Part shown: positions 1 to 64,000 of the stretch, in pieces
How positions within the stretch are numbered: the first letter of the stretch is position 1
Layout of the letters: each line of letters starts with the position of its first letter
Source of the DNA: Flavobacterium chungbukense
GTDB lineage: Bacteria > Bacteroidota > Bacteroidia > Flavobacteriales > Flavobacteriaceae
DNA: 64,000 bases
Assembly (NCBI RefSeq): GCF_020805785.1
Contig: NZ_JAJGZV010000002.1
Location: 310,001 to 374,000 of the forward strand
Direction of reading: 5' to 3'
Made by a program: the position numbers and the translations under genes
The notes under the pieces: generated by a model
Told to the model about the DNA's origin: nothing
The model's input: the letters and a program-made list of their open reading frames with translations, nothing else
The model's database searches: none

Positions 1-1
1 T

Positions 2-1492
2 GCTGTTGCCGGTAAAACTGATTTAAATAAAACTCCAATCAGTTTGAATTTAGGTGCTTCTGGAGATTATTTTAAATCTAAAGAAATGATTTTGATGACG
101 AATTTTGCACATAAATTCACTTCAAAAATTGGCTTCAATGCATCGTACATGAAGCAAACTTGGACAGAAAATCTCCAGGAACATCGCACAACAAATGCTT
201 TTGCAGTTGATATGAACAATCAGCCTGTGACAAGTTTAGCCATGATGCAATTTGTACAGCGCCAGCAATATTGGGATATTGACAATTTGAGTGCTTATTT
301 TAATTTTGATTTTAAAACAGGAAAACTCAATCATAAGTTATTAACTGGATATGATTTGAGCAGTTGGAATAAAAATATTGGTGGCGGTCAAAATGCTGCG
401 AGAGGGTATCTTTTAAAAGACGGAACGGTTGCCAGTTCTTTTGTTCCAGCCAATGCTTCAAATTATCAAACGGTTACTGTAAACGATGTTGCATTACCCA
501 AACCAAATGTCAATTTCTTCGATTTGAACAATCCTTCTTATGCGTTGAGAAATACGCAGGATTATGTCATGAATGTTCGTACAGCGCTTCCATCTGCTCT
601 TACTACAACCAATGCGGTTTACATTCAGGATCAAATTCAATGGGAAAAATTTACTTTTTTGTTGGGACTACGAAACGAATGGTTTGAGGATGTTACAAAC
701 TACAAATCAAATAAGGAATTAACAGTCAAAAAATCTGCTTTACTGCCTAGAATTGGAGTTACGTACGCTATCAATAATGAAATAAATGTCTATACAACCT
801 ATTTAGAAGGATATCAGCCACAATCGAATACAACGACTTTGATGCCGCAAACGGGAAGCTTACCTGCTGGAAGTTTGTTTAAACCATTGGAAAGTGATTT
901 GAAAGAGTTTGGAATGAAAGCTGTTTTCTTTAATAATACCGTAAGTTTTAACGCGGCGATTTACGAAATTGATCAGCGTAATATTTTGATGAACGCCAAT
1001 GATCCTGTAAATCCCGATTTGCTAGTAACCAGAGGTTCTGAAAGAAGCCGTGGTTTTGAATGCGATCTTGCCGGTTATATTACTAAAGATTGGCAGATAA
1101 ACGCTTCTTACAGTTATATCGATGCCGAAATTACAAACGATGCCAATGTTTCTCTAATTGGGCAAAGAAAGCAAAATACACCAAAAAACAGCGCCAATTT
1201 ATGGACACGCTACAACTTTGCTTCTGATTCAGCTTTAGATGATTTCGGGATTGGATTGGGAATGCAGTATCAAAGCAGTAAAGTGCCTTGGTTTACAAGA
1301 GATTTTACACTTCCTGACTTTACTATTTTTGATGCAGCGCTTTATTATAAACCAAATAATGGCAATATGCAGATTGCCTTGAATGCAGGAAATCTGCTTA
1401 ATAAAACGTATTGGTTAGGCGCTCAAAATTATTTGAGATTATTTCCTGGAAGTCCTAGAAATGCAAGCTTAACCGTAACTTATAAATTTTAA
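2..1492 (+). CDS. TonB-dependent siderophore-type receptor, C-terminal part (cut by window start)
   Basis: The frame is open from base 2, so the gene begins before the window and the TTG at 44 is not a real start. About 496 residues are present, corresponding to most of an outer-membrane beta-barrel. They show alternating aromatic strands and end in a short strand with terminal Phe (SLTVTYKF), the usual BAM signal. The extracellular-loop pattern and the closing segment (LRLFPGSPRNASLTVTYKF) resemble FhuA/FpvA-type ferric-siderophore receptors rather than SusC proteins. The receptor would take up a ferric chelate, powered by TonB/ExbBD. Two ABC-2-type permeases follow after 5 bases, so the three are probably co-transcribed. 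The plug domain and signal peptide are outside the window. The substrate cannot be read from the sequence. Confidence 0.85.
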   Translation, partial: AVAGKTDLNKTPISLNLGASGDYFKSKEMILMTNFAHKFTSKIGFNASYMKQTWTENLQEHRTTNAFAVDMNNQPVTSLAMMQFVQRQQYWDIDNLSAYFNFDFKTGKLNHKLLTGYDLSSWNKNIGGGQNAARGYLLKDGTVASSFVPANASNYQTVTVNDVALPKPNVNFFDLNNPSYALRNTQDYVMNVRTALPSALTTTNAVYIQDQIQWEKFTFLLGLRNEWFEDVTNYKSNKELTVKKSALLPRIGVTYAINNEINVYTTYLEGYQPQSNTTTLMPQTGSLPAGSLFKPLESDLKEFGMKAVFFNNTVSFNAAIYEIDQRNILMNANDPVNPDLLVTRGSERSRGFECDLAGYITKDWQINASYSYIDAEITNDANVSLIGQRKQNTPKNSANLWTRYNFASDSALDDFGIGLGMQYQSSKVPWFTRDFTLPDFTIFDAALYYKPNNGNMQIALNAGNLLNKTYWLGAQNYLRLFPGSPRNASLTVTYKF

Positions 1493-1497
1493 TTTAT

Positions 1498-2949
1498 ATG
1501 AAAATATTACACTCAGAACTTTTAATAGCCAGCCATTTTAGACAGTCGGTTTTTAAAAATACAGCTTTATATATCATTACTTTTTTTATTGGTATTTTGC
1601 TTTTATACGCTACATTTTCGGGTTGGGAAAATTATAAAAACCAGAACGAAACCAGCGAAAAATACCAGCACGAATCGAGAGAAGACTGGCTGAAAAATCC
1701 GGATAAAAATCCGCATCGAATGGCGCATTATGGCAATTTTGCGTTTAGAAAAAGTACACCTTTAAGTGTTTTTGAATTTGGGATGGAACCGTTCTTTGGG
1801 AATGCTATATTCCTTGAAGCACACAAACAAAATACCGCCAATTTCTCTGAAGCGGGATTTTCTAACAGCATGCTTCGCTTTGGAGAAATCAGCATTGCAA
1901 TGGTTTTACAGGTTTTACTGCCTTTATTAATCTTCTTTTTAGGATTTAATGCTATTGCTTACGAACGTGAAAATGGAACTCTAAAAATTCTTTTAACGCA
2001 AGGAATTAACTGGAAACAGCTTTTAATTGGAAAAATATTAGGAATTGCCAGCGTTATTATGATGCTTTTTGTTCCAACCATTATTGTTTTGGTTTTGGTG
2101 TGGCTGTTTTTTCAAGACTTTACCGTTACAGCTGACGAAGCCATAAAAATGATATTGTTTATACTTTTTCATCTTGCCTATCTCCTATTCTTCTGCGTTA
2201 TTGCAGTTTTGATTTCGGCAGTTAGTAAAACTTCCAAAAAAGCATTGATTACGCTTATCGGAATCTGGCTGCTTTTTACGATTATTTTGCCAAGAACGAC
2301 ACAGGCAATTGGAGCTTATATTTATGAAGCGCCTTCTAAAATTCAGTTTAATAGCGACATTGAGAAAGACATTTTAAAACAAGGTGATAGTCATAATCCG
2401 AATGATCCGCATTATAAAACGATTAAAGATTCTTTGCTTCGTGCTTACAAAGTAGATTCCGTACAGAAACTTCCGTTCAATTATTCGGGATATATTATGA
2501 CCGAAGGCGAAAAAATAAGCTCTAGAATTTACAACGAACATTTAGAAGAACTTTTAAATGTCTACAAACAACAGAATAGTTTTTCTAAAACAGTCTCTTT
2601 TCTAAATCCATTTATCGCGATAAAAAACCTATCGATGGGCTTGTCGAATACGGATTATGAATCTTATGTCGATTTTCAGAAACAAGCCGAAGATTATCGT
2701 TATAAAATGGCTCAGAAAATGAATGCTTTGCAGATTAAATACATCAGCAATAAAAAACCTGGACCAAATGATAAGCCATTGACAATTGGCAAAGAGCATT
2801 GGGCAGATGTAGAAGAATTTCATTACGAAGCTAAAACTATTGGAACAATTCTTAAAAACGAAGCGGTTTCCATTATTTCGATTATTCTCTGGATTGCAGC
2901 GCTTATTATTTTAATTCAAATTGCATCCAAAAAACTTAAAGCCATTTAA
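1498..2949 (+). CDS. ABC-2 type transporter permease, DUF3526 type (first of two)
   Basis: This 483-residue integral membrane protein has a first transmembrane segment near residues 22-42, then a long periplasmic stretch. A cluster of about five hydrophobic segments (about 140-270) follows, then a second large soluble loop and a final helix near 455-475. The motif AYERENGTLKILLTQG after the second membrane segment is characteristic of ABC-2 permeases that work with a separate ATPase. The ATG at 1498 lies 5 bases after the receptor stop, and the next permease begins 1 base after this stop, which indicates an operon. No ATP-binding subunit is visible here. By inference it lies upstream of the window. 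The exported or imported substrate is unknown; the linkage to a siderophore-type receptor suggests metal-chelate handling. Confidence 0.8.
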   Translation: MKILHSELLIASHFRQSVFKNTALYIITFFIGILLLYATFSGWENYKNQNETSEKYQHESREDWLKNPDKNPHRMAHYGNFAFRKSTPLSVFEFGMEPFFGNAIFLEAHKQNTANFSEAGFSNSMLRFGEISIAMVLQVLLPLLIFFLGFNAIAYERENGTLKILLTQGINWKQLLIGKILGIASVIMMLFVPTIIVLVLVWLFFQDFTVTADEAIKMILFILFHLAYLLFFCVIAVLISAVSKTSKKALITLIGIWLLFTIILPRTTQAIGAYIYEAPSKIQFNSDIEKDILKQGDSHNPNDPHYKTIKDSLLRAYKVDSVQKLPFNYSGYIMTEGEKISSRIYNEHLEELLNVYKQQNSFSKTVSFLNPFIAIKNLSMGLSNTDYESYVDFQKQAEDYRYKMAQKMNALQIKYISNKKPGPNDKPLTIGKEHWADVEEFHYEAKTIGTILKNEAVSIISIILWIAALIILIQIASKKLKAI

Positions 2950-2950
2950 T

Positions 2951-4303
2951 ATGTTAGCATTATTATTTAAAAATTTCATTCGATCGAAAGGAACCAAAAT
3001 TGGGCTTCTTTTCTTATTATGCATTGGTTTTATTAGTCTTTTAGTTGGAAAACAGTTTCAGGATAAGCAACAAAATAACATTAAGGAAGCCTCTATTTAT
3101 CAAAAAGAACATATTGCCAGAAATGCTGCTTTTCACAAAGACGAAATAGGGCTTTTATTGTATTACATCAAATTTTCTTTGGTTAATAATACATTGCCAA
3201 TAAATAGTTTAGCCATCGGACAACGCGATGTGAATCCGTCGATTCAAAGTGTTACGATTCGTGGTTTAGAAGGTCAGAAATACGATTCGGAACTCAATAA
3301 TCCGAACAATCTTTTGGCAGGAAATATTGATTTTGGTTTTGTGCTGATTTATCTTTTTCCACTTTTAATCATTGCCTTTTCATACAACCTTATTTCGGAA
3401 GAAAAAGAAAGCGGCACGTGGAAAATTGTCGCAACTCAAAGTCAAAACACCTTTCTTTTTATTCTAAAATTATTTTACGTCAGAATCTTAAGTCTAATAG
3501 CATTGCTTACATTTTTGCTTTTTGCCGCTGTTTTATTCTTGCATATCCCACTAGATTCGGCTTTCTTTATTTTCTACGGACTTGGAGTTTTGTACATTTT
3601 ATTTTGGTTTGCTGTCAGTTTCTTTATTGTTTCCTTACAGAAAAATTCCAATTTTAATGCGGTAATTCTCTTAACGATTTGGCTGTTTTTAATTATTATT
3701 GTTCCAGCAGGAATCAACGCTTATATCGTAAATCAGTATCAAGTTCCCGAAGCTTTAGAACTGACTTTAAAACAGCGAAATGCCTATCATGAAAAATGGG
3801 ATACGGATAAAAATGAAACGATGGAGAAATTCTATAAACATTATCCGCAGTTTAAAGGTTATAAAATACCCGAAGATAAAGAATTCAGCTGGCTTTGGTA
3901 TTATGCTATGCAGCAAATGGGCGACGACGAATCGGCTATATTGTCAAGAGAATTAGAAACAAAATTACAACAGCGAAACCTTGCTAGCCAAAGAATTGCA
4001 CAATTTATTCCAACCCTGCACACGCAATTACAATTAAACGAAATCGCTCATGCTGATTTAGGAAACCAACTTTTATTTTTGAAAGAAACGACAAAATTTC
4101 ATGAAAAACTACGTTTGCATTTTTACCCAAAAATATTTGACAATGCTGCAGTAGATCAGCAAAATTGGAAAGATTTTAAAGTAGAAACTTTTCGAGATTC
4201 TTCAGAAATTAGTTTTGGAAAAGCCTTTTTGCCATTATTGCTTTTCATTTTACTTTTGATTGGTTTTGGGTGGAGGAATTTTAATACGAAAGCTGTTTTT
4301 TGA
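2951..4303 (+). CDS. ABC-2 type transporter permease, DUF3526 type (second of two)
   Basis: A 450-residue membrane protein homologous in layout to its upstream neighbour: an N-terminal membrane anchor (about 14-32), a periplasmic region, a block of membrane segments (about 130-265), a large soluble domain and a last helix before the C-terminus. It carries the equivalent permease motif SEEKESGTWKIVATQS. I chose ATG 2951, directly after the upstream stop at 2947-2949, rather than a TTG at 2921 that would overlap the previous gene and add nonsense residues. The two permeases probably form a heterodimeric channel. The gene ends before a cluster of palindromic repeats, which probably also provides the transcript end. 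Confidence 0.8.
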   Translation: MLALLFKNFIRSKGTKIGLLFLLCIGFISLLVGKQFQDKQQNNIKEASIYQKEHIARNAAFHKDEIGLLLYYIKFSLVNNTLPINSLAIGQRDVNPSIQSVTIRGLEGQKYDSELNNPNNLLAGNIDFGFVLIYLFPLLIIAFSYNLISEEKESGTWKIVATQSQNTFLFILKLFYVRILSLIALLTFLLFAAVLFLHIPLDSAFFIFYGLGVLYILFWFAVSFFIVSLQKNSNFNAVILLTIWLFLIIIVPAGINAYIVNQYQVPEALELTLKQRNAYHEKWDTDKNETMEKFYKHYPQFKGYKIPEDKEFSWLWYYAMQQMGDDESAILSRELETKLQQRNLASQRIAQFIPTLHTQLQLNEIAHADLGNQLLFLKETTKFHEKLRLHFYPKIFDNAAVDQQNWKDFKVETFRDSSEISFGKAFLPLLLFILLLIGFGWRNFNTKAVF

Positions 4304-4308
4304 TTTTT

Positions 4309-4356
4309 TAACCCCAAAGGGCACTAAGATTTACGCAAAGTTCGCTAAGTTTTTTT
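4309..4356. repeat. CGCAAAG-family repeat, single arm
   Basis: A degenerate arm of the AACCGCAAAG...CGCAAAG repeat family follows the permease stop closely (CCAAAGGGCACTAAG, then TTACGCAAAGTTCGC) and runs into a poly-T tract. The same family recurs at 4491, 21327, 36469, 42584, 55944 and 57603. Confidence 0.7.
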
Positions 4357-4424
4357 TTTACAAAGCTTTGCTAAATAACAATGCTTTTGAAAGTTCGCTA
4401 AGTTTCTCCAAAAAAGTAAATATA

Positions 4425-4488
4425 GCCACAGATTTCACGGATTAAAAAGATTTCAAAATTTTAATCTTCTAATCTTTTAATCTGTGGC
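4425..4488. repeat. CACAGATT palindromic repeat
   Basis: Perfect 10-bp arms GCCACAGATT (4425-4434) and AATCTGTGGC (4479-4488) enclose AT-rich DNA. It is an intergenic palindrome in a 367-bp gap that holds only repeats. Confidence 0.75.
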
Positions 4489-4490
4489 AA

Positions 4491-4533
4491 AAAAGTTCGC
4501 AAAGTTTTTTTAGATAAAGCTTTGCGAACTTTT
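4491..4533. repeat. CGCAAAG-family hairpin
   Basis: Perfect 14-bp arms AAAAGTTCGCAAAG (4491-4504) and CTTTGCGAACTTTT (4520-4533) flank a 15-base loop and are followed by T-rich sequence. It could act as a terminator for the permease transcript. Confidence 0.65.
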
Positions 4534-4562
4534 CGTTTTTAATATTAATGATCTACTTTTTT

Positions 4563-5065
4563 GTCATTTCGACGAAGGAGAAATCACACTAGAAACTCTA
4601 CAAAGATTGACAAATTTAGTTTGGGAATGTAAGAATAGAAAAATAAGTATATTCGTACAAAATAATTAAAATGCTAAATCCTCAAAGAGGTTTTCATACA
4701 TATTATATTTATATAATTACAAATGAATACCGCAGTTCATTCTACATTGGAGTAACTAACAATCTCAAGCAAAGACTTTTAAAACATAAAGAAAATATAG
4801 ATCAGAAAGTCAACACATTCGCAGCAAAATATAATATTAAATTTTTAGTTTATTACGAAAAATTCACTTGGATTCATGAGGCTATAGCAAGAGAAAAGGA
4901 ATTAAAGAAATGGAGGAGAGAAAAGAAAATTGAATTAATAAAAAACTACAATCCAAACTTCGATTTTCTAAATTTTCATTTTGAATAAAACCCAAACTTC
5001 ATTTGAAAAATAAGCTGAATCACTTTATGGAATAACTCGTGCGATTTCTCCTTCGTCGAAATGAC
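4563..5065. mobile_element. Candidate GIY-YIG nuclease element bounded by 27-bp inverted repeats
   Basis: The left arm at 4563-4589 begins GTCATTTCGACGAAGGAG. The right arm at 5039-5065 is its reverse complement with one mismatch in 27 bases. Between them is only one complete gene, a GIY-YIG nuclease (4671-4988). Two further inverted pairs of the same repeat, with no gene inside, occur at 20018-20116 and 63749-63845. The arrangement resembles an autonomous element with small non-autonomous relatives. I could not identify target-site duplications, so mobility is inferred. Confidence 0.5.
4671..4988 (+). CDS. GIY-YIG family endonuclease
   Basis: A 105-residue single-domain protein. The core shows YYIYIITN near residue 12 and FYIGVTNNLKQRLLKHK near 25-41, matching the two GIY-YIG strands followed by the conserved Arg helix. 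The metal-binding Glu is probably in the helix IAREKELKKWRREKK near residue 80. The length fits the small UPF0213/UvrC-N-like GIY-YIG group common in Bacteroidota. It would cut DNA, but the substrate is unknown. The gene is isolated from functional neighbours and sits between inverted repeats (left arm 81 bases upstream, right arm 50 bases downstream). The repeats could be its recognition sites. Confidence 0.85.
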   Translation: MLNPQRGFHTYYIYIITNEYRSSFYIGVTNNLKQRLLKHKENIDQKVNTFAAKYNIKFLVYYEKFTWIHEAIAREKELKKWRREKKIELIKNYNPNFDFLNFHFE

Positions 5066-5168
5066 AAATACTACGTTTAAAAAACACCATTTCTAAACCT
5101 ATTCTGAATAAAATTTCTCCAAACATTTAATAATTTTATTTTATTTAGAATTAATATAAATAAACTTT

Positions 5169-5176
5169 TATATTTG
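5169..5176 (+). promoter_or_regulatory. Putative TAnnTTTG promoter of the ECF sigma gene
   Basis: TATATTTG matches the Bacteroidota -7 element and lies about 70 bases before the sigma factor start. No clear TTG -33 element is at the ideal distance, so this is tentative. Confidence 0.35.
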
Positions 5177-5246
5177 TCGCTATCTAAGCAAAACAGAGTA
5201 ATTTTTAAAATTTACTTATATTGCTTTCCAAAGTAAATTTCGTTTA

Positions 5247-5846
5247 ATGAACCATAATACCAGTTTCGAATTAAATCTCTTCAAATCCTTTAAGGAAGGA
5301 GACGAAACTGCATTTAAGTTTTTCTACGATAAATATTTTAAACGAATTCAATCTTTTAGTATTCAGTTTATTTACGATTACGATGAGGCTGAAAATCTTG
5401 CTCAAGAAGCCTTACTACACTTATGGCAAAATAGAGAAAACGTAGAATCTATAAACGGAATTCAGGCTTTTTTATACACTTACGCCAAATCAAAATGCTT
5501 GAATTTAATCCGTCACAACAAAGTGAAAGATAAATTCAAGAATGACCTCCTAAACCACCAAGAAAGAGAATTGAATATCGAAGTTTTAAATTCAGTACAA
5601 TTTGACACTCTAGAATTAACAGAATTAGAACGCATTATTCAGGAATCAATCAATGAATTACCAACCAAAACTCGCGAAGTTTTTATAAAAAAACGCTTTG
5701 AGAATAAAAAAAATGCAGAAATAGCACAAGAAATGGATGTCACTTTAAAAGCAGTAGAAGCCCACATGACAAAGGCTTTGAAGATTTTAAAGACCAAATT
5801 ATCTGATTATTTGTTCTTAATCTTTATCCTTATTTATAATAATTAA
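5247..5846 (+). CDS. ECF sigma factor (Bacteroidota FecI-like, sigma-70 family)
   Basis: A 199-residue protein with sigma region 2 at about 22-90 (FYDKYFKRIQSFSIQFI, then DEAENLAQEALLHLWQ). Region 4 is at about 130-185, with the helix-turn-helix around NAEIAQEMDVTLKAVEAHM. This is the standard two-domain ECF layout, plus a hydrophobic C-terminal tail (LSDYLFLIFILIYNN) common in this Bacteroidota subgroup. It is the first gene of a sigma-FecR-SusC-SusD block, 67 bases before the anti-sigma gene. It should direct RNA polymerase to the downstream uptake genes when the SusC-like receptor signals through FecR. Confidence 0.92.
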   Translation: MNHNTSFELNLFKSFKEGDETAFKFFYDKYFKRIQSFSIQFIYDYDEAENLAQEALLHLWQNRENVESINGIQAFLYTYAKSKCLNLIRHNKVKDKFKNDLLNHQERELNIEVLNSVQFDTLELTELERIIQESINELPTKTREVFIKKRFENKKNAEIAQEMDVTLKAVEAHMTKALKILKTKLSDYLFLIFILIYNN

Positions 5847-5913
5847 GAATAAAAGATAGGGTATTTTAATTCTGAGGTGTACTAATAATAGCGAGAAGTA
5901 TAAAAATGCATTT

Positions 5914-7020
5914 ATGACATCGGAAATAATTTATAAATACTTATCTAATGAAGCATCTGAGCAAGAAGTAGAACAGCTTTTTGAGTGGATTAATGCTTCA
6001 GAAGAAAACAAAAAGCAATTTATAATTTTAAAAAAAACTTGGGCTTTAACAGCGCTTACTGGAACTATTTCACGTGAAGTTCCTGTTGTTACTTTAAAAC
6101 CAAAAAATAATACAAGAAAGTATTTTAAATACGCGGCCATTCTTGTTGTATGTATTGGTTTAGCTAGGCTTGCTTTTTATTTTAATGAAAGAACAACGAC
6201 TTCTAAAGAAATTGTTCTTGAATTAGGCGATGGACGATTAGAATACTTTTCTGAAAAAAAACTGAACGCTTTGGTGAATGACAAAGGCGAATTGGTTGCG
6301 AGAAAATTTCCTAATCAAATAATATATTTCGGAAAAGTTCTCGATACAGAAGTTTTATATCACACACTTACTGTTCCTTACGGAAAAACGTTCAAACTTA
6401 AACTTTCAGACGGTACACTTGTGAATTTAAATTCTGGAACTACTTTACGTTATCCGGAACAATTTGGAATTAATGGCAAAAGAAATGTTTATTTAACCGG
6501 TGAAGCATTTTTTGATGTTGCCAAAGACAAGCAGCATCCGTTTATTGTGCATTCTGATGAAGTTGATATAGAAGTTCTTGGAACAAAATTTAATGTAAAT
6601 GCGTATCCTGAAGAAAAAACCGTGAGCAGTGTTTTGGTCGAAGGAAGTATTCAAATGTCTGAAAAAGACAATCCTTTAAACGCCGTTTTGCTTAAGCCCA
6701 ACCAAATGGCTGTTTGGCAAAATGACTCTAAGAAAATCGTAACAAAAACAGTTGATCCTGCATTTTATGAAGCTTGGACTCTAGGCGAAATTACATTCAA
6801 AAACACCCCATTTTCATCAATTGCAAAGATTATTGAACGTACCTACGACGTTGAAATTATCAACGAAAATGCTGTTTTGGCCAAACAGAATTTTACAGGT
6901 TCAATAAAAATTAGCGAATCTAGTGTCGAAAACATTTTAGAGCTTCTAAAACGCGACACGCCATTTAATTATTCTATTAAACAAAACACAATTACTATTA
7001 CACCAATTTTCCATAACTAA
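5914..7020 (+). CDS. FecR family anti-sigma / sigma regulator
   Basis: A 368-residue inner-membrane regulator. The cytoplasmic N-terminus (1-70) has the short anti-sigma region with EQEVEQLFEWINASEENK. One transmembrane helix lies at about 70-90. The periplasmic FecR domain runs about 135-240 (VPYGKTFKLKLSDGTLVNLNSG, here split by position, then VYLTGEAFFDVAKD). The C-terminal DUF4974-type domain is at about 285-365 (ITFKNTPFSSIAKIIERTYD). It transmits the receptor signal across the inner membrane to the ECF factor encoded upstream. The gene ends 7 bases before the SusC start, which implies tight co-transcription with the receptor. Confidence 0.92.
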   Translation: MTSEIIYKYLSNEASEQEVEQLFEWINASEENKKQFIILKKTWALTALTGTISREVPVVTLKPKNNTRKYFKYAAILVVCIGLARLAFYFNERTTTSKEIVLELGDGRLEYFSEKKLNALVNDKGELVARKFPNQIIYFGKVLDTEVLYHTLTVPYGKTFKLKLSDGTLVNLNSGTTLRYPEQFGINGKRNVYLTGEAFFDVAKDKQHPFIVHSDEVDIEVLGTKFNVNAYPEEKTVSSVLVEGSIQMSEKDNPLNAVLLKPNQMAVWQNDSKKIVTKTVDPAFYEAWTLGEITFKNTPFSSIAKIIERTYDVEIINENAVLAKQNFTGSIKISESSVENILELLKRDTPFNYSIKQNTITITPIFHN

Positions 7021-7027
7021 ATAAAAC

Positions 7028-10000
7028 ATGACATTTACGATACATCCCAATTCAAGAAAAATTCTATTTTTCTTAGGCTTTCTTTTATCCTGTTTTTCGG
7101 CTTTTTCTCAAAATAAAAATATTACAATTCATGTAAAAAACAAACCTATTAGCTTTATTATCAAATCTATTGAAGAGCAAAGTGATTTTAGAATTATTTA
7201 TAATGCAAAAAAAATAGATACCGATCAATTAGTCGATTTGGATGTTACTAATGTGTCTTTAGAAGCTGCTTTAAAGAAGTTATTAAAAGACACTAATATT
7301 TCTTATTACATTCAGAAAAAGCAAGTTTTATTGACGAATGCTGCTCCTGTTGAAAAATCAAATCCTAATATTCAAGAAACAGAAAGAATTATTAAAGGAA
7401 CCGTTTACAGTGCGACCGACCGACAGCCGCTTCCTGGCGCAACTATCCGCATCAAAGGAACTGGAATGGGCGCTATAACTGACTTTAACGGAAAATTTGC
7501 TTATGAATTAAAAGGAAATGACATTCCGAACTTGGTTCTTGAAGTTGGATTTTTAGGAATGGAAAGCCAATCGCAAAAAGCAGATTATAAAAAAGAATTT
7601 GTCTTTTACCTTAAAGAAGTTACAGACGAACTGAATCCTGTTGTAATTACTTCTTCTTATGGAACTACTAAATTAAAAGAAGAAATAGTTGGAAGTATTT
7701 CGACTTTAAACGCAAAAGACATTGCGGTAGAACAAGCTTCTGAAAGTTTCGATAAAATGATTACAGGTCAAATTGCCGGTGTAATGGTAGAAAATACTTC
7801 TGGTGTTGGTGGTCCCGTTAAAATCAATATTCGCGGACAAGGAACTTTATCTTCTTTAACAGGAGCAAAAACGGGAACTTCTACGCAACCTTTAATTATT
7901 GTAGATGGTGTTGTTATGAGTGAAGAATACGGTATTGACAGCTCTGTTTTTGATGGAAGTGGCGATACTGCAGAAAATTTAGCCAATCCATTAATGAAAA
8001 TTGCGCCAGAAAATATCGAAACAATATCGGTTTTAAAAGATGCTGCGGCCGTTGGTATTTACGGTGCTGATGGTGCAAATGGTGTTATTTTAATTACTAC
8101 CAAAAAAGGGAAAAAAGGAAAAACACAATTTGGTTTCTCTAATCAGCTTGGGGTTTCATCGGCTATTAACCGAATTAAATATCTAAGCGGTGAGCAATTT
8201 ACCGAACTTAGAAACGAATACATGAAAAACACCACAACAGGTTATGTTCCTGTTGCTTACAATGGTATAAATACAGATTGGTTTGAGGTTTTAAACAGAT
8301 CTGGAATTTACAACAAGTATAATTTTAATGTTTCTGGTGCAACTTCAAAATTTTCATACCGTACAAACGTAAGTTATACAAAAATTGATGAACCTCAATT
8401 GGGTAACGATACGAAGCAATTAAACGCTGGAATTAATTTAGGTTTTAATTCTGGTAAATGGAGCGCCAATTTGATGCTGAATCCAAGTTACGTACAAAAA
8501 GATTCTCCAAACATCTTTGCAAGTTTTGCTTATTTACCAACTCTTGCGGTTTATAATGCAGACGGTTCTTACGCAGATTTAGGCGTTAGCGGTATTACAA
8601 GAGGAAATCCGCTTGCGGCTATTGAACAAAACAAAAATCAAGCGCAGACATTTGGACTTTTAGGAAGCATCAATTTATCTTATCAGCTAAATAATGCTAT
8701 TAAATTTTCTACTCTTTTCGGAATGGATTATACTGATAAAGAACAAGATCGTTATTTTTCTGCTGCAAACGAAAGTGGTCAGTTTAATGGATCTTTTACC
8801 CTAGACGGAATTCTTTATCCTGCATGGGGACGTAGACTTTTAAATCAAAGAAATTCAACTAAATGGAACTGGCAGGGACAAGTTTTATTTAACAAACAAT
8901 TGTCTGAAAACCATGAAATTGATGGTGTTGCAGGTTTTGAATTGTCTGAAGATAGAACAGATTTCAATTATAAATCTGGAGTTGGATTTGTGAATCCAGA
9001 GCAGATTAATAAAGTTACAGATGCGATTAGAGACGATAATTTAGCAACGCCTTTAATTGACGAATCAAAAAGCGGTCAAACGTATCGAAATGAAATCAGC
9101 TATAATTCTAGAGTTTCACTCTTATCTCAGGTAAATTATAACTATAAAAAACGTTATTATGTTTTAGCTAATTTAAGGCGTGACGAAAGTTCTGTTTTTG
9201 GAGATGATACAAACGTTGCTCTAAATGGAGGGGCAGGTTTAAGCTGGATTACAAGTAACGAAGATTTCTTAAGATCAAACTCATGGATTGATTTCTTGAA
9301 ATTTAAAGTGAGTTATGGTTCTACAGGAAACTCAAGAATTGGTTCTTACCGATCAAAAGGTTTATATAATATTGGCCAAAATAATTATAACGGTTACAGC
9401 GGAGGTACTACAGGCGCTGCCCCAAACGGTCATTTAAGCTGGGAGAAAAACACAAAATTCAATGTTGGTTTTGATTTCAATATTTTTAAAAGAATCGAAT
9501 TAACTCTTGAATACTATTATGATAATAAAAGTGATTTAATTACAACTAGAGATATTCCAACAGAAACGGGATATAACTCGGTGCAATTAAACGCTTCAAG
9601 TATGTACAATAAAGGTTTTGAACTTACTACAAGAATTAAATGGATAAAAAGCGAACCTTTTAAATGGACAACTACTTTCAATATTTCTACAGTAGACAGT
9701 AAAGTAACCGATCTAAAAGGTTTAGGAAGCGATTATGCTTTAGGAAATATTGCTTTGGCACAAAAAATTGGCTACAGCACCACAACATTATGGGGAATAA
9801 AATGGGTTGGCGTTGATCCTGCAACAGGACGAGATCTTGTAGAAAAAGATGGACAGGTTTATGATGCCAAAACTTATAATGAAGGTCATACTGTTGCAGA
9901 CTGGGTACCAATTGGAGACACGCAGGCAGATGCATACGGAGGTTTTTATAATAATTTTACATTTTACAATAACCTGACATTATCTGTTAGAGGAGATTTT

Positions 10001-10390
10001 CAACTTGGTGGCGATGTCTTTATTTCTGATGTTTATATTGATAAATATTCAAATACTTTAAACCGAAATCTTTCTATAAATGCAGCAGATCATTGGAGAA
10101 ATCCTGGAGATATTGTTTCACAGTCAGCAGTTACTTCTTCTCCAATTCTTTCTAACTTAAGCAAATATGTTTATGATGGTACTTATGTGAGAATCAGCAA
10201 TATTAATTTGAGTTATAATGTACCGTTAAAAAATACTTTTCTGGACTCTCTTTCTGTTTTTGCAGATGCTTCGAATGTGGCATATTGGTACAAAGCAAAA
10301 AGTCCAAAAGGAATGAACGGAATACGAGAATACAGTTTTATCTACCCTCAGGCAAGAACAATCTCGCTTGGAGTTAATGCAAAATTTTAA
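7028..10390 (+). CDS. SusC/RagA-type TonB-dependent receptor with N-terminal signalling (STN) domain
   Basis: A 1120-residue outer-membrane receptor. Domains in order: signal peptide (1-27), STN secretin/TonB short domain (about 30-105), carboxypeptidase-like beta-sandwich (about 118-200, with LPGATIRIKGTGMGAITDFN), plug (about 215-335, with IIVDGVVMS and the SusC signature VLKDAAAVGIYGADGANGVI), and a beta-barrel ending in LGVNAKF. The STN domain marks a receptor that signals to a FecR partner, and fecR and the sigma gene lie directly upstream. SusD follows after 4 bases. Together they should import an oligomeric substrate through the outer membrane. The substrate is not evident, because no glycosidase, protease or sulfatase is in the operon. 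Confidence 0.93.
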   Translation: MTFTIHPNSRKILFFLGFLLSCFSAFSQNKNITIHVKNKPISFIIKSIEEQSDFRIIYNAKKIDTDQLVDLDVTNVSLEAALKKLLKDTNISYYIQKKQVLLTNAAPVEKSNPNIQETERIIKGTVYSATDRQPLPGATIRIKGTGMGAITDFNGKFAYELKGNDIPNLVLEVGFLGMESQSQKADYKKEFVFYLKEVTDELNPVVITSSYGTTKLKEEIVGSISTLNAKDIAVEQASESFDKMITGQIAGVMVENTSGVGGPVKINIRGQGTLSSLTGAKTGTSTQPLIIVDGVVMSEEYGIDSSVFDGSGDTAENLANPLMKIAPENIETISVLKDAAAVGIYGADGANGVILITTKKGKKGKTQFGFSNQLGVSSAINRIKYLSGEQFTELRNEYMKNTTTGYVPVAYNGINTDWFEVLNRSGIYNKYNFNVSGATSKFSYRTNVSYTKIDEPQLGNDTKQLNAGINLGFNSGKWSANLMLNPSYVQKDSPNIFASFAYLPTLAVYNADGSYADLGVSGITRGNPLAAIEQNKNQAQTFGLLGSINLSYQLNNAIKFSTLFGMDYTDKEQDRYFSAANESGQFNGSFTLDGILYPAWGRRLLNQRNSTKWNWQGQVLFNKQLSENHEIDGVAGFELSEDRTDFNYKSGVGFVNPEQINKVTDAIRDDNLATPLIDESKSGQTYRNEISYNSRVSLLSQVNYNYKKRYYVLANLRRDESSVFGDDTNVALNGGAGLSWITSNEDFLRSNSWIDFLKFKVSYGSTGNSRIGSYRSKGLYNIGQNNYNGYSGGTTGAAPNGHLSWEKNTKFNVGFDFNIFKRIELTLEYYYDNKSDLITTRDIPTETGYNSVQLNASSMYNKGFELTTRIKWIKSEPFKWTTTFNISTVDSKVTDLKGLGSDYALGNIALAQKIGYSTTTLWGIKWVGVDPATGRDLVEKDGQVYDAKTYNEGHTVADWVPIGDTQADAYGGFYNNFTFYNNLTLSVRGDFQLGGDVFISDVYIDKYSNTLNRNLSINAADHWRNPGDIVSQSAVTSSPILSNLSKYVYDGTYVRISNINLSYNVPLKNTFLDSLSVFADASNVAYWYKAKSPKGMNGIREYSFIYPQARTISLGVNAKF

Positions 10391-10394
10391 AGAA

Positions 10395-11855
10395 ATGAAA
10401 TATTCAAAATACATCACATTATTTTTTCTAATTTTCTCCTTACAAAGCTGTAGTGATTTTTTGGAGCAGGAACCTGGAACGCAGACATCTATTGATGAAT
10501 TATTGCAAAATAAACAAGGTGTTCTTACCGCTCTAACAGGACTTTATACAGAAGTTGAAGCCAATGTAAGAAGCGAACGTTTTGCTGTTTATGCAGATCT
10601 GCAAGGAGGAAATATCAAATTTACACCAACTGCTTCAGGAACAAACCGAGGGCAAATTTCGCCAGCTGGAAACATAGAGCAGGTTTATTCTTTTGATGAT
10701 TTAGCGCTGACTAGTAATTTCAAATCTTTTTACGACGGAAGTTATGATATTATTAATCAAGCTAACTTAATTTTAGAATATACGCCTGCCCTAAAAGATG
10801 CTACCGAAGAAGAGAAAAAACAAATTATGGCAGAGGCTATGACAATAAGAGCTTATGCACATTTTCTTTTAGCAATTGTTTACGGTCAAGATTATAATTA
10901 CACCACAGACGCTTCTCATTTAGGAATTGTGTATAGTACAAAATCGATTAAAGCGGGAATACAATATCCGGCAAGAGAAACGGTTGCAAATACTTACAAT
11001 CTAATTATAACCGACTTAAAAGAGGCTATTAGCAACTATTCTTCAAATTTAGTACTTAGCGGACCAACCTATTCTTATTTTAACATAAACAGTGCAAAAG
11101 CATTACTTGCGCGAGTTTATCTGCAGAAAAGTGATTGGACAAATGCATACGATACTGCAAATGATGTTATTACAAATTCTGGAATTAAATTGGTAGAAAA
11201 AGACAATTATCTTGCTGAATGGGCAAAAACAGATCTTCCAGTTTCTGAAATTTTATTAGAATTTTCGGTTCCAAGAGATGCTGAAGGTACAGTCGGTTCT
11301 TCAATGTCAAGCTATTTTGGTTACACATCTGCAACCATTTACAACAAATATGTCGCTTCAAATGACATCGTTAACCTATACGAAAATGCCGACTTAAGAA
11401 AACAATTGTTCTTAACACAGCCCTTGCAGACTTTAGTAAACGGTGTGCTAACTCCTGTGAATTATAATTTCACTAAAAAATTCCAAAACAATGCTGCTTA
11501 TGTAGCTTTTAGATTGAGCGAAATGTATTTAATACGCGCCGAAGCTGCTTTAGAAACCAGCAGAGCCGATGTTGCTATGGCAGATGTCAACATTATCCGC
11601 GCTCGTGCAAATGCAACTTTATTGACTAACACAACAAATCTTAAAGAAAATATTCTCTTAGAAAGAAGAAAAGAACTTTGCTTTGAAGGACATTTATTTT
11701 TTGATCTTGTGCGCGATCACAAGAATATTTCGAGAAATGATGGTTGTATCTCAACTAGTTGCAGCATGACATATCCTTCTTTAAAATTTGTGCTGCCAAT
11801 ACCAACATTCAACACTAATCTTAACCCTAACTTACAACAAAATGACTCGTATTAA
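10395..11855 (+). CDS. SusD/RagB family surface lipoprotein
   Basis: A 486-residue lipoprotein that captures substrate and acts as lid for the SusC-like partner. I chose ATG 10395 (4 bases after the SusC stop) because it gives a clean lipoprotein signal peptide with lipobox LQSC at Cys19. An earlier start would overlap SusC. The SusD N-terminal region shows SDFLEQEPGTQTS. TPR-like helical repeats and the C-terminal SusD signature RRKELCFEGHLFFDLVRD (near residue 425) are present. It overlaps the next gene by 14 bases. Confidence 0.93.
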   Translation: MKYSKYITLFFLIFSLQSCSDFLEQEPGTQTSIDELLQNKQGVLTALTGLYTEVEANVRSERFAVYADLQGGNIKFTPTASGTNRGQISPAGNIEQVYSFDDLALTSNFKSFYDGSYDIINQANLILEYTPALKDATEEEKKQIMAEAMTIRAYAHFLLAIVYGQDYNYTTDASHLGIVYSTKSIKAGIQYPARETVANTYNLIITDLKEAISNYSSNLVLSGPTYSYFNINSAKALLARVYLQKSDWTNAYDTANDVITNSGIKLVEKDNYLAEWAKTDLPVSEILLEFSVPRDAEGTVGSSMSSYFGYTSATIYNKYVASNDIVNLYENADLRKQLFLTQPLQTLVNGVLTPVNYNFTKKFQNNAAYVAFRLSEMYLIRAEAALETSRADVAMADVNIIRARANATLLTNTTNLKENILLERRKELCFEGHLFFDLVRDHKNISRNDGCISTSCSMTYPSLKFVLPIPTFNTNLNPNLQQNDSY

Positions 11856-13308
11856 GATATTTAGCATATTGCTTATGGCAGTATTATGTACTTCTTGCTC
11901 AAAAGACGATTATAAATTAGGTTCTGAAATTGATCCGTTTTTAAGATTCAATTTCTTGGTTAAAAGTGATAATACACCTTTAGAATATCCAACAGTAAAC
12001 GGAAGTTTGGTTCCTCAATCAAATTACGTAAATACTTCTGTAAAGACGCTGAAAGTGCCAGTTGCATTAACAACTCGTAACGTAAAAAATACGGTTACTG
12101 CTAATTTTAGTGCCGTTTCATCAACGGGTGATAATGAAAGTTTTACAGTAAATCCAGTTAATCAGTTAACTTTTCAGGGAACTCAGCTAACAGACACTAT
12201 TGCTGTTTCTTTTGATAAAAGATGGTCTGCTAATCAGAGTATTAATTTAAAATTAGAAACGGTTTCAGATCCTGAAATTCATATCGGAAATCTGAATACT
12301 CAATATCCAAACGACACTTTTACAATTGATTTGACCTCAATTACAACAAACTATACATTTCCTGTAAATCAACTGGTTGTCAAAGGTGTAGTTGGCGAAA
12401 CAGTTGATTTTAAAGTAAATTTCCCTAACGGATTTTTTCCTTCTGAAATAGAAAACGCTCAAATCTTCAAATTTCAAAATGGTTTTGAATATTCTCTAAC
12501 CCACGATGATTTTGGAGATAACAGAAGTTCTATAACCTACCATTTAACATTATTAGAAGATATTCAGAATGATGATGCTCGTTATGAGTCTAAAATTACT
12601 TTGATTAATATTCCCAATTATAATGCAACCGGAAATCTGACTTTAACTGTAGTAAAACCGATAAAATCGCCTAGAGATATTCAAGCCTATCCAGCATCAA
12701 AATTCACAGATCCCACAAATGCATTTTATTTAACTTATGGAGAACATTGGTTTAGTGTCAATAATGCATGTTCTTGGCAGACTTTCAACGCTTTGACTTT
12801 CCCGATTGCTGTAACAAAAGACCACGAAAACGCGATTCTTTACAGCGATAAAGGAACTGCAAATCCAAATGATGACGTGTATTATGATGCATTCAAAATC
12901 GGATTTAATGTTGCTACTGGAACAAATACTGTAAATTCTTTTGGTTTAAAAAGATGGTTTTCTAACGAAAGTAACTCGGCTGCAATCTCGCCTGGATTTA
13001 ATATTACCTCAGCTTTAGAGTTTTTCCCTGCCAATGGAAACAGCAAAACACAAGGAACTGTGCTCGTAATTCCGCAAGATTTAACCATCGGTTCTAGTGC
13101 AACAAATACGTATCAAATTGCTATTTCTGGAGAAGGAACTTACAAAGAAATCAGCAACGGTTTATATGAAATTTCATTTGAATTAAAATTAACAAACGAC
13201 AAATTGTTTGGAGGAACAGTTTCGACGCAATACAGAATGTACAACAACAGAGTGTACACAAAGCCAACGCCTTTAAGCATCTCGTGCCCAAAAGAAGTTA
13301 CTTTATAA
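11842..13308 (+). CDS. Outer-membrane lipoprotein of unknown function, third gene of the SusCD operon
   Basis: A 488-residue protein with a lipoprotein signal peptide and lipobox LCTSC (Cys19). ATG 11842 sits inside the last codons of susD, so translation is probably coupled. The sequence is rich in Thr, Asn and Val with predicted beta structure, including stretches such as VKTLKVPVALTTRNVKN. This resembles the DUF1735/DUF4843-like immunoglobulin-fold lipoproteins that often accompany SusCD pairs, but I cannot assign a family with certainty. The position suggests an accessory surface glycan- or ligand-binding subunit. Confidence 0.75.
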   Translation: MTRIKIFSILLMAVLCTSCSKDDYKLGSEIDPFLRFNFLVKSDNTPLEYPTVNGSLVPQSNYVNTSVKTLKVPVALTTRNVKNTVTANFSAVSSTGDNESFTVNPVNQLTFQGTQLTDTIAVSFDKRWSANQSINLKLETVSDPEIHIGNLNTQYPNDTFTIDLTSITTNYTFPVNQLVVKGVVGETVDFKVNFPNGFFPSEIENAQIFKFQNGFEYSLTHDDFGDNRSSITYHLTLLEDIQNDDARYESKITLINIPNYNATGNLTLTVVKPIKSPRDIQAYPASKFTDPTNAFYLTYGEHWFSVNNACSWQTFNALTFPIAVTKDHENAILYSDKGTANPNDDVYYDAFKIGFNVATGTNTVNSFGLKRWFSNESNSAAISPGFNITSALEFFPANGNSKTQGTVLVIPQDLTIGSSATNTYQIAISGEGTYKEISNGLYEISFELKLTNDKLFGGTVSTQYRMYNNRVYTKPTPLSISCPKEVTL

Positions 13309-13331
13309 TTGATAATTGATAATTGCCTTTG

Positions 13332-13364
13332 AGCTTTGTCAAAGTTTAAAACTTTGACAAAGCT
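13332..13364. terminator. Perfect 16-bp hairpin between the lipoprotein and peroxidase genes
   Basis: Arms AGCTTTGTCAAAGTTT (13332-13347) and its exact reverse complement (13349-13364) flank a 1-base centre, followed by a short TTT. It could attenuate or end the SusCD transcript. The lack of a long U-run makes terminator function uncertain. Confidence 0.5.
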
Positions 13365-13380
13365 TTTGGCGTGAAAAAGA

Positions 13381-13435
13381 AGTTTCAGGTTTCACGTTCT
13401 GTTGCAACTTGAAACTTGAAACTTGAAACAAAAAA
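13381..13435. repeat. GTTTCAGG / GAAACTTGAAAC repeat
   Basis: AGTTTCAGGTTTCACGTT is followed by two tandem copies of CTTGAAA. A related copy lies at 19905-19939. It abuts the peroxidase start region. Confidence 0.6.
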
Positions 13436-13461
13436 AACAAAACCAAAAAAAACACAAAGAA

Positions 13462-14604
13462 TTGAAAAAACTAATCTTCCCTCTCCTTTTCATGCTTTGC
13501 CTTACGGCTTATAAAAGCGTTGAGAATCCTGATTATATTGATATTCAGGAATTAAGAAAATTGTATTCTAGCGGAGATTCTTCGAAATGGCCCGCTGCGA
13601 AATTACACGAAAATGTCGATAAAACTAAATTTCAAGATATTGGAGTACTTCCAGCTGTTCCGTATCCTGCTTATAATCCGTATTCTAAGGAAAAAGAAAG
13701 TTTGGGAAAGATTCTATTTTTTGATCCGAGATTATCACGAAGCGGACAAATTGCTTGTGCTTCTTGCCATAATCCAGAATTAGGCTGGACTGACAATTTA
13801 ACTCGTTCTTTTGGACATGATCGTCAAACTGGAAAACGCAATTCGATGACGATTTTAAATTCAGCGTATGCCACTTCCCTATTTTGGGATGGACGTGCTT
13901 TAAGTTTAGAAGATCAAGCACAATTTCCTGTTTCTGATCCGTTAGAAATGAATGAAAAATTAACGATTGCCGTTGATAAAATTGCTAAAATAAAAGGCTA
14001 TAATTCGTTGTTTTCAGCAGCTTTTGGAGATAAAAAAGTGACTTTACAAAGAATTCAATATGCAATTGCCACTTTCGAAAGATCAATAAATAGTCCGAAA
14101 AGTAAATTCGATCAGTTTGTAAGCGGTAAATCAGATATTTATACCGATCAGCAAGTCAAAGGAATGCATTTATTTAGAACCAAAGCGCAATGCATTAACT
14201 GCCATAATACGCCATATTTTAGCGATAATCAGTTTCATAATGATGGACAGACTTTATTCGGAACAAAAAATGAAGATTTCGGACGTTACAATGTTACCAA
14301 AGACGTAAAAGACATTGGTAAATTTAGAACACCGACACTTCGTGAAGTAGCAAACACAAGACCTTGGATGCATCACGGACATTTTCCTTCTTTGTTGGAT
14401 GTTGTGGAATTGTACAATTTAGGAAATCCATCGCCAGTTCAAAAGAAATATCTGGGAACAGCAAGAGATTCGCTAATTCCAAAATCTGATCCGATGTTGA
14501 GAAAATTAGATTTAAGCAAAGAGGAGATCAGCGATTTATTAGCATTTATTGAAACTTTAAGTACGCCAACCAGAAGAATTATGGTGCCAGAAATGCCTAA
14601 ATAA
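13462..14604 (+). CDS. Di-heme cytochrome c peroxidase (CcpA/MauG family)
   Basis: About 380 residues. Two c-type heme sites are visible: CASCH (residues 99-103) and CINCH (244-248), matching the N- and C-terminal heme domains of the bacterial di-heme peroxidase family. Other family features are GKILFFDPRLSRSG before heme 1 and KFRTPTLREVANTRPWMHHG after heme 2. The N-terminus LKKLIFPLLFMLCLTA is a signal peptide, so the protein is periplasmic. No suitable ATG exists. I favour TTG 13462, just before the Lys-Lys-hydrophobic signal, over a TTG at 13423 inside a repeat. It would reduce hydrogen peroxide with electrons from a cytochrome, or act as a MauG-like oxidant. Its position behind the SusCD locus suggests a linked role, though a hairpin and repeat separate them. 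Confidence 0.88.
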   Translation: MKKLIFPLLFMLCLTAYKSVENPDYIDIQELRKLYSSGDSSKWPAAKLHENVDKTKFQDIGVLPAVPYPAYNPYSKEKESLGKILFFDPRLSRSGQIACASCHNPELGWTDNLTRSFGHDRQTGKRNSMTILNSAYATSLFWDGRALSLEDQAQFPVSDPLEMNEKLTIAVDKIAKIKGYNSLFSAAFGDKKVTLQRIQYAIATFERSINSPKSKFDQFVSGKSDIYTDQQVKGMHLFRTKAQCINCHNTPYFSDNQFHNDGQTLFGTKNEDFGRYNVTKDVKDIGKFRTPTLREVANTRPWMHHGHFPSLLDVVELYNLGNPSPVQKKYLGTARDSLIPKSDPMLRKLDLSKEEISDLLAFIETLSTPTRRIMVPEMPK

Positions 14605-14625
14605 TTAATTCTAAAACAAGCTTTT

Positions 14626-15237
14626 ATGAAATCAGTAAACATTATCATTATTCTTTTTTTAGTTTTCAAAACTGCATCTGCACAGAAAATGACGGAAGAA
14701 ATGATGCGAAAAAGAGATTTAAAAATTGATTCTATTTCTAAAATTGATTTTTTAAGTTATGATTATAAATATTTGGATCAAAACTTTAAGATTAAAATAC
14801 CAAAGGAAATTTTCGAAAAAACAGTGACTGATTACAAATTCTATCCTGAAAGAATTCGTAACCACAAAGATTCTCTCGGAATTGTTTTAATGGCTGAATT
14901 TAAAGATTCTGACGCTTCAAGAATAGCAGGACTCAGGCTTAATTATGAATGGAAAAGAGTTGGTTATTATACTTGGATGAGCGAAAGCGATGTTTTAGCA
15001 TTAGCAAAAAAGCTACATATAAAAATGCCCTACAGACTTCAGGAATTGTTCTTAAATAATGACCCAAAAGTAAAAATAGAACTTCAATCTTTACGAGATA
15101 AACTTTTTCTGCAAACAGGCAAAGAAGAAGTAAAAACTATTTCAGCAAAAGAACTTCTTAATTATGGTTTTAAGTATAATCCAGAATTAATTGAGCTCAG
15201 AAAAACAGAAAATAAACCCAAAGTCCAAACAAAATAA
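14626..15237 (+). CDS. Secreted protein of unknown function
   Basis: A 203-residue protein with a signal peptide (about 1-19, cleavage after TASA). The mature part is Lys/Glu-rich with no family I recognise. A Met-rich stretch (KMTEEMMRKRD) follows the cleavage site. It lies 21 bases after the di-heme peroxidase stop and before a good terminator, so the two are probably one transcript. A periplasmic partner of the peroxidase is possible but unproven. Confidence 0.7.
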   Translation: MKSVNIIIILFLVFKTASAQKMTEEMMRKRDLKIDSISKIDFLSYDYKYLDQNFKIKIPKEIFEKTVTDYKFYPERIRNHKDSLGIVLMAEFKDSDASRIAGLRLNYEWKRVGYYTWMSESDVLALAKKLHIKMPYRLQELFLNNDPKVKIELQSLRDKLFLQTGKEEVKTISAKELLNYGFKYNPELIELRKTENKPKVQTK

Positions 15238-15274
15238 ATGATTTGTGTTTTGCCCCAAGTATTTTGCAAATCAC

Positions 15275-15307
15275 AAAAGCCCTTTTCGTTTTGAAAGGGC
15301 TTTTTTT
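15275..15307 (+). terminator. Rho-independent terminator
   Basis: AAAAGCCCTTTTC pairs with GAAAGGGCTTTT around a 5-base loop and is followed by a T-run. It ends the peroxidase and secreted-protein transcript. Confidence 0.85.
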
Positions 15308-15396
15308 GTATTAAAAACAATCTTTTCCATACTTTTTCATTATACTTTTATTGAAGCTTAGAATGCTATATTCTTCGAAAAAGAGGCTACATTTTT

Positions 15397-15404
15397 TAAA
15401 TTTG
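15397..15404 (+). promoter_or_regulatory. Putative TAnnTTTG promoter of the VOC gene
   Basis: TAAATTTG lies 42 bases before the ATG of the VOC protein. The -33 element is not obvious. Confidence 0.35.
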
Positions 15405-15446
15405 TTTGAAACAGAGAAAAGCTATATTTTCTAAAAAAACATTATT

Positions 15447-16097
15447 ATGAAGTTAGAACAAATTCAAATTCAGACCAACAATATTCTAAAAACAACTGCT
15501 TTTTATCAAGATGTTTTAGAACTCCCAATTATAGAAAAAAGCGAAAATTCAGTTTGCATTCAAGCGGGAAATTCTGTTTTGAAATTCGTTGAAAATACAA
15601 ATTTCAATTCTATTTATCATTTTGCATTTAATATTCCAGAGAACAAATTAGAGGAAGCGATTGAGTGGTGCAAAAACAAAGTAGATGTAATTGTTATTGA
15701 AGATCAAAATGTTATTGCAAATTTTGAGAATTGGAATGCTCACGCTGTTTATTTTTATGATAACAACGGAAATTTATTAGAATTCATTGCCAGACATGAT
15801 CTTAATAATTCGCAAACAGCAGCATTCAATTCTAAATCTATTTTAAATATTAGTGAAATCGGAATTGTAAATGAAAATCCATTAGAATTAGGAAATCAAT
15901 TAATCGCAAAACACAACCTAAACTTCTTTTCTAAGAACGAAAATACGGAAGCTTTTGCCGCAATTGGCGACGATGAAGGCTTATTGATTATGGTAAGACC
16001 TAATCGAAATTGGTATCCGACACAAACGCCTTCTGAAAACAATAAAACGGAAGTGAAATTAGAAATTAACGGAAATAATATTGATTTGAAATTTTAG
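15447..16097 (+). CDS. VOC (glyoxalase/bleomycin-resistance fold) family protein
   Basis: A 216-residue cytoplasmic protein. Residues 1-116 form a glyoxalase-like domain with the typical opening (QIQTNNILKTTAFYQDVLEL) and closing Glu motif (FYDNNGNLLEFIARHD). The remaining 100 residues look like a degenerate second module (ISEIGIVNENPLELGNQL). VOC proteins bind a metal and handle small hydrophobic substrates. The specific reaction cannot be assigned. It is monocistronic, between two terminators. Confidence 0.8.
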   Translation: MKLEQIQIQTNNILKTTAFYQDVLELPIIEKSENSVCIQAGNSVLKFVENTNFNSIYHFAFNIPENKLEEAIEWCKNKVDVIVIEDQNVIANFENWNAHAVYFYDNNGNLLEFIARHDLNNSQTAAFNSKSILNISEIGIVNENPLELGNQLIAKHNLNFFSKNENTEAFAAIGDDEGLLIMVRPNRNWYPTQTPSENNKTEVKLEINGNNIDLKF

Positions 16098-16140
16098 AAG
16101 AACTTCAAATTCTAATCTACAAAAACAAATTATAACAAGT

Positions 16141-16173
16141 AAAAGCTCTTTTCATTTTGAAAAGGGCTTTTTT
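16141..16173 (+). terminator. Rho-independent terminator after the VOC gene
   Basis: AAAAGCTCTTTTC pairs with GAAAAGGGCTTTT with one mismatch, followed by TTT. It lies directly upstream of the next promoter. Confidence 0.8.
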
Positions 16174-16196
16174 GTTAACTGCTAATTTCCTTTTTC

Positions 16197-16204
16197 TATA
16201 TTTG
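16197..16204 (+). promoter_or_regulatory. Putative TAnnTTTG promoter
   Basis: TATATTTG has a TTG 22 bases upstream (16172-16174) and lies 60 bases before the start of the frameshifted gene. Confidence 0.45.
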
Positions 16205-16264
16205 TTTGAAAGAAATAATAGTGTTCAAATATTATTTTTAAATTTTCAGCTAGCAAATATCTAT

Positions 16265-17866
16265 ATGAAGAAAATATTCCTTAAAGCAATTCTACTTACT
16301 TTTTTTATCTTCAATTTTATGAATGCTCAAGCGCAAGATATTGTTTTACAAAAGTTAATAGATACTAAACTTCTGGAACAAAAAGAAGTAAAAGATTTTA
16401 AGGAAGTTCAAAATAAGATAGAAATAAAAGGAAGTACAGCCTATTTGTATGGATTATTTCACTGTGAATATAAAAGAGTAACAGGGCATTTTTATTCTTC
16501 TTTTTTAGCTGATATGATTTCTATTGAAAACGAAAAACTCAGCGAAGAAGAACAAAAAAAAAGAGAACCAAAAATTTACGGACTATCTTGCTAAACTTAA
16601 AGAGTGTGGACTTATAAACGAAAAACAAGTTCATTACTTTCAAAAAGAAATAAATAATAATTCATACGGATACAAGCTTCAATTTCTGCAAGATATTTCA
16701 TTTAGAGCTTTGAAAGCCGATTATATGGCTCCAGAAAAGCTAAAAGAATTTGCAGATAAATTAAAAGACTATAAAATAGTCGATAAAAAATATGAAAATT
16801 TGATTGCTGCGATAGACGAAGAAAAAATACAAGAGCCTATCGATTTTCTTTTGTACTGTGAAAAATCTACAATCATAAACCCAAAGAATTATTCGGATAA
16901 AGCAGAAGTTTTTTTGGAAGCCATTCATAAAAAAACCGCATCAGTACTTCCTGAATTGGCTTTTACTGATTTTGAATATAAAATTGTGCCTGATGCTGAA
17001 ATGTCTGCTTATGGCGATAATTATTACAACTGTATCGTTTCTTTAAAATCAAATGGAAAAGTCTATAAGCAAAAAAGCGGATTTTATCCATCATCGAAAA
17101 ACGATTATTCCGCTGGTGAAATTGAAATTCAAAACTATTATCAGATATTCAATAAAATATTAATCGACTTAAATGCTCCGTATAGAGTTCATGATGTTCC
17201 AGTATTTGGCGATAATTCATCTGTTAGCCAAATTGGAATAATGGTCTTAACCAAAGAACAGGAGAAAAAACTAAACGAATTTGTAACTTATCTTTCTGCA
17301 TCTTATGAAGATTTTAAAAATAAACCAACAAGCCTTGAAATTGAAAAAGCAATCGAAGAATATGCAAAAATTGGTTTGTTTTCAAATTTAACAATTGAAG
17401 AAATAACTGAGGGAAAGGAAAGAACAAGTGAATTAGAGATCATGGATTACAATGACATTCTTTCGGTCTTTCCTAACCTAATTTATTCGTTTGATACAGA
17501 ACTTGGAAATCTTGAAGATCCTTATGCTGAATTAGTAAAGGAATTTTCAAAAATTTCTCATAACGAATTCAATCCAAGTGATATTTTGAATCAATTTCAA
17601 GGTCGAAAAAGGAAAACAACTTTAAAATTTAAACTAGATAATAAATCTTATTCAAAAACCTTCAAAATCGACAGCGATTGGATTGATATTATTTTTTTGA
17701 TTTTATTCAATCTGTTGTAAAAGAAAATAAACTCAAAGGTCAGTTTTATGAATTATACACTGGAGATCAGTTAGCCAAAGTTGTTTTCCTGACAAAACTG
17801 CAATATGACTATATTAGAACAAATAAGCTCCTTTTATTTGCAGATCAAGAATTTGAAGAAGAATAA
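16265..17866 (+). pseudogene. Secreted protein gene of unknown function with two frameshifts
   Basis: ATG 16265 opens a protein with a signal peptide (KKIFLKAILLTFFIFNF, cleavage near NAQA). The first frame runs to a stop at about 16594. The homology-free but clearly continuous second frame resumes at the A9 tract (16554-16562): reading one A fewer gives QKKENQKFTDYLAKLKECG. That frame stops at 17720. It continues in the original frame at the T7 tract (17692-17698): adding one T gives DFIQSVVKENKLKGQFYELY and then runs to TAA 17864-17866. The restored product is about 533 residues. Both shifts are in homopolymers and cancel each other, so a sequencing error is as likely as true decay. No known domain was recognised. 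Confidence 0.75.
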
Positions 17867-17892
17867 ATCTTTTTCCAATTCTAAAAAACAAT

Positions 17893-19893
17893 CTAAAACT
17901 TCATTTTCTGAATTCGCACCGCATTCAAAATCGCCAACAACGCTACTCCAACATCGGCAAATACAGCTTCCCACATAGTTGCTAGTCCGCCTGCGCCAAG
18001 AATCAGCACAAAAGCTTTTACTAGAAAAGCTAGCGTAATATTTTGCCAAACAATTTTTTTAGTTTGTTTGCCTATATTAATTGCCATTGCAATTTTACTA
18101 GGTTTATCGTCTTGAATGACAACATCGGCAGTTTCTATTGCTGCATCACTTCCTAAACCTCCCATTGCAATTCCGACAGTACTCAAGGCAATTACAGGCG
18201 CGTCGTTTACACCATCACCGACAAAAGCAATGGTTTCGTTTCTGGCCTTAATTTCGTTTACTTTATTGACTTTATCTTCTGGAAGCAAATCTCCAAAAGC
18301 ATTTGCAATTCCGATTTTATCTGCCACAAATTGAACGACGTTGGCTTTATCGCCGCTCAACATCGTTATTTTTACGCCTAAAGATTTTAGTTTTGAAACC
18401 GTTTCTTTAGCATCTTCTTTTATTTGATCTGCAATAGTTAAGTAACCTGCAAATTTGCCTTCGTAAGCAATTGCAATTGTGGTGTAAACTATCGATGCAG
18501 GATCAATATCATACGGAATATTATATTTATCAAGCAATTTAAAATTCCCAACAAATAGTTCTTTTCCGTTAAAAGACGCTTTTAATCCATGTCCAGAAAT
18601 TTCTTCAATATCTTTCAATTCAATTGAAGAATCAATTTGTCCTACATAATTATGAATTGCCGTTGCAACAGGATGTGTGCTTCGGCTTTCTAAAACATTG
18701 ACCAATTTTAGAATTTCTTCTTTATCAAATTCTGGTTTTATAATAACTTCCTGCACTTTAAAAACACCTTCAGTCATCGTTCCAGTTTTGTCTACCACAA
18801 CATTCTGAATGGTCGAAATTCTGTCTAGAAAATTACTGCCTTTAAATAGAATTCCGTTTTTGCTAGCTGCTCCAATTCCGCCAAAATAACCTAACGGAAT
18901 ACTGATAACCAATGCACAAGGACAAGAAATAACCAAGAAAACCAACGCTCTATACAACCAATCACTAAAAACATAATGGTCTACAAAAAGCATCGGAATC
19001 AAACAAATTGCGATTGCAAGATAAACCACAATTGGTGTGTAAATTTTAGCAAATTTTCTAATGAATAATTCAGCTGGAGCTTTTTTAGTAGTTGCATTTT
19101 GAACTAATTCCAGAATTTTAGACAACTTACTATCGTTATAAGCGGTTGTTACTTTTACTTCGGCAATAGTATTGCCGTTGATCATTCCTGCGAGAACAGT
19201 TTCTCCTTTCTTTTTGGTATCGGGTTTACTTTCTCCTGTTAGTGCCGCAGTATTAAAAGAAGCCGAATCTGATAATAATTCTCCATCCAAACCTAATTTT
19301 TCTCCCGCTTTAAGCTGAATAATCGCTCCAATCTGGACATCTTTGGCTTTCATTTTTGTAGCGACATTATTTTCAAGAACATTCACTTCGTCTGGACGCT
19401 GATCTAAAAGGCTTTTAATACTTGATTTTGCTCTTTTAACCGCCATTCCCTGAAAGGTTTCTCCAATAGTATAAAAAAGCATTACGGCAACGCCTTCTGG
19501 ATATTCGCCAATAGCAAATGCACCAATTGTAGCAATACACATTAGGAAAAATTCGGAGAAAACATCTCCTTTTATAATGCTTTCGTAGGCTTCTCTCAAA
19601 ACTGGAAATCCAACTGGAAGATAAGCAATCACGTACCACGCAATTCTAACATATCCAGTAAACCAGTTTTGAGGAAAGTAATGATCCAAACCAATTCCGA
19701 TTAGCAGTAAAATAAAGGAAATAATTGATGGCAGAAACAACTCAAATAAACTGCCTTGCGCATTATGTTCATGATCGTGATCTCCGTGATCGTGTCCGTC
19801 ATCATTCGAATGTACTGGTTCTTCATGTGAACAGCAACAAGATGGTTTGGCTTTATTTTTTGTGTTTTTTACTTCTATATCTTGATGTATCAT
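17893..19893 (-). CDS. Heavy-metal P-type ATPase (P1B-2, Zn/Cd/Pb exporter type)
   Basis: A 666-residue inner-membrane ATPase. The N-terminus has CCCSHEEP and a His/Asp-rich run (GHDHGDHDHEHN) in place of an HMA domain. Core motifs are TGES (actuator), CPCALVIS (transport site), DKTGT (phosphorylated Asp), HP in STHPVA, and GDGVNDAP. The last membrane region carries NITLAFLVK and then MWEAVFADVG, with the Lys and Asp typical of Zn2+/Cd2+ P1B-2 pumps. It exports divalent metal to the periplasm, where the CzcCBA system encoded upstream would expel it. It is the last gene of the minus-strand metal locus, separated from czcB by repeats. Confidence 0.93.
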   Translation of the reverse strand: MIHQDIEVKNTKNKAKPSCCCSHEEPVHSNDDGHDHGDHDHEHNAQGSLFELFLPSIISFILLLIGIGLDHYFPQNWFTGYVRIAWYVIAYLPVGFPVLREAYESIIKGDVFSEFFLMCIATIGAFAIGEYPEGVAVMLFYTIGETFQGMAVKRAKSSIKSLLDQRPDEVNVLENNVATKMKAKDVQIGAIIQLKAGEKLGLDGELLSDSASFNTAALTGESKPDTKKKGETVLAGMINGNTIAEVKVTTAYNDSKLSKILELVQNATTKKAPAELFIRKFAKIYTPIVVYLAIAICLIPMLFVDHYVFSDWLYRALVFLVISCPCALVISIPLGYFGGIGAASKNGILFKGSNFLDRISTIQNVVVDKTGTMTEGVFKVQEVIIKPEFDKEEILKLVNVLESRSTHPVATAIHNYVGQIDSSIELKDIEEISGHGLKASFNGKELFVGNFKLLDKYNIPYDIDPASIVYTTIAIAYEGKFAGYLTIADQIKEDAKETVSKLKSLGVKITMLSGDKANVVQFVADKIGIANAFGDLLPEDKVNKVNEIKARNETIAFVGDGVNDAPVIALSTVGIAMGGLGSDAAIETADVVIQDDKPSKIAMAINIGKQTKKIVWQNITLAFLVKAFVLILGAGGLATMWEAVFADVGVALLAILNAVRIQKMKF

Positions 19894-19904
19894 TTTAGAG
19901 TTTC

Positions 19905-19939
19905 AGGTTTCAAGTTTCAGGTTTTGCATCCTGAAACTT
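19905..19939. repeat. GTTTCAGG hairpin repeat
   Basis: AAGTTTCAGG (19912-19921) and its exact reverse complement (19930-19939) flank an 8-base loop, with a further GTTTCAGG copy just before. It lies in the leader of the P-type ATPase gene and is related to the repeat at 13381. Confidence 0.6.
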
Positions 19940-20017
19940 TGTTTTAAAAATTATGTTCTAAATTTAATCAATTTGTAGTAAAGTTTTTTATTAAAATAAT
20001 GATTAAACGCGCTATTT

Positions 20018-20116
20018 GTCATTTCCACGAGGAGAAATCTTCACAAGAAGCTCGACAAAGATTGGATTTTAGGAACGGAATTACTTGCATAGATTTCTCC
20101 TCCGTTGAAATCAAAA
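20018..20116. repeat. GTCATTTC-type inverted-repeat element without a gene
   Basis: The left part GTCATTTCCACGAGGAG and the right part GATTTCTCCTCCGTTGAAAT form imperfect inverted repeats about 50 bases apart. It is a diverged, gene-less relative of the arms around the GIY-YIG gene. The 289-bp gap between czcB and the ATPase holds this, the hairpin at 19905 and a CTTAG-type repeat (about 20122-20165). Confidence 0.65.
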
Positions 20117-20182
20117 ATAATCTCATTCCAACTAAAAAACTTAGTCCCTCAGCAACTTAGAATCTTAGCAACTTAAAAAAAA

Positions 20183-21442
20183 TCAATGCTCATGCTCTCC
20201 TCCGCCCTTCATTGCAGATAGCAGATAAAAAGCCCCTTTTGTAACGATTTTTGCCTGAGAATCTATCTTATCTACAAATTTTATCTCGGTAAAACCTAAA
20301 TCTGTTGTACCTGGAACTACTTCTATGGCTTTAAAATGGACTTCTTTTTCATGAACTTCCTCTTTTTCCCCTGCTTTATGATCTTTTTCTGCTTTCTCTT
20401 CTTCTTGAACAAAAACAAAATACTTATCTGCGTTTCGAACTACGGCATCTTTAGGAAGTGCAGGAACTGTGGCATTGGTAATGTTTATATTAGCAGATAC
20501 ATACATTCCTGAAATCAATCCTTTTGCGTCTGCAGGATCAATTTTAGCGTGAACAGCAACCGTTTTACTTTCATTTGAAAATGATTTATTGATTCCGAAA
20601 ATCTTTCCTTTAATAGATTTATTGGACTGATTGGTCAATACAAAATCAATTACCTGCCCAATCGAAATAGAACCTAAATCTTTCTCATAAACATTCAAAT
20701 CCAAATGCATCTGACTGTTATCTACCACTTCAAACAAAGAAACTCCCGTATTTGCAAAAGCGCCTTTAGCAATATTTATTTTCCCTACATAACCATTTAT
20801 AGGCGATACAATCGGCACAAGTGAGGAACTTCCTTTAGTAGAAACATGCAAGGCATCCAATTTGTTTTTTGCGGCTTGTGCGCGGGCTCTTTCAGCTGCC
20901 AACTTGGCTTTTACTTCCTGAAATGTCTTTCTCGGATTTACATTTTCATCACTTAATGTTTTCTGGCGATTGTATTCTAACTGTAAATATTCAATATTGG
21001 CAGTTGCCGAATGATATTCTTCCTGCATTTCAATCACTTCTAGATTCTGAATTGTTGCCAGCACTTTTCCTTTGTTGACAAATGTTCCTTCCAAAACATA
21101 AATATCTTTTACAGTTCCGCCAATTAAAGTCGAAACTTCAGCCGAATTTTGAGGAGGAACCGTAGTGTAACCATTGGCTTTGATGACTTTATTCAAATTT
21201 CGGTCTTCCACAAATCCAGTTTCAATACCAACTGTTTTATATTGAGATTCCGTTAGAGCAACTTCTGTATTCGGCTTTTCTTCTTCTTGAGTTTCTTCTG
21301 CTTTCTTTTCATTGCATGCGCTTAAGTTAACCGCAAGGCACGCAAAGACAAAGCGCAAGGCACGCAAGGAAATTAAACTTTGCGAACTTTGCGTTACAAT
21401 CTTTGCGCTCTTTGCGGTTAAATAATTCTGTATATTTTTCAT
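20183..21442 (-). CDS. RND efflux periplasmic adaptor (CzcB/CusB family) with a repeat-derived signal peptide
   Basis: A 419-residue membrane-fusion lipoprotein. The mature part has the usual adaptor order: a barrel-sandwich half (about 90-130, VSTLIGGTVKDIYVLEGTFV), an alpha-hairpin (about 130-200), the second lipoyl half (SPINGYVGKINIAKGAF), a beta-barrel and a membrane-proximal domain. A His/Glu-rich insert (about 350-370) and a C-terminal GGGEHEH may bind metal. It bridges CzcA and CzcC. Residues 8-39 are encoded by a palindromic CGCAAAG element (21327-21421). This makes up nearly the whole signal peptide, including the hydrophobic core FVFACLAV, and Cys43 of the lipobox LSAC follows directly. 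The gene starts 2 bases after czcC. Confidence 0.92.
   Translation of the reverse strand: MKNIQNYLTAKSAKIVTQSSQSLISLRALRFVFACLAVNLSACNEKKAEETQEEEKPNTEVALTESQYKTVGIETGFVEDRNLNKVIKANGYTTVPPQNSAEVSTLIGGTVKDIYVLEGTFVNKGKVLATIQNLEVIEMQEEYHSATANIEYLQLEYNRQKTLSDENVNPRKTFQEVKAKLAAERARAQAAKNKLDALHVSTKGSSSLVPIVSPINGYVGKINIAKGAFANTGVSLFEVVDNSQMHLDLNVYEKDLGSISIGQVIDFVLTNQSNKSIKGKIFGINKSFSNESKTVAVHAKIDPADAKGLISGMYVSANINITNATVPALPKDAVVRNADKYFVFVQEEEKAEKDHKAGEKEEVHEKEVHFKAIEVVPGTTDLGFTEIKFVDKIDSQAKIVTKGAFYLLSAMKGGGEHEH
21327..21421. repeat. CGCAAAG palindromic element inside the czcB coding sequence
   Basis: The element starts TTAACCGCAAGG and ends CTTTGCGGTTAA. Internal GCAAAG/CTTTGC motifs are arranged as an imperfect palindrome of 95 bases. 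It lies wholly inside the reading frame of the adaptor protein (codons 8-39). The right border, positions 21401-21427, is identical to 42652-42678 at the DUF72 gene. Confidence 0.85.
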
Positions 21443-21444
21443 GA

Positions 21445-22683
21445 TTAATTGCTTTTGATGGTTGGAAATTGGAGTTCGATAGCACTTTGATTAAAACTAT
21501 GTGTAGCTTCGGCAAGTTGTTTTTTAATATCAATTGCCTGATTTAAAAAACTGATATACGACCAATAACTCAAATCGCCATTGGCATAACTTTTCTGCGC
21601 TGTTTCAATAATCTGATTTGCATATTGTAAACCTTCGTTTTGATAATAATTCAGATTTTTTTGCTGTTTTAGAAAATTATTCTGCAACTCTTCTTTTTGA
21701 AGATTTAAAATGATTTTGTTTTTATCCAATGCCAATTGCGATTGCGAAATACTAATCTCTGCCGCCTTCGCTTTTGTTGTATTTACGCTTCCAAATAACG
21801 GAATTTGTATTCCAGCAGTAAATCCTTGAAATAATGATTGGGTATTTATGGTTTGGGCAAAATAGCCTAAACCCAATTTTGGAGTACGATTTGCCTTAAA
21901 CGTTCCCACTTCTTTTTGATAAACCGAAATTTGCTGCTGATAAAAATCGGTTACTAATTCCTCCACTTTTGAATTCTGATTTTCTGTGAATGTAAATTTG
22001 AGCGAAGTTGCTTCATCTGGAATAATATTTTCATCGGTCTGAACAAAAAACTGAAGCTGTTTTTGGTAAATAGCCAAATCGTAACGCAATTGTTCTTTTT
22101 GCGTTTCGATCTCTTTTACTTTGGCTTTTGCACTGATAACTTCGATATTGCCACTTTCCCCAGTTTTAAAACGCAGCTCAGCATTCTTAAGGAATTTAGT
22201 ATAAATCTCATTTAATTCTGAGTTTAACTTTTGAATTGAAATTCCGTATAAATATTGATAATAAGCCAAAGTCACAGCTTTTTCTAACTCGTAAGAAGAT
22301 AAAGCTTTTCGTTTTTCAGCCAGTTTTGTCAACTCTTCTTGTAATTGTCTATTGGCTTTGGTGACATTTCCTAAAGGGAAAAACTGCTGTATGGAAACAT
22401 TATGGTCAAAATCGGCACTATTGAACTGTCCACCTTGGTACTGCACTTGCAAAGGATCGGGCTGAAAAGCTGTTTTCTTTAAAACGGTTTGGCGTTCTAT
22501 TTCTTTATCGGCTATTTTTAAGTCGATGTTGTTTGATTTGGCAAGTTCGATGGCTTTTTCAAGACTTATAGATTGTTGTGCTGAAATAGCAGTACTTACC
22601 AATAGGAATATGCTTAACTGCAATCCCGATAGCCATTGGGAGCAAAGCTTTTTCAATTCGATTTTATATGTTGAATTCTTCAT
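21445..22683 (-). CDS. TolC-family outer-membrane efflux protein (CzcC/CusC type)
   Basis: A 412-residue protein with a long N-terminal signal peptide ending near AISAQQ (about residue 36). Two repeated outer-membrane-efflux (OEP) modules follow, with long coiled-coil helices, such as SLEKAIELAKSNNIDLK at the start and ISISQSQLALDKNKI in the second half. It forms the outer-membrane channel of the tripartite metal pump with the adjacent adaptor and RND genes. The gene order czcA-czcC-czcB on the minus strand and the 2-base gap to czcB indicate one operon. Confidence 0.9.
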   Translation of the reverse strand: MKNSTYKIELKKLCSQWLSGLQLSIFLLVSTAISAQQSISLEKAIELAKSNNIDLKIADKEIERQTVLKKTAFQPDPLQVQYQGGQFNSADFDHNVSIQQFFPLGNVTKANRQLQEELTKLAEKRKALSSYELEKAVTLAYYQYLYGISIQKLNSELNEIYTKFLKNAELRFKTGESGNIEVISAKAKVKEIETQKEQLRYDLAIYQKQLQFFVQTDENIIPDEATSLKFTFTENQNSKVEELVTDFYQQQISVYQKEVGTFKANRTPKLGLGYFAQTINTQSLFQGFTAGIQIPLFGSVNTTKAKAAEISISQSQLALDKNKIILNLQKEELQNNFLKQQKNLNYYQNEGLQYANQIIETAQKSYANGDLSYWSYISFLNQAIDIKKQLAEATHSFNQSAIELQFPTIKSN

Positions 22684-22700
22684 TTTGTTATTTTTTATCT

Positions 22701-22757
22701 CTCGCAGATTTAAGGGATTTTTTTAAATTAATCTTTAAGATCTGCTGAATCTGCGAG
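22701..22757. repeat. CGCAGATT palindromic repeat in the czcA-czcC gap
   Basis: CTCGCAGATT (22701-22710) and AATCTGCGAG (22748-22757) form perfect 10-bp arms. It belongs to the same family as the larger palindrome at 57690-57795. Confidence 0.65.
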
Positions 22758-22788
22758 ATAAATTTTTCTGTATGCACGAATAAATTTT

Positions 22789-25700
22789 CTAATTGTCAGA
22801 TTTTTTAATTATCTCATTTCTAATAAACTTCTCCAGCATTAAATACAAAATCGGCAAAACGATTAAGGTTAATAAAGTTGCAGAGAGTAAACCGCCGATA
22901 ACTACAGTTGCTAAAGGTTTCTGTACTTCTGCCCCTCCGCTTGTTGACAATGCCATTGGCAAAAATCCTAACGAAGCAACTGCCGCGGTCATTAAAACGG
23001 GACGTAAACGTGTTTTGGTTCCGATTATAACTCTTTGAAGCGGATCTAAAATTCCTTCTGTTTTTAATTGGTTGAAATACGAAATCAGTACAATTCCGTT
23101 GAGAACGGCAATTCCGAACAAGGCAATAAATCCAATTCCGGCAGAAATACTAAACGGCATTCCTCTTAGCGAAAGTGCAAAAACTCCTCCTATTGCGGAT
23201 AAAGGAATGGCAGTAAAAATCAATAAAGCTTGTTTTACACTCTTAAAAGTAAAATACAACAAGATCAAAATTAATCCTAAAGCAATTGGTAATGCCAAAG
23301 AAAGTCTTTTTGATGCTTCGATTAAATTTTCAAACTGACCTCCATAAGTCACATAATAACCTGCGGGAAGTTTAAAATTTTTGTCCAGTTTTTGCTGAAT
23401 TTCTTCTACAACCGTTTTAATATCGCGCCCGCGTACGTTTAAACCAACAGTAATTCTTCTTTTTCCATTTTCGCGAACCACCTGAACAGGACCTTGCTCA
23501 TAATCGACCGTGGCAACTTGCGAAAGCGGTACCTGCTGGCCATTAGGAAGTGGAATAAACAAATTACTCACATCGGTAATATCAGCACGATTGTTTTCAT
23601 CCATTCGAACGACAACATCAAAACGTTTGCTTTCATCATAGATTTTTCCAGCACTTTCACCTGCAAATGAAGATCGTATAATCTGATTGATGTCAGATAT
23701 ATTCAATCCGTATAACGCAATTTTATTATAATCGTATTTAACAGTAATTTGAGGAAGTCCTGTTACTTTATCGGCTTTTAAATCTCCGATTCCTTCAATG
23801 TTTTTTATTTTCGAAATTAATTCTGAGGCTTTTGAATCCAATATTTCTAAATCATCACCAAAAATTTTGATGGCAATATCAGAACGGCTTCCTGTCATTA
23901 ATTCGTTAAAACGCATTTGAATCGGCTGAGAAATCTCTATTGTAGCACCTGGAATTACTTCCATTTCCTCTTTCATCGCATTGGCTAATTCTTCCCAATT
24001 ATGATATTTGCCTTTCCATTCTTTTTTATCTTTTAAAACGATAATCAAATCTCCACTTTCAATTGGCATTGGATCTGTCGGAATTTCACCGCTTCCAATT
24101 TTGGTTACAATAGTCTTGATTTCAGGAAATTTAGCTTTCAGAATCTGCTCGTATTTTGTAGTCGTTTCTACCATCTGCGTAAGCGAACTTCCTGTCATAA
24201 TGGTCGCATTTATAGCCAAATCTCCTTCTGCAATAGTCGGGATAAATTCTCCTCCCATATTTTGAAAAATAATTAAGGCTAATGCAAATAAACCGAATGC
24301 AATTCCTAAAACTGCTTTTTTAAATTGGAGTGCTTTATTTAAAAATGGCGTATATCTATTTTGAAACCAAAGCATCATTCTATCACTGAAATTTTCTTTG
24401 TGTTTTGTTTTCTTTGAAAGAACTAATGCGCTTATCATTGGCACATAAGTCAACGAAAGTATAAACGCTCCAATTACTGCAAAACCAACTGTCATTGCCA
24501 TTGGTTTAAACATTTTTCCTTCAGTACCAATTAATGCTAAAATGGGAAGATAAACGATAAGAATGATGATTTCTCCGAAAGCGGCGCTGTTTCTAATTTT
24601 TGAAGCCGAATTGTAGATTTCGGCATCCATTTCTTCTTGGGAAAGATTTTCGTTCCGTTTAAGTTTCTGTAAATGATGCATGGAAGCTTCGACTATAATA
24701 ACAGCTCCGTCGACAATGATTCCGAAATCTATTGCACCTAAACTCATTAAATTTCCGCTAACGCCAAAAGCATTCATCAAAATAACAGCAAATAACATCG
24801 CTAACGGAATTACTGAAGCTACAATTAATCCGGCGCGAAGATTTCCGAGAAATAAAATCAGAACTAAGATTACTATAAAAGCACCTTCCAATAAATTTTT
24901 AGTAACCGTTCCTATAGCATTATCGACCAACTTTCCGCGATCAATGAAAGCCTCAGCAACAACGCCTTCAGGCAGACTTTTATTAATCTGCTCCATTCTT
25001 TCTTTTACTCTTTTAACTACTGCGCTTGAGTTTTCACCTTTCAGCATCAAAACCATTCCTGATACGATTTCTCCTTTTCCGTCTTTGGTTGAAGCGCCGT
25101 AACGCAGCGCAATACCTTCACGAACCTTAGCTACATCACGCACAAGAACTGGAGAACCATTTCTGTTCTTTACTACTACATCACCTAGATCTCTTACTCC
25201 TTTTGCCATTCCGACACCGCGAATGAAATAAGCATATTGATCTTTCTCTATGTAGGCACCTCCTGTATTTTGATTGTTCTTTTCTAAAGCATCAAAAATT
25301 TCGGTGATAGTTACGCCTAAACTATTTAGTGTATTTGGGTTAACAGCTATTTCATATTGTTTTAATTTTCCGCCCCAAGTGCTTACTTCTGCGACTCCCC
25401 TAACTCCCTGTAATTGCGGAATAATAATCCAATCCTGAATGGTTCTTAATTGTATTGCATCATACTTTTTTTCGTAACCTTTTTTGGCATAAACATCATA
25501 TTGATAAATTTCGCCTAAACCTGTGGTTATTGGCGCTAATTCTGGTGTTCCTGCATAAGGCGGAATATTCTCTTCGGCTTGTTTTAAGCGTTGAAATATT
25601 TGTTCGCGAGCCCAATAAATATCAACATCATCTTCAAAAACAACGGTTACGACAGATAATCCGAAACGGGAAATACTTCGAAGTTCTATAATATCTGGAA

Positions 25701-25926
25701 CTGTTTTTACAGCTTGTTCAAGAGGATACGTTATCAATTGTTCTACTTCCTGACTTGCCAAGGTCGGTGCAGTGGTAATAATCTGAACCTGATTGTTAGT
25801 TACATCTGGAAGCGCATCTAACGGTAGTTTTTTAAGCGAATAGCTTCCCCACGCTATCAAAACGAGGGTAAATAATAGTATGACGAATTTGTTCCGTATA
25901 CTAAACTGAATAATTTTATCTAGCAT
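22789..25926 (-). CDS. Heavy-metal efflux RND pump (CzcA/CusA family)
   Basis: A 1045-residue inner-membrane proton/metal antiporter. I chose ATG 25926 (MLDKIIQFSIRNKFV), the usual HME-RND start, instead of an upstream in-frame ATG that adds 11 residues. There are 12 transmembrane segments in two halves, with two large periplasmic loops. The opening PLDALPDVTNNQVQI and the TM4 motif DFGIIVDGAVIIVE are typical of heavy-metal RND proteins (proton-relay Asp and Glu). It drives export of divalent cations from the periplasm together with CzcB and CzcC. The choice among Co/Zn/Cd, Ni and Cu/Ag cannot be made by eye, but the neighbouring Zn/Cd-type ATPase favours Zn/Cd/Co. Confidence 0.94.
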   Translation of the reverse strand: MLDKIIQFSIRNKFVILLFTLVLIAWGSYSLKKLPLDALPDVTNNQVQIITTAPTLASQEVEQLITYPLEQAVKTVPDIIELRSISRFGLSVVTVVFEDDVDIYWAREQIFQRLKQAEENIPPYAGTPELAPITTGLGEIYQYDVYAKKGYEKKYDAIQLRTIQDWIIIPQLQGVRGVAEVSTWGGKLKQYEIAVNPNTLNSLGVTITEIFDALEKNNQNTGGAYIEKDQYAYFIRGVGMAKGVRDLGDVVVKNRNGSPVLVRDVAKVREGIALRYGASTKDGKGEIVSGMVLMLKGENSSAVVKRVKERMEQINKSLPEGVVAEAFIDRGKLVDNAIGTVTKNLLEGAFIVILVLILFLGNLRAGLIVASVIPLAMLFAVILMNAFGVSGNLMSLGAIDFGIIVDGAVIIVEASMHHLQKLKRNENLSQEEMDAEIYNSASKIRNSAAFGEIIILIVYLPILALIGTEGKMFKPMAMTVGFAVIGAFILSLTYVPMISALVLSKKTKHKENFSDRMMLWFQNRYTPFLNKALQFKKAVLGIAFGLFALALIIFQNMGGEFIPTIAEGDLAINATIMTGSSLTQMVETTTKYEQILKAKFPEIKTIVTKIGSGEIPTDPMPIESGDLIIVLKDKKEWKGKYHNWEELANAMKEEMEVIPGATIEISQPIQMRFNELMTGSRSDIAIKIFGDDLEILDSKASELISKIKNIEGIGDLKADKVTGLPQITVKYDYNKIALYGLNISDINQIIRSSFAGESAGKIYDESKRFDVVVRMDENNRADITDVSNLFIPLPNGQQVPLSQVATVDYEQGPVQVVRENGKRRITVGLNVRGRDIKTVVEEIQQKLDKNFKLPAGYYVTYGGQFENLIEASKRLSLALPIALGLILILLYFTFKSVKQALLIFTAIPLSAIGGVFALSLRGMPFSISAGIGFIALFGIAVLNGIVLISYFNQLKTEGILDPLQRVIIGTKTRLRPVLMTAAVASLGFLPMALSTSGGAEVQKPLATVVIGGLLSATLLTLIVLPILYLMLEKFIRNEIIKKSDN

Positions 25927-26048
25927 TTGAGATATATAATGACATGAGAAATGAGACAATTTCTTGTCTATCTAAGTTTTGTGGAAAATCCACCCTTCTC
26001 TAATCCAAATTGTGATCCTGATAAACTATCGGGACAAAAAGGATTTCA

Positions 26049-26372
26049 TTATACTAACTGAGGCGGCTGCCAAATACTTCCGAAGAAATTGGAAGCAAAA
26101 ACGGAATTATAACTTGGTAATGCTATTGAAATAAGATCGCAAACCTTTGGAAATTCAAAAATTATCGGAGTTTGATAACTTAAAATTTGAACACTGCAAC
26201 AATTACAAGTGCAGAAAGGAGAACATAAATCATTGTCTTTATCGTGTGAGTGGTTCTCTTCTGAAGAAAACTGAGCCGTTTTATGCATAGCGCTATTGAC
26301 TTCCATATCTGCGCAAGGCATATTTGAAAGTGCCATCAAATAAATTGACATTATAATTGCTATCCATTTCAT
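26049..26372 (-). CDS. Small Cys/His-rich exported protein, first gene of the metal efflux locus
   Basis: A 107-residue protein with an N-terminal hydrophobic signal (WIAIIMSIYLMALSNMPC). It then has a His/Asp-rich stretch (ENHSHDKDNDLC) and a Cys cluster CSPFCTCNCC near residues 51-60. The C-terminal half is uncharged. Similar small proteins stand before czc/cus operons in Bacteroidota (DUF6660 by my recollection). The Cys/His cluster suggests periplasmic metal sensing or binding. It is transcribed toward czcA, 122 bases away. Confidence 0.75.
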   Translation of the reverse strand: MKWIAIIMSIYLMALSNMPCADMEVNSAMHKTAQFSSEENHSHDKDNDLCSPFCTCNCCSVQILSYQTPIIFEFPKVCDLISIALPSYNSVFASNFFGSIWQPPQLV

Positions 26373-26608
26373 GAGTGTAAAAATAATATATTATTTCATT
26401 CATTCGAAAAAACATTATAAATCATTGATTATAAACTACATTTATTTAAAAATAATTCTTATCAAAAGAATTTTTAGTTAACTTTAACACTAAATAACGT
26501 ATATTCTACACTCCAGTAAAGCAAAAGATAAGCCTAAATTCCCTCAGAATACATTAGTATATCATTATTTCAAGCAGTTTTATTTTAATCAATTAAACAC
26601 TCAAGTCA

Positions 26609-27730
26609 ATGAAATGTAAAAAACTAATATCAGCCTTTTTCTTATTATTTAGTGTTCATTTTTTCGGTCAGGTTTATAGTGACAAAATCGTAGGAGAAAA
26701 AAATCAAGAACTCAAAGACAGTCTAAAAGTTGCAGATTATCCTTATGCCCTTCCTATTTGGGGTGATAAAGTTGCAAAGAAAGGATACAAGCTTCCTTAT
26801 TCTGCAGGGCTTTCCTTAAATTATTTCTGGCAGGATTCTGAAATTGTCATCAGTAATCTTCAAGTTGGTTTTAATAATGGTCCTATGTATAATTTGGACG
26901 AAATTGTACGTTTTGATAAATCCTCTGTCGAAGCGGGTGCATTAACTATTCGTCCGGATATATGGCTGCTTCCTTTTTTAAATATCTACGGAATTTTTGG
27001 AAAATCAAATCCTTCAACAAAAATTAATGCGGGAATTTATATTCCGGACGCAGATAACAATTGGTCTGAAATTGCCAATTTTAGTACAAAAGCTAGTTTT
27101 AGTGCTACAACATTTGGTTTTGGAATGACCCCAACTATAGGAATTGGCGGCGGTTGGTTGGCTCTTGATATGAATATGGCTTGGACAGATGTAAGTGCTT
27201 TAGATAAACCCGCTTTTTCGTATGTATTTGGTCCTCGTTTAGGAAAAACTTTTAAACTTCCTAAACCAGAGCAAAATATTGCTGTTTGGGTGGGAGGTTT
27301 CAGAGTTCATATTTCTGGAAACACAAATGGAAATATTAATTTATCAGACGTAATCGACTTATCTACAGCTCAGGCAAAAGTCGACAATGGATTAGAAAAA
27401 GTTTCCGAAAATCAAGGAAAAGTAGATTCTTGGTGGAGCGCTTTAACACCTGCGGAACAAAAAAGCCCTGCAAATATTGCCAAACATAATACGGCAAATC
27501 GTGCGCTGGAAAGTGCTGGAAATTTTCTTTCGACTTTAGATGGCGCTTTGAGCACTGCTAGTTCATCATCGGTTCAATATTCGCTTCAAAAAAGACCAAA
27601 AGATATGTGGAATTTTATTATAGGTTCTCAATATCAGCTTAATAAACATATCATGTTCAGAGTTGAAGCTGGTTTTCTAGGAACCCGCACACAGGCTTTA
27701 GGAGGAATTCAATATCGTTTTGGACTTTAA
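26609..27730 (+). CDS. Outer-membrane beta-barrel protein of unknown function
   Basis: A 373-residue protein with a signal peptide (1-20, ending HFFGQ). Beta-strand patterns (LSLNYFWQDSEIVISNLQVG) and a final strand QALGGIQYRFGL suggest an outer-membrane barrel. A helical, Ala/Ser/Asn-rich insert (about 245-325) is unusual for a barrel and could be a periplasmic or surface loop. The next gene, another barrel, starts 10 bases downstream, so the two are probably co-expressed. It is divergent from the metal efflux locus. Function is unknown. Confidence 0.75.
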   Translation: MKCKKLISAFFLLFSVHFFGQVYSDKIVGEKNQELKDSLKVADYPYALPIWGDKVAKKGYKLPYSAGLSLNYFWQDSEIVISNLQVGFNNGPMYNLDEIVRFDKSSVEAGALTIRPDIWLLPFLNIYGIFGKSNPSTKINAGIYIPDADNNWSEIANFSTKASFSATTFGFGMTPTIGIGGGWLALDMNMAWTDVSALDKPAFSYVFGPRLGKTFKLPKPEQNIAVWVGGFRVHISGNTNGNINLSDVIDLSTAQAKVDNGLEKVSENQGKVDSWWSALTPAEQKSPANIAKHNTANRALESAGNFLSTLDGALSTASSSSVQYSLQKRPKDMWNFIIGSQYQLNKHIMFRVEAGFLGTRTQALGGIQYRFGL

Positions 27731-27740
27731 ACCCAATTTT

Positions 27741-28499
27741 ATGAAAAAAGGTTTATTCATACTTCTCGCCTTCTTTTGTATGAATCAGGCAAGATCACAG
27801 GTTTTAATATCGCTTATTTTTGGAGATAAACTTAATTCGCCTTTTTTGGAATTTGGGCTTGAAGGCGGTATCAACCTTTCTGATATTTCTAATCTTGAAA
27901 GCTCTGGAATGAATGCTGGTTTTAATCTTGGTTTCTATTTTGATATACGATCCAAAAAAAATCCTGCCTGGATGATTAATACTGGCGTCATAGTCAAATC
28001 GCCAATGGGAGCCAGACATATTCCTGTTTACTCTTTAGACGATGCTAACCTTGACAATACTTTTGAAGGAGGAACTGTCAATCGTGAAATTCGATATTTT
28101 AATGTTCCCATTTTAATTAAATATCAATTTAAAAATAGAATTTACGTTAAAACAGGACCGCAATTTGGACTTCTTGCATCAGCTTTTGATGAATTTACAA
28201 ATGAAATTAATAAAAACGATGTCACGTACAAGAAAAAAATTAGAGATCAGATTCGTGTAATTGATGCTGGAATTGCTTTAGGAACAGGTTATCATATGAA
28301 TGTAGGCAACGGATTGAACATTACCATTCAATATTATTATGGATTAGTACCTGTAATGAAAGGAGACGGTCCAAATGTATACAACAGATCTTTATACTTA
28401 ACAGCTGGAATTCCTATAGGAAAAGGAAAAGCAGCGCAAAGAAGAGCCGAAAAAGATGCCGAAATGAATAAGGTTATTTTACCCGAAGATGAGAAATAG
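27741..28499 (+). CDS. Outer-membrane beta-barrel (PorT-like) protein
   Basis: A 252-residue protein. ATG 27741 gives a clean signal peptide (MKKGLFILLAFFCMNQARSQ), so I reject the upstream in-frame start at 27720, which overlaps the previous gene. Features of the outer-membrane-barrel/PorT group are FLEFGLEGGINLSDIS near the start, FNVPILIKYQFKNRIYVKTG in the middle, and GIALGTGYHMNVG. Unusually it ends in a charged tail (RRAEKDAEMNKVILPEDEK) rather than Phe. It lies 10 bases after the preceding barrel gene. Function unknown. Confidence 0.75.
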   Translation: MKKGLFILLAFFCMNQARSQVLISLIFGDKLNSPFLEFGLEGGINLSDISNLESSGMNAGFNLGFYFDIRSKKNPAWMINTGVIVKSPMGARHIPVYSLDDANLDNTFEGGTVNREIRYFNVPILIKYQFKNRIYVKTGPQFGLLASAFDEFTNEINKNDVTYKKKIRDQIRVIDAGIALGTGYHMNVGNGLNITIQYYYGLVPVMKGDGPNVYNRSLYLTAGIPIGKGKAAQRRAEKDAEMNKVILPEDEK

Positions 28500-28659
28500 A
28501 ATAGTTATATATTTTTAAACAGATAGAAACATAGATTTTGTTATTACGAAAGAAATGAAGGAAAAAAACTAGTTTCTAACATATAACTATGTGAATTGAT
28601 GCAAGTGAAACGCCTTTTTAGCCAAAGAAAATCTATGTTTCTATGTGTTTAAAATGCCC

Positions 28660-29256
28660 TTATGTAGTTTCCTTATTTATTCCATTTATAAATTCAAGAA
28701 TTTCCTCTGTTTTTAAAATATAATCTGGCTGACTGTGCAAAATAGCATTGTTGGGCATAAAAGACATTTCAGCAGAAACTGGATTCTGAACTACCGTTAT
28801 TCCTCCTGCTTGCTCAATTGCTTTCATTCCCAATGTTCCATCGGAATTGGAACCAGAAAGTAAAATTCCGATTAGACTGCTGCCGTAAATTTCAGCAGCC
28901 GACTCAAATGAAACATCAATACTTGGTCTGCTGTAATTTATTTTTTCAGAAGTATCTAATGAAAGGGTTTCATTTCTTTCAAACAATAAATGATAATTGG
29001 ATGGCGCTATATAAATAAACCCTGATTTTAAGGCAACTTTGTCCTCTACTTCTTTTACCACAATATTAGCTTTTAAAGCAAGTAAGGCTTCTAAAGTCTG
29101 CTCGTCAGAATTTTTTCTATGAACTACGATTACAATTGCAAAAGAAATAGGATTCTCTATAAAAGGCAAAATTTGCAGCAATGCCTGCAAACTTCCTGCT
29201 GAACCTCCAATTATAACTACCTTACAATCTTTTACTATTCTTTTATTTTCCTCCAT
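28660..29256 (-). CDS. cheB: CheB-type protein-glutamate methylesterase, stand-alone catalytic domain
   Basis: A 198-residue CheB methylesterase domain without a receiver domain. The catalytic triad positions are visible: Ser in IIGGSAGS (near residue 18), His in IVVHRKN (near 46) and Asp in LSGSNSDGT (near 140). It would remove methyl groups or deamidate glutamines on a sensor. Its start overlaps the cheR gene by 22 bases, and it is the last gene of a five-gene signalling operon. No methyl-accepting chemotaxis receptor, CheA or CheW is nearby, so the target is probably the large hybrid kinase in the same operon. Confidence 0.9.
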   Translation of the reverse strand: MEENKRIVKDCKVVIIGGSAGSLQALLQILPFIENPISFAIVIVVHRKNSDEQTLEALLALKANIVVKEVEDKVALKSGFIYIAPSNYHLLFERNETLSLDTSEKINYSRPSIDVSFESAAEIYGSSLIGILLSGSNSDGTLGMKAIEQAGGITVVQNPVSAEMSFMPNNAILHSQPDYILKTEEILEFINGINKETT

Positions 29257-30047
29257 ATTTTTTCTCTTTCAAACTGTTTGTATTTAGTTTGAGATATAGA
29301 ATATTTTATAGTTTCTTTTGTCCCAAGTGCTAAAAATCCTAAAACAGCAAGACTGTCATCAAATAAATTAACGACTCTTTTTTGCAGATTATTATCAAAA
29401 TAGATTAAAACATTTCGGCACAAAATCAAGTCAAACTCATTAAAAGAAGTATCTGAAACTAAATTATGCTGCGAAAACACCATTTTTTCTGAAAGCTCTT
29501 CACTAAATTTCGCAAAGCCATAATTGGCAATATAATAATCTGAAAAATCCTGCTGTCCGCCAGAATCTCTATAATTGTCTGCATAATCTTTTATCATTCG
29601 TAGTGGAAAAATACCACTTTTTGCCGTTTCTAAAACTGCAGCATTAATATCTGTTGCATACAAAATTGACTTATGAAGCAATCCTAATTCTTTCAGCATA
29701 ATCGCCATAGAATAGACTTCTTCGCCTGTAGAGCAACCTGCATGCCAGATTCTGATAAAAGGTTTTGTTCCTAATAATGGCAAAATTTCATTTCGAAGCA
29801 CCAAATAAAAAGACGGATCGCGAAACATTTCTGTAACATTGACCGTAATTTCATCAATCATTCTTTTGCAATAATCTGGATCTGTGCGAACTTTTGAAAG
29901 GAATTCATGAAAATGCTTAAATCCATCTAAATAAAAAACCCTACTGACACGCCTTTTCAGTGAAGCTCTAGAATAACTTCCAAAATCAAAACCGTAATAT
30001 TCGTAAACATCATTAATTAGAGCTTCTAGTTCAATATCTTCAATCAT
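29235..30047 (-). CDS. cheR: CheR-type protein-glutamate methyltransferase
   Basis: A 270-residue protein with the small N-terminal CheR helical domain (1-70, including ASLKRRVSRV). The SAM-binding domain follows, with IRIWHAGCSTGEEVYSMAI near residue 100 and FDLILCRNVLIYFD near 205, the hallmarks of CheR. It transfers methyl groups from SAM to receptor glutamates. It lies 7 bases after the response-regulator gene, with translation coupled to cheB by overlap. As with cheB, there is no classical chemoreceptor in the window, which points to a sensory-kinase target. Confidence 0.92.
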   Translation of the reverse strand: MIEDIELEALINDVYEYYGFDFGSYSRASLKRRVSRVFYLDGFKHFHEFLSKVRTDPDYCKRMIDEITVNVTEMFRDPSFYLVLRNEILPLLGTKPFIRIWHAGCSTGEEVYSMAIMLKELGLLHKSILYATDINAAVLETAKSGIFPLRMIKDYADNYRDSGGQQDFSDYYIANYGFAKFSEELSEKMVFSQHNLVSDTSFNEFDLILCRNVLIYFDNNLQKRVVNLFDDSLAVLGFLALGTKETIKYSISQTKYKQFEREKIWRKIKE

Positions 30048-30054
30048 AATTCAT

Positions 30055-30420
30055 TTAAATTTCCCCCAAAATCTGAAGTAATTTATCAACATCAACTGGT
30101 TTCGAAATGTATGCATCTGCCCCAGCTTCTAAACATTTTTCTTTATCTCCTGCCATAGCCTGTGCGGTTACAGCCACTACTAATGTAGATTTTTGTGATG
30201 GTATCGCTTTTATAAGCGGAATTGCTTCGTAACCGTCCATCTCCGGCATCATCATATCCATCAAAACAGCATCGATTGAGTCATCGTCTTTTAATATTCT
30301 AAGCGCTTCTTCGGCACTTAAACAAGACAAACAATCAAAAGATTTTGCTTTTAAAGTATTCACTAAAGCAAAAATATTTCTAGCATCATCGTCTACAATC
30401 AGTACACGTTTTTTTCCCAT
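30055..30420 (-). CDS. Single-domain response regulator (CheY-like)
   Basis: A 121-residue receiver domain and nothing else. The acidic pair is in VLIVDDDARN, the phospho-acceptor Asp in AVLMDMMMPEMDGYE (near 56), and the Lys in AYISKPVDVD (near 105). It closely resembles the third receiver of the adjacent hybrid kinase, for example the shared MAGDKEKC/MTGDREKC region, which suggests duplication. It probably accepts phosphate from that kinase. Confidence 0.92.
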   Translation of the reverse strand: MGKKRVLIVDDDARNIFALVNTLKAKSFDCLSCLSAEEALRILKDDDSIDAVLMDMMMPEMDGYEAIPLIKAIPSQKSTLVVAVTAQAMAGDKEKCLEAGADAYISKPVDVDKLLQILGEI

Positions 30421-30437
30421 TTAAAGCTTTTTAAAGG

Positions 30438-33400
30438 TTAAATTTTATCATATAACCATACTCGTAACAACGATAACAGCTGATCTACATCTACAGGTTT
30501 TGTGATGTAATCTGAAGCTCCCGCCTTTATACATTTTTCACGATCTCCCGTCATCGCTTTTGCCGTTACGGCGATTACGGCTAAGTTAAGAAATTTAGGA
30601 TTACTTCTTATTTTTTCTGCCGTCTCGTAACCGTCCATATTTGGCATCATCATGTCTAACAATACAACGTCTGTGTCTGGATTTTCATCTAAAATTTTAA
30701 TGGCTTCTTTTCCGTCAAAAGCCGTAATAACATTCATTTTAAATGCTTCTAGCGCTTTAGAAAGGGAATAAATATTACGAACGTCATCATCCACAATTAA
30801 AACTTTTTTCTCAAAAAGAATGTTATTTAATGAATTCAGTTTTTTATGAATTTCCTTTGTTTTGCCGTCTTTTTTCTCCTCTACCAAATGAAGAAAAAGC
30901 GAAACTTCGTCTAGCATTCTTTGGTATGAATGTGCCGTTTTTACAATAATAGAATCGGCATATTTTCTAATTTTCAGTTCTTCTTTGATAGACAAACTTT
31001 TTCCTGTAAATACAATTACTGGAAGATTTTCCAAACCTGGACTTTTCTTTACTCCGTCTAAAATTTCGTAGGCTTGTTTGTCTGGAATTCCCATATCCAA
31101 AATAACACAGTCTACATCTTTCTTGGTTAAAAGAGATAATCCTTCAGAAACTTCACTTTTTATTTCAGAATTGATATTGTACGTTTCTAAGAAATAAGCT
31201 AGTGCTTTGGCATGTTTCGGATTGTCTTCAATAATTAAAACCTTTTGAGATTCCTTATTGATAATGTGCTCAATACGCACAAACACTTCCGGAATTCTAT
31301 CAAAAGCAACTGGTTTGTCTAAGAAATCTACAGCACCTTTCAACAAACTTTCTTGTTTCAATTTATGCGATGACATGATATGAACAGAAATATGTTTCGT
31401 ATGTGAGTGATTTTTTAGTTCTTCTAAAACTTCCCAACCGCTTTTAACAGGCAATTCAATATCCAATAAAATCCCGACTGGTTTATAAATTAAAGCAAAA
31501 TTTAAAGCATAATCTCCTCTAACGGCAACTACTCCCTTATACCCTTTTTTCTGAGTGAAAGCTAATAACGATTTGGCAAAATTAATATCGTCCTCTACAA
31601 TCAGAATTACTTTGTCGCCTTCTTCAATCGAATTTCGATCATCTTCAATTTCTGAAGGAATTACCTCGCTGATGTATCTTGGCTTTTCTTCATTTTCAAT
31701 TTCTTCTTCATTTACCACTTCTTTTGGCTGTATTTTATTCACCAAAACTTTATTGATTGCCAATCCCAAAACTGGAACACACAACGTAAACGAACTTCCT
31801 TCATTTACTTTACTATGCAGCGTAATTTCTCCTCTAAGCAATTTAGCCAATTCACGGCTTATTGATAATCCTAATCCAGTTCCTCCATACTTACGTTTTG
31901 TTGAACCATCGGCTTGTTGGAAAGCTTCGAAAATAAGAGGTTGTTTTTCTAACGGAATTCCGATTCCAGTATCTTTTACAATAAAACAAATTATTTTATC
32001 ATTGTCTGAAGCTACTTTAATTTCAAGGCTTACCGTTCCTTTTTCAGTAAATTTAATCGCATTTGAAATCAGGTTTTTTAAGATCTGTTCCAAACGCATT
32101 TTATCAGTTTTAATGACAATTGGAGCTTCTTTAGTAATAATCTCAAAGTTGATTCCTTTTTCTTTTGCTACTATATGGAATAAATTATAAAGATTGTCTG
32201 TAATTTCTTTTGTTGAAACGTCTAAAAATTCCAGCTCCATTTTTCCCGCCTCAATTTTAGATAAATCTAGAATTTCATCGATTAATCCTAATAAACTATT
32301 TCCTGAACTCTGAATCACTTTGGCAAATTCAATTTCTTCATTGTTCATCGTTTCGTTATTGTTTTCAGACAATAAACGGCTCAACAACAAGATTGAATTT
32401 AGTGGTGTTCTTAGCTCGTGCGACATATTGGCTAAGAATTCAGATTTGTATCGTGTGCTTAACTCTAAAGCTTCTGATTTTTTCTGAATTTCTGTATTTT
32501 TTTCTTCTAATAAAACACTTCTTTCCGAAAGTTCTTCGTTTGTCTGTTCTAGCTCTTCTTGCTGTACACGAAGTTCTTCTTCCGAAGCTTGCAGTTTTTC
32601 AGTTTGTGCTTCCAGTTCTGCATTTATAGCTTCCAATTCGCTGTGTTGTACTTGAAGTTCTTCCGATTGCGATTTAGTTTCCTCCAAAAGCTCCATCACT
32701 TTTTTACGGTTTTGAGTTGCTTTTAAAGCGATTCCGATATTGTTCGCAACCAGATTTAAAAACTCTAATTGCAGCACAGAGAACCCGTAAATGCTTGCTA
32801 ATTCTACCGCACCTTCTACTTTATAATCCATTAAAGGAAGTGCAACAATATGTGTAGGCTTTATTTCTCCTAAAGCATAATTTATCTGAATATCATCTGG
32901 TGAAAGTGTTTTTAATTCCAGCATTTTTCCAGATACAATTGCTTGCCCGATCAAGCCTTCACCTTTTCTAATTCTTTCACGACTTTTACTAGGAATATAA
33001 CTATATCCTCCAGAAACAGTCATTTCTTCACCATCTACGACATACAAAACACCCGCGCTGCTATTCGTGTATTGACATAAAAATTCAATTATATCCTTAG
33101 ATAATTTCTGGATTGTTTTTTCGCCCAGCATTTTATCATTTAAACTTGCAACACCAGATTGAAGCCATTCTTTTTGAGATAATAAATCGAAAGAACTTTT
33201 CAGAGAATCCTTCATTTCATGAATAGAGCTTCCTAATGCTCCCAAAGTATCTGCTTTTCTATCGTCTATCTGAACATCATAATTTCCATTTGAAATTTGG
33301 GTCGCAATTCCGCTTATTACTTCTAAACGTTCTGCTATTTCAATATCTTTTTGTTCTAATTCTTTTTGCAATAAGGCTCTTTCATTATGGTCTTTTAGAA

Positions 33401-34001
33401 TTCTGGCAAAGAATACTACCGTAATAATCAACGCAATAACAAACGCAACGATAATCAGAATAAAGCTGTAATTTCCGTATTGCTCAGAATTAGAAATACG
33501 TTCTTTTAGAAGAATTTGTTCTGTATTTTCGATGCTTTTGAATTTATTGCGAAGTTCATCCATCATTTTTTTACCTTCATCCAAATCAAAAACTACTGAT
33601 GATTTTCCTAATTGTTTCTTTACAACCTGATTATGAAGGTATTTAAAGAAATTAGAACGAAGAGGTTTTAACTCATTAAGCCTTTTTTGCTGTGCAGGAT
33701 TGTCTGCAGTTAATTCATCAAGCTTTTCAAAATAAGTATTGGACTCTTTTTCAGAATTGTAATGTTCTTCTAGAAATTCTTTTTTTCCGGTAATCAAATA
33801 ACCTCGCATACTCGTTTGAGCATCGGTAATTATGGAAGAAGCAGCGTTTAGATTATAAATAACTTCCTGCGTATGATTAACCCAGTTATTACTGTCTAAA
33901 AGACTTTTAATACTTAAAAAAGATGCAGTCGAACTAATCATCAAAATCAACAATGAAATTGAAGAACTGATTAGTAAATTTCTTTTAAAATTACTCTCCA
34001 T
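30438..34001 (-). CDS. Hybrid sensor histidine kinase with CHASE3, HAMP, GAF and three receiver domains
   Basis: An 1187-residue inner-membrane kinase. Order: TM1 (about 8-30), CHASE3 periplasmic sensor (about 35-170), TM2 (about 176-198), HAMP-like linker (about 215-270), GAF (about 285-425) and a long coiled coil (about 430-520). Next are HisKA with FLANMSHELRTPLNS (His near 530) and HATPase with NLISNAIKFTEKG and GTGLGLSISREL. Three receivers follow: VILIVEDD/LLDIELP, VLIIEDN/ILDMGIP and VLIVDDD/LLDMMMP. The multi-receiver tail implies an internal phosphorelay. No Hpt domain is visible in the operon. Genes for CheR, CheB and a lone receiver follow, and the HAMP/coiled coil could be the methylation target. 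Confidence 0.93.
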   Translation of the reverse strand: MESNFKRNLLISSSISLLILMISSTASFLSIKSLLDSNNWVNHTQEVIYNLNAASSIITDAQTSMRGYLITGKKEFLEEHYNSEKESNTYFEKLDELTADNPAQQKRLNELKPLRSNFFKYLHNQVVKKQLGKSSVVFDLDEGKKMMDELRNKFKSIENTEQILLKERISNSEQYGNYSFILIIVAFVIALIITVVFFARILKDHNERALLQKELEQKDIEIAERLEVISGIATQISNGNYDVQIDDRKADTLGALGSSIHEMKDSLKSSFDLLSQKEWLQSGVASLNDKMLGEKTIQKLSKDIIEFLCQYTNSSAGVLYVVDGEEMTVSGGYSYIPSKSRERIRKGEGLIGQAIVSGKMLELKTLSPDDIQINYALGEIKPTHIVALPLMDYKVEGAVELASIYGFSVLQLEFLNLVANNIGIALKATQNRKKVMELLEETKSQSEELQVQHSELEAINAELEAQTEKLQASEEELRVQQEELEQTNEELSERSVLLEEKNTEIQKKSEALELSTRYKSEFLANMSHELRTPLNSILLLSRLLSENNNETMNNEEIEFAKVIQSSGNSLLGLIDEILDLSKIEAGKMELEFLDVSTKEITDNLYNLFHIVAKEKGINFEIITKEAPIVIKTDKMRLEQILKNLISNAIKFTEKGTVSLEIKVASDNDKIICFIVKDTGIGIPLEKQPLIFEAFQQADGSTKRKYGGTGLGLSISRELAKLLRGEITLHSKVNEGSSFTLCVPVLGLAINKVLVNKIQPKEVVNEEEIENEEKPRYISEVIPSEIEDDRNSIEEGDKVILIVEDDINFAKSLLAFTQKKGYKGVVAVRGDYALNFALIYKPVGILLDIELPVKSGWEVLEELKNHSHTKHISVHIMSSHKLKQESLLKGAVDFLDKPVAFDRIPEVFVRIEHIINKESQKVLIIEDNPKHAKALAYFLETYNINSEIKSEVSEGLSLLTKKDVDCVILDMGIPDKQAYEILDGVKKSPGLENLPVIVFTGKSLSIKEELKIRKYADSIIVKTAHSYQRMLDEVSLFLHLVEEKKDGKTKEIHKKLNSLNNILFEKKVLIVDDDVRNIYSLSKALEAFKMNVITAFDGKEAIKILDENPDTDVVLLDMMMPNMDGYETAEKIRSNPKFLNLAVIAVTAKAMTGDREKCIKAGASDYITKPVDVDQLLSLLRVWLYDKI

Positions 34002-34013
34002 ATTTGTTTTATA

Positions 34014-35231
34014 CTATTTTTTATTGCTTAAAGGAAGTACAATAATAAAACTTGCACCTTCTCCTGGTTTACTTTTGGCGGTTATTAAACCGTTATGTTT
34101 ATCTATGATTTTTTTAGCAATTGCAAGTCCGATTCCAGTTCCTTCATAGGTCTGGCGGTCATTTAAACTCTGAAAGATAATAAAAATTCGATCCAAATAA
34201 ATTTCATCAAAACCGATTCCGTTATCTTTTACTGTAATTCTGCAAAATTTGCCTTCTGGCGATGTCGGACTGTCAATAGATTTATCTGCAATTATTTCTG
34301 AAGAAATTTCAATTTCCGGCTTCTGATCTATGCCCGAAAATTTGATTGCATTACCAATTAAATTCTGGAAAACCTGACGCATCTGACTTGGAATACTGTC
34401 TACATAAGGAAGTTCATTCGTTTTTATTGATGCATTTTTGCTTTCAATTAAATAATCAAAATCAGAAAGCACTTCTTGCAAAACCTCGTTTAAATCTGTT
34501 TTTTCAGGTTTAACTTGAGCAGAAAGTCGAGAATATGCCAAAAGATCGGTAATCAATGTCTGCATTCTTTCAGCCGATTTTATAGTTCGATCTACATAAT
34601 CTACTGCTTTATCATCTGCTTTTAGATAAAGGTCTTTTATTATTTTAATGAAAATCTGAATTTTACGGATCGGTTCATTCAAATCATGTGATACAACCCA
34701 AGAAAATTGCTGCAATTCGTGATTTCGAAGTTCTAATTCTTCATTTTTCTGAACCAGTTCTTTTGTTCTTTCAGCAATTTTAATTTCAAGATTATCCTGT
34801 GCTTCTTTCCTAATTTTTATTTCTTTAGAAAGCAGATCTTTTATAGCTTTAAGTTCGTTTTGCTGCTCGTAGATTTTAAGAAAAGTTTTTACTTTTAAAA
34901 TCAATAAATCAGAGTCAACAGGTTTAGTAATGTATTCTACGGCACCTGTTTCATAACCTTTAAAAATGTATTTTTTCTCGGTATTCAAAGCAGAAAGAAA
35001 TATAACCGGAATATCTTTAGTACGCTGATTACCAGAAAGGATTTTTACTACTTCAAAGCCGTCAAGTCCTGGCATTTGAACATCCATGATTATTAAGCAA
35101 TAATCTGTTTTTAAAATCTTTTTTAAAGCCTCTTCTCCAGATTCAGCACTATCGACATCGATATTATGCAGCTCCAATGTTTTCTTTAAGGCAATAATAT
35201 TGGCCCTTATATCGTCTACAATTAATACCAT
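34014..35231 (-). CDS. Response regulator-histidine kinase fusion (REC-HisKA-HATPase)
   Basis: A 405-residue cytoplasmic protein, the first gene of the operon. An N-terminal receiver (1-120; VLIVDD, IIMDVQMPGLDGFE, YITKPVD) is joined by a coiled coil (about 120-175) to a HisKA domain with FSWVVSHDLNEPIRK (His near 183). The HATPase has NLIGNAIKFSG and GTGIGLAIAKK. The reversed order (receiver first) suggests its kinase activity is set by phosphorylation from another kinase, probably the large hybrid kinase 12 bases downstream. Confidence 0.92.
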   Translation of the reverse strand: MVLIVDDIRANIIALKKTLELHNIDVDSAESGEEALKKILKTDYCLIIMDVQMPGLDGFEVVKILSGNQRTKDIPVIFLSALNTEKKYIFKGYETGAVEYITKPVDSDLLILKVKTFLKIYEQQNELKAIKDLLSKEIKIRKEAQDNLEIKIAERTKELVQKNEELELRNHELQQFSWVVSHDLNEPIRKIQIFIKIIKDLYLKADDKAVDYVDRTIKSAERMQTLITDLLAYSRLSAQVKPEKTDLNEVLQEVLSDFDYLIESKNASIKTNELPYVDSIPSQMRQVFQNLIGNAIKFSGIDQKPEIEISSEIIADKSIDSPTSPEGKFCRITVKDNGIGFDEIYLDRIFIIFQSLNDRQTYEGTGIGLAIAKKIIDKHNGLITAKSKPGEGASFIIVLPLSNKK

Positions 35232-35617
35232 GTTTGGAAGCTAAATCGGTTGTAAATCAAAATGATTATTTTAAATTGAATGTAAATTTTTTCTTATTTT
35301 CTTAATGAATTTCAAATAACAACATTAAAAATGATATGTAAAATCTCAAATGTATAAAAAAATAACTACTCGGTTTTTTATCTAAATCAAAAATAGTTAC
35401 AGAATTCCCACTTTTGAGATGGTGATTTTGAAAAAGATATTGATTTTTAACTTCTTAGAAATTTCCTATTATTTTAACATTTCAAAAAAATTAATGTATT
35501 CTCATACAATATAGGGCAATTTATATTTATTGAGGCAAACAAAATTCCTTTTAAGCCAAGTATAAATGTAATTCTTAAGTAATTTTAAAAGACATACAAA
35601 GCCTAAAAGACAAAATC
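35232..35617. other. 386-bp intergenic region between divergent operons
   Basis: AT-rich spacer between the minus-strand signalling operon and the plus-strand SDR gene. On the minus strand TACATTTG (35347-35354 as complement) fits the TAnnTTTG element for the kinase operon, but no -33 TTG is at the right distance. No ORF, RNA or palindrome stood out. Confidence 0.5.
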
Positions 35618-36466
35618 ATGAAAAAGAAACAAACATTTCCAGAACAAAAGCAAAAACTTCCAGGCAACGAACACATGATGAATCCTGAGCCAGAAATTAT
35701 ACGAGAAAATTATATTGGAAGTGGTAAATTAAAAGGTAAAACTGCCTTTATAACTGGCGGTGATAGCGGAATCGGAAGAAGCGTCGCAGTTCATTTTGCT
35801 CGTGAAGGCGCTAATATAGCCATTGTATATTTGAAAGAAAATAAAGATGCGTTAGATACAAAAGTAATGGTTGAAAAAGAAGGCCAGCAATGCTTATTGA
35901 TCAGTGGTGATTTGAAAGATGAAAAGTTTTGCCAAACAGCCATAAAAAAATGCCATTCAACCTTTAAGAATATTAATATCATTGTAAATAATGCCGCAGT
36001 GCAATTTCCGAAAAATGAATTGGAAAAAATAACAGCCTCACAACTTCAAAAAACTTTTGAAACCAACATTTATCCCTATTTCTATATTACAAAAGCAGCT
36101 TTGCCTTATTTAGAAAAAGGCGATTCTATTATCAATACAACGTCGGTTACGGCTTTCCGCGGAAGCGAACATTTGGCTGATTATGCTAGCACAAAAGGTG
36201 CCATTGTTAGTTTTACAAGATCACTTTCGACTATGCTGGCTAAAAAACAAATACGTGTAAATGGTGTTGCTCCCGGCCCAATCTGGACGCCACTGATTGT
36301 AGCAAGTTTTGAAAAATTATCTGATTTCGGAAAAGATAATCCGATGGAAAGAGCTGGACAGCCTTCTGAAGTGGGGCCTGCTTATGTGTTTTTGGCGTGT
36401 GAAGACAGCAGTTATATTACTGGGCAGTTTATTCATATTAATGGCGGTGAATTGGTCGGCGGATAA
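35618..36466 (+). CDS. Short-chain dehydrogenase/reductase (SDR)
   Basis: A 282-residue classical/extended-N-terminus SDR. The N-terminal 40 residues (PEQKQKLPGNEHMMNPEP) are the proline-rich leader typical of the YhdF/YghA stress-SDR group. The NAD(P) site is TGGDSGIGRS (near 49), followed by NNAA near 127. The catalytic Ser is in INTTSVTA, and Tyr-Lys are in DYASTKGA. It reduces or oxidises a carbonyl/alcohol; the substrate is unknown. It is probably monocistronic, with repeats following it. Confidence 0.9.
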   Translation: MKKKQTFPEQKQKLPGNEHMMNPEPEIIRENYIGSGKLKGKTAFITGGDSGIGRSVAVHFAREGANIAIVYLKENKDALDTKVMVEKEGQQCLLISGDLKDEKFCQTAIKKCHSTFKNINIIVNNAAVQFPKNELEKITASQLQKTFETNIYPYFYITKAALPYLEKGDSIINTTSVTAFRGSEHLADYASTKGAIVSFTRSLSTMLAKKQIRVNGVAPGPIWTPLIVASFEKLSDFGKDNPMERAGQPSEVGPAYVFLACEDSSYITGQFIHINGGELVGG

Positions 36467-36468
36467 TT

Positions 36469-36510
36469 TTAACCGCAAAATTCGCAAAGTATTACGCAAA
36501 GTTCGCAAAA
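36469..36510. repeat. CGCAAAG-family repeat arm
   Basis: TTAACCGCAAAATTCGC is followed by ACGCAAAGTTCGCAAAA and a poly-T tract, 3 bases after the SDR stop. Confidence 0.7.
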
Positions 36511-36525
36511 AGTTTTTTTTTTAAA

Positions 36526-36567
36526 ACCTCAGCATCTTAGTATCTCAGAACCTTAGAACCTTAGAAA
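36526..36567. repeat. CTTAG-type tandem repeat
   Basis: Degenerate tandem units of the form CAGAACCTTAGAA lie directly before the SemiSWEET ATG. The same family occurs at 20122, 51179, 53614 and 56006. Confidence 0.6.
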
Positions 36568-36569
36568 AA

Positions 36570-36830
36570 ATGAATTATATAGATATTCTTGGTCTTTTTG
36601 CAGGAGCGTGCATTACGATTTCAACAATTCCGCAGATATTGAAAGTTTGGAAAACAAAAAAAGTAAAGGAAATTTCTCTAAGAATGTTTGCTACACTTAC
36701 TTTCGGAATTGCAATTTGGATTGTTTATGGTATTCTAAAAAACGATCTTCCTATTATTATTACCAATAGCGTTTCATTGGTTTTAAATCTTATTATGGTT
36801 TATTTTATTATTTATTATGAAAAGGAATAA
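36570..36830 (+). CDS. SemiSWEET / PQ-loop family sugar transporter
   Basis: An 86-residue protein with three transmembrane helices (about 5-25, 38-58, 63-83). It has the PQ-loop motif TISTIPQILKVWKTK at the end of helix 1 and GIAIWIVYGI in helix 2, the pattern of bacterial SemiSWEETs, which work as homodimers to pass sugars across the inner membrane. A repeat tract occupies the leader, and a strong terminator follows 14 bases after the stop. Confidence 0.9.
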   Translation: MNYIDILGLFAGACITISTIPQILKVWKTKKVKEISLRMFATLTFGIAIWIVYGILKNDLPIIITNSVSLVLNLIMVYFIIYYEKE

Positions 36831-36844
36831 ACCGTTATAAAAGA

Positions 36845-36874
36845 AAAAAACAGCTTGACCAAAGCTGTTTTTTT
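36845..36874. terminator. Bidirectional Rho-independent terminator
   Basis: AAACAGCTT and AAGCTGTTT pair around a 5-base loop, flanked by A-run and T-run. It serves the convergent SemiSWEET gene and the gene at 36899. Confidence 0.85.
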
Positions 36875-36898
36875 GAAAGTGAAGATATAGGATGCTTA

Positions 36899-37705
36899 CT
36901 AGCTAGCTAATTTTTGATTGTATGGTTTTAGTGTCAATGTTTTGGAATGGAAATTTCTTTTTAAGAAAAGAACTGGCGCAGCAATTGTATTCAGATTTAA
37001 ATGAGAGAACTTTTTAATTTCTGAAAGCTGTTTAGTCGCAAAATTTAAAATAGGCACAAATGGCGTTAAATAATTATAACTGTGTTGCGCTATCTCTAAC
37101 TCTAAGATCTCGCGTAAAATACTCTTCATTAACAAATAACGTACAGTTCCTTGCTGTGGAATGGATTGAAGTTCTTTAAATTTATTTTCAATTTTTTGAT
37201 TTTCAGCACCGATATAGATATAATTTCCAGAATTATGCACAAAAATATTTCGCACCTGGCTTGCAAAATCAGATTTACAATTATCACTATTGGTTGGCAT
37301 TCCGATTAATGAAAATTGAATTTGTTTATGGCTTTCAAAATACAGCACACTATTAATGGCTGATGAATTGCTCATAATACCAGACTGATTTTTTTTCAAA
37401 CATTTGATTTCACCATTGGCTCCAAAACTGTGAAGTACATTTCCTTTTTCGCAATACGCAAAAAATACTGGCGCCATCGGATTAGATTCTATACTTAAAT
37501 TAACATCTTGATTTAGAGTTAAATCAAAATTCAGATAGGTCATTTCTTTTTCAAAACGAACTCCAGAAATACTTCCACTTGCCCATTTTGATTTAACTTT
37601 CAATTTATATTCATTGCCGGTAACTAACAAATCACCGCCAAAACTATCTTTAAGATTATTAAAAACAGCATCAAATCCTCCTGTATTTATGTAAAGTTTC
37701 TTCAT
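36899..37705 (-). CDS. Sensory domain of an AraC-type regulator, lacking the helix-turn-helix
   Basis: A 268-residue protein. Residues 1-230 match, by my recollection, the N-terminal region of a Flavobacteriia AraC regulator family: FAYCEKGNVLHSFG near 83, then a helical linker VRYLLMKSILREILELEIAQ near 190. In the full-length family the linker leads into two helix-turn-helix motifs of about 100 residues. Here the C-terminus instead runs into about 40 unrelated residues rich in Leu and Lys and stops just before a terminator. No HTH remnant follows. It may be a truncated regulator or a stand-alone sensory protein. Confidence 0.55.
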   Translation of the reverse strand: MKKLYINTGGFDAVFNNLKDSFGGDLLVTGNEYKLKVKSKWASGSISGVRFEKEMTYLNFDLTLNQDVNLSIESNPMAPVFFAYCEKGNVLHSFGANGEIKCLKKNQSGIMSNSSAINSVLYFESHKQIQFSLIGMPTNSDNCKSDFASQVRNIFVHNSGNYIYIGAENQKIENKFKELQSIPQQGTVRYLLMKSILREILELEIAQHSYNYLTPFVPILNFATKQLSEIKKFSHLNLNTIAAPVLFLKRNFHSKTLTLKPYNQKLAS

Positions 37706-38079
37706 TATAATGGTTTGGTTTAGTAAATCGGTTAGTAATCATTTATACACAAAAACTAACCATGGTTTTCGTCTTCATTTCTATAAGTCAAATTTCGTTT
37801 ATATTGTCTATCAAATCTTTATACAATTTTGGAGAGAATTTTCATAATTTCATTATGGAGTTGCAAAGCGGCAGAGAAACAAAGTGCCAAAGTTTTTTTC
37901 AAGCTCTAACTCTATTATTTTTAACTTTTTACCATAACAACAAAAACCTTTGTCCCTTTGTCCCTTTGTCCCTTTGTTACTTTGTTACTTTGAACCTCAA
38001 AAAAAAAAGCAGCTGCTCCAAATAAATTTGAAACAACTGCTCATCAGCAAAATAAAAATATCAATCTATTTTTATTCCT
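37706..38079. other. 374-bp gap with a CTTTGT tandem repeat and no supported gene
   Basis: The gap holds the upstream region of the AraC-like gene, a CAAAG-rich arm (about 37861-37898), and an 8-bp tandem array of CCTTTGTC-like units (37946-37993). Together they look like another repeat element with arms of opposite orientation. An ORF crossing it is low-complexity and rejected. Confidence 0.6.
37861..37998. repeat. CAAAG/CTTTG repeat element with 8-bp tandem units
   Basis: The left arm contains GAAACAAAGTGCCAAAG. The right arm has about six 8-bp units (CCCTTTGT, then TACTTTGT). The motifs are inverted relative to each other. Unit number could vary between strains. Confidence 0.6.
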
Positions 38080-38421
38080 TTATGTCAATTCGTCTATGTC
38101 TGCGTTTTTAGAATAATTTGCTTTTGGAATGTCTTTAAAGAATTCGGCTTCATCTAAATCTGCTGTTGGTCCGTAACCTAATAAATGAGTTCCTTTTGCT
38201 CCGTCTTTTGTTTCAATTACATATAAGATTGACATATCATCAGGATCGCTCATTCCTTCATATCGGTGATGTGCTACAATAAAAATATCTTCAGGCTTAT
38301 ATTCGGTTTTGGTTTCAGCATTAATCAGAAGATTATTTTCGAACAAGTAACTTACATTGTAACCTTCTTGCTGATATCTTTTTATATTATCGATTTCGTG
38401 TTTAGAATCTTCTCTTTTCAT
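38080..38421 (-). CDS. Small cytoplasmic protein of unknown function
   Basis: A 113-residue soluble protein from ATG 38421 (MKREDSKHEIDNIKRY); an upstream in-frame start at 38448 is less likely. It has EDIFIVAHHRYEGMSDPDD in the middle and GTHLLGYGPTADLDEAEFF near the end. I do not recognise the exact family, but Bacteroidota genomes carry similar short conserved proteins of this type. No signal peptide or membrane segment. It is monocistronic. Confidence 0.65.
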   Translation of the reverse strand: MKREDSKHEIDNIKRYQQEGYNVSYLFENNLLINAETKTEYKPEDIFIVAHHRYEGMSDPDDMSILYVIETKDGAKGTHLLGYGPTADLDEAEFFKDIPKANYSKNADIDELT

Positions 38422-38631
38422 GGTTTTTGTTTTTAATCCTTTATTCAAATTTCCGTATTGAAAACAAATAAAATTAACTCAAACGATTTTAATCTTAGCT
38501 CATTCAAAAATGAGTTTTGAGTGCATATTTTTTTTTTATTAATTTTAATCAAGCTAAATTTCAAACAAGAATTACTACATTTAAGTAGAAAAAAAAATTA
38601 GCTGATTTCTGAGACTATAAATTAAATTTTA

Positions 38632-41442
38632 ATGAGTAATACTGACTATGATTTTCTGGCTAATGGAGGAGAAATGGGGAGACTTACCCGAGCTAAAGAT
38701 TGGAGTAAAACAGCCGTTGGAGCCGTTGAATCTTGGCCTCAGAGTCTTCGCACCACTTTAGGCATTATCTTAAATTCTAAATTCCCAATGTTTTTATTTT
38801 GGGGACCAGATCATATATGTTTTTACAATGATGCGTACCGTCCAAGTCTTGGAAATAATGGAAAACACCCTTCTATTCTCGGAGAAAAAGGCGCAGATTA
38901 CTGGCCTGAAATCTGGGATTTTATAAAACCCCTAATCGATAAAGTTTTAGATAAAGGAGAAGCTACTTGGCACGAAGATCAATTATTGCCTATTTACAGG
39001 AATGGCAAAATGGAAGATGTATACTGGACCTTTAGCTACAGTCCTGTAAATAATGATAATGGAAAAACAGCAGGTGTTTTAGTAATTTGTAACGAAACTA
39101 CAAATCAAGTTATTACCCGTAAAAACCTTGAAGAAAGCGAAAAAAGGTTTAGAAATACTGTAAAACAATTACCGCTTGGAATCTGTATTTTGAAAGGTTC
39201 TGATTTAGTGGTCGAAATGGCCAACACAACTTATCTTCATATTATTGATAAAACAGAAAGCGATATTTTAAACAAACCGCTTTTTGATTCTGTTCCTGAA
39301 ACAAAAGAAACGGCTTACCCTATTATAAAAAATGTCTTAGAAACTGGCGTACCCTATTATGCTGATGAATTTGCTGTGATTTTAAATCGCTACAGAAAAC
39401 AAGAATTAGGATATTTTAATCTCGTTTTTTATCCTTTAAAAGAAGATAATACCATTGAAGGAATTATTGTTGTTGCCTACGAAGTTACTGAAGAAGTAAA
39501 AGGAAGACATCTTTTGACAGAAAGTGAAAAAGCTTTTAGAAATATTGTGATGGAATCTCCTATTGCGATGGCAATTTTTAGAGGAAAAGAATATATAATC
39601 GAAATGGCCAATTTAACCATGATGCACGACATCTGGCAGCGAGAAGAAAAGGATTGTATTGGCAAACCTTTATTAGAAGTTTTTCCAGAATTAATGAACC
39701 AAAAATATCCTGAATTGCTAAGCGAGGTTCTTTCAAGCGGAAAAACTATTCGTGAAAATGAAGCTGTGGCTTATGTTGATATTAAAGGAAAATTAAAAAG
39801 ATTTTATCTCGATTATGAGTACACGACATTATACGACAAAAGCGGAAAATCTTCTGGTATAATGTGTACCGTTTATGATGTTACTTCTAAAGTAAAAGCA
39901 AGAAAAAAAGTAGAAACGGCGGAAGAAAGAGCAAGATTGGCCGCCGAAATTGGAGGAATTGCTACTTGGGATTTAAATCTTCTAAACAAAAAGCTAATTT
40001 ATACCGATAATTTACTAGCCATTTTTGGGTTTGAAGAGCATACAAAAATTCTTCATCCGGATATTCGAAGCCGCATTCTTCCTGAAGACGATCATATTGT
40101 GGTTGAGGCATACGAAAGAGCTTTAGAAAATGGTATTTATAAATATGAAGCCCGAATCTTAAAATTAGATAATTCGATTGGCTGGATAAAGGTGCATGGA
40201 AGAATATTTTTTGATGAAAACAACATTCCTATAAAGATGCTGGGAACTGTTATGGATTTTACAATCGAAAAAAACATGCAGCAAGTATTGATGAAAAGCG
40301 AGAAAAAATTCAGACTCCTCGCCGACTCTATGCCACAGCTTATTTGGACCAGCGACACTTTAGGAAATTTGAATTATTTTAATGAAACATACTACACCTA
40401 TTCTGGAGTTTCAAAAGAAGAAATTGAGAAAAATGGATGGCTTCAAATTGTACATCCCGACGATCGAGAAGAAAATGTAAAACTCTGGATGGAGTCTGTA
40501 AAATCAGGAAATGACTTTCTGTTCATACACCGTTTAAAACGTTACGACGGTGATTATAGATGGCAATTGAGCCGCGCTATTTCGCAATTGGATGAAAACG
40601 GAAAAATACAAATGTGGGTAGGAACTAGTACCGATATTGAAGAACAAAAAAACTTTACAAATCGTCTTGAAGAGCAAATTCTAGAGCGTACAACGCAATT
40701 AGAACTTAAAAATAGAGATTTGGTTAATATGAACATTGAGTTACAATCTTTTGCGTATATCTCAAGCCACGATCTTCAGGAGCCGCTTAGAAAAATTCAG
40801 ACGTTTGCAAGCCGCCTAGCCGATTTAGATGAACAGAACATTTCGGCAATTGCCAAAACTTATCTGTCTAGAATTGAAATGTCTGCCAAAAAAATGCAGA
40901 ATTTAATTCAAGATTTATTGACTTATTCCAGAACAAATTCTGCTGAACGCGTTTTTACAAAAGTAAAAGTCGATACTATTGCTGAAGAAGTGGTTAGTGA
41001 TTTTTCGGAAAGAATTGAAGAAAAAAATGCTGTTGTAGAATATTCAAATTTAGGAGAAGCAACTGTTATTCAGTTTCAATTTAGACAATTACTTCATAAT
41101 TTGGTTGAAAATGCATTGAAGTTTTCTAAACCAGGAATTCCTCCACATGTAAAAATTTCGATGGAAAAAATCGATGGAAAACTGCTTCCAAATGCTGAAT
41201 TTAAAGACAAAACATACTTTCACTTACAAGTTTCTGATAACGGAATTGGTTTTGAGCTTATTTATAAAGAAAAAATCTTCGAAGTTTTTCAGCGTTTAAA
41301 TACTGAAAGCGAATATAAAGGAACCGGAATCGGACTTGCCATTGTAAAGAAAATCGTTGAAAATCATAAAGGCATCATTTCTGTTTCCAGTGAAAAGGGA
41401 AAAGGTTCTGTTTTTAATATTTATATTCCTGATTTGACTTAA
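38632..41442 (+). CDS. Multi-PAS sensor histidine kinase
   Basis: A 936-residue cytoplasmic kinase with no transmembrane segments. About five PAS modules occupy residues 25-680. The first contains FPMFLFWGPDHICFYNDAYR, the second QLPLGICILKGSDLVVEMAN, the third ESPIAMAIFRGKEYIIEMAN, and later ones end in the PAC-like WVGTSTDIEEQK. A coiled coil (about 680-700) leads to HisKA with AYISSHDLQEPLRKI (His near 715). The HATPase has NLVENALKFSK and GTGIGLAIVKKI. The repeated PAS domains suggest sensing of redox, oxygen, light or a small ligand. The gene converges with a response-regulator gene and their stops are 2 bases apart. Confidence 0.93.
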   Translation: MSNTDYDFLANGGEMGRLTRAKDWSKTAVGAVESWPQSLRTTLGIILNSKFPMFLFWGPDHICFYNDAYRPSLGNNGKHPSILGEKGADYWPEIWDFIKPLIDKVLDKGEATWHEDQLLPIYRNGKMEDVYWTFSYSPVNNDNGKTAGVLVICNETTNQVITRKNLEESEKRFRNTVKQLPLGICILKGSDLVVEMANTTYLHIIDKTESDILNKPLFDSVPETKETAYPIIKNVLETGVPYYADEFAVILNRYRKQELGYFNLVFYPLKEDNTIEGIIVVAYEVTEEVKGRHLLTESEKAFRNIVMESPIAMAIFRGKEYIIEMANLTMMHDIWQREEKDCIGKPLLEVFPELMNQKYPELLSEVLSSGKTIRENEAVAYVDIKGKLKRFYLDYEYTTLYDKSGKSSGIMCTVYDVTSKVKARKKVETAEERARLAAEIGGIATWDLNLLNKKLIYTDNLLAIFGFEEHTKILHPDIRSRILPEDDHIVVEAYERALENGIYKYEARILKLDNSIGWIKVHGRIFFDENNIPIKMLGTVMDFTIEKNMQQVLMKSEKKFRLLADSMPQLIWTSDTLGNLNYFNETYYTYSGVSKEEIEKNGWLQIVHPDDREENVKLWMESVKSGNDFLFIHRLKRYDGDYRWQLSRAISQLDENGKIQMWVGTSTDIEEQKNFTNRLEEQILERTTQLELKNRDLVNMNIELQSFAYISSHDLQEPLRKIQTFASRLADLDEQNISAIAKTYLSRIEMSAKKMQNLIQDLLTYSRTNSAERVFTKVKVDTIAEEVVSDFSERIEEKNAVVEYSNLGEATVIQFQFRQLLHNLVENALKFSKPGIPPHVKISMEKIDGKLLPNAEFKDKTYFHLQVSDNGIGFELIYKEKIFEVFQRLNTESEYKGTGIGLAIVKKIVENHKGIISVSSEKGKGSVFNIYIPDLT

Positions 41443-41444
41443 AA

Positions 41445-41876
41445 TCAGGATTTAAAAACAAAATTAGATTGCGTTGGAGTAAATTTATTCCAATCAATTT
41501 GAATGGCGTGTTCGATTGCCTTGATAATATCTCGCATTAATACAGGCTTTGTTATGAAATAATTTGCCCCGAGATTTCTGCATCTTTCTATAATTCCTGC
41601 TTCGCTTGAAGTTGAATATATTACAACAGGAATTTCATTATTCTGATCCGATTTTCTAATTTCTTCCAAAACATCAAAACCATTTTTGCCAGGCATATTC
41701 AAATCTAAAAAAACCACATAAGGAGTCGGAGGCGGATTAAAAATAGCGTTCAGCAATTTTTGCCCTTCAGAGTAGGTTTGCAGAATAATGTTTTGGGGAA
41801 TCGAATCTACCGCGTCAGAAAAAATACTAATATCGTCTTCATCATCGTCGGTATAAAAAATAGTATAGTTTTTCAT
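41445..41876 (-). CDS. Single-domain response regulator (Rcp1-like)
   Basis: A 143-residue receiver domain. The acidic cluster is YTDDDEDDIS, the phospho-acceptor Asp is in VVFLDLNMPGKNGFD (near 58) and the Lys in NYFITKPVL. The insert after the acidic cluster and the absence of an output domain fit the Rcp1-type regulators that pair with PAS/phytochrome-like kinases. It is encoded convergently to the multi-PAS kinase, which is its likely partner although not co-transcribed. Confidence 0.9.
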   Translation of the reverse strand: MKNYTIFYTDDDEDDISIFSDAVDSIPQNIILQTYSEGQKLLNAIFNPPPTPYVVFLDLNMPGKNGFDVLEEIRKSDQNNEIPVVIYSTSSEAGIIERCRNLGANYFITKPVLMRDIIKAIEHAIQIDWNKFTPTQSNFVFKS

Positions 41877-42074
41877 GGCTTTTATTGAGAAATTTCATCA
41901 AATATAAGGCATTTTATTCATAACACATATATGTGATTCAATTCTTATCCAAATATTAAGAATTGAAATATCATAATTTCTAAGTTTAATTATATAATCA
42001 AAAAAAGCATAAAAAGAGCCAACTTTACTTTAATCAAATAATTATAAGTAAATATAACTTTAAAATATAACGTT

Positions 42075-42575
42075 ATGGGCGATCATAAAGACCTTACAGA
42101 TGAATTTGCAGTAGAGAAAATAAAAGATCTTGCTGAGCATATTAAAACCTGTATGTTTTGTACATACAATGAATACAGACTGCAGTCGCGACCAATGTCT
42201 GTGCAAGAAATTGACGATAAAGGACAACTTTGGTTTTTATCAGACCGAAATAGCAGTCAGAATGCAGAAATCACATTGAATCCGATGGTAGAAATCTTCT
42301 TCTCTGAACCGCATGACAAATTTCTTACGCTGCACGGAACTGCAACGATTGAATATGATAAAGAAACGATCGAAAGATTGTGGAATCCGATAGTAAAAGT
42401 CTGGATGCCAGGCGGCGTTGACGATCCGAATTTAAGCGTTATCAAATTCGTTCCAGAAGATGGCTATTATTGGAATAATAAAAACGGAAAAATGGTGGCA
42501 ATTGCCAAAATGACGGCAGCATTTGTTACTGGACAAACAATGGATGACGGAATTGAAGGAAACTTAAAATTGTAA
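42075..42575 (+). CDS. Pyridoxamine 5'-phosphate oxidase-like (general stress protein 26 type) FMN-binding protein
   Basis: A 166-residue split-barrel protein. It matches the general-stress-protein-26 group: FCTYNEYRLQSRPMSVQEID near 33-52, LWFLSDRNSSQNAEI, and a C-terminal half with KVWMPGGVDDPNLSVIKF. Members bind FMN, F420 or heme-like cofactors and are linked to stress rather than vitamin B6 synthesis. It lies upstream of a CGCAAAG element and is monocistronic. Confidence 0.88.
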   Translation: MGDHKDLTDEFAVEKIKDLAEHIKTCMFCTYNEYRLQSRPMSVQEIDDKGQLWFLSDRNSSQNAEITLNPMVEIFFSEPHDKFLTLHGTATIEYDKETIERLWNPIVKVWMPGGVDDPNLSVIKFVPEDGYYWNNKNGKMVAIAKMTAAFVTGQTMDDGIEGNLKL

Positions 42576-42583
42576 AGTTTACC

Positions 42584-42671
42584 TAACCGCAAAGAGCGCA
42601 AAGTTTTTTCGCGAAGCACGCAAGCATATGTTTGCGAACTTAGCGTTTTTACTTTGCGCTCTTTGCGGTTA
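42584..42671. repeat. CGCAAAG palindromic element at the end of the DUF72 gene
   Basis: Perfect 20-bp arms lie at 42584-42603 (starting TAACCGCAAAGAGCGC) and 42652-42671. Internal GCGAAGCACGCAAG and TTTGCGAACTTAGCG motifs complete the palindrome. The right arm overlaps the DUF72 stop codon and the codons just before it. Confidence 0.85.
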
Positions 42672-43392
42672 AATAATTTAAAGCATGCATTCTTTTTAAC
42701 TCTAAAGCATTTAGAATTCCAGCTTCGCTAGCGGTATTATTGAAATAAACAAATCCATGTTTGGATTCTAATGCATGATTTAAATTTTGCAATTCTTCAC
42801 TAGAATAACTGGAATAAAACAATTTTGGAACTCCGTGAAAACGAATATAAAGTAACGGAAAATCTTTAAAAATGGTCGATGGTAAATGAGGATAACTTAC
42901 ACTGCAAAAAGTAATATTATTATCTTTAAAAGCACTCCACACCTCCTCGTTCCACCATGTTATATGGCGAAATTCTATTACATTTTTGAAATCGTAATTA
43001 AGAAGTCCGATAATACTTTCTAATTTTTGTTTACTAAAATCATAGCTTGGAGGAAACTGAAATAAAACGGCACCCAGTTTTTCTTTCATTCCGTTTTTGC
43101 AAACTTCGTAAAAGTCATTTAAAAGGCTTTCACAATCTTTCAGCTTTTTAATATGGGTAATTTCTTTTGGCACTTTTACCGAAAATAAAAAAGAATCTGG
43201 TGTTTTATCATACCAATTATTAAAAACTCGCACGGTCGGAAACTTATAAAAACTGCCATTAAATTCGTAAGTATTAAAATGCTGGCAATAAAATTCGAAC
43301 CATGCTTTGGAGGGCAGATTTCGAGGATAAAAAATATTTTTCCAAAAACGATTATAAAAGCTCGAACATCCTATTGCTACTTGATTTTTCAT
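42649..43392 (-). CDS. DUF72 family protein with a repeat-derived C-terminus
   Basis: A 247-residue TIM-barrel-like DUF72 protein. Features: IGCSSFYNRFWKNIFYP at the start, FSVKVPKEITH near 70, LGAVLFQFPPSY near 105, NVIEFRHITWWNEEVW near 140 and the closing GFVYFNNTASEAG. The function of the family is unknown. The last residues (NYLTAKSAK) come from the CGCAAAG palindrome, which also supplies the TAA stop, so the native C-terminus has been replaced or extended. It overlaps the upstream glycosylase gene by 4 bases (ATGA). Confidence 0.88.
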   Translation of the reverse strand: MKNQVAIGCSSFYNRFWKNIFYPRNLPSKAWFEFYCQHFNTYEFNGSFYKFPTVRVFNNWYDKTPDSFLFSVKVPKEITHIKKLKDCESLLNDFYEVCKNGMKEKLGAVLFQFPPSYDFSKQKLESIIGLLNYDFKNVIEFRHITWWNEEVWSAFKDNNITFCSVSYPHLPSTIFKDFPLLYIRFHGVPKLFYSSYSSEELQNLNHALESKHGFVYFNNTASEAGILNALELKRMHALNYLTAKSAK

Positions 43393-44120
43393 TTATATAA
43401 TTTTTGACAGTTAGTACAGAAAAAACTGTTTCGTTTTCTTACGCCGGTTTTTTTGCATCGAATTGGAAGCTGACATCTTAAGCATATTTTTTTTGTATAT
43501 ATTTCCCAATGTTCTTTGAGTTCTGATTTCTTTTTCCAATAAAGAAATTCGAAACTGTAGGTTGAGCATTCGGCTATAATCTGGCTTAATTCATTTAAAG
43601 GTATTTTACTGACTATTGATTCTGGATGAACATAGCATCGATATAAAACTTCATTTTTTATAATATTTCCAACTCCGGCAAAAATATTCTGATCAAGAAT
43701 CGCGTCGGAAATCATAATATTCGGCATTTTTTCTAGTGTCTGATGTGCTTTTTTCGGATTCCAATTTTCATTCATCACATCAACACTCCAATCGTAATAT
43801 TTATTAAGATCTCCTTCTAAAATTTTTACTGAACAGGTATAAAAATTGAGTTCACCATCTTCAAAAACCAAACTTAATCTTGGTTTGGCAATTTTTCTTT
43901 CGTTAATCTTATAAGTTCCAAACATCAACAATTGAATTTTGATTGTAAAAGAATCAAAACAGATCAAAAAGTGTTTTCCCCAAGTTTTAAAAGAGTTAAT
44001 AGTATTGTCTTTTATTCTAGAAAAGTCAATTGCGCTCGTGCCGGATGCAGAAATTACTTTCTGTCCAGAAAATTGCTGCACTTCTTCTTTTAAAATTACT
44101 ATTGATGGACCTTCGGGCAT
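43389..44120 (-). CDS. Formamidopyrimidine/endonuclease VIII-type DNA glycosylase
   Basis: A 243-residue base-excision-repair glycosylase/AP lyase. It starts with MPEGPS, so after Met removal Pro2 is the nucleophile and Glu3 the catalytic acid. The helix-two-turn-helix contains NIFAGVGNIIKNEVLY (near 150). The C-terminal zinc finger is CLRCQLP...FFCTNCQ, with four Cys in CxxC-CxxC spacing. It removes oxidised bases, and the family is closer to Nei than MutM by eye. It is co-transcribed with the DUF72 gene through an ATGA overlap. Confidence 0.9.
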   Translation of the reverse strand: MPEGPSIVILKEEVQQFSGQKVISASGTSAIDFSRIKDNTINSFKTWGKHFLICFDSFTIKIQLLMFGTYKINERKIAKPRLSLVFEDGELNFYTCSVKILEGDLNKYYDWSVDVMNENWNPKKAHQTLEKMPNIMISDAILDQNIFAGVGNIIKNEVLYRCYVHPESIVSKIPLNELSQIIAECSTYSFEFLYWKKKSELKEHWEIYTKKICLRCQLPIRCKKTGVRKRNSFFCTNCQKLYK

Positions 44121-44134
44121 ATATTCTTAATTAA

Positions 44135-44160
44135 AAAGTGCAGTTCGAAAACTGCACTTT
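44135..44160 (-). terminator. Hairpin terminator after the YciE-like gene
   Basis: AAAGTGCAGT (44135-44144) and ACTGCACTTT (44151-44160) pair around a 6-base loop. On the minus strand it is followed by a T-run. Confidence 0.75.
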
Positions 44161-44177
44161 GGTGATACTTAAAGTAT

Positions 44178-44765
44178 TTATTCGATTTCTGCGGCTTCGA
44201 GATTAACAGCATTTACAGCGACTTCTGTTAGTGTTTTATCTGCTCCTTTTTCTTCGTCGAGTGTTTGTTCCAGCAACGTGGCAGCTTCGGGTAAACCTAA
44301 AGTTTCGGCAAATTGTCTTAAAGTTCCATAAGTAGCGATTTCGTAATGCTCAATTTTCTGGCTTGCCGCAATTATTGCGGCATCACGCACTACTCCAATT
44401 TCAGTTTCTTCAAGCATTCCTTTTGCTTCTTCAATTAAACCTTCCATTGCATCGCATTTCTTGGCTGTTGGTTTTTGACCAATGATTTTAAATACTTGCT
44501 CTAATCTAACGATTTGTTCTTCTGTTTCTGTCAAATGATTGTCAATTGCATCTTTCAACTCTACTGATGAAGCATTCTTAACCATTGTTGGCAATGCTTT
44601 TGTCAGTGCTTTTTCTGCCCAATAAATATCTTTTAAACCGTCTTCAAATAATTCTGTTAATCCTGAAGCTGCATTCGATTTTGGCTTCGTAACTCCTCTT
44701 GGGGTTGTTTCTTTTTTAGTTGTTTCTTTTTTAGCTGATTGTTTTTTGCTATCTGTAGTTTTCAT
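44178..44765 (-). CDS. YciE/DUF892 family ferritin-like protein
   Basis: A 195-residue protein. The first 30 residues are a Lys/Thr/Glu-rich tail (KKQSAKKETTKKETT). The DUF892 four-helix bundle follows, with LTELFEDGLKDIYWAEKALT near 38-57, EEQIVRLEQVFKIIGQKP, and the helix AASQKIEHYEIATYGTLRQF carrying metal-ligand Glu/His residues. The family is induced by osmotic and general stress and forms a di-metal ferritin-like centre. The extended basic tail is unusual and might bind nucleic acid. Confidence 0.9.
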   Translation of the reverse strand: MKTTDSKKQSAKKETTKKETTPRGVTKPKSNAASGLTELFEDGLKDIYWAEKALTKALPTMVKNASSVELKDAIDNHLTETEEQIVRLEQVFKIIGQKPTAKKCDAMEGLIEEAKGMLEETEIGVVRDAAIIAASQKIEHYEIATYGTLRQFAETLGLPEAATLLEQTLDEEKGADKTLTEVAVNAVNLEAAEIE

Positions 44766-44917
44766 GGTGTTATTTTTTACGATTAATAAGATGATAAAAT
44801 TACCATCTACAAAACCGTATAGGTTATAAAATTCATGCTTTAAATTTCAATATAAACATCTGTTAATTATACAATTAGACTTTGTAATTCTATAAGAAGT
44901 TCCTCCGTCATCGTCAC

Positions 44918-44925
44918 TAAATTTG
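44918..44925 (+). promoter_or_regulatory. Putative TAnnTTTG promoter of the acidic-protein gene
   Basis: TAAATTTG lies 29 bases before the ATG. No clear -33 TTG. Confidence 0.35.
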
Positions 44926-44954
44926 TAATATACAAATCATAAAAACACGATGTC

Positions 44955-45473
44955 ATGAGCACTATAGATAAAAAAAACAGCAATTATAGAGAGATTAATA
45001 GTCACTTTTCTTCGGATCGAAACTTAGGTAAAGATTTAAAAGATGATGCAACCAAACCTGACAATGATAATAGAGAAATTGCAGAACGAGGTTATATGGT
45101 GAGAAACGGCCACAATCCGAATCGACCAAATCCAGACGAAGATAATTTAACAGATGATGATTTAGATGATCTAAATGATGACTTTCATACTGACAGAGAT
45201 TTGGAAGATAATAACGATGATATTTATGAAGTTGAACTGGAGGAAGAAAGAGACGAACTAGACAATCCGTCAGATGCAGGAGAGGATGACTATGATTTTA
45301 ACGAAACCGAAGATGTTCTAGAAAATCTGGATGAGGATGAGGATGAAGAAGATGACGATGAGGATGAGTATATTGATGAAGAAATAGAAGACGACAATGA
45401 TTATATCGAGGATGATGTTCAAGAAGATAATGATGATGAAGAATATCCTGAAAACGATCCTCGAAGATTATAA
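44955..45473 (+). CDS. Highly acidic low-complexity protein
   Basis: A 172-residue protein in which Asp and Glu make up a large part of the last 110 residues (for example NLDEDEDEEDDDEDEYIDEE). The N-terminal 60 residues are polar and contain YMVRNGHNPNRPNPDEDN. It has no hydrophobic core and is probably disordered. There is no known family that I can name. Its position between a ferritin-like stress gene and other stress-type genes, and the polyacidic nature, suggest a role in osmotic or desiccation stress, ion buffering or histone-like protein chaperoning. This is inference only. Confidence 0.75.
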   Translation: MSTIDKKNSNYREINSHFSSDRNLGKDLKDDATKPDNDNREIAERGYMVRNGHNPNRPNPDEDNLTDDDLDDLNDDFHTDRDLEDNNDDIYEVELEEERDELDNPSDAGEDDYDFNETEDVLENLDEDEDEEDDDEDEYIDEEIEDDNDYIEDDVQEDNDDEEYPENDPRRL

Positions 45474-45510
45474 GGTCTTAATCTTTAAAATAAAAAAATT
45501 GTAAAAAATA

Positions 45511-45546
45511 AAAAACCGTCCCGTTTTTTAACGGGACGGTTTTTTT
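45511..45546. terminator. Bidirectional Rho-independent terminator
   Basis: AACCGTCCCGTT and AACGGGACGGTT pair around a short T loop, with flanking A- and T-runs, between convergent genes ending at 45473 and 45563. Confidence 0.92.
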
Positions 45547-45562
45547 GAGTTTAAAATTCAAC

Positions 45563-46210
45563 TTAATCACCAATAATTTTCAATACTGGAATATCGTCCA
45601 TTTTTTCTAAACGCTCAGCCAATCCGGCTTTAGCTTCTTTAAGCTCCTGCTCTGCTTTATTTAGTTCTTTCTGCCATTTTTCTTTTTCCGATGAATGTTC
45701 TAGTTTTCTAAGAATTTCATAGATTTCACCCTCTGCTTCCATTACCTTTAATCTTTTGTAATAAGTCAAACTTTCGGTCATATGTGCCAATGCAATCATT
45801 GCAGTCAAAAAAGGATGATTATTGGTTACATTGACATCTTTTATTTTGCCATGTTCCAATTCTACTTTTAAAGCAAAAGCAAATTCTTCCATATTAAATG
45901 CTTCATGTTTGCTCATTGGGTCTAAATAAGCTTTTATTGCATGCACATTATTCATGGTAGAAAGATCAACATCGGTCTGCTTTTTATCATTCAAATCCTT
46001 AAAAACAACATTTGCAATAGCTCTCGCTTCTGCAGTCGTTGGATCATTTTCTGGATTTTCAAAATCGCGAATTGACCAATCCCAATTTTCTGGATGAACC
46101 GGCTTTATATATTTTTCACAGAAATCTGTTACATCATTTTTCAAGCTTACCATTTCATCATCTCTTTTGACATATACGTCCTGATAAGCACCACTTTTTG
46201 TTCCCATCAT
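45563..46210 (-). CDS. DUF5661-like protein of unknown function
   Basis: A 215-residue soluble protein. The middle (about 105-155) has FALKVELEHGKIKDVNVT and TAMIALAHMTESLTYYKRL, a pattern I associate with DUF5661. The C-terminus (about 165-205) is a Lys/Glu coiled coil. No catalytic motif is obvious. It lies upstream of the same stress-type cluster (DUF1328, topoisomerase IB) on the minus strand. Confidence 0.65.
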   Translation of the reverse strand: MMGTKSGAYQDVYVKRDDEMVSLKNDVTDFCEKYIKPVHPENWDWSIRDFENPENDPTTAEARAIANVVFKDLNDKKQTDVDLSTMNNVHAIKAYLDPMSKHEAFNMEEFAFALKVELEHGKIKDVNVTNNHPFLTAMIALAHMTESLTYYKRLKVMEAEGEIYEILRKLEHSSEKEKWQKELNKAEQELKEAKAGLAERLEKMDDIPVLKIIGD

Positions 46211-46294
46211 TATTCTTTTTTGGTTGAAACTGCAAACGACACATTATCGAAATAAATGTGTCGTTTTATGTTCTTTTATTTACTGATATTTTTA

Positions 46295-46456
46295 TTAAAC
46301 TCTTGTTCTTCCGCTGATTAGTGAAATAACAAATAAGACTAAAAATATGAAGAATAAAATTTTTGCTATACTAGCGGCTCCAGCGGCAATTCCACCAAAA
46401 CCAAATATTCCCGCCACTATGGCTAGAATAATAAATGTGACTGTCCAACGTAACAT
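46295..46456 (-). CDS. DUF1328 (YtjA-like) membrane microprotein
   Basis: A 53-residue protein read directly from the minus strand. It starts [20 protein letters not shown] and ends [12 protein letters not shown]. Two hydrophobic helices with Gly/Ala-rich centre [16 protein letters not shown] match the DUF1328 family of small inner-membrane proteins induced in stress. It lies 84 bases after the previous minus-strand start region of the DUF5661-like gene and 85 bases below the topoisomerase gene. Confidence 0.88.
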
Positions 46457-46541
46457 AATAATAGTTTTTTAGTTAATACTGATTTTTTGATTTTGTTCGT
46501 ATGTAAAATTTAAGCTTTTAAAGAGATGCAGTAACTCTATA

Positions 46542-47636
46542 TTATTGACAGGGCGATTTTAAATCGATCTGATAATTCTGAATCAATTCTGAAAATGCAC
46601 TTTCTGATCTCGTAAAATATTTTTTTGTGCTTCGGCTTTTCTTTGCCATATCGAAATATTTTTGGATAGAACCATCTTCGTAAGTTGCAAGCAGTAACGG
46701 ATGAACATAATAATCTTTACAGACTTTTCTTGTGTTTCCAAGAGCTTCTGCAGTTAAATCAAAAGCTGTTATAATATTTTGCTTTTTTTCTTTTTCATCA
46801 GAAGTTATCCCCATTTCCATTAAACTTTCAAAGAAAATAATCGACGCCGCCCAGGTTCTAAAATCTTTTGCACTGAAATCTTCACCAGAAATTTGATGCA
46901 AATATTCGTTAACCATATGGCTGTCTAATACTTTTCTTTCGCCGTTTTTATCGTAATATTTAAAAACTTCCCAACCTGGAATTTCTTCGCAGCGACTAAC
47001 CAATTTTATCAATTGTTTGTTTCGGGTTGTAATGGTATGTTGTTTTCCTTTTTTACCGATAAACTCAAAACGAAGCGAATTTTTATTGATATTAATATGA
47101 CGCTTTCTCAAAGTCGAAAGTCCGTACGATTTATTGTCTTTGGCGTATTTCTCATTTCCAATTCTAATGTGCGTTTCTTCCATCAATCGAATGACTAAAG
47201 CCGTTACCTTTTCTTTCGACCATTCTTTCTTTTCCAAATCAAGATCAACTTGTTTTCGAATCGATGGAAGTTTCGCACCAAATGCCGCTATTTTATAAAA
47301 CTTAGTCTGATTTCGAATCAGATTCCATTTTGGGTGATAACGGTATTGTTTTCTATTTTTTAAATCTGTTCCAACTGCCTGTAAATGTCCGTTTGTAATA
47401 TCTGTGATTCGTACATTCTCCCAAGCAGGCGGAAGCACCAAACTATTAATGCGTTTAATCTCATTTTTGCTTTTTACATTTCTTCCGTTTTTCTTATAAA
47501 CGAAATTTTCTCCTTCGCGACATCTTATAATTGTCAATTGATTATCATTGATGTATTCCAAATCTAGTTTTTCTATCACTAAATGAGGTGTTTTTACCAA
47601 TTGATCCATTAAAAGTTCTTTTCTCGCAGCATTCAT
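46542..47636 (-). CDS. DNA topoisomerase IB (poxvirus-like)
   Basis: A 364-residue type IB topoisomerase. The N-terminal domain (about 20-120) has LPPAWENVRITD and KQYRYHPKWN. The catalytic domain has VTALVIRLMEETHIRIGNE, with YGLSTLRKRHI nearby, and the catalytic Tyr is in VCKDYYVHPLLLATYEDG (near residue 323). It relaxes supercoils through a 3'-phosphotyrosyl intermediate. Bacterial versions are accessory genes, often in stress or mobile regions. It lies with the DUF5661-like, DUF1328 and Rho_N-like genes. Confidence 0.92.
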   Translation of the reverse strand: MNAARKELLMDQLVKTPHLVIEKLDLEYINDNQLTIIRCREGENFVYKKNGRNVKSKNEIKRINSLVLPPAWENVRITDITNGHLQAVGTDLKNRKQYRYHPKWNLIRNQTKFYKIAAFGAKLPSIRKQVDLDLEKKEWSKEKVTALVIRLMEETHIRIGNEKYAKDNKSYGLSTLRKRHININKNSLRFEFIGKKGKQHTITTRNKQLIKLVSRCEEIPGWEVFKYYDKNGERKVLDSHMVNEYLHQISGEDFSAKDFRTWAASIIFFESLMEMGITSDEKEKKQNIITAFDLTAEALGNTRKVCKDYYVHPLLLATYEDGSIQKYFDMAKKSRSTKKYFTRSESAFSELIQNYQIDLKSPCQ

Positions 47637-47677
47637 GATATTTAAATTTTTATCACACTAATAATTCATTTTAAATT

Positions 47678-47917
47678 TTAATTATTTCTTAGAGAGTCAA
47701 TTAAACTCTTTTTATTCATATAAGATCTTCCTTGTATGCCGACTTTACTCGCTTGTTTTTGAAGTTCTTCTTTTGTCCATTCTTCATAAGGTTTGGCTTG
47801 TCCACCTTTCTCACCTGCATCTGGCGTATTGGCAATACGCGCCGATTTTTCTTTGCTGTATCCTTTTTTTACCAACGCCTCATACTGCTTTTCATTTTTA
47901 ATTCTCGGATCTGGCAT
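47678..47917 (-). CDS. Rho_N/DUF7218-like small protein
   Basis: A 79-residue basic protein. The N-terminal half is EKQYEALVKKGYSKEKSARI with NTPDAGEKGG. The C-terminal half (WTKEELQKQASKVGIQGRS, then KKSLIDSLRNN) resembles the Rho termination-factor N-terminal fold. Such short proteins accompany topoisomerase IB and stress genes in many soil bacteria. It lies 42 bases upstream of the topoisomerase start and is probably in the same transcript. Confidence 0.78.
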   Translation of the reverse strand: MPDPRIKNEKQYEALVKKGYSKEKSARIANTPDAGEKGGQAKPYEEWTKEELQKQASKVGIQGRSYMNKKSLIDSLRNN

Positions 47918-48090
47918 GATTTTAATTTTAAAGTTTATTTCTAAAAATCTGATAATTCAAAGTTCACTAAAAAGTAAGACGATTCTGTTATACAATTGTG
48001 GTTTGAAATTTCATATTTGTGGGATGGGAATTGTGAAAGTGGAAATGTAAAATTCAATTGTTAATGGTTGATGGTTGATGGTATAAAACA

Positions 48091-48122
48091 AAAATCCCAA
48101 TTCTTTTAGGAATTGGGATTTT
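48091..48122. terminator. Rho-independent terminator
   Basis: AAAATCCCAATTC and GAATTGGGATTTT pair around a 6-base loop, with A- and T-runs at the flanks. It ends the minus-strand gene at 48146. Confidence 0.9.
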
Positions 48123-48145
48123 ATAATTTAAAAATTAGAAAAATA

Positions 48146-48757
48146 TTATTCTTCTTTATTATAAGATATCTTTATTGTTTTATCATCTTTTGCGGCATCC
48201 CAATAAACGTATTTTTGTACGTTTTTTATACCCGTCAAATCTTTTTCGAAGTTATTTTGATAGTTTACAGCCACTTCACCTTTTTCAGCATATTCGTTAA
48301 ATAAGATATTTCCAACATACAGAATCTCTCCTTTATTTACGTTAAATGGAATTGAAAAACCTCCCAATCCACTATTTTTTTGAAGTATTGCAAAACCGCT
48401 ATTAGAAAAAAGTCGAATTCCAATTATTTCACTTTCTCCAGCGGGTCTTTCAATTGCAAAAAGGTAAGTTAGTCCGTTATCTAATTCTCCCTTATGCTTC
48501 ATTTTAAAAATTTGAGCTGGACTAATGTGCACTTCCTTAAAATTTTTTCTTGCCGTTTTTTTATCCGCAGCTTTATAACTAATCTGTATAAAATACTCAT
48601 TAAAATGTGCTTTTTCTTTTGGAAATGTAATTGATCCGAAAATTAATCCTTTGTCGGTTGTTTTCGGATTAAAGGTTATTAGTTGCTGTGCTGTTAGTTG
48701 AGATACTGTTGCAACACAAAAGAAAGTAAAAACTGAAAAGGCAAAATTTCGCATCAT
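48146..48757 (-). CDS. Secreted protein of unknown function
   Basis: A 203-residue protein with a signal peptide (about 1-24, ending LTAQ). The mature part is beta-rich, with YFIQISYKAADKKTARKNF and SGFAILQKNSGLGGFSIP, suggesting a small periplasmic or surface beta-sandwich. Family not recognised. It is monocistronic. Confidence 0.7.
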   Translation of the reverse strand: MMRNFAFSVFTFFCVATVSQLTAQQLITFNPKTTDKGLIFGSITFPKEKAHFNEYFIQISYKAADKKTARKNFKEVHISPAQIFKMKHKGELDNGLTYLFAIERPAGESEIIGIRLFSNSGFAILQKNSGLGGFSIPFNVNKGEILYVGNILFNEYAEKGEVAVNYQNNFEKDLTGIKNVQKYVYWDAAKDDKTIKISYNKEE

Positions 48758-48869
48758 AAGAATTAGTTGGTTTTAAAGTTTTTAGATAGTTAATTTTTAA
48801 GCTAATATATAATATTTTAATAAATCAATCTTGTCATTTGAGAATCATCATTTTTATTTTGAATGCTCT

Positions 48870-49409
48870 TTATTCTAAATATTTAACATTCAGAAAACCA
48901 TTAGTAAATTCTACCTTGATAACATCTTTATTTTTATACTTATAAACTGAGTTATATTTTTCATTAATTATATGATTATTAATTTTATTTAATTCTTCTT
49001 TTTCATCTATAAAATTTTTGCCGTCATATAACTCATAAACTTTATTTTTTTCATTTTCAATTATATTATATTCTACAACAGCAACTTCGTGGGCAAATTT
49101 TGTATTAATGTAAAGCAAAAAGTTATCGATGTAAGTTTTTAAAAAATACGGAATCATAAATGCATATAGAATAATTACAAGCAAATTACCTATTCTTATT
49201 TTTTTCTTTAAAAAATAAAAGAAATAAAAGGCTATTATCAGTAATAATAGAAGAGAAATTATGATTAAAAACTTCCATGAATCTTCTTTAAATGCATAAA
49301 TATCTGTTCTTAGATATTTACTTTTCGCAGATTTAAAATAAAATCCAAGCAGAATAAAAATGACCCAAAATACTATGTTTACAATGGTAAAAGTTACTTT
49401 TTTGTTCAT
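48870..49409 (-). CDS. Membrane protein of unknown function
   Basis: A 179-residue protein with three predicted transmembrane helices (about 6-24, 46-68, 73-95) and a C-terminal soluble region rich in Asn, Lys and Glu. It is very AT-rich compared with its neighbours. Family not recognised. It lies 30 bases downstream of the lipoprotein at 49440, in the same direction, so the two may be co-transcribed. Confidence 0.65.
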   Translation of the reverse strand: MNKKVTFTIVNIVFWVIFILLGFYFKSAKSKYLRTDIYAFKEDSWKFLIIISLLLLLIIAFYFFYFLKKKIRIGNLLVIILYAFMIPYFLKTYIDNFLLYINTKFAHEVAVVEYNIIENEKNKVYELYDGKNFIDEKEELNKINNHIINEKYNSVYKYKNKDVIKVEFTNGFLNVKYLE

Positions 49410-49439
49410 AATACTAATAAAATGAATTTATAGCTATTT

Positions 49440-50027
49440 CTAATGACAAAATTCTTTAAGCTTGATCGTTTTTAAAGCTTTTACAAATTGATTTTGTGTT
49501 TTTTCTTTTAAATCATGACCATAAAAACACATTCCCGTTTTAGTAAAATCTTTAGAATTTCCTCTTAAGCTATCAATATAAATTCCAGTTGTCCCAAATT
49601 CTTTATTTGTGGGCGTAATTATTTTAGCTTTAAAACAATCAATTTTATAAAAAACAAAAATGTGTTTTTTATATTTTCCAAAATCAATATCTCCCGATAA
49701 AGAATCTACAATTAAATGTTTGGTCTTTTTTAAAAGGTGTTTCTGCTTTTGAGTTAAATCTGCGTAACTATTCTTATCGAAAACCAACGGAAGATCATTT
49801 TTAGTGATATCGCTAGAATACCTGCCAATATCAAAAATCAGAAAATCTTTTTCTGGCGTAATTATTCCGCCAACATAACTATCAATTCCTCTGAATTCTA
49901 ATTTTTCCCATTGTTGCGGAACTGTTATTTCAAAATCACCAAAATCAATGGTTTTGAATTCTGAGTTTGATTGGCATGAAACGATTACAATTGAAAGTAA
50001 AATTGTGAAAAGATTTTTCATTTCCAT
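49440..50027 (-). CDS. Lipoprotein of unknown function
   Basis: A 195-residue protein with a lipoprotein signal and lipobox IVSC (Cys18). The mature region begins with FKTIDFGDFEITVPQQWEKL, a pattern seen in PsbP-like or DUF-type lipoproteins, and contains KHIFVFYKIDCFKAKIITP. Family not recognised. The alternative start at the second Met (50021) is equally plausible. It is 24 bases after the small gene at 50052 and is probably in an operon with the membrane protein. Confidence 0.65.
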   Translation of the reverse strand: MEMKNLFTILLSIVIVSCQSNSEFKTIDFGDFEITVPQQWEKLEFRGIDSYVGGIITPEKDFLIFDIGRYSSDITKNDLPLVFDKNSYADLTQKQKHLLKKTKHLIVDSLSGDIDFGKYKKHIFVFYKIDCFKAKIITPTNKEFGTTGIYIDSLRGNSKDFTKTGMCFYGHDLKEKTQNQFVKALKTIKLKEFCH

Positions 50028-50051
50028 AGTAAATAAAATTTGTTCATTAAA

Positions 50052-50288
50052 CTATTTAGGCAATCCTTTTTCAGTAATGAATTTAAAAACATAGCCACTA
50101 TCTAAAACCTTACCTCCTATGCTAATAAAAGTTCCAAACTGACCTCTCCAATCTTCAGTGTCATTTTCTTTTAGCGTATCCCAACGAATTACTCCGCAGA
50201 AATTTGGTTTGTCTGCTTCATCTTTTATAATTACTCCAAATTCATTATTTAAAGAAACTTTCATTCCATAAACAAAATCATTTTCCAC
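50052..50288 (-). CDS. Small cytoplasmic protein of unknown function
   Basis: A 78-residue acidic protein with a beta-rich pattern (VYGMKVSLNNEFGVIIKDE, DWRGQFGTFISIGGKVLD). It resembles small SH3-like or immunity-type proteins, but there is no toxin gene in the neighbourhood to support that. It is the first gene of the three-gene minus-strand group with 49440 and 48870. Confidence 0.6.
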   Translation of the reverse strand: MENDFVYGMKVSLNNEFGVIIKDEADKPNFCGVIRWDTLKENDTEDWRGQFGTFISIGGKVLDSGYVFKFITEKGLPK

Positions 50289-50447
50289 TTGACAAACTCT
50301 TAATTAGATTTTTAACAAACATACACATTTAAAATTTTGGTACGAAAATTTCTAGGTTTAAATCCTATAACAATCTCTAAAAATCCTGTAAAATTTTCTT
50401 ACATCTTCTGAATAATTTTACATCATAACATTTAAACTATTAAAATC

Positions 50448-51035
50448 ATGAAAAAGTTACTATTAGCCGGAAAAACCATTTTAGGAGCAGGACTACTTAT
50501 ATTATGCCTTCAATCTTGTAAAAACGAAACAAAACAAGAAGATCCAAAAGAAGTAGCAGAAGATGCAAACGAAGCAAAATTTGATTCGATTGACAGCAAA
50601 GAAGACGATTCTGAGTTTTTAGTAGATCAGGCTGAAGTAAATTTAGCGGAAATCGAAATTGGTAAACTGGCACAAACTAAAAGTACAAACGCTGAAGTGA
50701 AAAAATTTGGTAAAATGCTTGTTGATGAGCATACTAAATCGGCTTCTGAAGTTAGTGCTTTAGCAAAAGCAAAAAACTTTACTCTTCCAACTTCTTTAAC
50801 TGAAGACGGACAAGAGGAATACAATAAATTGAACAAAAAAACAGGTGTTGATTTTGATAAAAAATTTGCTGATTTAATGATTGACGGTCACGAAAAAGCA
50901 ATTAAAAAATTAGAAAAAGCAGCGAAAGATGCCAATGATCAAGAAGTTAGAACTTGGGCAGCTAATAATATTGCAGGTTTAACAGCACATTTAGAACATG
51001 CTAAATTGCTAAAACAAAACCTAGACAAAAAATAA
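50448..51035 (+). CDS. DUF4142 family lipoprotein
   Basis: A 195-residue protein with a lipoprotein signal peptide and lipobox LQSC (Cys24), then an acidic spacer (DEAKFDSIDSKEDDS region). The DUF4142 four-helix domain follows (about 58-190), with VKKFGKMLVDEHTKSASEV and DLMIDGHEKAIKKLEKAA, including the paired DEH/DGH helices that look ferritin-like. The family is widespread in soil bacteria and linked to stress, but its function is unproven. A strong terminator follows. Confidence 0.88.
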   Translation: MKKLLLAGKTILGAGLLILCLQSCKNETKQEDPKEVAEDANEAKFDSIDSKEDDSEFLVDQAEVNLAEIEIGKLAQTKSTNAEVKKFGKMLVDEHTKSASEVSALAKAKNFTLPTSLTEDGQEEYNKLNKKTGVDFDKKFADLMIDGHEKAIKKLEKAAKDANDQEVRTWAANNIAGLTAHLEHAKLLKQNLDKK

Positions 51036-51133
51036 AATAAATTTAATTGGTTATTATTTATTTTTTTGAAGCAAGATTCTGAGATTCTAAGGTTCTAATT
51101 AATTGAGTATCTAAGAACCTCAAATCTTTGCTA

Positions 51134-51178
51134 AAAACCCCTTCAAGAGTTGAATTGCTTGAGGGGGTTTATTTTTTT
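51134..51178 (+). terminator. Rho-independent terminator
   Basis: AAACCCCTTCAAG and CTTGAGGGGGTTT pair with one mismatch around a 10-base loop, followed by a T-run. It ends the DUF4142 transcript. Confidence 0.85.
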
Positions 51179-51258
51179 AAGGTTCTGAGATTCTAAGTTT
51201 TCTTCCTAATAGTATAAATATCTCAATATCTTAGAACCTCAGTATCTTAGAACCTTAG
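51179..51258. repeat. CTTAG-type palindromic repeat overlapping a gene end
   Basis: AAGGTTCTGAGATTCTAAG on the left and inverted CTTAGAACCTCAGTATC units on the right form an imperfect palindrome. Its end includes the stop codon and last codons of the amidohydrolase gene (TAA at 51247-51249). Confidence 0.7.
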
Positions 51259-52608
51259 TTCTCCAGCAATCATTTTTCCCTTAAAAAAAACTCCTTCTCT
51301 TTTTGGAAGACGAGCTACAGCTTCAGCAGAACAGCTTGCTTTTACTAAAATAAAATCAGCATCATTTCCTGGTAAAGGCCAAGTTCTTGTTCCGGCATCG
51401 TTTAATGGTAAAATTTCGTCTTTGGTAGCAATATGCAAAGCTCGGCTTAAACCAAACTCATCTGTCCATCCGTAAAGCTGTGCGCATAATTTTGCTTTTT
51501 CAAGCATATCGCATGTTCCAAAAGGCTGCCAGTGATCGACAATACTGTCTGTTCCTGTCATCAATTTTACGCCGTATTTTTTTAGCGTCGGAATAGGCAT
51601 AATGGTTCTGCCAATCGGAATGGTCGAAATTACTCCAATTCCTAAGTCTCCCATTTGTTCGGCAATTTTCTCCATCTCTTTTGGATCCATTCTTGCCAAA
51701 GCAAAACCATGACTGATGTATGTTTTTCCTTGAAGTTCTTTATTTTCTTCTGTTCGTTTTATAATATATTCGATGGCAGCTTTTCCAGATGGCGGTGATT
51801 CATGCAAATGAATATCAATTCCTTTTTTATTGTCGAGCGCAATTTGAAACATTGTATCAAGCGACTTTTCCATATTGCCATCAACATTTGTGGGATCTAG
51901 ACCTCCAATAAAATCAACTCCCATTTTAGCCGCTTCACGCAATAACGGTTCTGACTGCGAATATAAAATTCCGTGCTGCGGAAAAGCGACAATTTCCCAT
52001 CCAAAACTATCTTTATTATTCTCTAAAGCTGCCAGAAGATGTTCCAGACTTTTTAGTCCGCTTACGGGATCAATATTCGTTTGACATCTTGCGAAATAAC
52101 TTCCTTGACTTTGCATCAATTTAATTGCTTCTTCAGCTTTTCGCTGTGAATCGGTTAATAGTTGCGGAATGATTTTTTGCTCCAACGTAATCATATCTTT
52201 TACGGTATAGCCTTTTCTGGGAGCTGCATTCCAAGTACCTCCATAAAATGTTTTATCAATATGAATGTGCATATCGCGCAATCCTGGAAGCATTAAAAGT
52301 CCTTTAGCATCTATCGTTTTTAGTTTTAAAGCAGACTTTCCTGAATTGATACTTTTGATTTTACCATTAGCAATATGCAGATTGTATAAGTTTGTTTTTG
52401 TGGCTACAACTTCATTTTTTTCGTTGTATTCAAAACCATCTTCCAATCTTACATTACTTAAAATATATTCTCCTGAAGTTTTATTTTCTTCCATAACTGG
52501 CAAAACTTGCGAAGCTGCATTTGCTCCAATTCCAGAAAACAACGCTGCGCCTGTTGCCGCTGCTCCTAATCCTAAAAATTTCTTTCTGCTTATCAGATTT
52601 TCTTCCAT
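51247..52608 (-). CDS. Exported amidohydrolase, cytosine-deaminase-like
   Basis: A 453-residue metal-dependent hydrolase. The N-terminus SRKKFLGLGAAATGAAL looks like a Tat signal, but the second Arg of the RR pair is Lys. The catalytic barrel has metal ligands in RDMHIHIDKTF (HxH near 117), IDIHLHESPP, YISHGFAL and MTGTDSIVDHW, the pattern of the CodA-like group. The substrate is unknown. The C-terminal LRF and stop come from a CTTAG-type repeat. It is divergent in role from the AraC gene upstream on the same strand (53572), which may regulate it. Confidence 0.87.
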   Translation of the reverse strand: MEENLISRKKFLGLGAAATGAALFSGIGANAASQVLPVMEENKTSGEYILSNVRLEDGFEYNEKNEVVATKTNLYNLHIANGKIKSINSGKSALKLKTIDAKGLLMLPGLRDMHIHIDKTFYGGTWNAAPRKGYTVKDMITLEQKIIPQLLTDSQRKAEEAIKLMQSQGSYFARCQTNIDPVSGLKSLEHLLAALENNKDSFGWEIVAFPQHGILYSQSEPLLREAAKMGVDFIGGLDPTNVDGNMEKSLDTMFQIALDNKKGIDIHLHESPPSGKAAIEYIIKRTEENKELQGKTYISHGFALARMDPKEMEKIAEQMGDLGIGVISTIPIGRTIMPIPTLKKYGVKLMTGTDSIVDHWQPFGTCDMLEKAKLCAQLYGWTDEFGLSRALHIATKDEILPLNDAGTRTWPLPGNDADFILVKASCSAEAVARLPKREGVFFKGKMIAGELRF

Positions 52609-52699
52609 ATCTTAATTTTACATTTCAAAACTGCTTCAACTTATATTGAAGATCGTATGATGCAAAAGTCGTTTACAAATCGAAAACAGAACGGTAATA

Positions 52700-53572
52700 T
52701 TACGGATAAGGATGGTAAAATTTATAACTTTCTTTAAAATCACCCGGTGTTTTTCCGGCATACTTTTTAAATACTTTACTGAAATAAGTATTATCATTAA
52801 AGCCCAGCATATAGGCAATTTCTTTTATAGATAAGTCTGTACTCGTAAGCAAACGTTTTGCTTCGAGTATTGTTCTTTGTTTTATAACATCGCTTGCAGG
52901 TATTTTTAAATAACGCTGTGAAAGAATATTGAGATAATTGGGAGTAATATTCAATTTATCAGCATAAAAATGCACTGAAGATTCTTCATTAAAAAAACGA
53001 TCAATCAAGAAATTAAATTGTTTGATAATTTTTTCAGGTTTAGTGGAAGAATCGTGTTCTGGAAACTGAATCAAATACTCTTTTTGAAGTAATTTTAATA
53101 GTAAATGAAGATGAAGCAACGTAATTTCTTTGGTAAGAAGATCATTTTCAGGTATTGCTAATTCAATATCATGAAGATGATTTTTAAGCTCTTCAAATCT
53201 ATTTTCAGTCAAAGTTAGGCAGGAAGGTACATTTTGCTCAAAATAAGAAAGAGCCGTTAAACCTGAAAATACATTTACAATTTCAGATGAAAGCATCAGC
53301 TGAAAACCTATTGTATTTTCATTCAGCAGCCAATTATGCACTTGGCCAGGTCTTACAAAATAGACCTGATAATCATCAACAATGTATTTTGTGAAATCGA
53401 CATTATGAATTCCAGATCCTTTTTCTACAAAAAAAACGAGGTAAAAATCGTGTTTATGGGGTTGTTCAAATGCATTTCTTCCTTTAACGCTATGGCGAAA
53501 TAAAGTAATACCTAAAGTTTCTTCTCCAAGTATATTGCCAACAGATAAAACAGGAATTGAATCTTTATTCAA
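52700..53572 (-). CDS. AraC family transcriptional regulator
   Basis: A 290-residue protein. The N-terminal cupin-like sensory domain (about 20-150) contains AFEQPHKHDFYLVFFVEKGS. The C-terminal pair of helix-turn-helix motifs (about 190-285) contains HFYADKLNITPNYLNILSQ and SIKEIAYMLGFNDNTYFSKV. It lies upstream of the amidohydrolase on the same strand (91 bases), so it probably controls that gene. The ligand is unknown. Confidence 0.92.
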   Translation of the reverse strand: MNKDSIPVLSVGNILGEETLGITLFRHSVKGRNAFEQPHKHDFYLVFFVEKGSGIHNVDFTKYIVDDYQVYFVRPGQVHNWLLNENTIGFQLMLSSEIVNVFSGLTALSYFEQNVPSCLTLTENRFEELKNHLHDIELAIPENDLLTKEITLLHLHLLLKLLQKEYLIQFPEHDSSTKPEKIIKQFNFLIDRFFNEESSVHFYADKLNITPNYLNILSQRYLKIPASDVIKQRTILEAKRLLTSTDLSIKEIAYMLGFNDNTYFSKVFKKYAGKTPGDFKESYKFYHPYP

Positions 53573-53613
53573 AGAAATTGCTTTTGATTGTTCTTTTCAA
53601 AAATACAAAAAAG

Positions 53614-53754
53614 AGACTAAGTTATTAAGATGCTAAGATTCTAAGTTTTTTTATTTTGTCTTTAATCTCAGCATCTATTTTTACTTTCTAGATGTTGAAA
53701 TAATTAAGTATTAAAAAACTTAGAATCTCAGAACCTTAGAGTCTTAGAATCTTA
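53614..53754. repeat. CTTAG-type palindromic repeat
   Basis: The left arm TAAGATGCTAAGATTCTAAG and the right arm AACTTAGAATCTCAGAACC run in opposite directions around about 70 AT-rich bases. The right end overlaps the stop codon of the alcohol dehydrogenase gene (TAA complement at 53752-53754). The 179-bp gap holds only this and the AraC promoter region. Confidence 0.7.
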
Positions 53755-54804
53755 TTGCAAAGACGCCATATCAATTACAAAACGATATTTGATATCACCT
53801 TTTAATAATCTTTCATAAGCATTGTTTACATCGTTTACGCCAATCAATTCGATATCAGCCGTAATATTGTGTTCTGCACAGAAATCTAGCATTTCTTGAG
53901 TTTCTGCGATTCCACCGATTAGAGAACCAGAAAAACTTCTTCTTCCTAAAATAAGACTGAAAGATGTTACAGGAAGCGGATCCATTGGAGCTCCAACAAG
54001 AGTAAGTGTTCCGTCAACTTTTAGTAAATTTAAGTAAGCATCAATATTATGTTCTGCAGAAACGCAGTCTAAAATAAAGTTTAAACTTCTAGCATGTTCT
54101 GCCATTTGTGCTTCGTCGGTAGACAATACAACTTCATCTGCTCCAAGACGTTTTGCATCTTCTGTTTTAGATAAATTAGTTGTAAAAACTACAACATGAG
54201 CTCCCATCGCTTTCGCAATTTTGATTCCCATGTGACCTAAACCTCCAATTCCTACGATTCCAACCTTTTGACCAGGACCAACTTTCCAGTGTTTTAATGG
54301 CGAATAAGTTGTAATTCCTGCGCATAATAATGGAGCAACTCCAGCAAGATCTAATTTATCTGAAATGTGTAATACAAAGCTTTCATCAACTACAATACTT
54401 TGAGAATAACCTCCAAAAGTTTGTCCGCCTAAATGCTTGTCAGGCGAGTTAAATGTCTGGATATTTCCTTCATCACAAAATTGCTCTAAATCATTTTTGC
54501 AATGTTCACATTCTCTGCAAGAATCAACCAAACAGCCAACTCCAGCTAATTCGCCAACTTTAAAGTTTTTTACATGATCGCCAATCTTCACAATACGCCC
54601 AACAATTTCATGCCCCGGAACTATCGGATAAATAGTGCCATGCCATTCGTTTCTAGCAGAATGTAGATCTGAATGACAGATTCCGCAATATAAAATCTCA
54701 ATTTCTACATCATGAGCTTGCACTGCTCTACGTTTAATATCTAATGTTTGTAATGGTGCGTCGGCCGCTTCTGTACCAAAAGCTTTTATGTTTTTTGTTT
54801 CCAT
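53752..54804 (-). CDS. Zinc-dependent alcohol dehydrogenase (cinnamyl-alcohol/YahK type)
   Basis: A 350-residue cytoplasmic medium-chain dehydrogenase from ATG 54804; an upstream in-frame start only adds 19 residues of unlikely sequence. The catalytic zinc site is CGICHSDLH (Cys40) with VPGHEIVG. The structural zinc is four Cys in GCLVDSCRECEHCKNDLEQFC. The NAD(P) fold starts at VGIVGIGGLGHMGIKIAK. It reduces aldehydes to alcohols, usually with NADPH. It stands next to an aldo/keto reductase and a cupin gene in a detoxification-like cluster. Confidence 0.93.
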   Translation of the reverse strand: METKNIKAFGTEAADAPLQTLDIKRRAVQAHDVEIEILYCGICHSDLHSARNEWHGTIYPIVPGHEIVGRIVKIGDHVKNFKVGELAGVGCLVDSCRECEHCKNDLEQFCDEGNIQTFNSPDKHLGGQTFGGYSQSIVVDESFVLHISDKLDLAGVAPLLCAGITTYSPLKHWKVGPGQKVGIVGIGGLGHMGIKIAKAMGAHVVVFTTNLSKTEDAKRLGADEVVLSTDEAQMAEHARSLNFILDCVSAEHNIDAYLNLLKVDGTLTLVGAPMDPLPVTSFSLILGRRSFSGSLIGGIAETQEMLDFCAEHNITADIELIGVNDVNNAYERLLKGDIKYRFVIDMASLQ

Positions 54805-54907
54805 TTTTTTATAGTTTGTTTTTTTGTTTTCTTCGCCAGTTCGGCTAAAGCCTCGTGTCAAGTTTCAGGTTGAATTATCTAATTTTCAAATTGCCACATT
54901 ATCCAAT

Positions 54908-55894
<987 letters not shown>

Positions 55895-55943
55895 TTAATT
55901 TTGTTTTAGGGTTGTTTTTTTGTTTAAGGTTCCAAGTTTCAGA

Positions 55944-55990
55944 TTTAACCGCAAAGTGCGCAAAGATTTACACAAAGCACGCAAAGAATA
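55944..55990. repeat. CGCAAAG-family repeat arm
   Basis: TTAACCGCAAAGTGCGC, then ACACAAAGCACGCAAAG, directly between the reductase and cupin genes. CTTAG-type units follow (about 56006-56045) and reach the cupin stop codon. Confidence 0.7.
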
Positions 55991-56042
55991 TTTGCCAGCA
56001 CTAAAAAACTTAGAACTTTAGTATCTCAGAAACTTAGCACCT

Positions 56043-56450
56043 TTAGAGGCTACTTAAAAGAAAATATTCTGCGTCTGTTACTTTTTCTAACCATACACCG
56101 TGGCCTTTATCTATTTCTGTTATAATCGCAACATAAGAGAATGTATCAAATGGAGTTGCTCCATACCAATGTTCAATTCCTGGTAAAATGGTAACCACTT
56201 CATCTTTTTGAAGCTTTCGAACGGCTTTTCCTCTTTCTTGGTAATATCCAGTTCCTTCTTTTGCAATCAGCATTTGCAGACCCGCGTTGCTATGCCAATT
56301 ACTTCTTGCACAAGGTTCAAAAGTAACTTCCTTAATAACAGTGTTTTCTGGGTGAATATCACTGGTTTGCTTTTTATAGGAAACATCACCTGTCATATAA
56401 GTATTCGGGACTTTTCCTTCTTCAATAACGGTTGAATAATTTGTTGACAT
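56043..56450 (-). CDS. Cupin domain protein
   Basis: A 135-residue single cupin from ATG 56450. Metal-ligand pattern: NWHSNAGLQMLIAKEGTGYY (His in the first motif) and ILPGIEHWYGATP (His in the second). Such cupins are commonly co-located with aldo/keto reductases, alcohol dehydrogenases and AraC regulators in Bacteroidota, often annotated near carboxymuconolactone decarboxylases. The reaction is unknown. The C-terminus abuts a CTTAG-type repeat. Confidence 0.88.
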   Translation of the reverse strand: MSTNYSTVIEEGKVPNTYMTGDVSYKKQTSDIHPENTVIKEVTFEPCARSNWHSNAGLQMLIAKEGTGYYQERGKAVRKLQKDEVVTILPGIEHWYGATPFDTFSYVAIITEIDKGHGVWLEKVTDAEYFLLSSL

Positions 56451-56679
56451 AAATTTACTTATTTTTTTGAGATTGACTACATTTAAAACCACTTATCTAA
56501 TTCATTATCAGAATTATAAACTAAATTTAAAAAGCTAGAATCCGCTTTATGAAGTAGTAATTTAGTTTTTTCCAAAACTGATAAATTAATTCAGCGTTGT
56601 AATTTCAAGGCAAAATTAGGTCAACTTGACTTTCTGAAAATAACAATATTCAAACAAAAAATTATGAAATTGAAACAAT

Positions 56680-57549
56680 TTACATTCTAAGAGATTTCGG
56701 AACTGTACCTGTAAGTCTTTTAAAATAGTTATTAAAATAACTTGGATATTCAAATCCAAGCGAATAACCAATGTCTGAAATACTCCAGTCTGTATGTTGC
56801 AACAAAGCCTTTGCCTCTCCAATAATTCTTTCTGTTATATGTGCCGTTGTTGGTTTTCCTGTTACTTCTTTTACCGAACGATTTAGGTGATTGACGTGAA
56901 CAGACAGACTTTGCGCATAATCCTGAGGCGTTTTTAAAGCTAATGGTTCATTTTTAGTTTCTATAGGAAATTGTCTTTCTAACAATTCTAAGAATAAAGA
57001 GGTTATTCTGGAAGATGCATTTTTATGTTTAAAGAAATTTTCTGAAGGTTGCATTTTCATTGATTCATGAATAATCAAATTGACATAACTACGCATCAAA
57101 TCGTCTTTAAAAACATAATCTGTCTCGTATTCTTTGATCATTTTTTGAAATAAAGAATCTATAAAAAGCTTTTGTTCAGCATTTAAAGAAAAAATTGGGG
57201 TTCCTCCTATTTTAAACAAAGGCGATTCATGAAGCGTTTCAGAGCGATCTTTTGCTCTTAGAAATTCTTCCGTAAAAACACAAGCATAACCTTCATAACT
57301 CTCTGAAACGGTTTCCCATGAATAAGGAATAATCGGATTACCAAAAAACAAAATTGTACCGTCTGTTTCTATTCCGCGGTCAGCATATTGTATAATACTT
57401 TTACTGGTGTTGATGCAGATTTTATAAAAATCTCTCCTACTGTAAACGGGAACTTTACTAAAATCCCCATTTATAGGATAAACTTTAAATCCCTTCATTT
57501 TTAAATCTGAAGTAAAATCGCAATTCTGAGTTTCTGTCTGATTATTCAT
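56680..57549 (-). CDS. AraC family transcriptional regulator
   Basis: A 289-residue protein with an N-terminal cupin-like domain (about 25-160; NPIIPYSWETVSESYEGYAC) and a C-terminal double HTH (about 190-285; LSVHVNHLNRSVKEVTGKP, SISDIGYSLGFEYPSYFNNY). It lies upstream of the cupin/reductase/dehydrogenase genes on the same strand and is the likely activator of that cluster. A TAACTTTG promoter-like element (57554-57561, complement) is only 5 bases upstream of the ATG, which would make the mRNA nearly leaderless. Confidence 0.92.
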   Translation of the reverse strand: MNNQTETQNCDFTSDLKMKGFKVYPINGDFSKVPVYSRRDFYKICINTSKSIIQYADRGIETDGTILFFGNPIIPYSWETVSESYEGYACVFTEEFLRAKDRSETLHESPLFKIGGTPIFSLNAEQKLFIDSLFQKMIKEYETDYVFKDDLMRSYVNLIIHESMKMQPSENFFKHKNASSRITSLFLELLERQFPIETKNEPLALKTPQDYAQSLSVHVNHLNRSVKEVTGKPTTAHITERIIGEAKALLQHTDWSISDIGYSLGFEYPSYFNNYFKRLTGTVPKSLRM

Positions 57550-57602
57550 TTTGCAAAGTTATGAAAATCAAACAATATTATTTTGGTTTGTTTTGTTTTG
57601 AT

Positions 57603-57645
57603 TTTAACCGCAAAGAACGCAAAGATTTACGCAAAGTGTTTTTTA
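57603..57645. repeat. CGCAAAG-family repeat arm
   Basis: TTAACCGCAAAGAACGC, then TTTACGCAAAGTG, followed by CTCGCAAAGTCGCTGAG nearby. Confidence 0.7.
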
Positions 57646-57689
57646 GCTAGACTAAATAATCTCGCAAAGTCGCTGAGATGCAAAGTTTT

Positions 57690-57795
57690 TTCACGCAGAT
57701 TCTGCATATTTTAGTAGATTCATTTTTGATTAATAATCCCAAATCTAAAAATAAAATCTTTACAGATCTGCTAAAATCTGCAGAATCTGCGTGAA
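57690..57795. repeat. CGCAGATT palindromic element after the GH2 gene
   Basis: Perfect 17-bp arms TTCACGCAGATTCTGCA (57690-57706) and TGCAGAATCTGCGTGAA (57779-57795). It ends one base before the GH2 stop codon and may act as that gene's terminator on the minus strand. Confidence 0.8.
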
Positions 57796-57796
57796 A

Positions 57797-60619
57797 CTAT
57801 TTTAAACTCAAACTTCCAGCTCGTAATCCTTTCGCGGAAGCGGATAAAATAACTTCTTTTGCATTTTCATCTTTTTGAATTATGATTTGAGCGTAACCAT
57901 TAAAAAGCTTTCTTTTCCAAGGTTCTGCTGGTGTTATCACTTGAATAATTCCCGGATCTGTATTCATTACATCCCAATCTTTTATCTTTTGTAAAGGCGT
58001 TGCTGCAATATGAATCGTATTTTTTCCTTCTTTTAAAATTGATGAACTTAGAATATATTTCTGAGGATCTTCTGCACTTGGTTCTACTTTATTTCCGTTA
58101 ATGAAAACTACAGTTTGAACACCAATTTTTTTGTAAAAGAAACTAACAACATTCGAAGCTGAATTGTTTTTCAAATCAAATTCTCCTTTATAAATATAAG
58201 ATGGTGCTTGTTTTTTATAATCACGATCTTTAAAAGCGTCAATCCATTCATTATCAGAATAATTCGATAACTGTTCTGGCAAAGTAGCACTATTACTTTT
58301 TTGTTCTTTAAAATTATTTATAGCAACCAAAGCAATGTCATCAATAAATTTATCGCTTTCCAGAGAAGTTGGATCTCCGTTTCCAACTCCTAAAATTTTT
58401 CCCCCTTTAATCGAAAAGGTAATTTCGTCGTTGGCAATTGGAACGTGCAAATTGTTTTTGTCTGTGGTTTCAATCGTTACGACCGAAATATTTCCTTTCA
58501 GAACATTTTCTTTATCCGAAGATAATTTGATGTTTTCTGCTTTTCCAGTAGTTTTTTGAATATCAGAAAGTATCTTTTCTCCATTTTTGTAACCAACCGC
58601 TTCTAAAGTTCCTAGCACATAATTTACTTTCCATTCTAAATGTCCGTTTTGTGTCATTTTCTTTTTCCCTAAACTTTTTTTGTTTAGAAAAAGCTCTACT
58701 TCATCACAATTAGAATAAGCCCAAACGTCTATTTCTTTGCCTTCCATTCCACTCCAATTCCAATGAGGCAATAGATGTAAAACAGGTTCTTTTCCCCACC
58801 AAGATTTCAGATAAAAAACATTGTCTTTAGGAAAACCGCATACATCCATCATTCCGAAATAAGATGTTACAGAAGGCCAGCCATAAGGCGTTGGTTCTCC
58901 GCGGTAATCAAAACCTGTCCAAATAAACATTCCTGCTAAATATGGTCTTTCCGAGTAGAATTTCCAACCTTCTTCTATACTGTAAAAAGTTGGTCTTGGC
59001 TTTTTGTCATAAGCACTTTGATAATGTTTGGCGTCATCTGTAAAATAAATTCCGCGCGTTGCAAACGTCGAACCTTCCTCCGTTCCCATTCCAGGCTGCT
59101 GTTTAAACTGATTTCTATGCGCGTCAATATCTCCGTTTCCGAGATAATTATATCCCATAACTTCGACTACAGAAGAAATACCGCTTTTAAATCCGCTGCT
59201 AATTCCTATTGTCACGGGTCTTGTCGGATCAATGCTTTTACTAAAATCCTGCATGATATTGGCAATTCTTTCTCCAATAATTCCACCTTCAATCTGCCAT
59301 TCTTCATTTCCAACCGACCAGCAAAAAATGCTTGGATGGTTTCGATCGCGTTCCATCATTCGCTGCAAATCTTTCAAATGATACTCATTAATTCCCATTA
59401 AACGAGTTTCATCTATTACCAGCATTCCTAATTTATCGCAGGCATCTAATAATTCTGGCGTTGGAGGATGATGCGAACAACGATAGGCATTTGACCCCAT
59501 TTCTTTCAGTTTTTGAATTCTGTAATACTGAATTTCATCCGGAAGTGCTGTTCCAATTCCAGCGTGATCTTGATGGTTATTTGTTCCTTTCAGTTTTATG
59601 GATTTTCCGTTAAGGAAAAAACCTTGTTCGGCATTAAACTCAATCGTTCTGATTCCGAAAGAAGTTTTATAACTGTCAATTACTTTTCCTTCACTTTTTA
59701 TTTCGGTAATTAATTGATATAAATTTGGCGAATCAAGATCCCACAAAAGCGGATTTTCGACATGCAATTTTGAACTATAATTTATCGTTTGATAGAATTC
59801 TGGAGCTACTATATTTTCAGAAGAAACCGCAACTTGTTTACTTTTATTATCTAAAATGGTTTGAATGACTTCAATAGAACCCTTAAATTTTCCATTGTTT
59901 TTAATTTTTACATCAGCCGTAACAGCTGCATTATTTCCTACCAGCTCAGAAGTAACATACGTTCCGTTCTGAACTACATAAATCGGATTTGTTTTCTGCA
60001 AATAAACATGTCTGTAAATTCCGGCACCTTCATAAAACCAGCCTTCCTCCATTGAAGCATCAACACGTACAGAAATGATATTTTCCCCACCATAATTCAC
60101 ATAAGCCGATACATCATACTCAAAACCGTTATAACCGCTTTCTTCGGTTCCTAGATAAAATCCGTTAAAAAATACTTTCGAATTTCTAAAAACGCCATCA
60201 AATTTTAATGAAATAACTCTACCTAAATCGCTATTCGGAATTGTAATTTTTTTTCTGTACCAACCAATACTTTTCTCTGGAAAGTTTTTACCCGCCGCTT
60301 TAAATCCGTGGCTGAAACTTGCGCTTTCGCTAAAAGGTTGTTCTACAGCCCAATCGTGTGGCAGATCTAATTTTCTCCAGGCACGATCGTCAAACCCCGA
60401 AGCAGCTGGTCCATCTCCAAAACCTGTCTTTGTCAAATAGGAAAAATACCCTTCTGCATGACCAAAATCTTTTTTGGTGTCATACAAATGTCCGAATGAA
60501 AACCGCCAATCTTTATCTATTAATATTAACTCTCTAGGCGATTTGTTTTGCGCAGTAACTTGCACTAAAAACAAAAGAAAAAATGACAAAATGGTTTTTT
60601 GAATAAAAGTGGTTTTCAT
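57797..60619 (-). CDS. Secreted glycoside hydrolase family 2 protein (beta-galactosidase type)
   Basis: A 940-residue enzyme with a signal peptide (about 1-23, ending VTAQ). GH2 layout: sugar-binding jelly-roll (about 30-215, with LPHDWAVEQPFSESASFSHG), immunoglobulin-like domain (about 215-325) and TIM barrel (about 325-620). The acid/base Glu is in CWSVGNEEW and the probable nucleophile Glu in GMGTEEGSTFATRG. C-terminal domains (DUF4982-like and a further beta-sandwich) follow. It hydrolyses terminal beta-linked sugars in the periplasm or outside. No SusC/SusD pair is adjacent, so it is not part of a classical PUL here. Confidence 0.92.
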   Translation of the reverse strand: MKTTFIQKTILSFFLLFLVQVTAQNKSPRELILIDKDWRFSFGHLYDTKKDFGHAEGYFSYLTKTGFGDGPAASGFDDRAWRKLDLPHDWAVEQPFSESASFSHGFKAAGKNFPEKSIGWYRKKITIPNSDLGRVISLKFDGVFRNSKVFFNGFYLGTEESGYNGFEYDVSAYVNYGGENIISVRVDASMEEGWFYEGAGIYRHVYLQKTNPIYVVQNGTYVTSELVGNNAAVTADVKIKNNGKFKGSIEVIQTILDNKSKQVAVSSENIVAPEFYQTINYSSKLHVENPLLWDLDSPNLYQLITEIKSEGKVIDSYKTSFGIRTIEFNAEQGFFLNGKSIKLKGTNNHQDHAGIGTALPDEIQYYRIQKLKEMGSNAYRCSHHPPTPELLDACDKLGMLVIDETRLMGINEYHLKDLQRMMERDRNHPSIFCWSVGNEEWQIEGGIIGERIANIMQDFSKSIDPTRPVTIGISSGFKSGISSVVEVMGYNYLGNGDIDAHRNQFKQQPGMGTEEGSTFATRGIYFTDDAKHYQSAYDKKPRPTFYSIEEGWKFYSERPYLAGMFIWTGFDYRGEPTPYGWPSVTSYFGMMDVCGFPKDNVFYLKSWWGKEPVLHLLPHWNWSGMEGKEIDVWAYSNCDEVELFLNKKSLGKKKMTQNGHLEWKVNYVLGTLEAVGYKNGEKILSDIQKTTGKAENIKLSSDKENVLKGNISVVTIETTDKNNLHVPIANDEITFSIKGGKILGVGNGDPTSLESDKFIDDIALVAINNFKEQKSNSATLPEQLSNYSDNEWIDAFKDRDYKKQAPSYIYKGEFDLKNNSASNVVSFFYKKIGVQTVVFINGNKVEPSAEDPQKYILSSSILKEGKNTIHIAATPLQKIKDWDVMNTDPGIIQVITPAEPWKRKLFNGYAQIIIQKDENAKEVILSASAKGLRAGSLSLK

Positions 60620-60783
60620 AAGGTTGGGTTGTTAGTAAAATCGAATAGCGATAAAAATAAGGCTTTTACAGAAAAAAAATCGATAGTATTTTATCAAAAT
60701 ATGATAACTCATTAATATCTAAAGCTGTAAAAAGCGATTCAAAATTTAGAATGAATCTAATGGCTTCAAACTATAATATGATA

Positions 60784-60791
60784 TACTTTTG
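60784..60791 (+). promoter_or_regulatory. Putative TAnnTTTG promoter for the ChrB-AraC pair
   Basis: TACTTTTG lies 41 bases before the ATG at 60833. No clear -33 TTG at ideal spacing. Confidence 0.4.
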
Positions 60792-60832
60792 ATGTAACTT
60801 TATTTTCAAATCTTAAAAAAGCAAAGAATATT

Positions 60833-61216
60833 ATGAGTACTATTATAAATGAAAATAGACTCCACAGTAAATTTAAAACCCTCGATCATAAGATTAACGA
60901 ACTTAATGATCAGAAGATTAATGCTTTTTTTGAATCTTTAGGATTATTAGAAAGAAATGATGTTCCAAAGGATTTCCTGAAATGGGAAAATATTCTGATT
61001 GTCGTTCCAAATCGACATGTATCTCATGAATTGAAATACTATAAATATGCTATTTCCAGAATTTCATTTTTAACAAATCCTTATGCAGATCAAATTCATA
61101 TTTTTGATCTCAAAGATTGGAAAAATGCATCGGGAAACAAGACGCAGTTTCAGATTAGAGAAATGCTGAAAACAAGTTTTGGAGGGGTTAAAAAAAATAC
61201 AAATAGTGGAGATTAA
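60833..61216 (+). CDS. Protein of unknown function upstream of the ChrB-AraC gene
   Basis: A 127-residue soluble protein with no recognised domain. The first half is helical (KFKTLDHKINELNDQKINAF). The middle contains NILIVVPNRHVSHELKYYKY and a possible beta strand QIHIFDLKDW. It ends 18 bases before the ChrB-AraC start, so the two are co-transcribed and probably act together. A regulator, adaptor or metal-binding role cannot be chosen from the sequence. Confidence 0.65.
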   Translation: MSTIINENRLHSKFKTLDHKINELNDQKINAFFESLGLLERNDVPKDFLKWENILIVVPNRHVSHELKYYKYAISRISFLTNPYADQIHIFDLKDWKNASGNKTQFQIREMLKTSFGGVKKNTNSGD

Positions 61217-61234
61217 TTTACTTTTCTTTACGGA

Positions 61235-62101
61235 ATGAAGTGGATTACTAGGGAAAGACCTAAAATTGATAGAATTGCCTGCCCGTGGCTAATCAAAAAT
61301 TTTGTTGACGCAGAGGCGGAATTTATTTATGTGCCTTTTGATGAAGTTTTAACAAAAGCGGCAGCATTAGATGCAATTCCGTTTGATATTCCTGATGTAG
61401 AATTTACACATTATAATGAAGAATGCACTTTTGACTTCATTATAAAAAAATATCAAATAAAAGATCCCGCAGTTTTAATTATGGCAAAAATTGTTCGTGG
61501 CGCCGACACCGACCGCCACGATCTTGCCAAAGAAGCAGCTGGACTTTGGGCAATTTCTGCTGGACTTTCTCATAATATAACAGACGATTCGCATTTGCTG
61601 GAAACAGGATTAGTTTTGTACGATGCACTTTACAGCTGGGCGAAACATTTGTACAAACAAAATCATCTTCAAAATAGCCCTTTCGAAAATTTACTTCACG
61701 AAGTTTATAACAAGTTTTTGATTGAGAAAAAGAATAATCAGAAAACACCTTTATGGGTTAAAGAATTGAAAAATATTATTCAAGATCAAATAGATGCACA
61801 GTTTACTTTTGATTTGAAGAAAATCTCAAGTGATTTAGAATTGAATCCGTCTTATTTATCGAGAGAGTTTTCTAAATATTTTGAAGATTTAAATTTCGGT
61901 GAATACGTGCGTAAACTTCGAATAGAAAAAGCCATCAATCTGATTCAAAATACTTCTTATACTTTAACTGAAATAGCTTATATGACGGGCTTTTCAGACC
62001 AAAGTCATTTTACCAGAATTTTTAAATTACAAACAGGAAAAAATCCTTCCTCTTATAGAAAAAACACCTTAAAAAGTAATCCAGATACAAAAGGTAAATA
62101 G
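61235..62101 (+). CDS. Fusion of chromate-resistance ChrB domain with AraC-type DNA-binding domain
   Basis: A 288-residue protein. Residues 1-140 match the ChrB C-terminal domain: WITRERPKIDRIACPWLI at the start, FTHYNEECTFDFIIKKY near 65, VLIMAKIVRGADTDRHDLA near 87 and ETGLVLYDALYSWAKHL near 125. Residues about 185-280 are an AraC double HTH: FDLKKISSDLELNPSYLSRE and LTEIAYMTGFSDQSHFTRIF. ChrB is a chromate-responsive regulator or reductase-like protein. The fusion makes the domain a ligand-sensing module of an AraC regulator. No ChrA transporter is in the window. The gene follows an unknown gene by 18 bases. Confidence 0.9.
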   Translation: MKWITRERPKIDRIACPWLIKNFVDAEAEFIYVPFDEVLTKAAALDAIPFDIPDVEFTHYNEECTFDFIIKKYQIKDPAVLIMAKIVRGADTDRHDLAKEAAGLWAISAGLSHNITDDSHLLETGLVLYDALYSWAKHLYKQNHLQNSPFENLLHEVYNKFLIEKKNNQKTPLWVKELKNIIQDQIDAQFTFDLKKISSDLELNPSYLSREFSKYFEDLNFGEYVRKLRIEKAINLIQNTSYTLTEIAYMTGFSDQSHFTRIFKLQTGKNPSSYRKNTLKSNPDTKGK

Positions 62102-62170
62102 TGTTCTATTTCTAAGCTTTGATTGTCAATAGTTTTGTTTTAATTAATTAATTAATTAACAAAAACTATC

Positions 62171-62671
62171 ATGATTTTCTTCAGACACCTTTTTGCAATC
62201 ACTTTATTTACTTTAAGTTTCAATGCATTTTCTCAAACGACTTATCCAAAAATCACAGGTTATTTTGGCATTCTTCATCCTATTGCCACTTTTAGCAGTG
62301 AACAAACAACCGTAAATTTTAGAGATTATTATGCAGTCGGATTTCCAACTGGTATCAACATTTGGAAAAATCAAAAAATAGGTTTTTCTTTTGAAGTTGT
62401 TCCAAATATAAGAGTTCAAGGAAACAGTGATAAAGTGACCAATTTATTATTTCATCCCGGCGTATTAGTGGCTTTAGGCAACGGTTATACCTTTGCAGGA
62501 AGAGCCGCTTTTGAAAGCAGCGGCAGATAAGGTTTTACACCTGTAATAAATAAAACTGTACTTAAAAGTGATAATTGCAGTTATTTTGTTGCGGTTCCTT
62601 TACCTGTCCGTTTTGGAAATGATCATCCCGCCTCTTTTACAATTGGTTTTCAATTTGGAATTGCTTTCTAA
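62171..62671 (+). pseudogene. Small outer-membrane protein gene with an in-frame stop
   Basis: ATG 62171 starts a protein with a signal peptide (1-21, ending NAFSQ) and barrel-like strands (IGFSFEVVPNIRVQG). The frame meets TAA at 62528-62530 after SSGR. Without the stop the same frame continues for 46 codons: GFTPVINKTVLK, then FVAVPLPVRFGN, and ends FTIGFQFGIAF before TAA 62669-62671, a typical outer-membrane end with Phe. A TAT or TAC to TAA change would explain it. The function is unknown. The 119-residue truncated product would lack its last strands. Confidence 0.8.
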
Positions 62672-62713
62672 AATCTCTTAAAAAATGAGTTAAAAAATTG
62701 ATTTGTTTTTAAC

Positions 62714-63184
62714 TCATTTGATTTCAAAAACTCTTATAAATTTTTGCTCTAATTTTTTCCTTCTTCTTTCTTCTTTCCATCTCGAATAGAAAATACCCAT
62801 AAGAAGAAACAAACTTACAATTGTAGTTGCTCTCCTAAGTCCTCTTCCAAAAAAAAGAAAAAATATATTAATGAATATCAGAAAAACTACTGGAGAAAAT
62901 CTCGTCCAGATCAATTGAAATTTACTGTTTTCTTCAACGACATAATTTACATTTACCCTGTTATCAATATTCTTATAATTCCCTCTTACAATAAAAATTG
63001 TTGGAGATGTTGCTGAATTTACAGTAAAACGGAAGCTTTTATCATCAAAAACTCCATAAAAAGGTTTGGATTCGCCGAATAGAGGAAATAGTCTAAAGTA
63101 ACTGAAGTTTACTTTCAAAGAACCTATTTCAATATTATGTTGCAATCTTTTGCGAAATTCAGACAAAGAGAGATTTGACTCCAT
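62714..63184 (-). CDS. Membrane protein of unknown function
   Basis: A 156-residue protein from ATG 63184. An N-terminal soluble region (1-95) leads to hydrophobic segments near 98-118 and 122-140, then a Lys/Arg-rich tail. No recognised family. It begins 11 bases after the TlpA-like gene stop, so the two form an operon. A TTG at 63199 would overlap that stop but is less likely. Confidence 0.65.
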   Translation of the reverse strand: MESNLSLSEFRKRLQHNIEIGSLKVNFSYFRLFPLFGESKPFYGVFDDKSFRFTVNSATSPTIFIVRGNYKNIDNRVNVNYVVEENSKFQLIWTRFSPVVFLIFINIFFLFFGRGLRRATTIVSLFLLMGIFYSRWKEERRRKKLEQKFIRVFEIK

Positions 63185-63195
63185 TTTACTAATTA

Positions 63196-63687
63196 TCAAG
63201 GTGCTAAAACACTTTTAATCTTATCCTCTAGAGCTTTTCCATGAATATTTTTAGCTAGAATAATTCCGTTTTTATCTATTAAAAAATTTAACGGAACAGA
63301 TTGTAATCTATAATCTGCAACAGCTGGTGACTGCCAATATTTTAAATCGCTAACATTTATCCATGGCAATTTTCCTTTTGCAATTGCAGCTGTCCACAAT
63401 GGTTTTTTAGTATCCATAGAAACGCCGTAAATCGATAATTTCTCGGGATAAGTATTATTTAACTTCAGTAATAATGGCTGTTCTTTAATGCAAGGTCCAC
63501 ACCATGAAGCCCAAAAATCAACCAAAACTAAAGATCCTCTTAAAGATGAAAGTGCGATTTTTTCTCCTTTTGTATTTGGAAGATCAATTTCTGGCGCAAT
63601 GTCTCCAACATCAACACCAACAACTTGTGCTTTTGAATTGGTAATTATACAACATAAGAATGCTACAATGAGTAAAGTTTTTTTCAT
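63196..63687 (-). CDS. TlpA/ResA-like periplasmic thioredoxin
   Basis: A 163-residue protein with a signal peptide (1-20, ending SKAQ). The thioredoxin domain has APEIDLPNTKGEKIALSSLR, the active-site motif WASWCGPC and the cis-Pro in RLQSVPLNFLIDKNG, matching the TlpA-like AhpC/TSA-related group. It acts as a periplasmic disulfide reductase, for example in cytochrome maturation or protein thiol repair. The gene next to it encodes an unknown membrane protein. Confidence 0.92.
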   Translation of the reverse strand: MKKTLLIVAFLCCIITNSKAQVVGVDVGDIAPEIDLPNTKGEKIALSSLRGSLVLVDFWASWCGPCIKEQPLLLKLNNTYPEKLSIYGVSMDTKKPLWTAAIAKGKLPWINVSDLKYWQSPAVADYRLQSVPLNFLIDKNGIILAKNIHGKALEDKIKSVLAP

Positions 63688-63748
63688 AATGGATTAAGTT
63701 TTATTGTTTTGGGGTTATTTTTTTAATCATGTTATTGCCTCAACATTT

Positions 63749-63845
63749 GTCATTTCGACGAAGGAGAAATCACACTCGCTAATCTACAAAGATTTTGATT
63801 CTCTTCATGGACTTTCTAGTGTGATTTCTCCTTCGTCGAAATGAC
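63749..63845. repeat. GTCATTTC-type inverted-repeat element without a gene
   Basis: Perfect 27-bp inverted arms at 63749-63775 and 63819-63845 enclose 43 bases. The left arm is identical in sequence to the left arm at 4563-4589 of the GIY-YIG element. The 297-bp gap also holds the promoter at 63951. Confidence 0.85.
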
Positions 63846-63950
63846 ATAAACTGAGAAAAGAATACTTAAGCAAATATAAATTTTCTTTACTAAATTCTTC
63901 ATCATTTTCTCTCCTCCATCATAAAATTTTCCTAAATAAATTTTGCTTAA

Positions 63951-63980
63951 TTGGTATATCGGGAAAAGTCGATATATTTG
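63951..63980 (+). promoter_or_regulatory. Bacteroidota sigma-A promoter overlapped by an inverted-repeat operator
   Basis: TTG (63951-63953), a 19-base spacer and TATATTTG (63973-63980) fit the consensus well. TATATCG (63955-63961) and CGATATA (63970-63976) form a 7-bp inverted repeat between and over these elements, placed to block RNA polymerase. The next ATG is 5 bases downstream, so the mRNA would have almost no leader. Confidence 0.7.
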
Positions 63981-63984
63981 CATT

Positions 63985-64000
63985 ATGGAAAAGATAGAAA
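63985..64000 (+). CDS. Start of a gene cut by the window end
   Basis: ATG 63985 begins MEKIE and runs off the window. The operator-like palindrome over its promoter suggests an autoregulated gene, possibly a small metal- or redox-responsive repressor of the ArsR type. That identity is a guess. Confidence 0.4.

Follow-up and report, generated by a model that had tools for sequence, protein, structure and literature searches.

A dispersed palindromic repeat apparently adopted, in both orientations, as the signal peptide of a Flavobacterium efflux adaptor

Introduction

The closest precedent for a repeat-derived export signal is the Yersinia RU-2/YPAL element in YPO1552, whose relatives in other genera carry signals unrelated to the repeat (Delihas 2007, PMC2759123; review PMC2229807). 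YPO1552 is a 144-residue putative exported protein, whereas the Flavobacterium gene considered here encodes a conserved efflux adaptor and has the repeat or a derivative at 73 distinct loci; the Flavobacterium case further differs by its two orientations, its nested repeats and its tandem copies. Rickettsia palindromic elements (RPEs; Ogata 2000), of ~100–150 bp, lie in frame in genes of conserved proteins and have been reported in 19 reading frames (PMC2229807). An earlier note on this DNA drew the comparison with RPEs, and it is apt: the repeat in czcB is likewise palindromic and in frame in the gene of a conserved protein, but the Flavobacterium copies are mostly intergenic, and the clear coding cases are the czcB and tolC signal peptides. 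REP elements, with their RAYT transposases (PMC3733652, PMC6006769), resemble the Flavobacterium repeat in having many palindromic copies, mostly intergenic, but a REP unit spans 20–40 bp as against ~95 bp.

Our literature search, which was thin on subscription papers, found no Flavobacterium or Bacteroidetes case and no link between palindromes and signal peptides. The earlier note's belief that no such case had been described in Flavobacterium therefore holds for what we could search, but its wider novelty is reduced by the precedent in Yersinia; what is new relative to that precedent is the occurrence in both orientations (38 forward, 13 reverse), with the repeat types scattered over the tree. 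We consider it highly probable, judging from sequence comparison, that a dispersed CGCAAAG repeat entered the czcB signal region and replaced the old export signal in frame, export and lipidation themselves being inferred. Our confidence is tempered because the reverse copies are only weakly nearer to the forward copies than to copies elsewhere.

Materials and methods

The window, that is, the whole stretch of DNA analysed, is 64,000 nt of Flavobacterium chungbukense (GCF_020805785.1, NZ_JAJGZV010000002.1:310,001-374,000, forward strand). We read 110 orthologous loci, the best 30 of one search plus the best 80 of 158 relatives, and removed 18 as exact duplicates, which left 92 distinct loci (rows). 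Repeat types were assigned by our own rules, partly by eye; the type C set was taken from alignment scores, and three rows (L030, L055 and L060) were moved by hand from none to type A. The tree was inferred with IQ-TREE from a 2037-column alignment of mature czcB together with 900 nt of tolC. Each species was represented by a single genome, so that orientation could not be compared within a species. Signals were judged solely by hydropathy, charge and lipobox pattern, the last by the core lipobox rule and the strict PROSITE lipoprotein pattern.

The repeat comparison took 28 of the 38 type A rows, of which 24 entered the codon-position test, and the scripted reversal of the repeat took 42 of the 51 A and C rows; one locus, L021, was omitted from the distance, reversal and hairpin tables because it is triplicated. 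For comparison we hand-picked 70 copies elsewhere, from the matches listed and from the own genome, with at least 89 aligned query bases and with czcB copies excluded; 69 of the 70 overlap no ORF of at least 100 aa by 60 nt. The frame control omitted copies without recognisable ends (1/28 A, 1/13 C, and, of the copies elsewhere, 7/70 forward and 11/70 reverse). Peptide queries cover one reading frame each, and repeats in other frames could escape them; the six ORFs that overlap copies in the own genome were read by judgement, not by a formal test.

Results

The czcB gene of the window lies among efflux genes (Table 1), and its ATG stands 2 nt after the tolC stop; the CusA/CzcA-type pump gene and tolC likely belong to the same operon. 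The czcB product passed the RND adaptor models (TIGR01730 RND_mfp, 133.4 bits vs. a cut-off of 94.9; Pfam HlyD_D23, 99.7 vs. 30 bits) and did not pass the narrower CzcB/NccB model (123.2 vs. 319.3 bits).

Table 1. Features of the window discussed in the text, in window positions.
Feature	Position	Strand	Evidence
Cadmium-family P-type ATPase near the efflux genes	17893-19893	-	cadmium-family model passed
czcB-type RND periplasmic adaptor, predicted lipoprotein, 419 aa	20183..21442	-	ORF
Lipobox Cys43 (L-S-A-C) of czcB	21314..21316	-	
95-bp palindromic repeat, forward type, in frame in czcB	21327..21421	-	inverted repeat, RNA fold, genome copies
Right arm of the repeat, reads FACLAVN, part of the hydrophobic core	21327..21348	-	
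Left arm of the repeat, reads LTAKSAK, part of the basic n-region	21400..21421	-	
tolC-type outer-membrane efflux gene	21445..22683	-	Pfam OEP, 90.4 bits
Second palindromic repeat (CCCGATAGCTATCGGG family, 2 mismatches) in the tolC signal-peptide region	22625..22640	+	
CusA/CzcA-type RND pump, upstream of tolC	22789..25959	-	TIGR00914, 1197.9 bits (cut-off 701.45)
Small His/Cys-rich ORF adjoining the efflux genes, without NCBIfam match	26049-26372	-	

The earlier note had placed a 95-bp palindrome in the czcB frame, encoding codons 8-39 with the lipobox cysteine directly after them, and both statements agree with the coordinates and with the inverted arms: the repeat covers codons 8-38 plus two bases of codon 39, its arms are 22 nt each and 86% complementary, and Cys43 lies where the note put it. 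Folded as RNA, the 95 nt reach -42.9 kcal/mol (z = -6.3; none of 200 shuffles was as low), and CGCAAAGNNCGCAAAG has 14 sites in the window with at most two mismatches, four of them within the czcB element, vs. 0.36 expected. The n-region is ~30 residues, which is long for signal peptides. With a net charge of +2, a hydropathy (KD) of 2.27 and L-S-A-C, the window protein shows a basic n-region, a hydrophobic core and a lipobox cysteine; the signal seems intact by the core lipobox, in line with the earlier note, but not without reservation, since its hydrophobic core has the lowest score among the 38 forward-type proteins and the strict PROSITE pattern fails because of an Asn at -4.

A repeat or its derivative occupies the czcB signal peptide at 73 of the 92 distinct loci. 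We distinguished type A, in the window's orientation (38 loci); type C, in the opposite orientation (13); type B, in which the left half is joined to another stretch, AYSLLLIAYSG (15); type D, a longer form (3); and decayed forms (4). The 19 repeat-less loci, comprising the sister of the repeat clade (L098, L102 and L104) and 16 outgroup rows, have short, ordinary and unrelated signal peptides, e.g. MKNINSKFKIFLILNTLFLLLLTSC, too divergent to be aligned as an empty site that could show a target-site duplication, a further MITE trait. On the tree, presence vs. absence of the repeat is a single change (support 100/99), and the element, in frame in a conserved gene, is absent from orthologues outside the clade, as we would ask of an RPE-like element. 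The earlier note had held that its reading would fall if orthologues without the repeat had the same residues 8-39; the 19 repeat-less loci do not share them. In hydropathy and charge the repeat-encoded peptides are close to ordinary ones: the median best 11-residue hydropathy is 2.73 in A, 2.45 in B, 3.06 in C, 2.75 in D and 2.61 in decayed rows, vs. 2.83 in repeat-less rows. The core lipobox [LIVMF]x[AGS]C is matched by 36/38 A, 15/15 B, 7/13 C, 3/3 D, 4/4 decayed and 16/19 repeat-less rows, and the strict PROSITE pattern fails in 4/38 A, 4/15 B and 6/13 C rows vs. 2/19 repeat-less rows.

As the earlier note had suggested, we searched for the element genome-wide, and it proved to belong to a dispersed family. 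Counting both strands and the czcB element itself, a 151-nt query found 41 matches in the own genome with E no greater than 0.001 and a 101-nt query 71 matches at E 10; merged, these come to 41 places, some whole and some partial, of which 19 measure at least 75 nt. Most of the copies are intergenic: when 54 smaller intervals were set against ORFs of at least 90 aa, most overlapped none, and only the czcB copy was embedded well within a long ORF, close to the start. The other overlapping copies sit in short ORFs, at the ends of ORFs or ahead of an apparent true start, as in one ORF of 251 aa whose true start is apparently downstream of the repeat. The family is widespread in the genus, with a match in at least 111 of 150 genomes. 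Its palindromic, dispersed character is RPE-like, and full-length copies have terminal inverted repeats (TTAACCGCAAAG...CTTTGCGGTTAA), as required of a MITE. Adjacency to Y1_Tnp (RAYT) genes was not found: the ~1.5 kb flanks of the own genome's six Y1_Tnp genes contain no CGCAAAG and one CTTTGCG, and the copy nearest to such a gene is ~2 kb away by coordinates (C10:620848-620979 and 622961). Mobilisation by RAYT was rejected for want of CGCAAAG in these fetched flanks, and we therefore propose no mover for the repeat. Nor did we find recurrent insertion into many different genes, a further RPE-like trait, in the own genome or, by peptide queries, in 23 genomes. In those 23, long frames without a stop were obtained with the type A peptide only at czcB, three more long-frame matches (657, 390 and 164 aa) being dismissed because they contain stops; the type C peptide gave czcB plus three weak long-frame matches (E 0.67, 1.6 and 2.6); and the tolC-type peptide gave long-frame matches at genes taken as tolC by position.

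The copies elsewhere show what the repeat can encode outside czcB. Of their 420 frames, 412 have a right half that exceeds the left in hydrophobicity, and mean charges run from +2.4 to +5.4 in left halves and from +1.0 to +2.6 in right halves. By our own thresholds 56/420 frames are signal-like vs. 13.5 ± 3.9 in shuffles; inverted repeats built from shuffled left arms gave 18.8 ± 4.9, little above plain shuffles, so that the CGCAAAG arm sequence, and not palindromy alone, gives the signal-like reading. Read in the czcB frame, copies elsewhere are open with the right exit frame in 11/63 cases forward and 1/59 in reverse, vs. 27/27 A and 12/12 C copies in czcB, each in its own direction.

The remaining question for the coding reading is where translation begins and whether the peptide, rather than the nucleic acid, is what is kept. 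Translation might start at an internal TTG (codon 26 or 29 in the window), which would make the right half a short normal signal and leave the left half untranslated; an ATG, GTG or TTG does stand 14-26 codons before the Cys in 36/38 A rows (one ATG) and in 3/3 D rows (two ATG). No such start exists, however, in 14/15 B, 10/13 C and 3/4 decayed rows, and all 73 repeat rows keep an ATG beside the tolC stop and a frame without a stop from it to the Cys. That ATG is 1-2 nt past the tolC stop in 71/73 repeat rows (-1 in one, +4 in one), vs. 8-11 nt from it in 18/19 repeat-less rows (-1 in one). We regard internal initiation as highly improbable. A frame starting downstream of the element, the other finding that by the earlier note would have undone its reading, is thus not supported across the 73 rows, although the internal TTG cannot be excluded for the window; even so, that start would still leave the right half supplying the hydrophobic core. 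The repeat might instead be kept as an RNA or DNA hairpin, acting on mRNA stability or translation in the operon, with the signal peptide a by-product. In favour of this, besides the strong hairpin of the window, are z values below -3 in 23/37 A, 11/13 C and 2/3 D rows, repeats also at the czcA-tolC junction in some species, and third codon positions that are conserved rather than free, as a pairing constraint might give. Diversity is 0.113 at third positions in A rows, below 0.198 at first and 0.129 at second positions, and in C rows it is 0.076, 0.129 and 0.119, respectively; neither set has a third-position excess, and codon positions give no signature of purifying selection in either, which tells against the coding reading. 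Yet none of the 15 B and four decayed rows (nor any of the 19 repeat-less rows) reaches z < -3, and the B and decayed types still retain the open frame and hydrophobic core; moreover, copies elsewhere are mostly closed in the frame that is open throughout czcB. This argues for the export signal, rather than the hairpin, as the trait common to all types; we rejected the hairpin as the shared function and consider it a quite improbable reason for the repeat's retention.

Adoption of the repeat as an export signal, the reading we prefer, leaves open how the types arose, and here many independent insertions at one site have to be weighed against one acquisition followed by inversion and exchange. 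Several lines of evidence show type C to be the inverted form of type A: the A peptide matches czcB antisense in four genomes (G041, G048, G078 and G056), the alignment scores agree, and a loop motif occurs in 16/28 A and 6/13 C copies and in 0/70 copies elsewhere (a looser pattern in 10/13 C and 16/28 A). C copies are nearest each other (mean best identity 0.927), a pattern suggestive of a small number of inversions and later exchange between species. Repeated insertion could nonetheless account for the scatter of the types on the tree (the 13 C rows require 13 changes and the 15 B rows 15), for the presence of other repeat families in the same czcB signal region, and for the slightness of the difference between the identity of C copies to A (0.846) and to copies elsewhere (0.824); the nearest non-C relative is an A copy in 9/13 cases and a copy elsewhere in 4/13. 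Against it stand the single change in repeat presence, the loop motif confined to A and C, and the mutual closeness of the C copies, and we judge it unlikely. Inversion is at least compatible with the coding frame: scripted reversal left the frame open in 29/30 A and 12/12 C rows and interconverted A-like and C-like peptides, with lower hydropathy in most.

We infer from the sequences that, atop a few inversions, short tracts have been exchanged between species. The locus with the nearest signal peptide was also the one with the nearest flank in only 7/72 rows, vs. 18-32/72 for four control segments, and one pair (L017 vs. L071) differs by 0.8% in the signal region and by 14% in the flanks. 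No clear wider tract was seen in 120-nt windows beside the signal in nine pairs. In a pair without the repeat (L035 vs. L115), signal peptides differ by 38% and flanks by 11%, and the signal region may thus change fast even without a repeat. An 18-bp palindrome with 35 sites in the own genome is nested in 11/73 czcB signal regions, is read as IAIG in nine rows, and takes eight changes on the tree.

Discussion

Taken together, the comparisons support the earlier note's proposal that the repeat was adopted as an export signal, with export itself remaining an inference. What is observed is that the frame stays open from the ATG beside the tolC stop, across the repeat, as far as Cys43. We propose that a CGCAAAG-family repeat entered the czcB signal-peptide region and would have replaced, in frame, the export signal that was there before; the simplest account is a single event in the ancestor of one Flavobacterium clade. 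The repeat's left half and the loop-flanking residues would then have become the basic n-region (K11, K14, R27 and R30), the right half the hydrophobic core (FVFACLAV), and the flank the lipobox L-S-A-C43. The ATG by the tolC stop would be the start used, and Sec export, lipidation of Cys43 and cleavage by signal peptidase II are presumed to follow. Such a signal could persist while the region inverts, takes up other repeats or passes between species.

According to a general idea, codons for hydrophilic residues have complements that encode hydrophobic ones. CGCAAAG, in one arm, encodes Lys, Arg, Ala and Gln, whereas Phe, Leu, Ala and Cys come from its reverse complement CTTTGCG, and because of this codon content an in-frame copy tends to read basic and then hydrophobic in either orientation. 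It is an attractive but still tentative generalisation, for which we would put the case at slightly under even, that a palindrome whose arms encode lysine is a ready-made export-signal cassette that can be reversed: as the reverse complements of the basic codons used are hydrophobic codons, an in-frame copy would yield a basic n-region followed by a hydrophobic core whichever way it lies. The cassette in czcB would then have been inverted in place, rebuilt with other repeats and exchanged between species as short tracts. Within a single strain, it might conceivably also switch orientation. Signal peptides are likely sites for the adoption of repeats since charge and hydropathy are what matter in them and the repeat supplies both in either orientation. 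The proposal offers a concrete, testable route from dispersed DNA repeats to a working protein signal, and the process is visible at two adjacent genes of one pump operon, where signal strength, orientation and exchange are open to experiment.

Several further features of these loci were noted in passing. A third dispersed repeat, AGCTTATAGCTTACTGCTTATAGC-like, occurs at 11 places in one genome (G056) and matches part of the type B segment. In F. hungaricum (L021 and its duplicate L046) the signal unit is a tandem triplicate, each copy having its own lipobox-like Cys. In the repeat clade, a CTTTGCG arm or CCCGATAGCTATCGGG palindrome, as detected with our own regular expressions, lies in frame in the tolC signal peptide in 69/73 rows, and where the czcB repeat is lacking, those tolC N-termini that are visible are short and plain. 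At three loci (L022, L012 and L018) a repeat apparently, by eye, spans the czcA-tolC junction, with the left arm located at the end of czcA or beyond it, the tolC ATG in the loop and the right arm in the tolC signal peptide.
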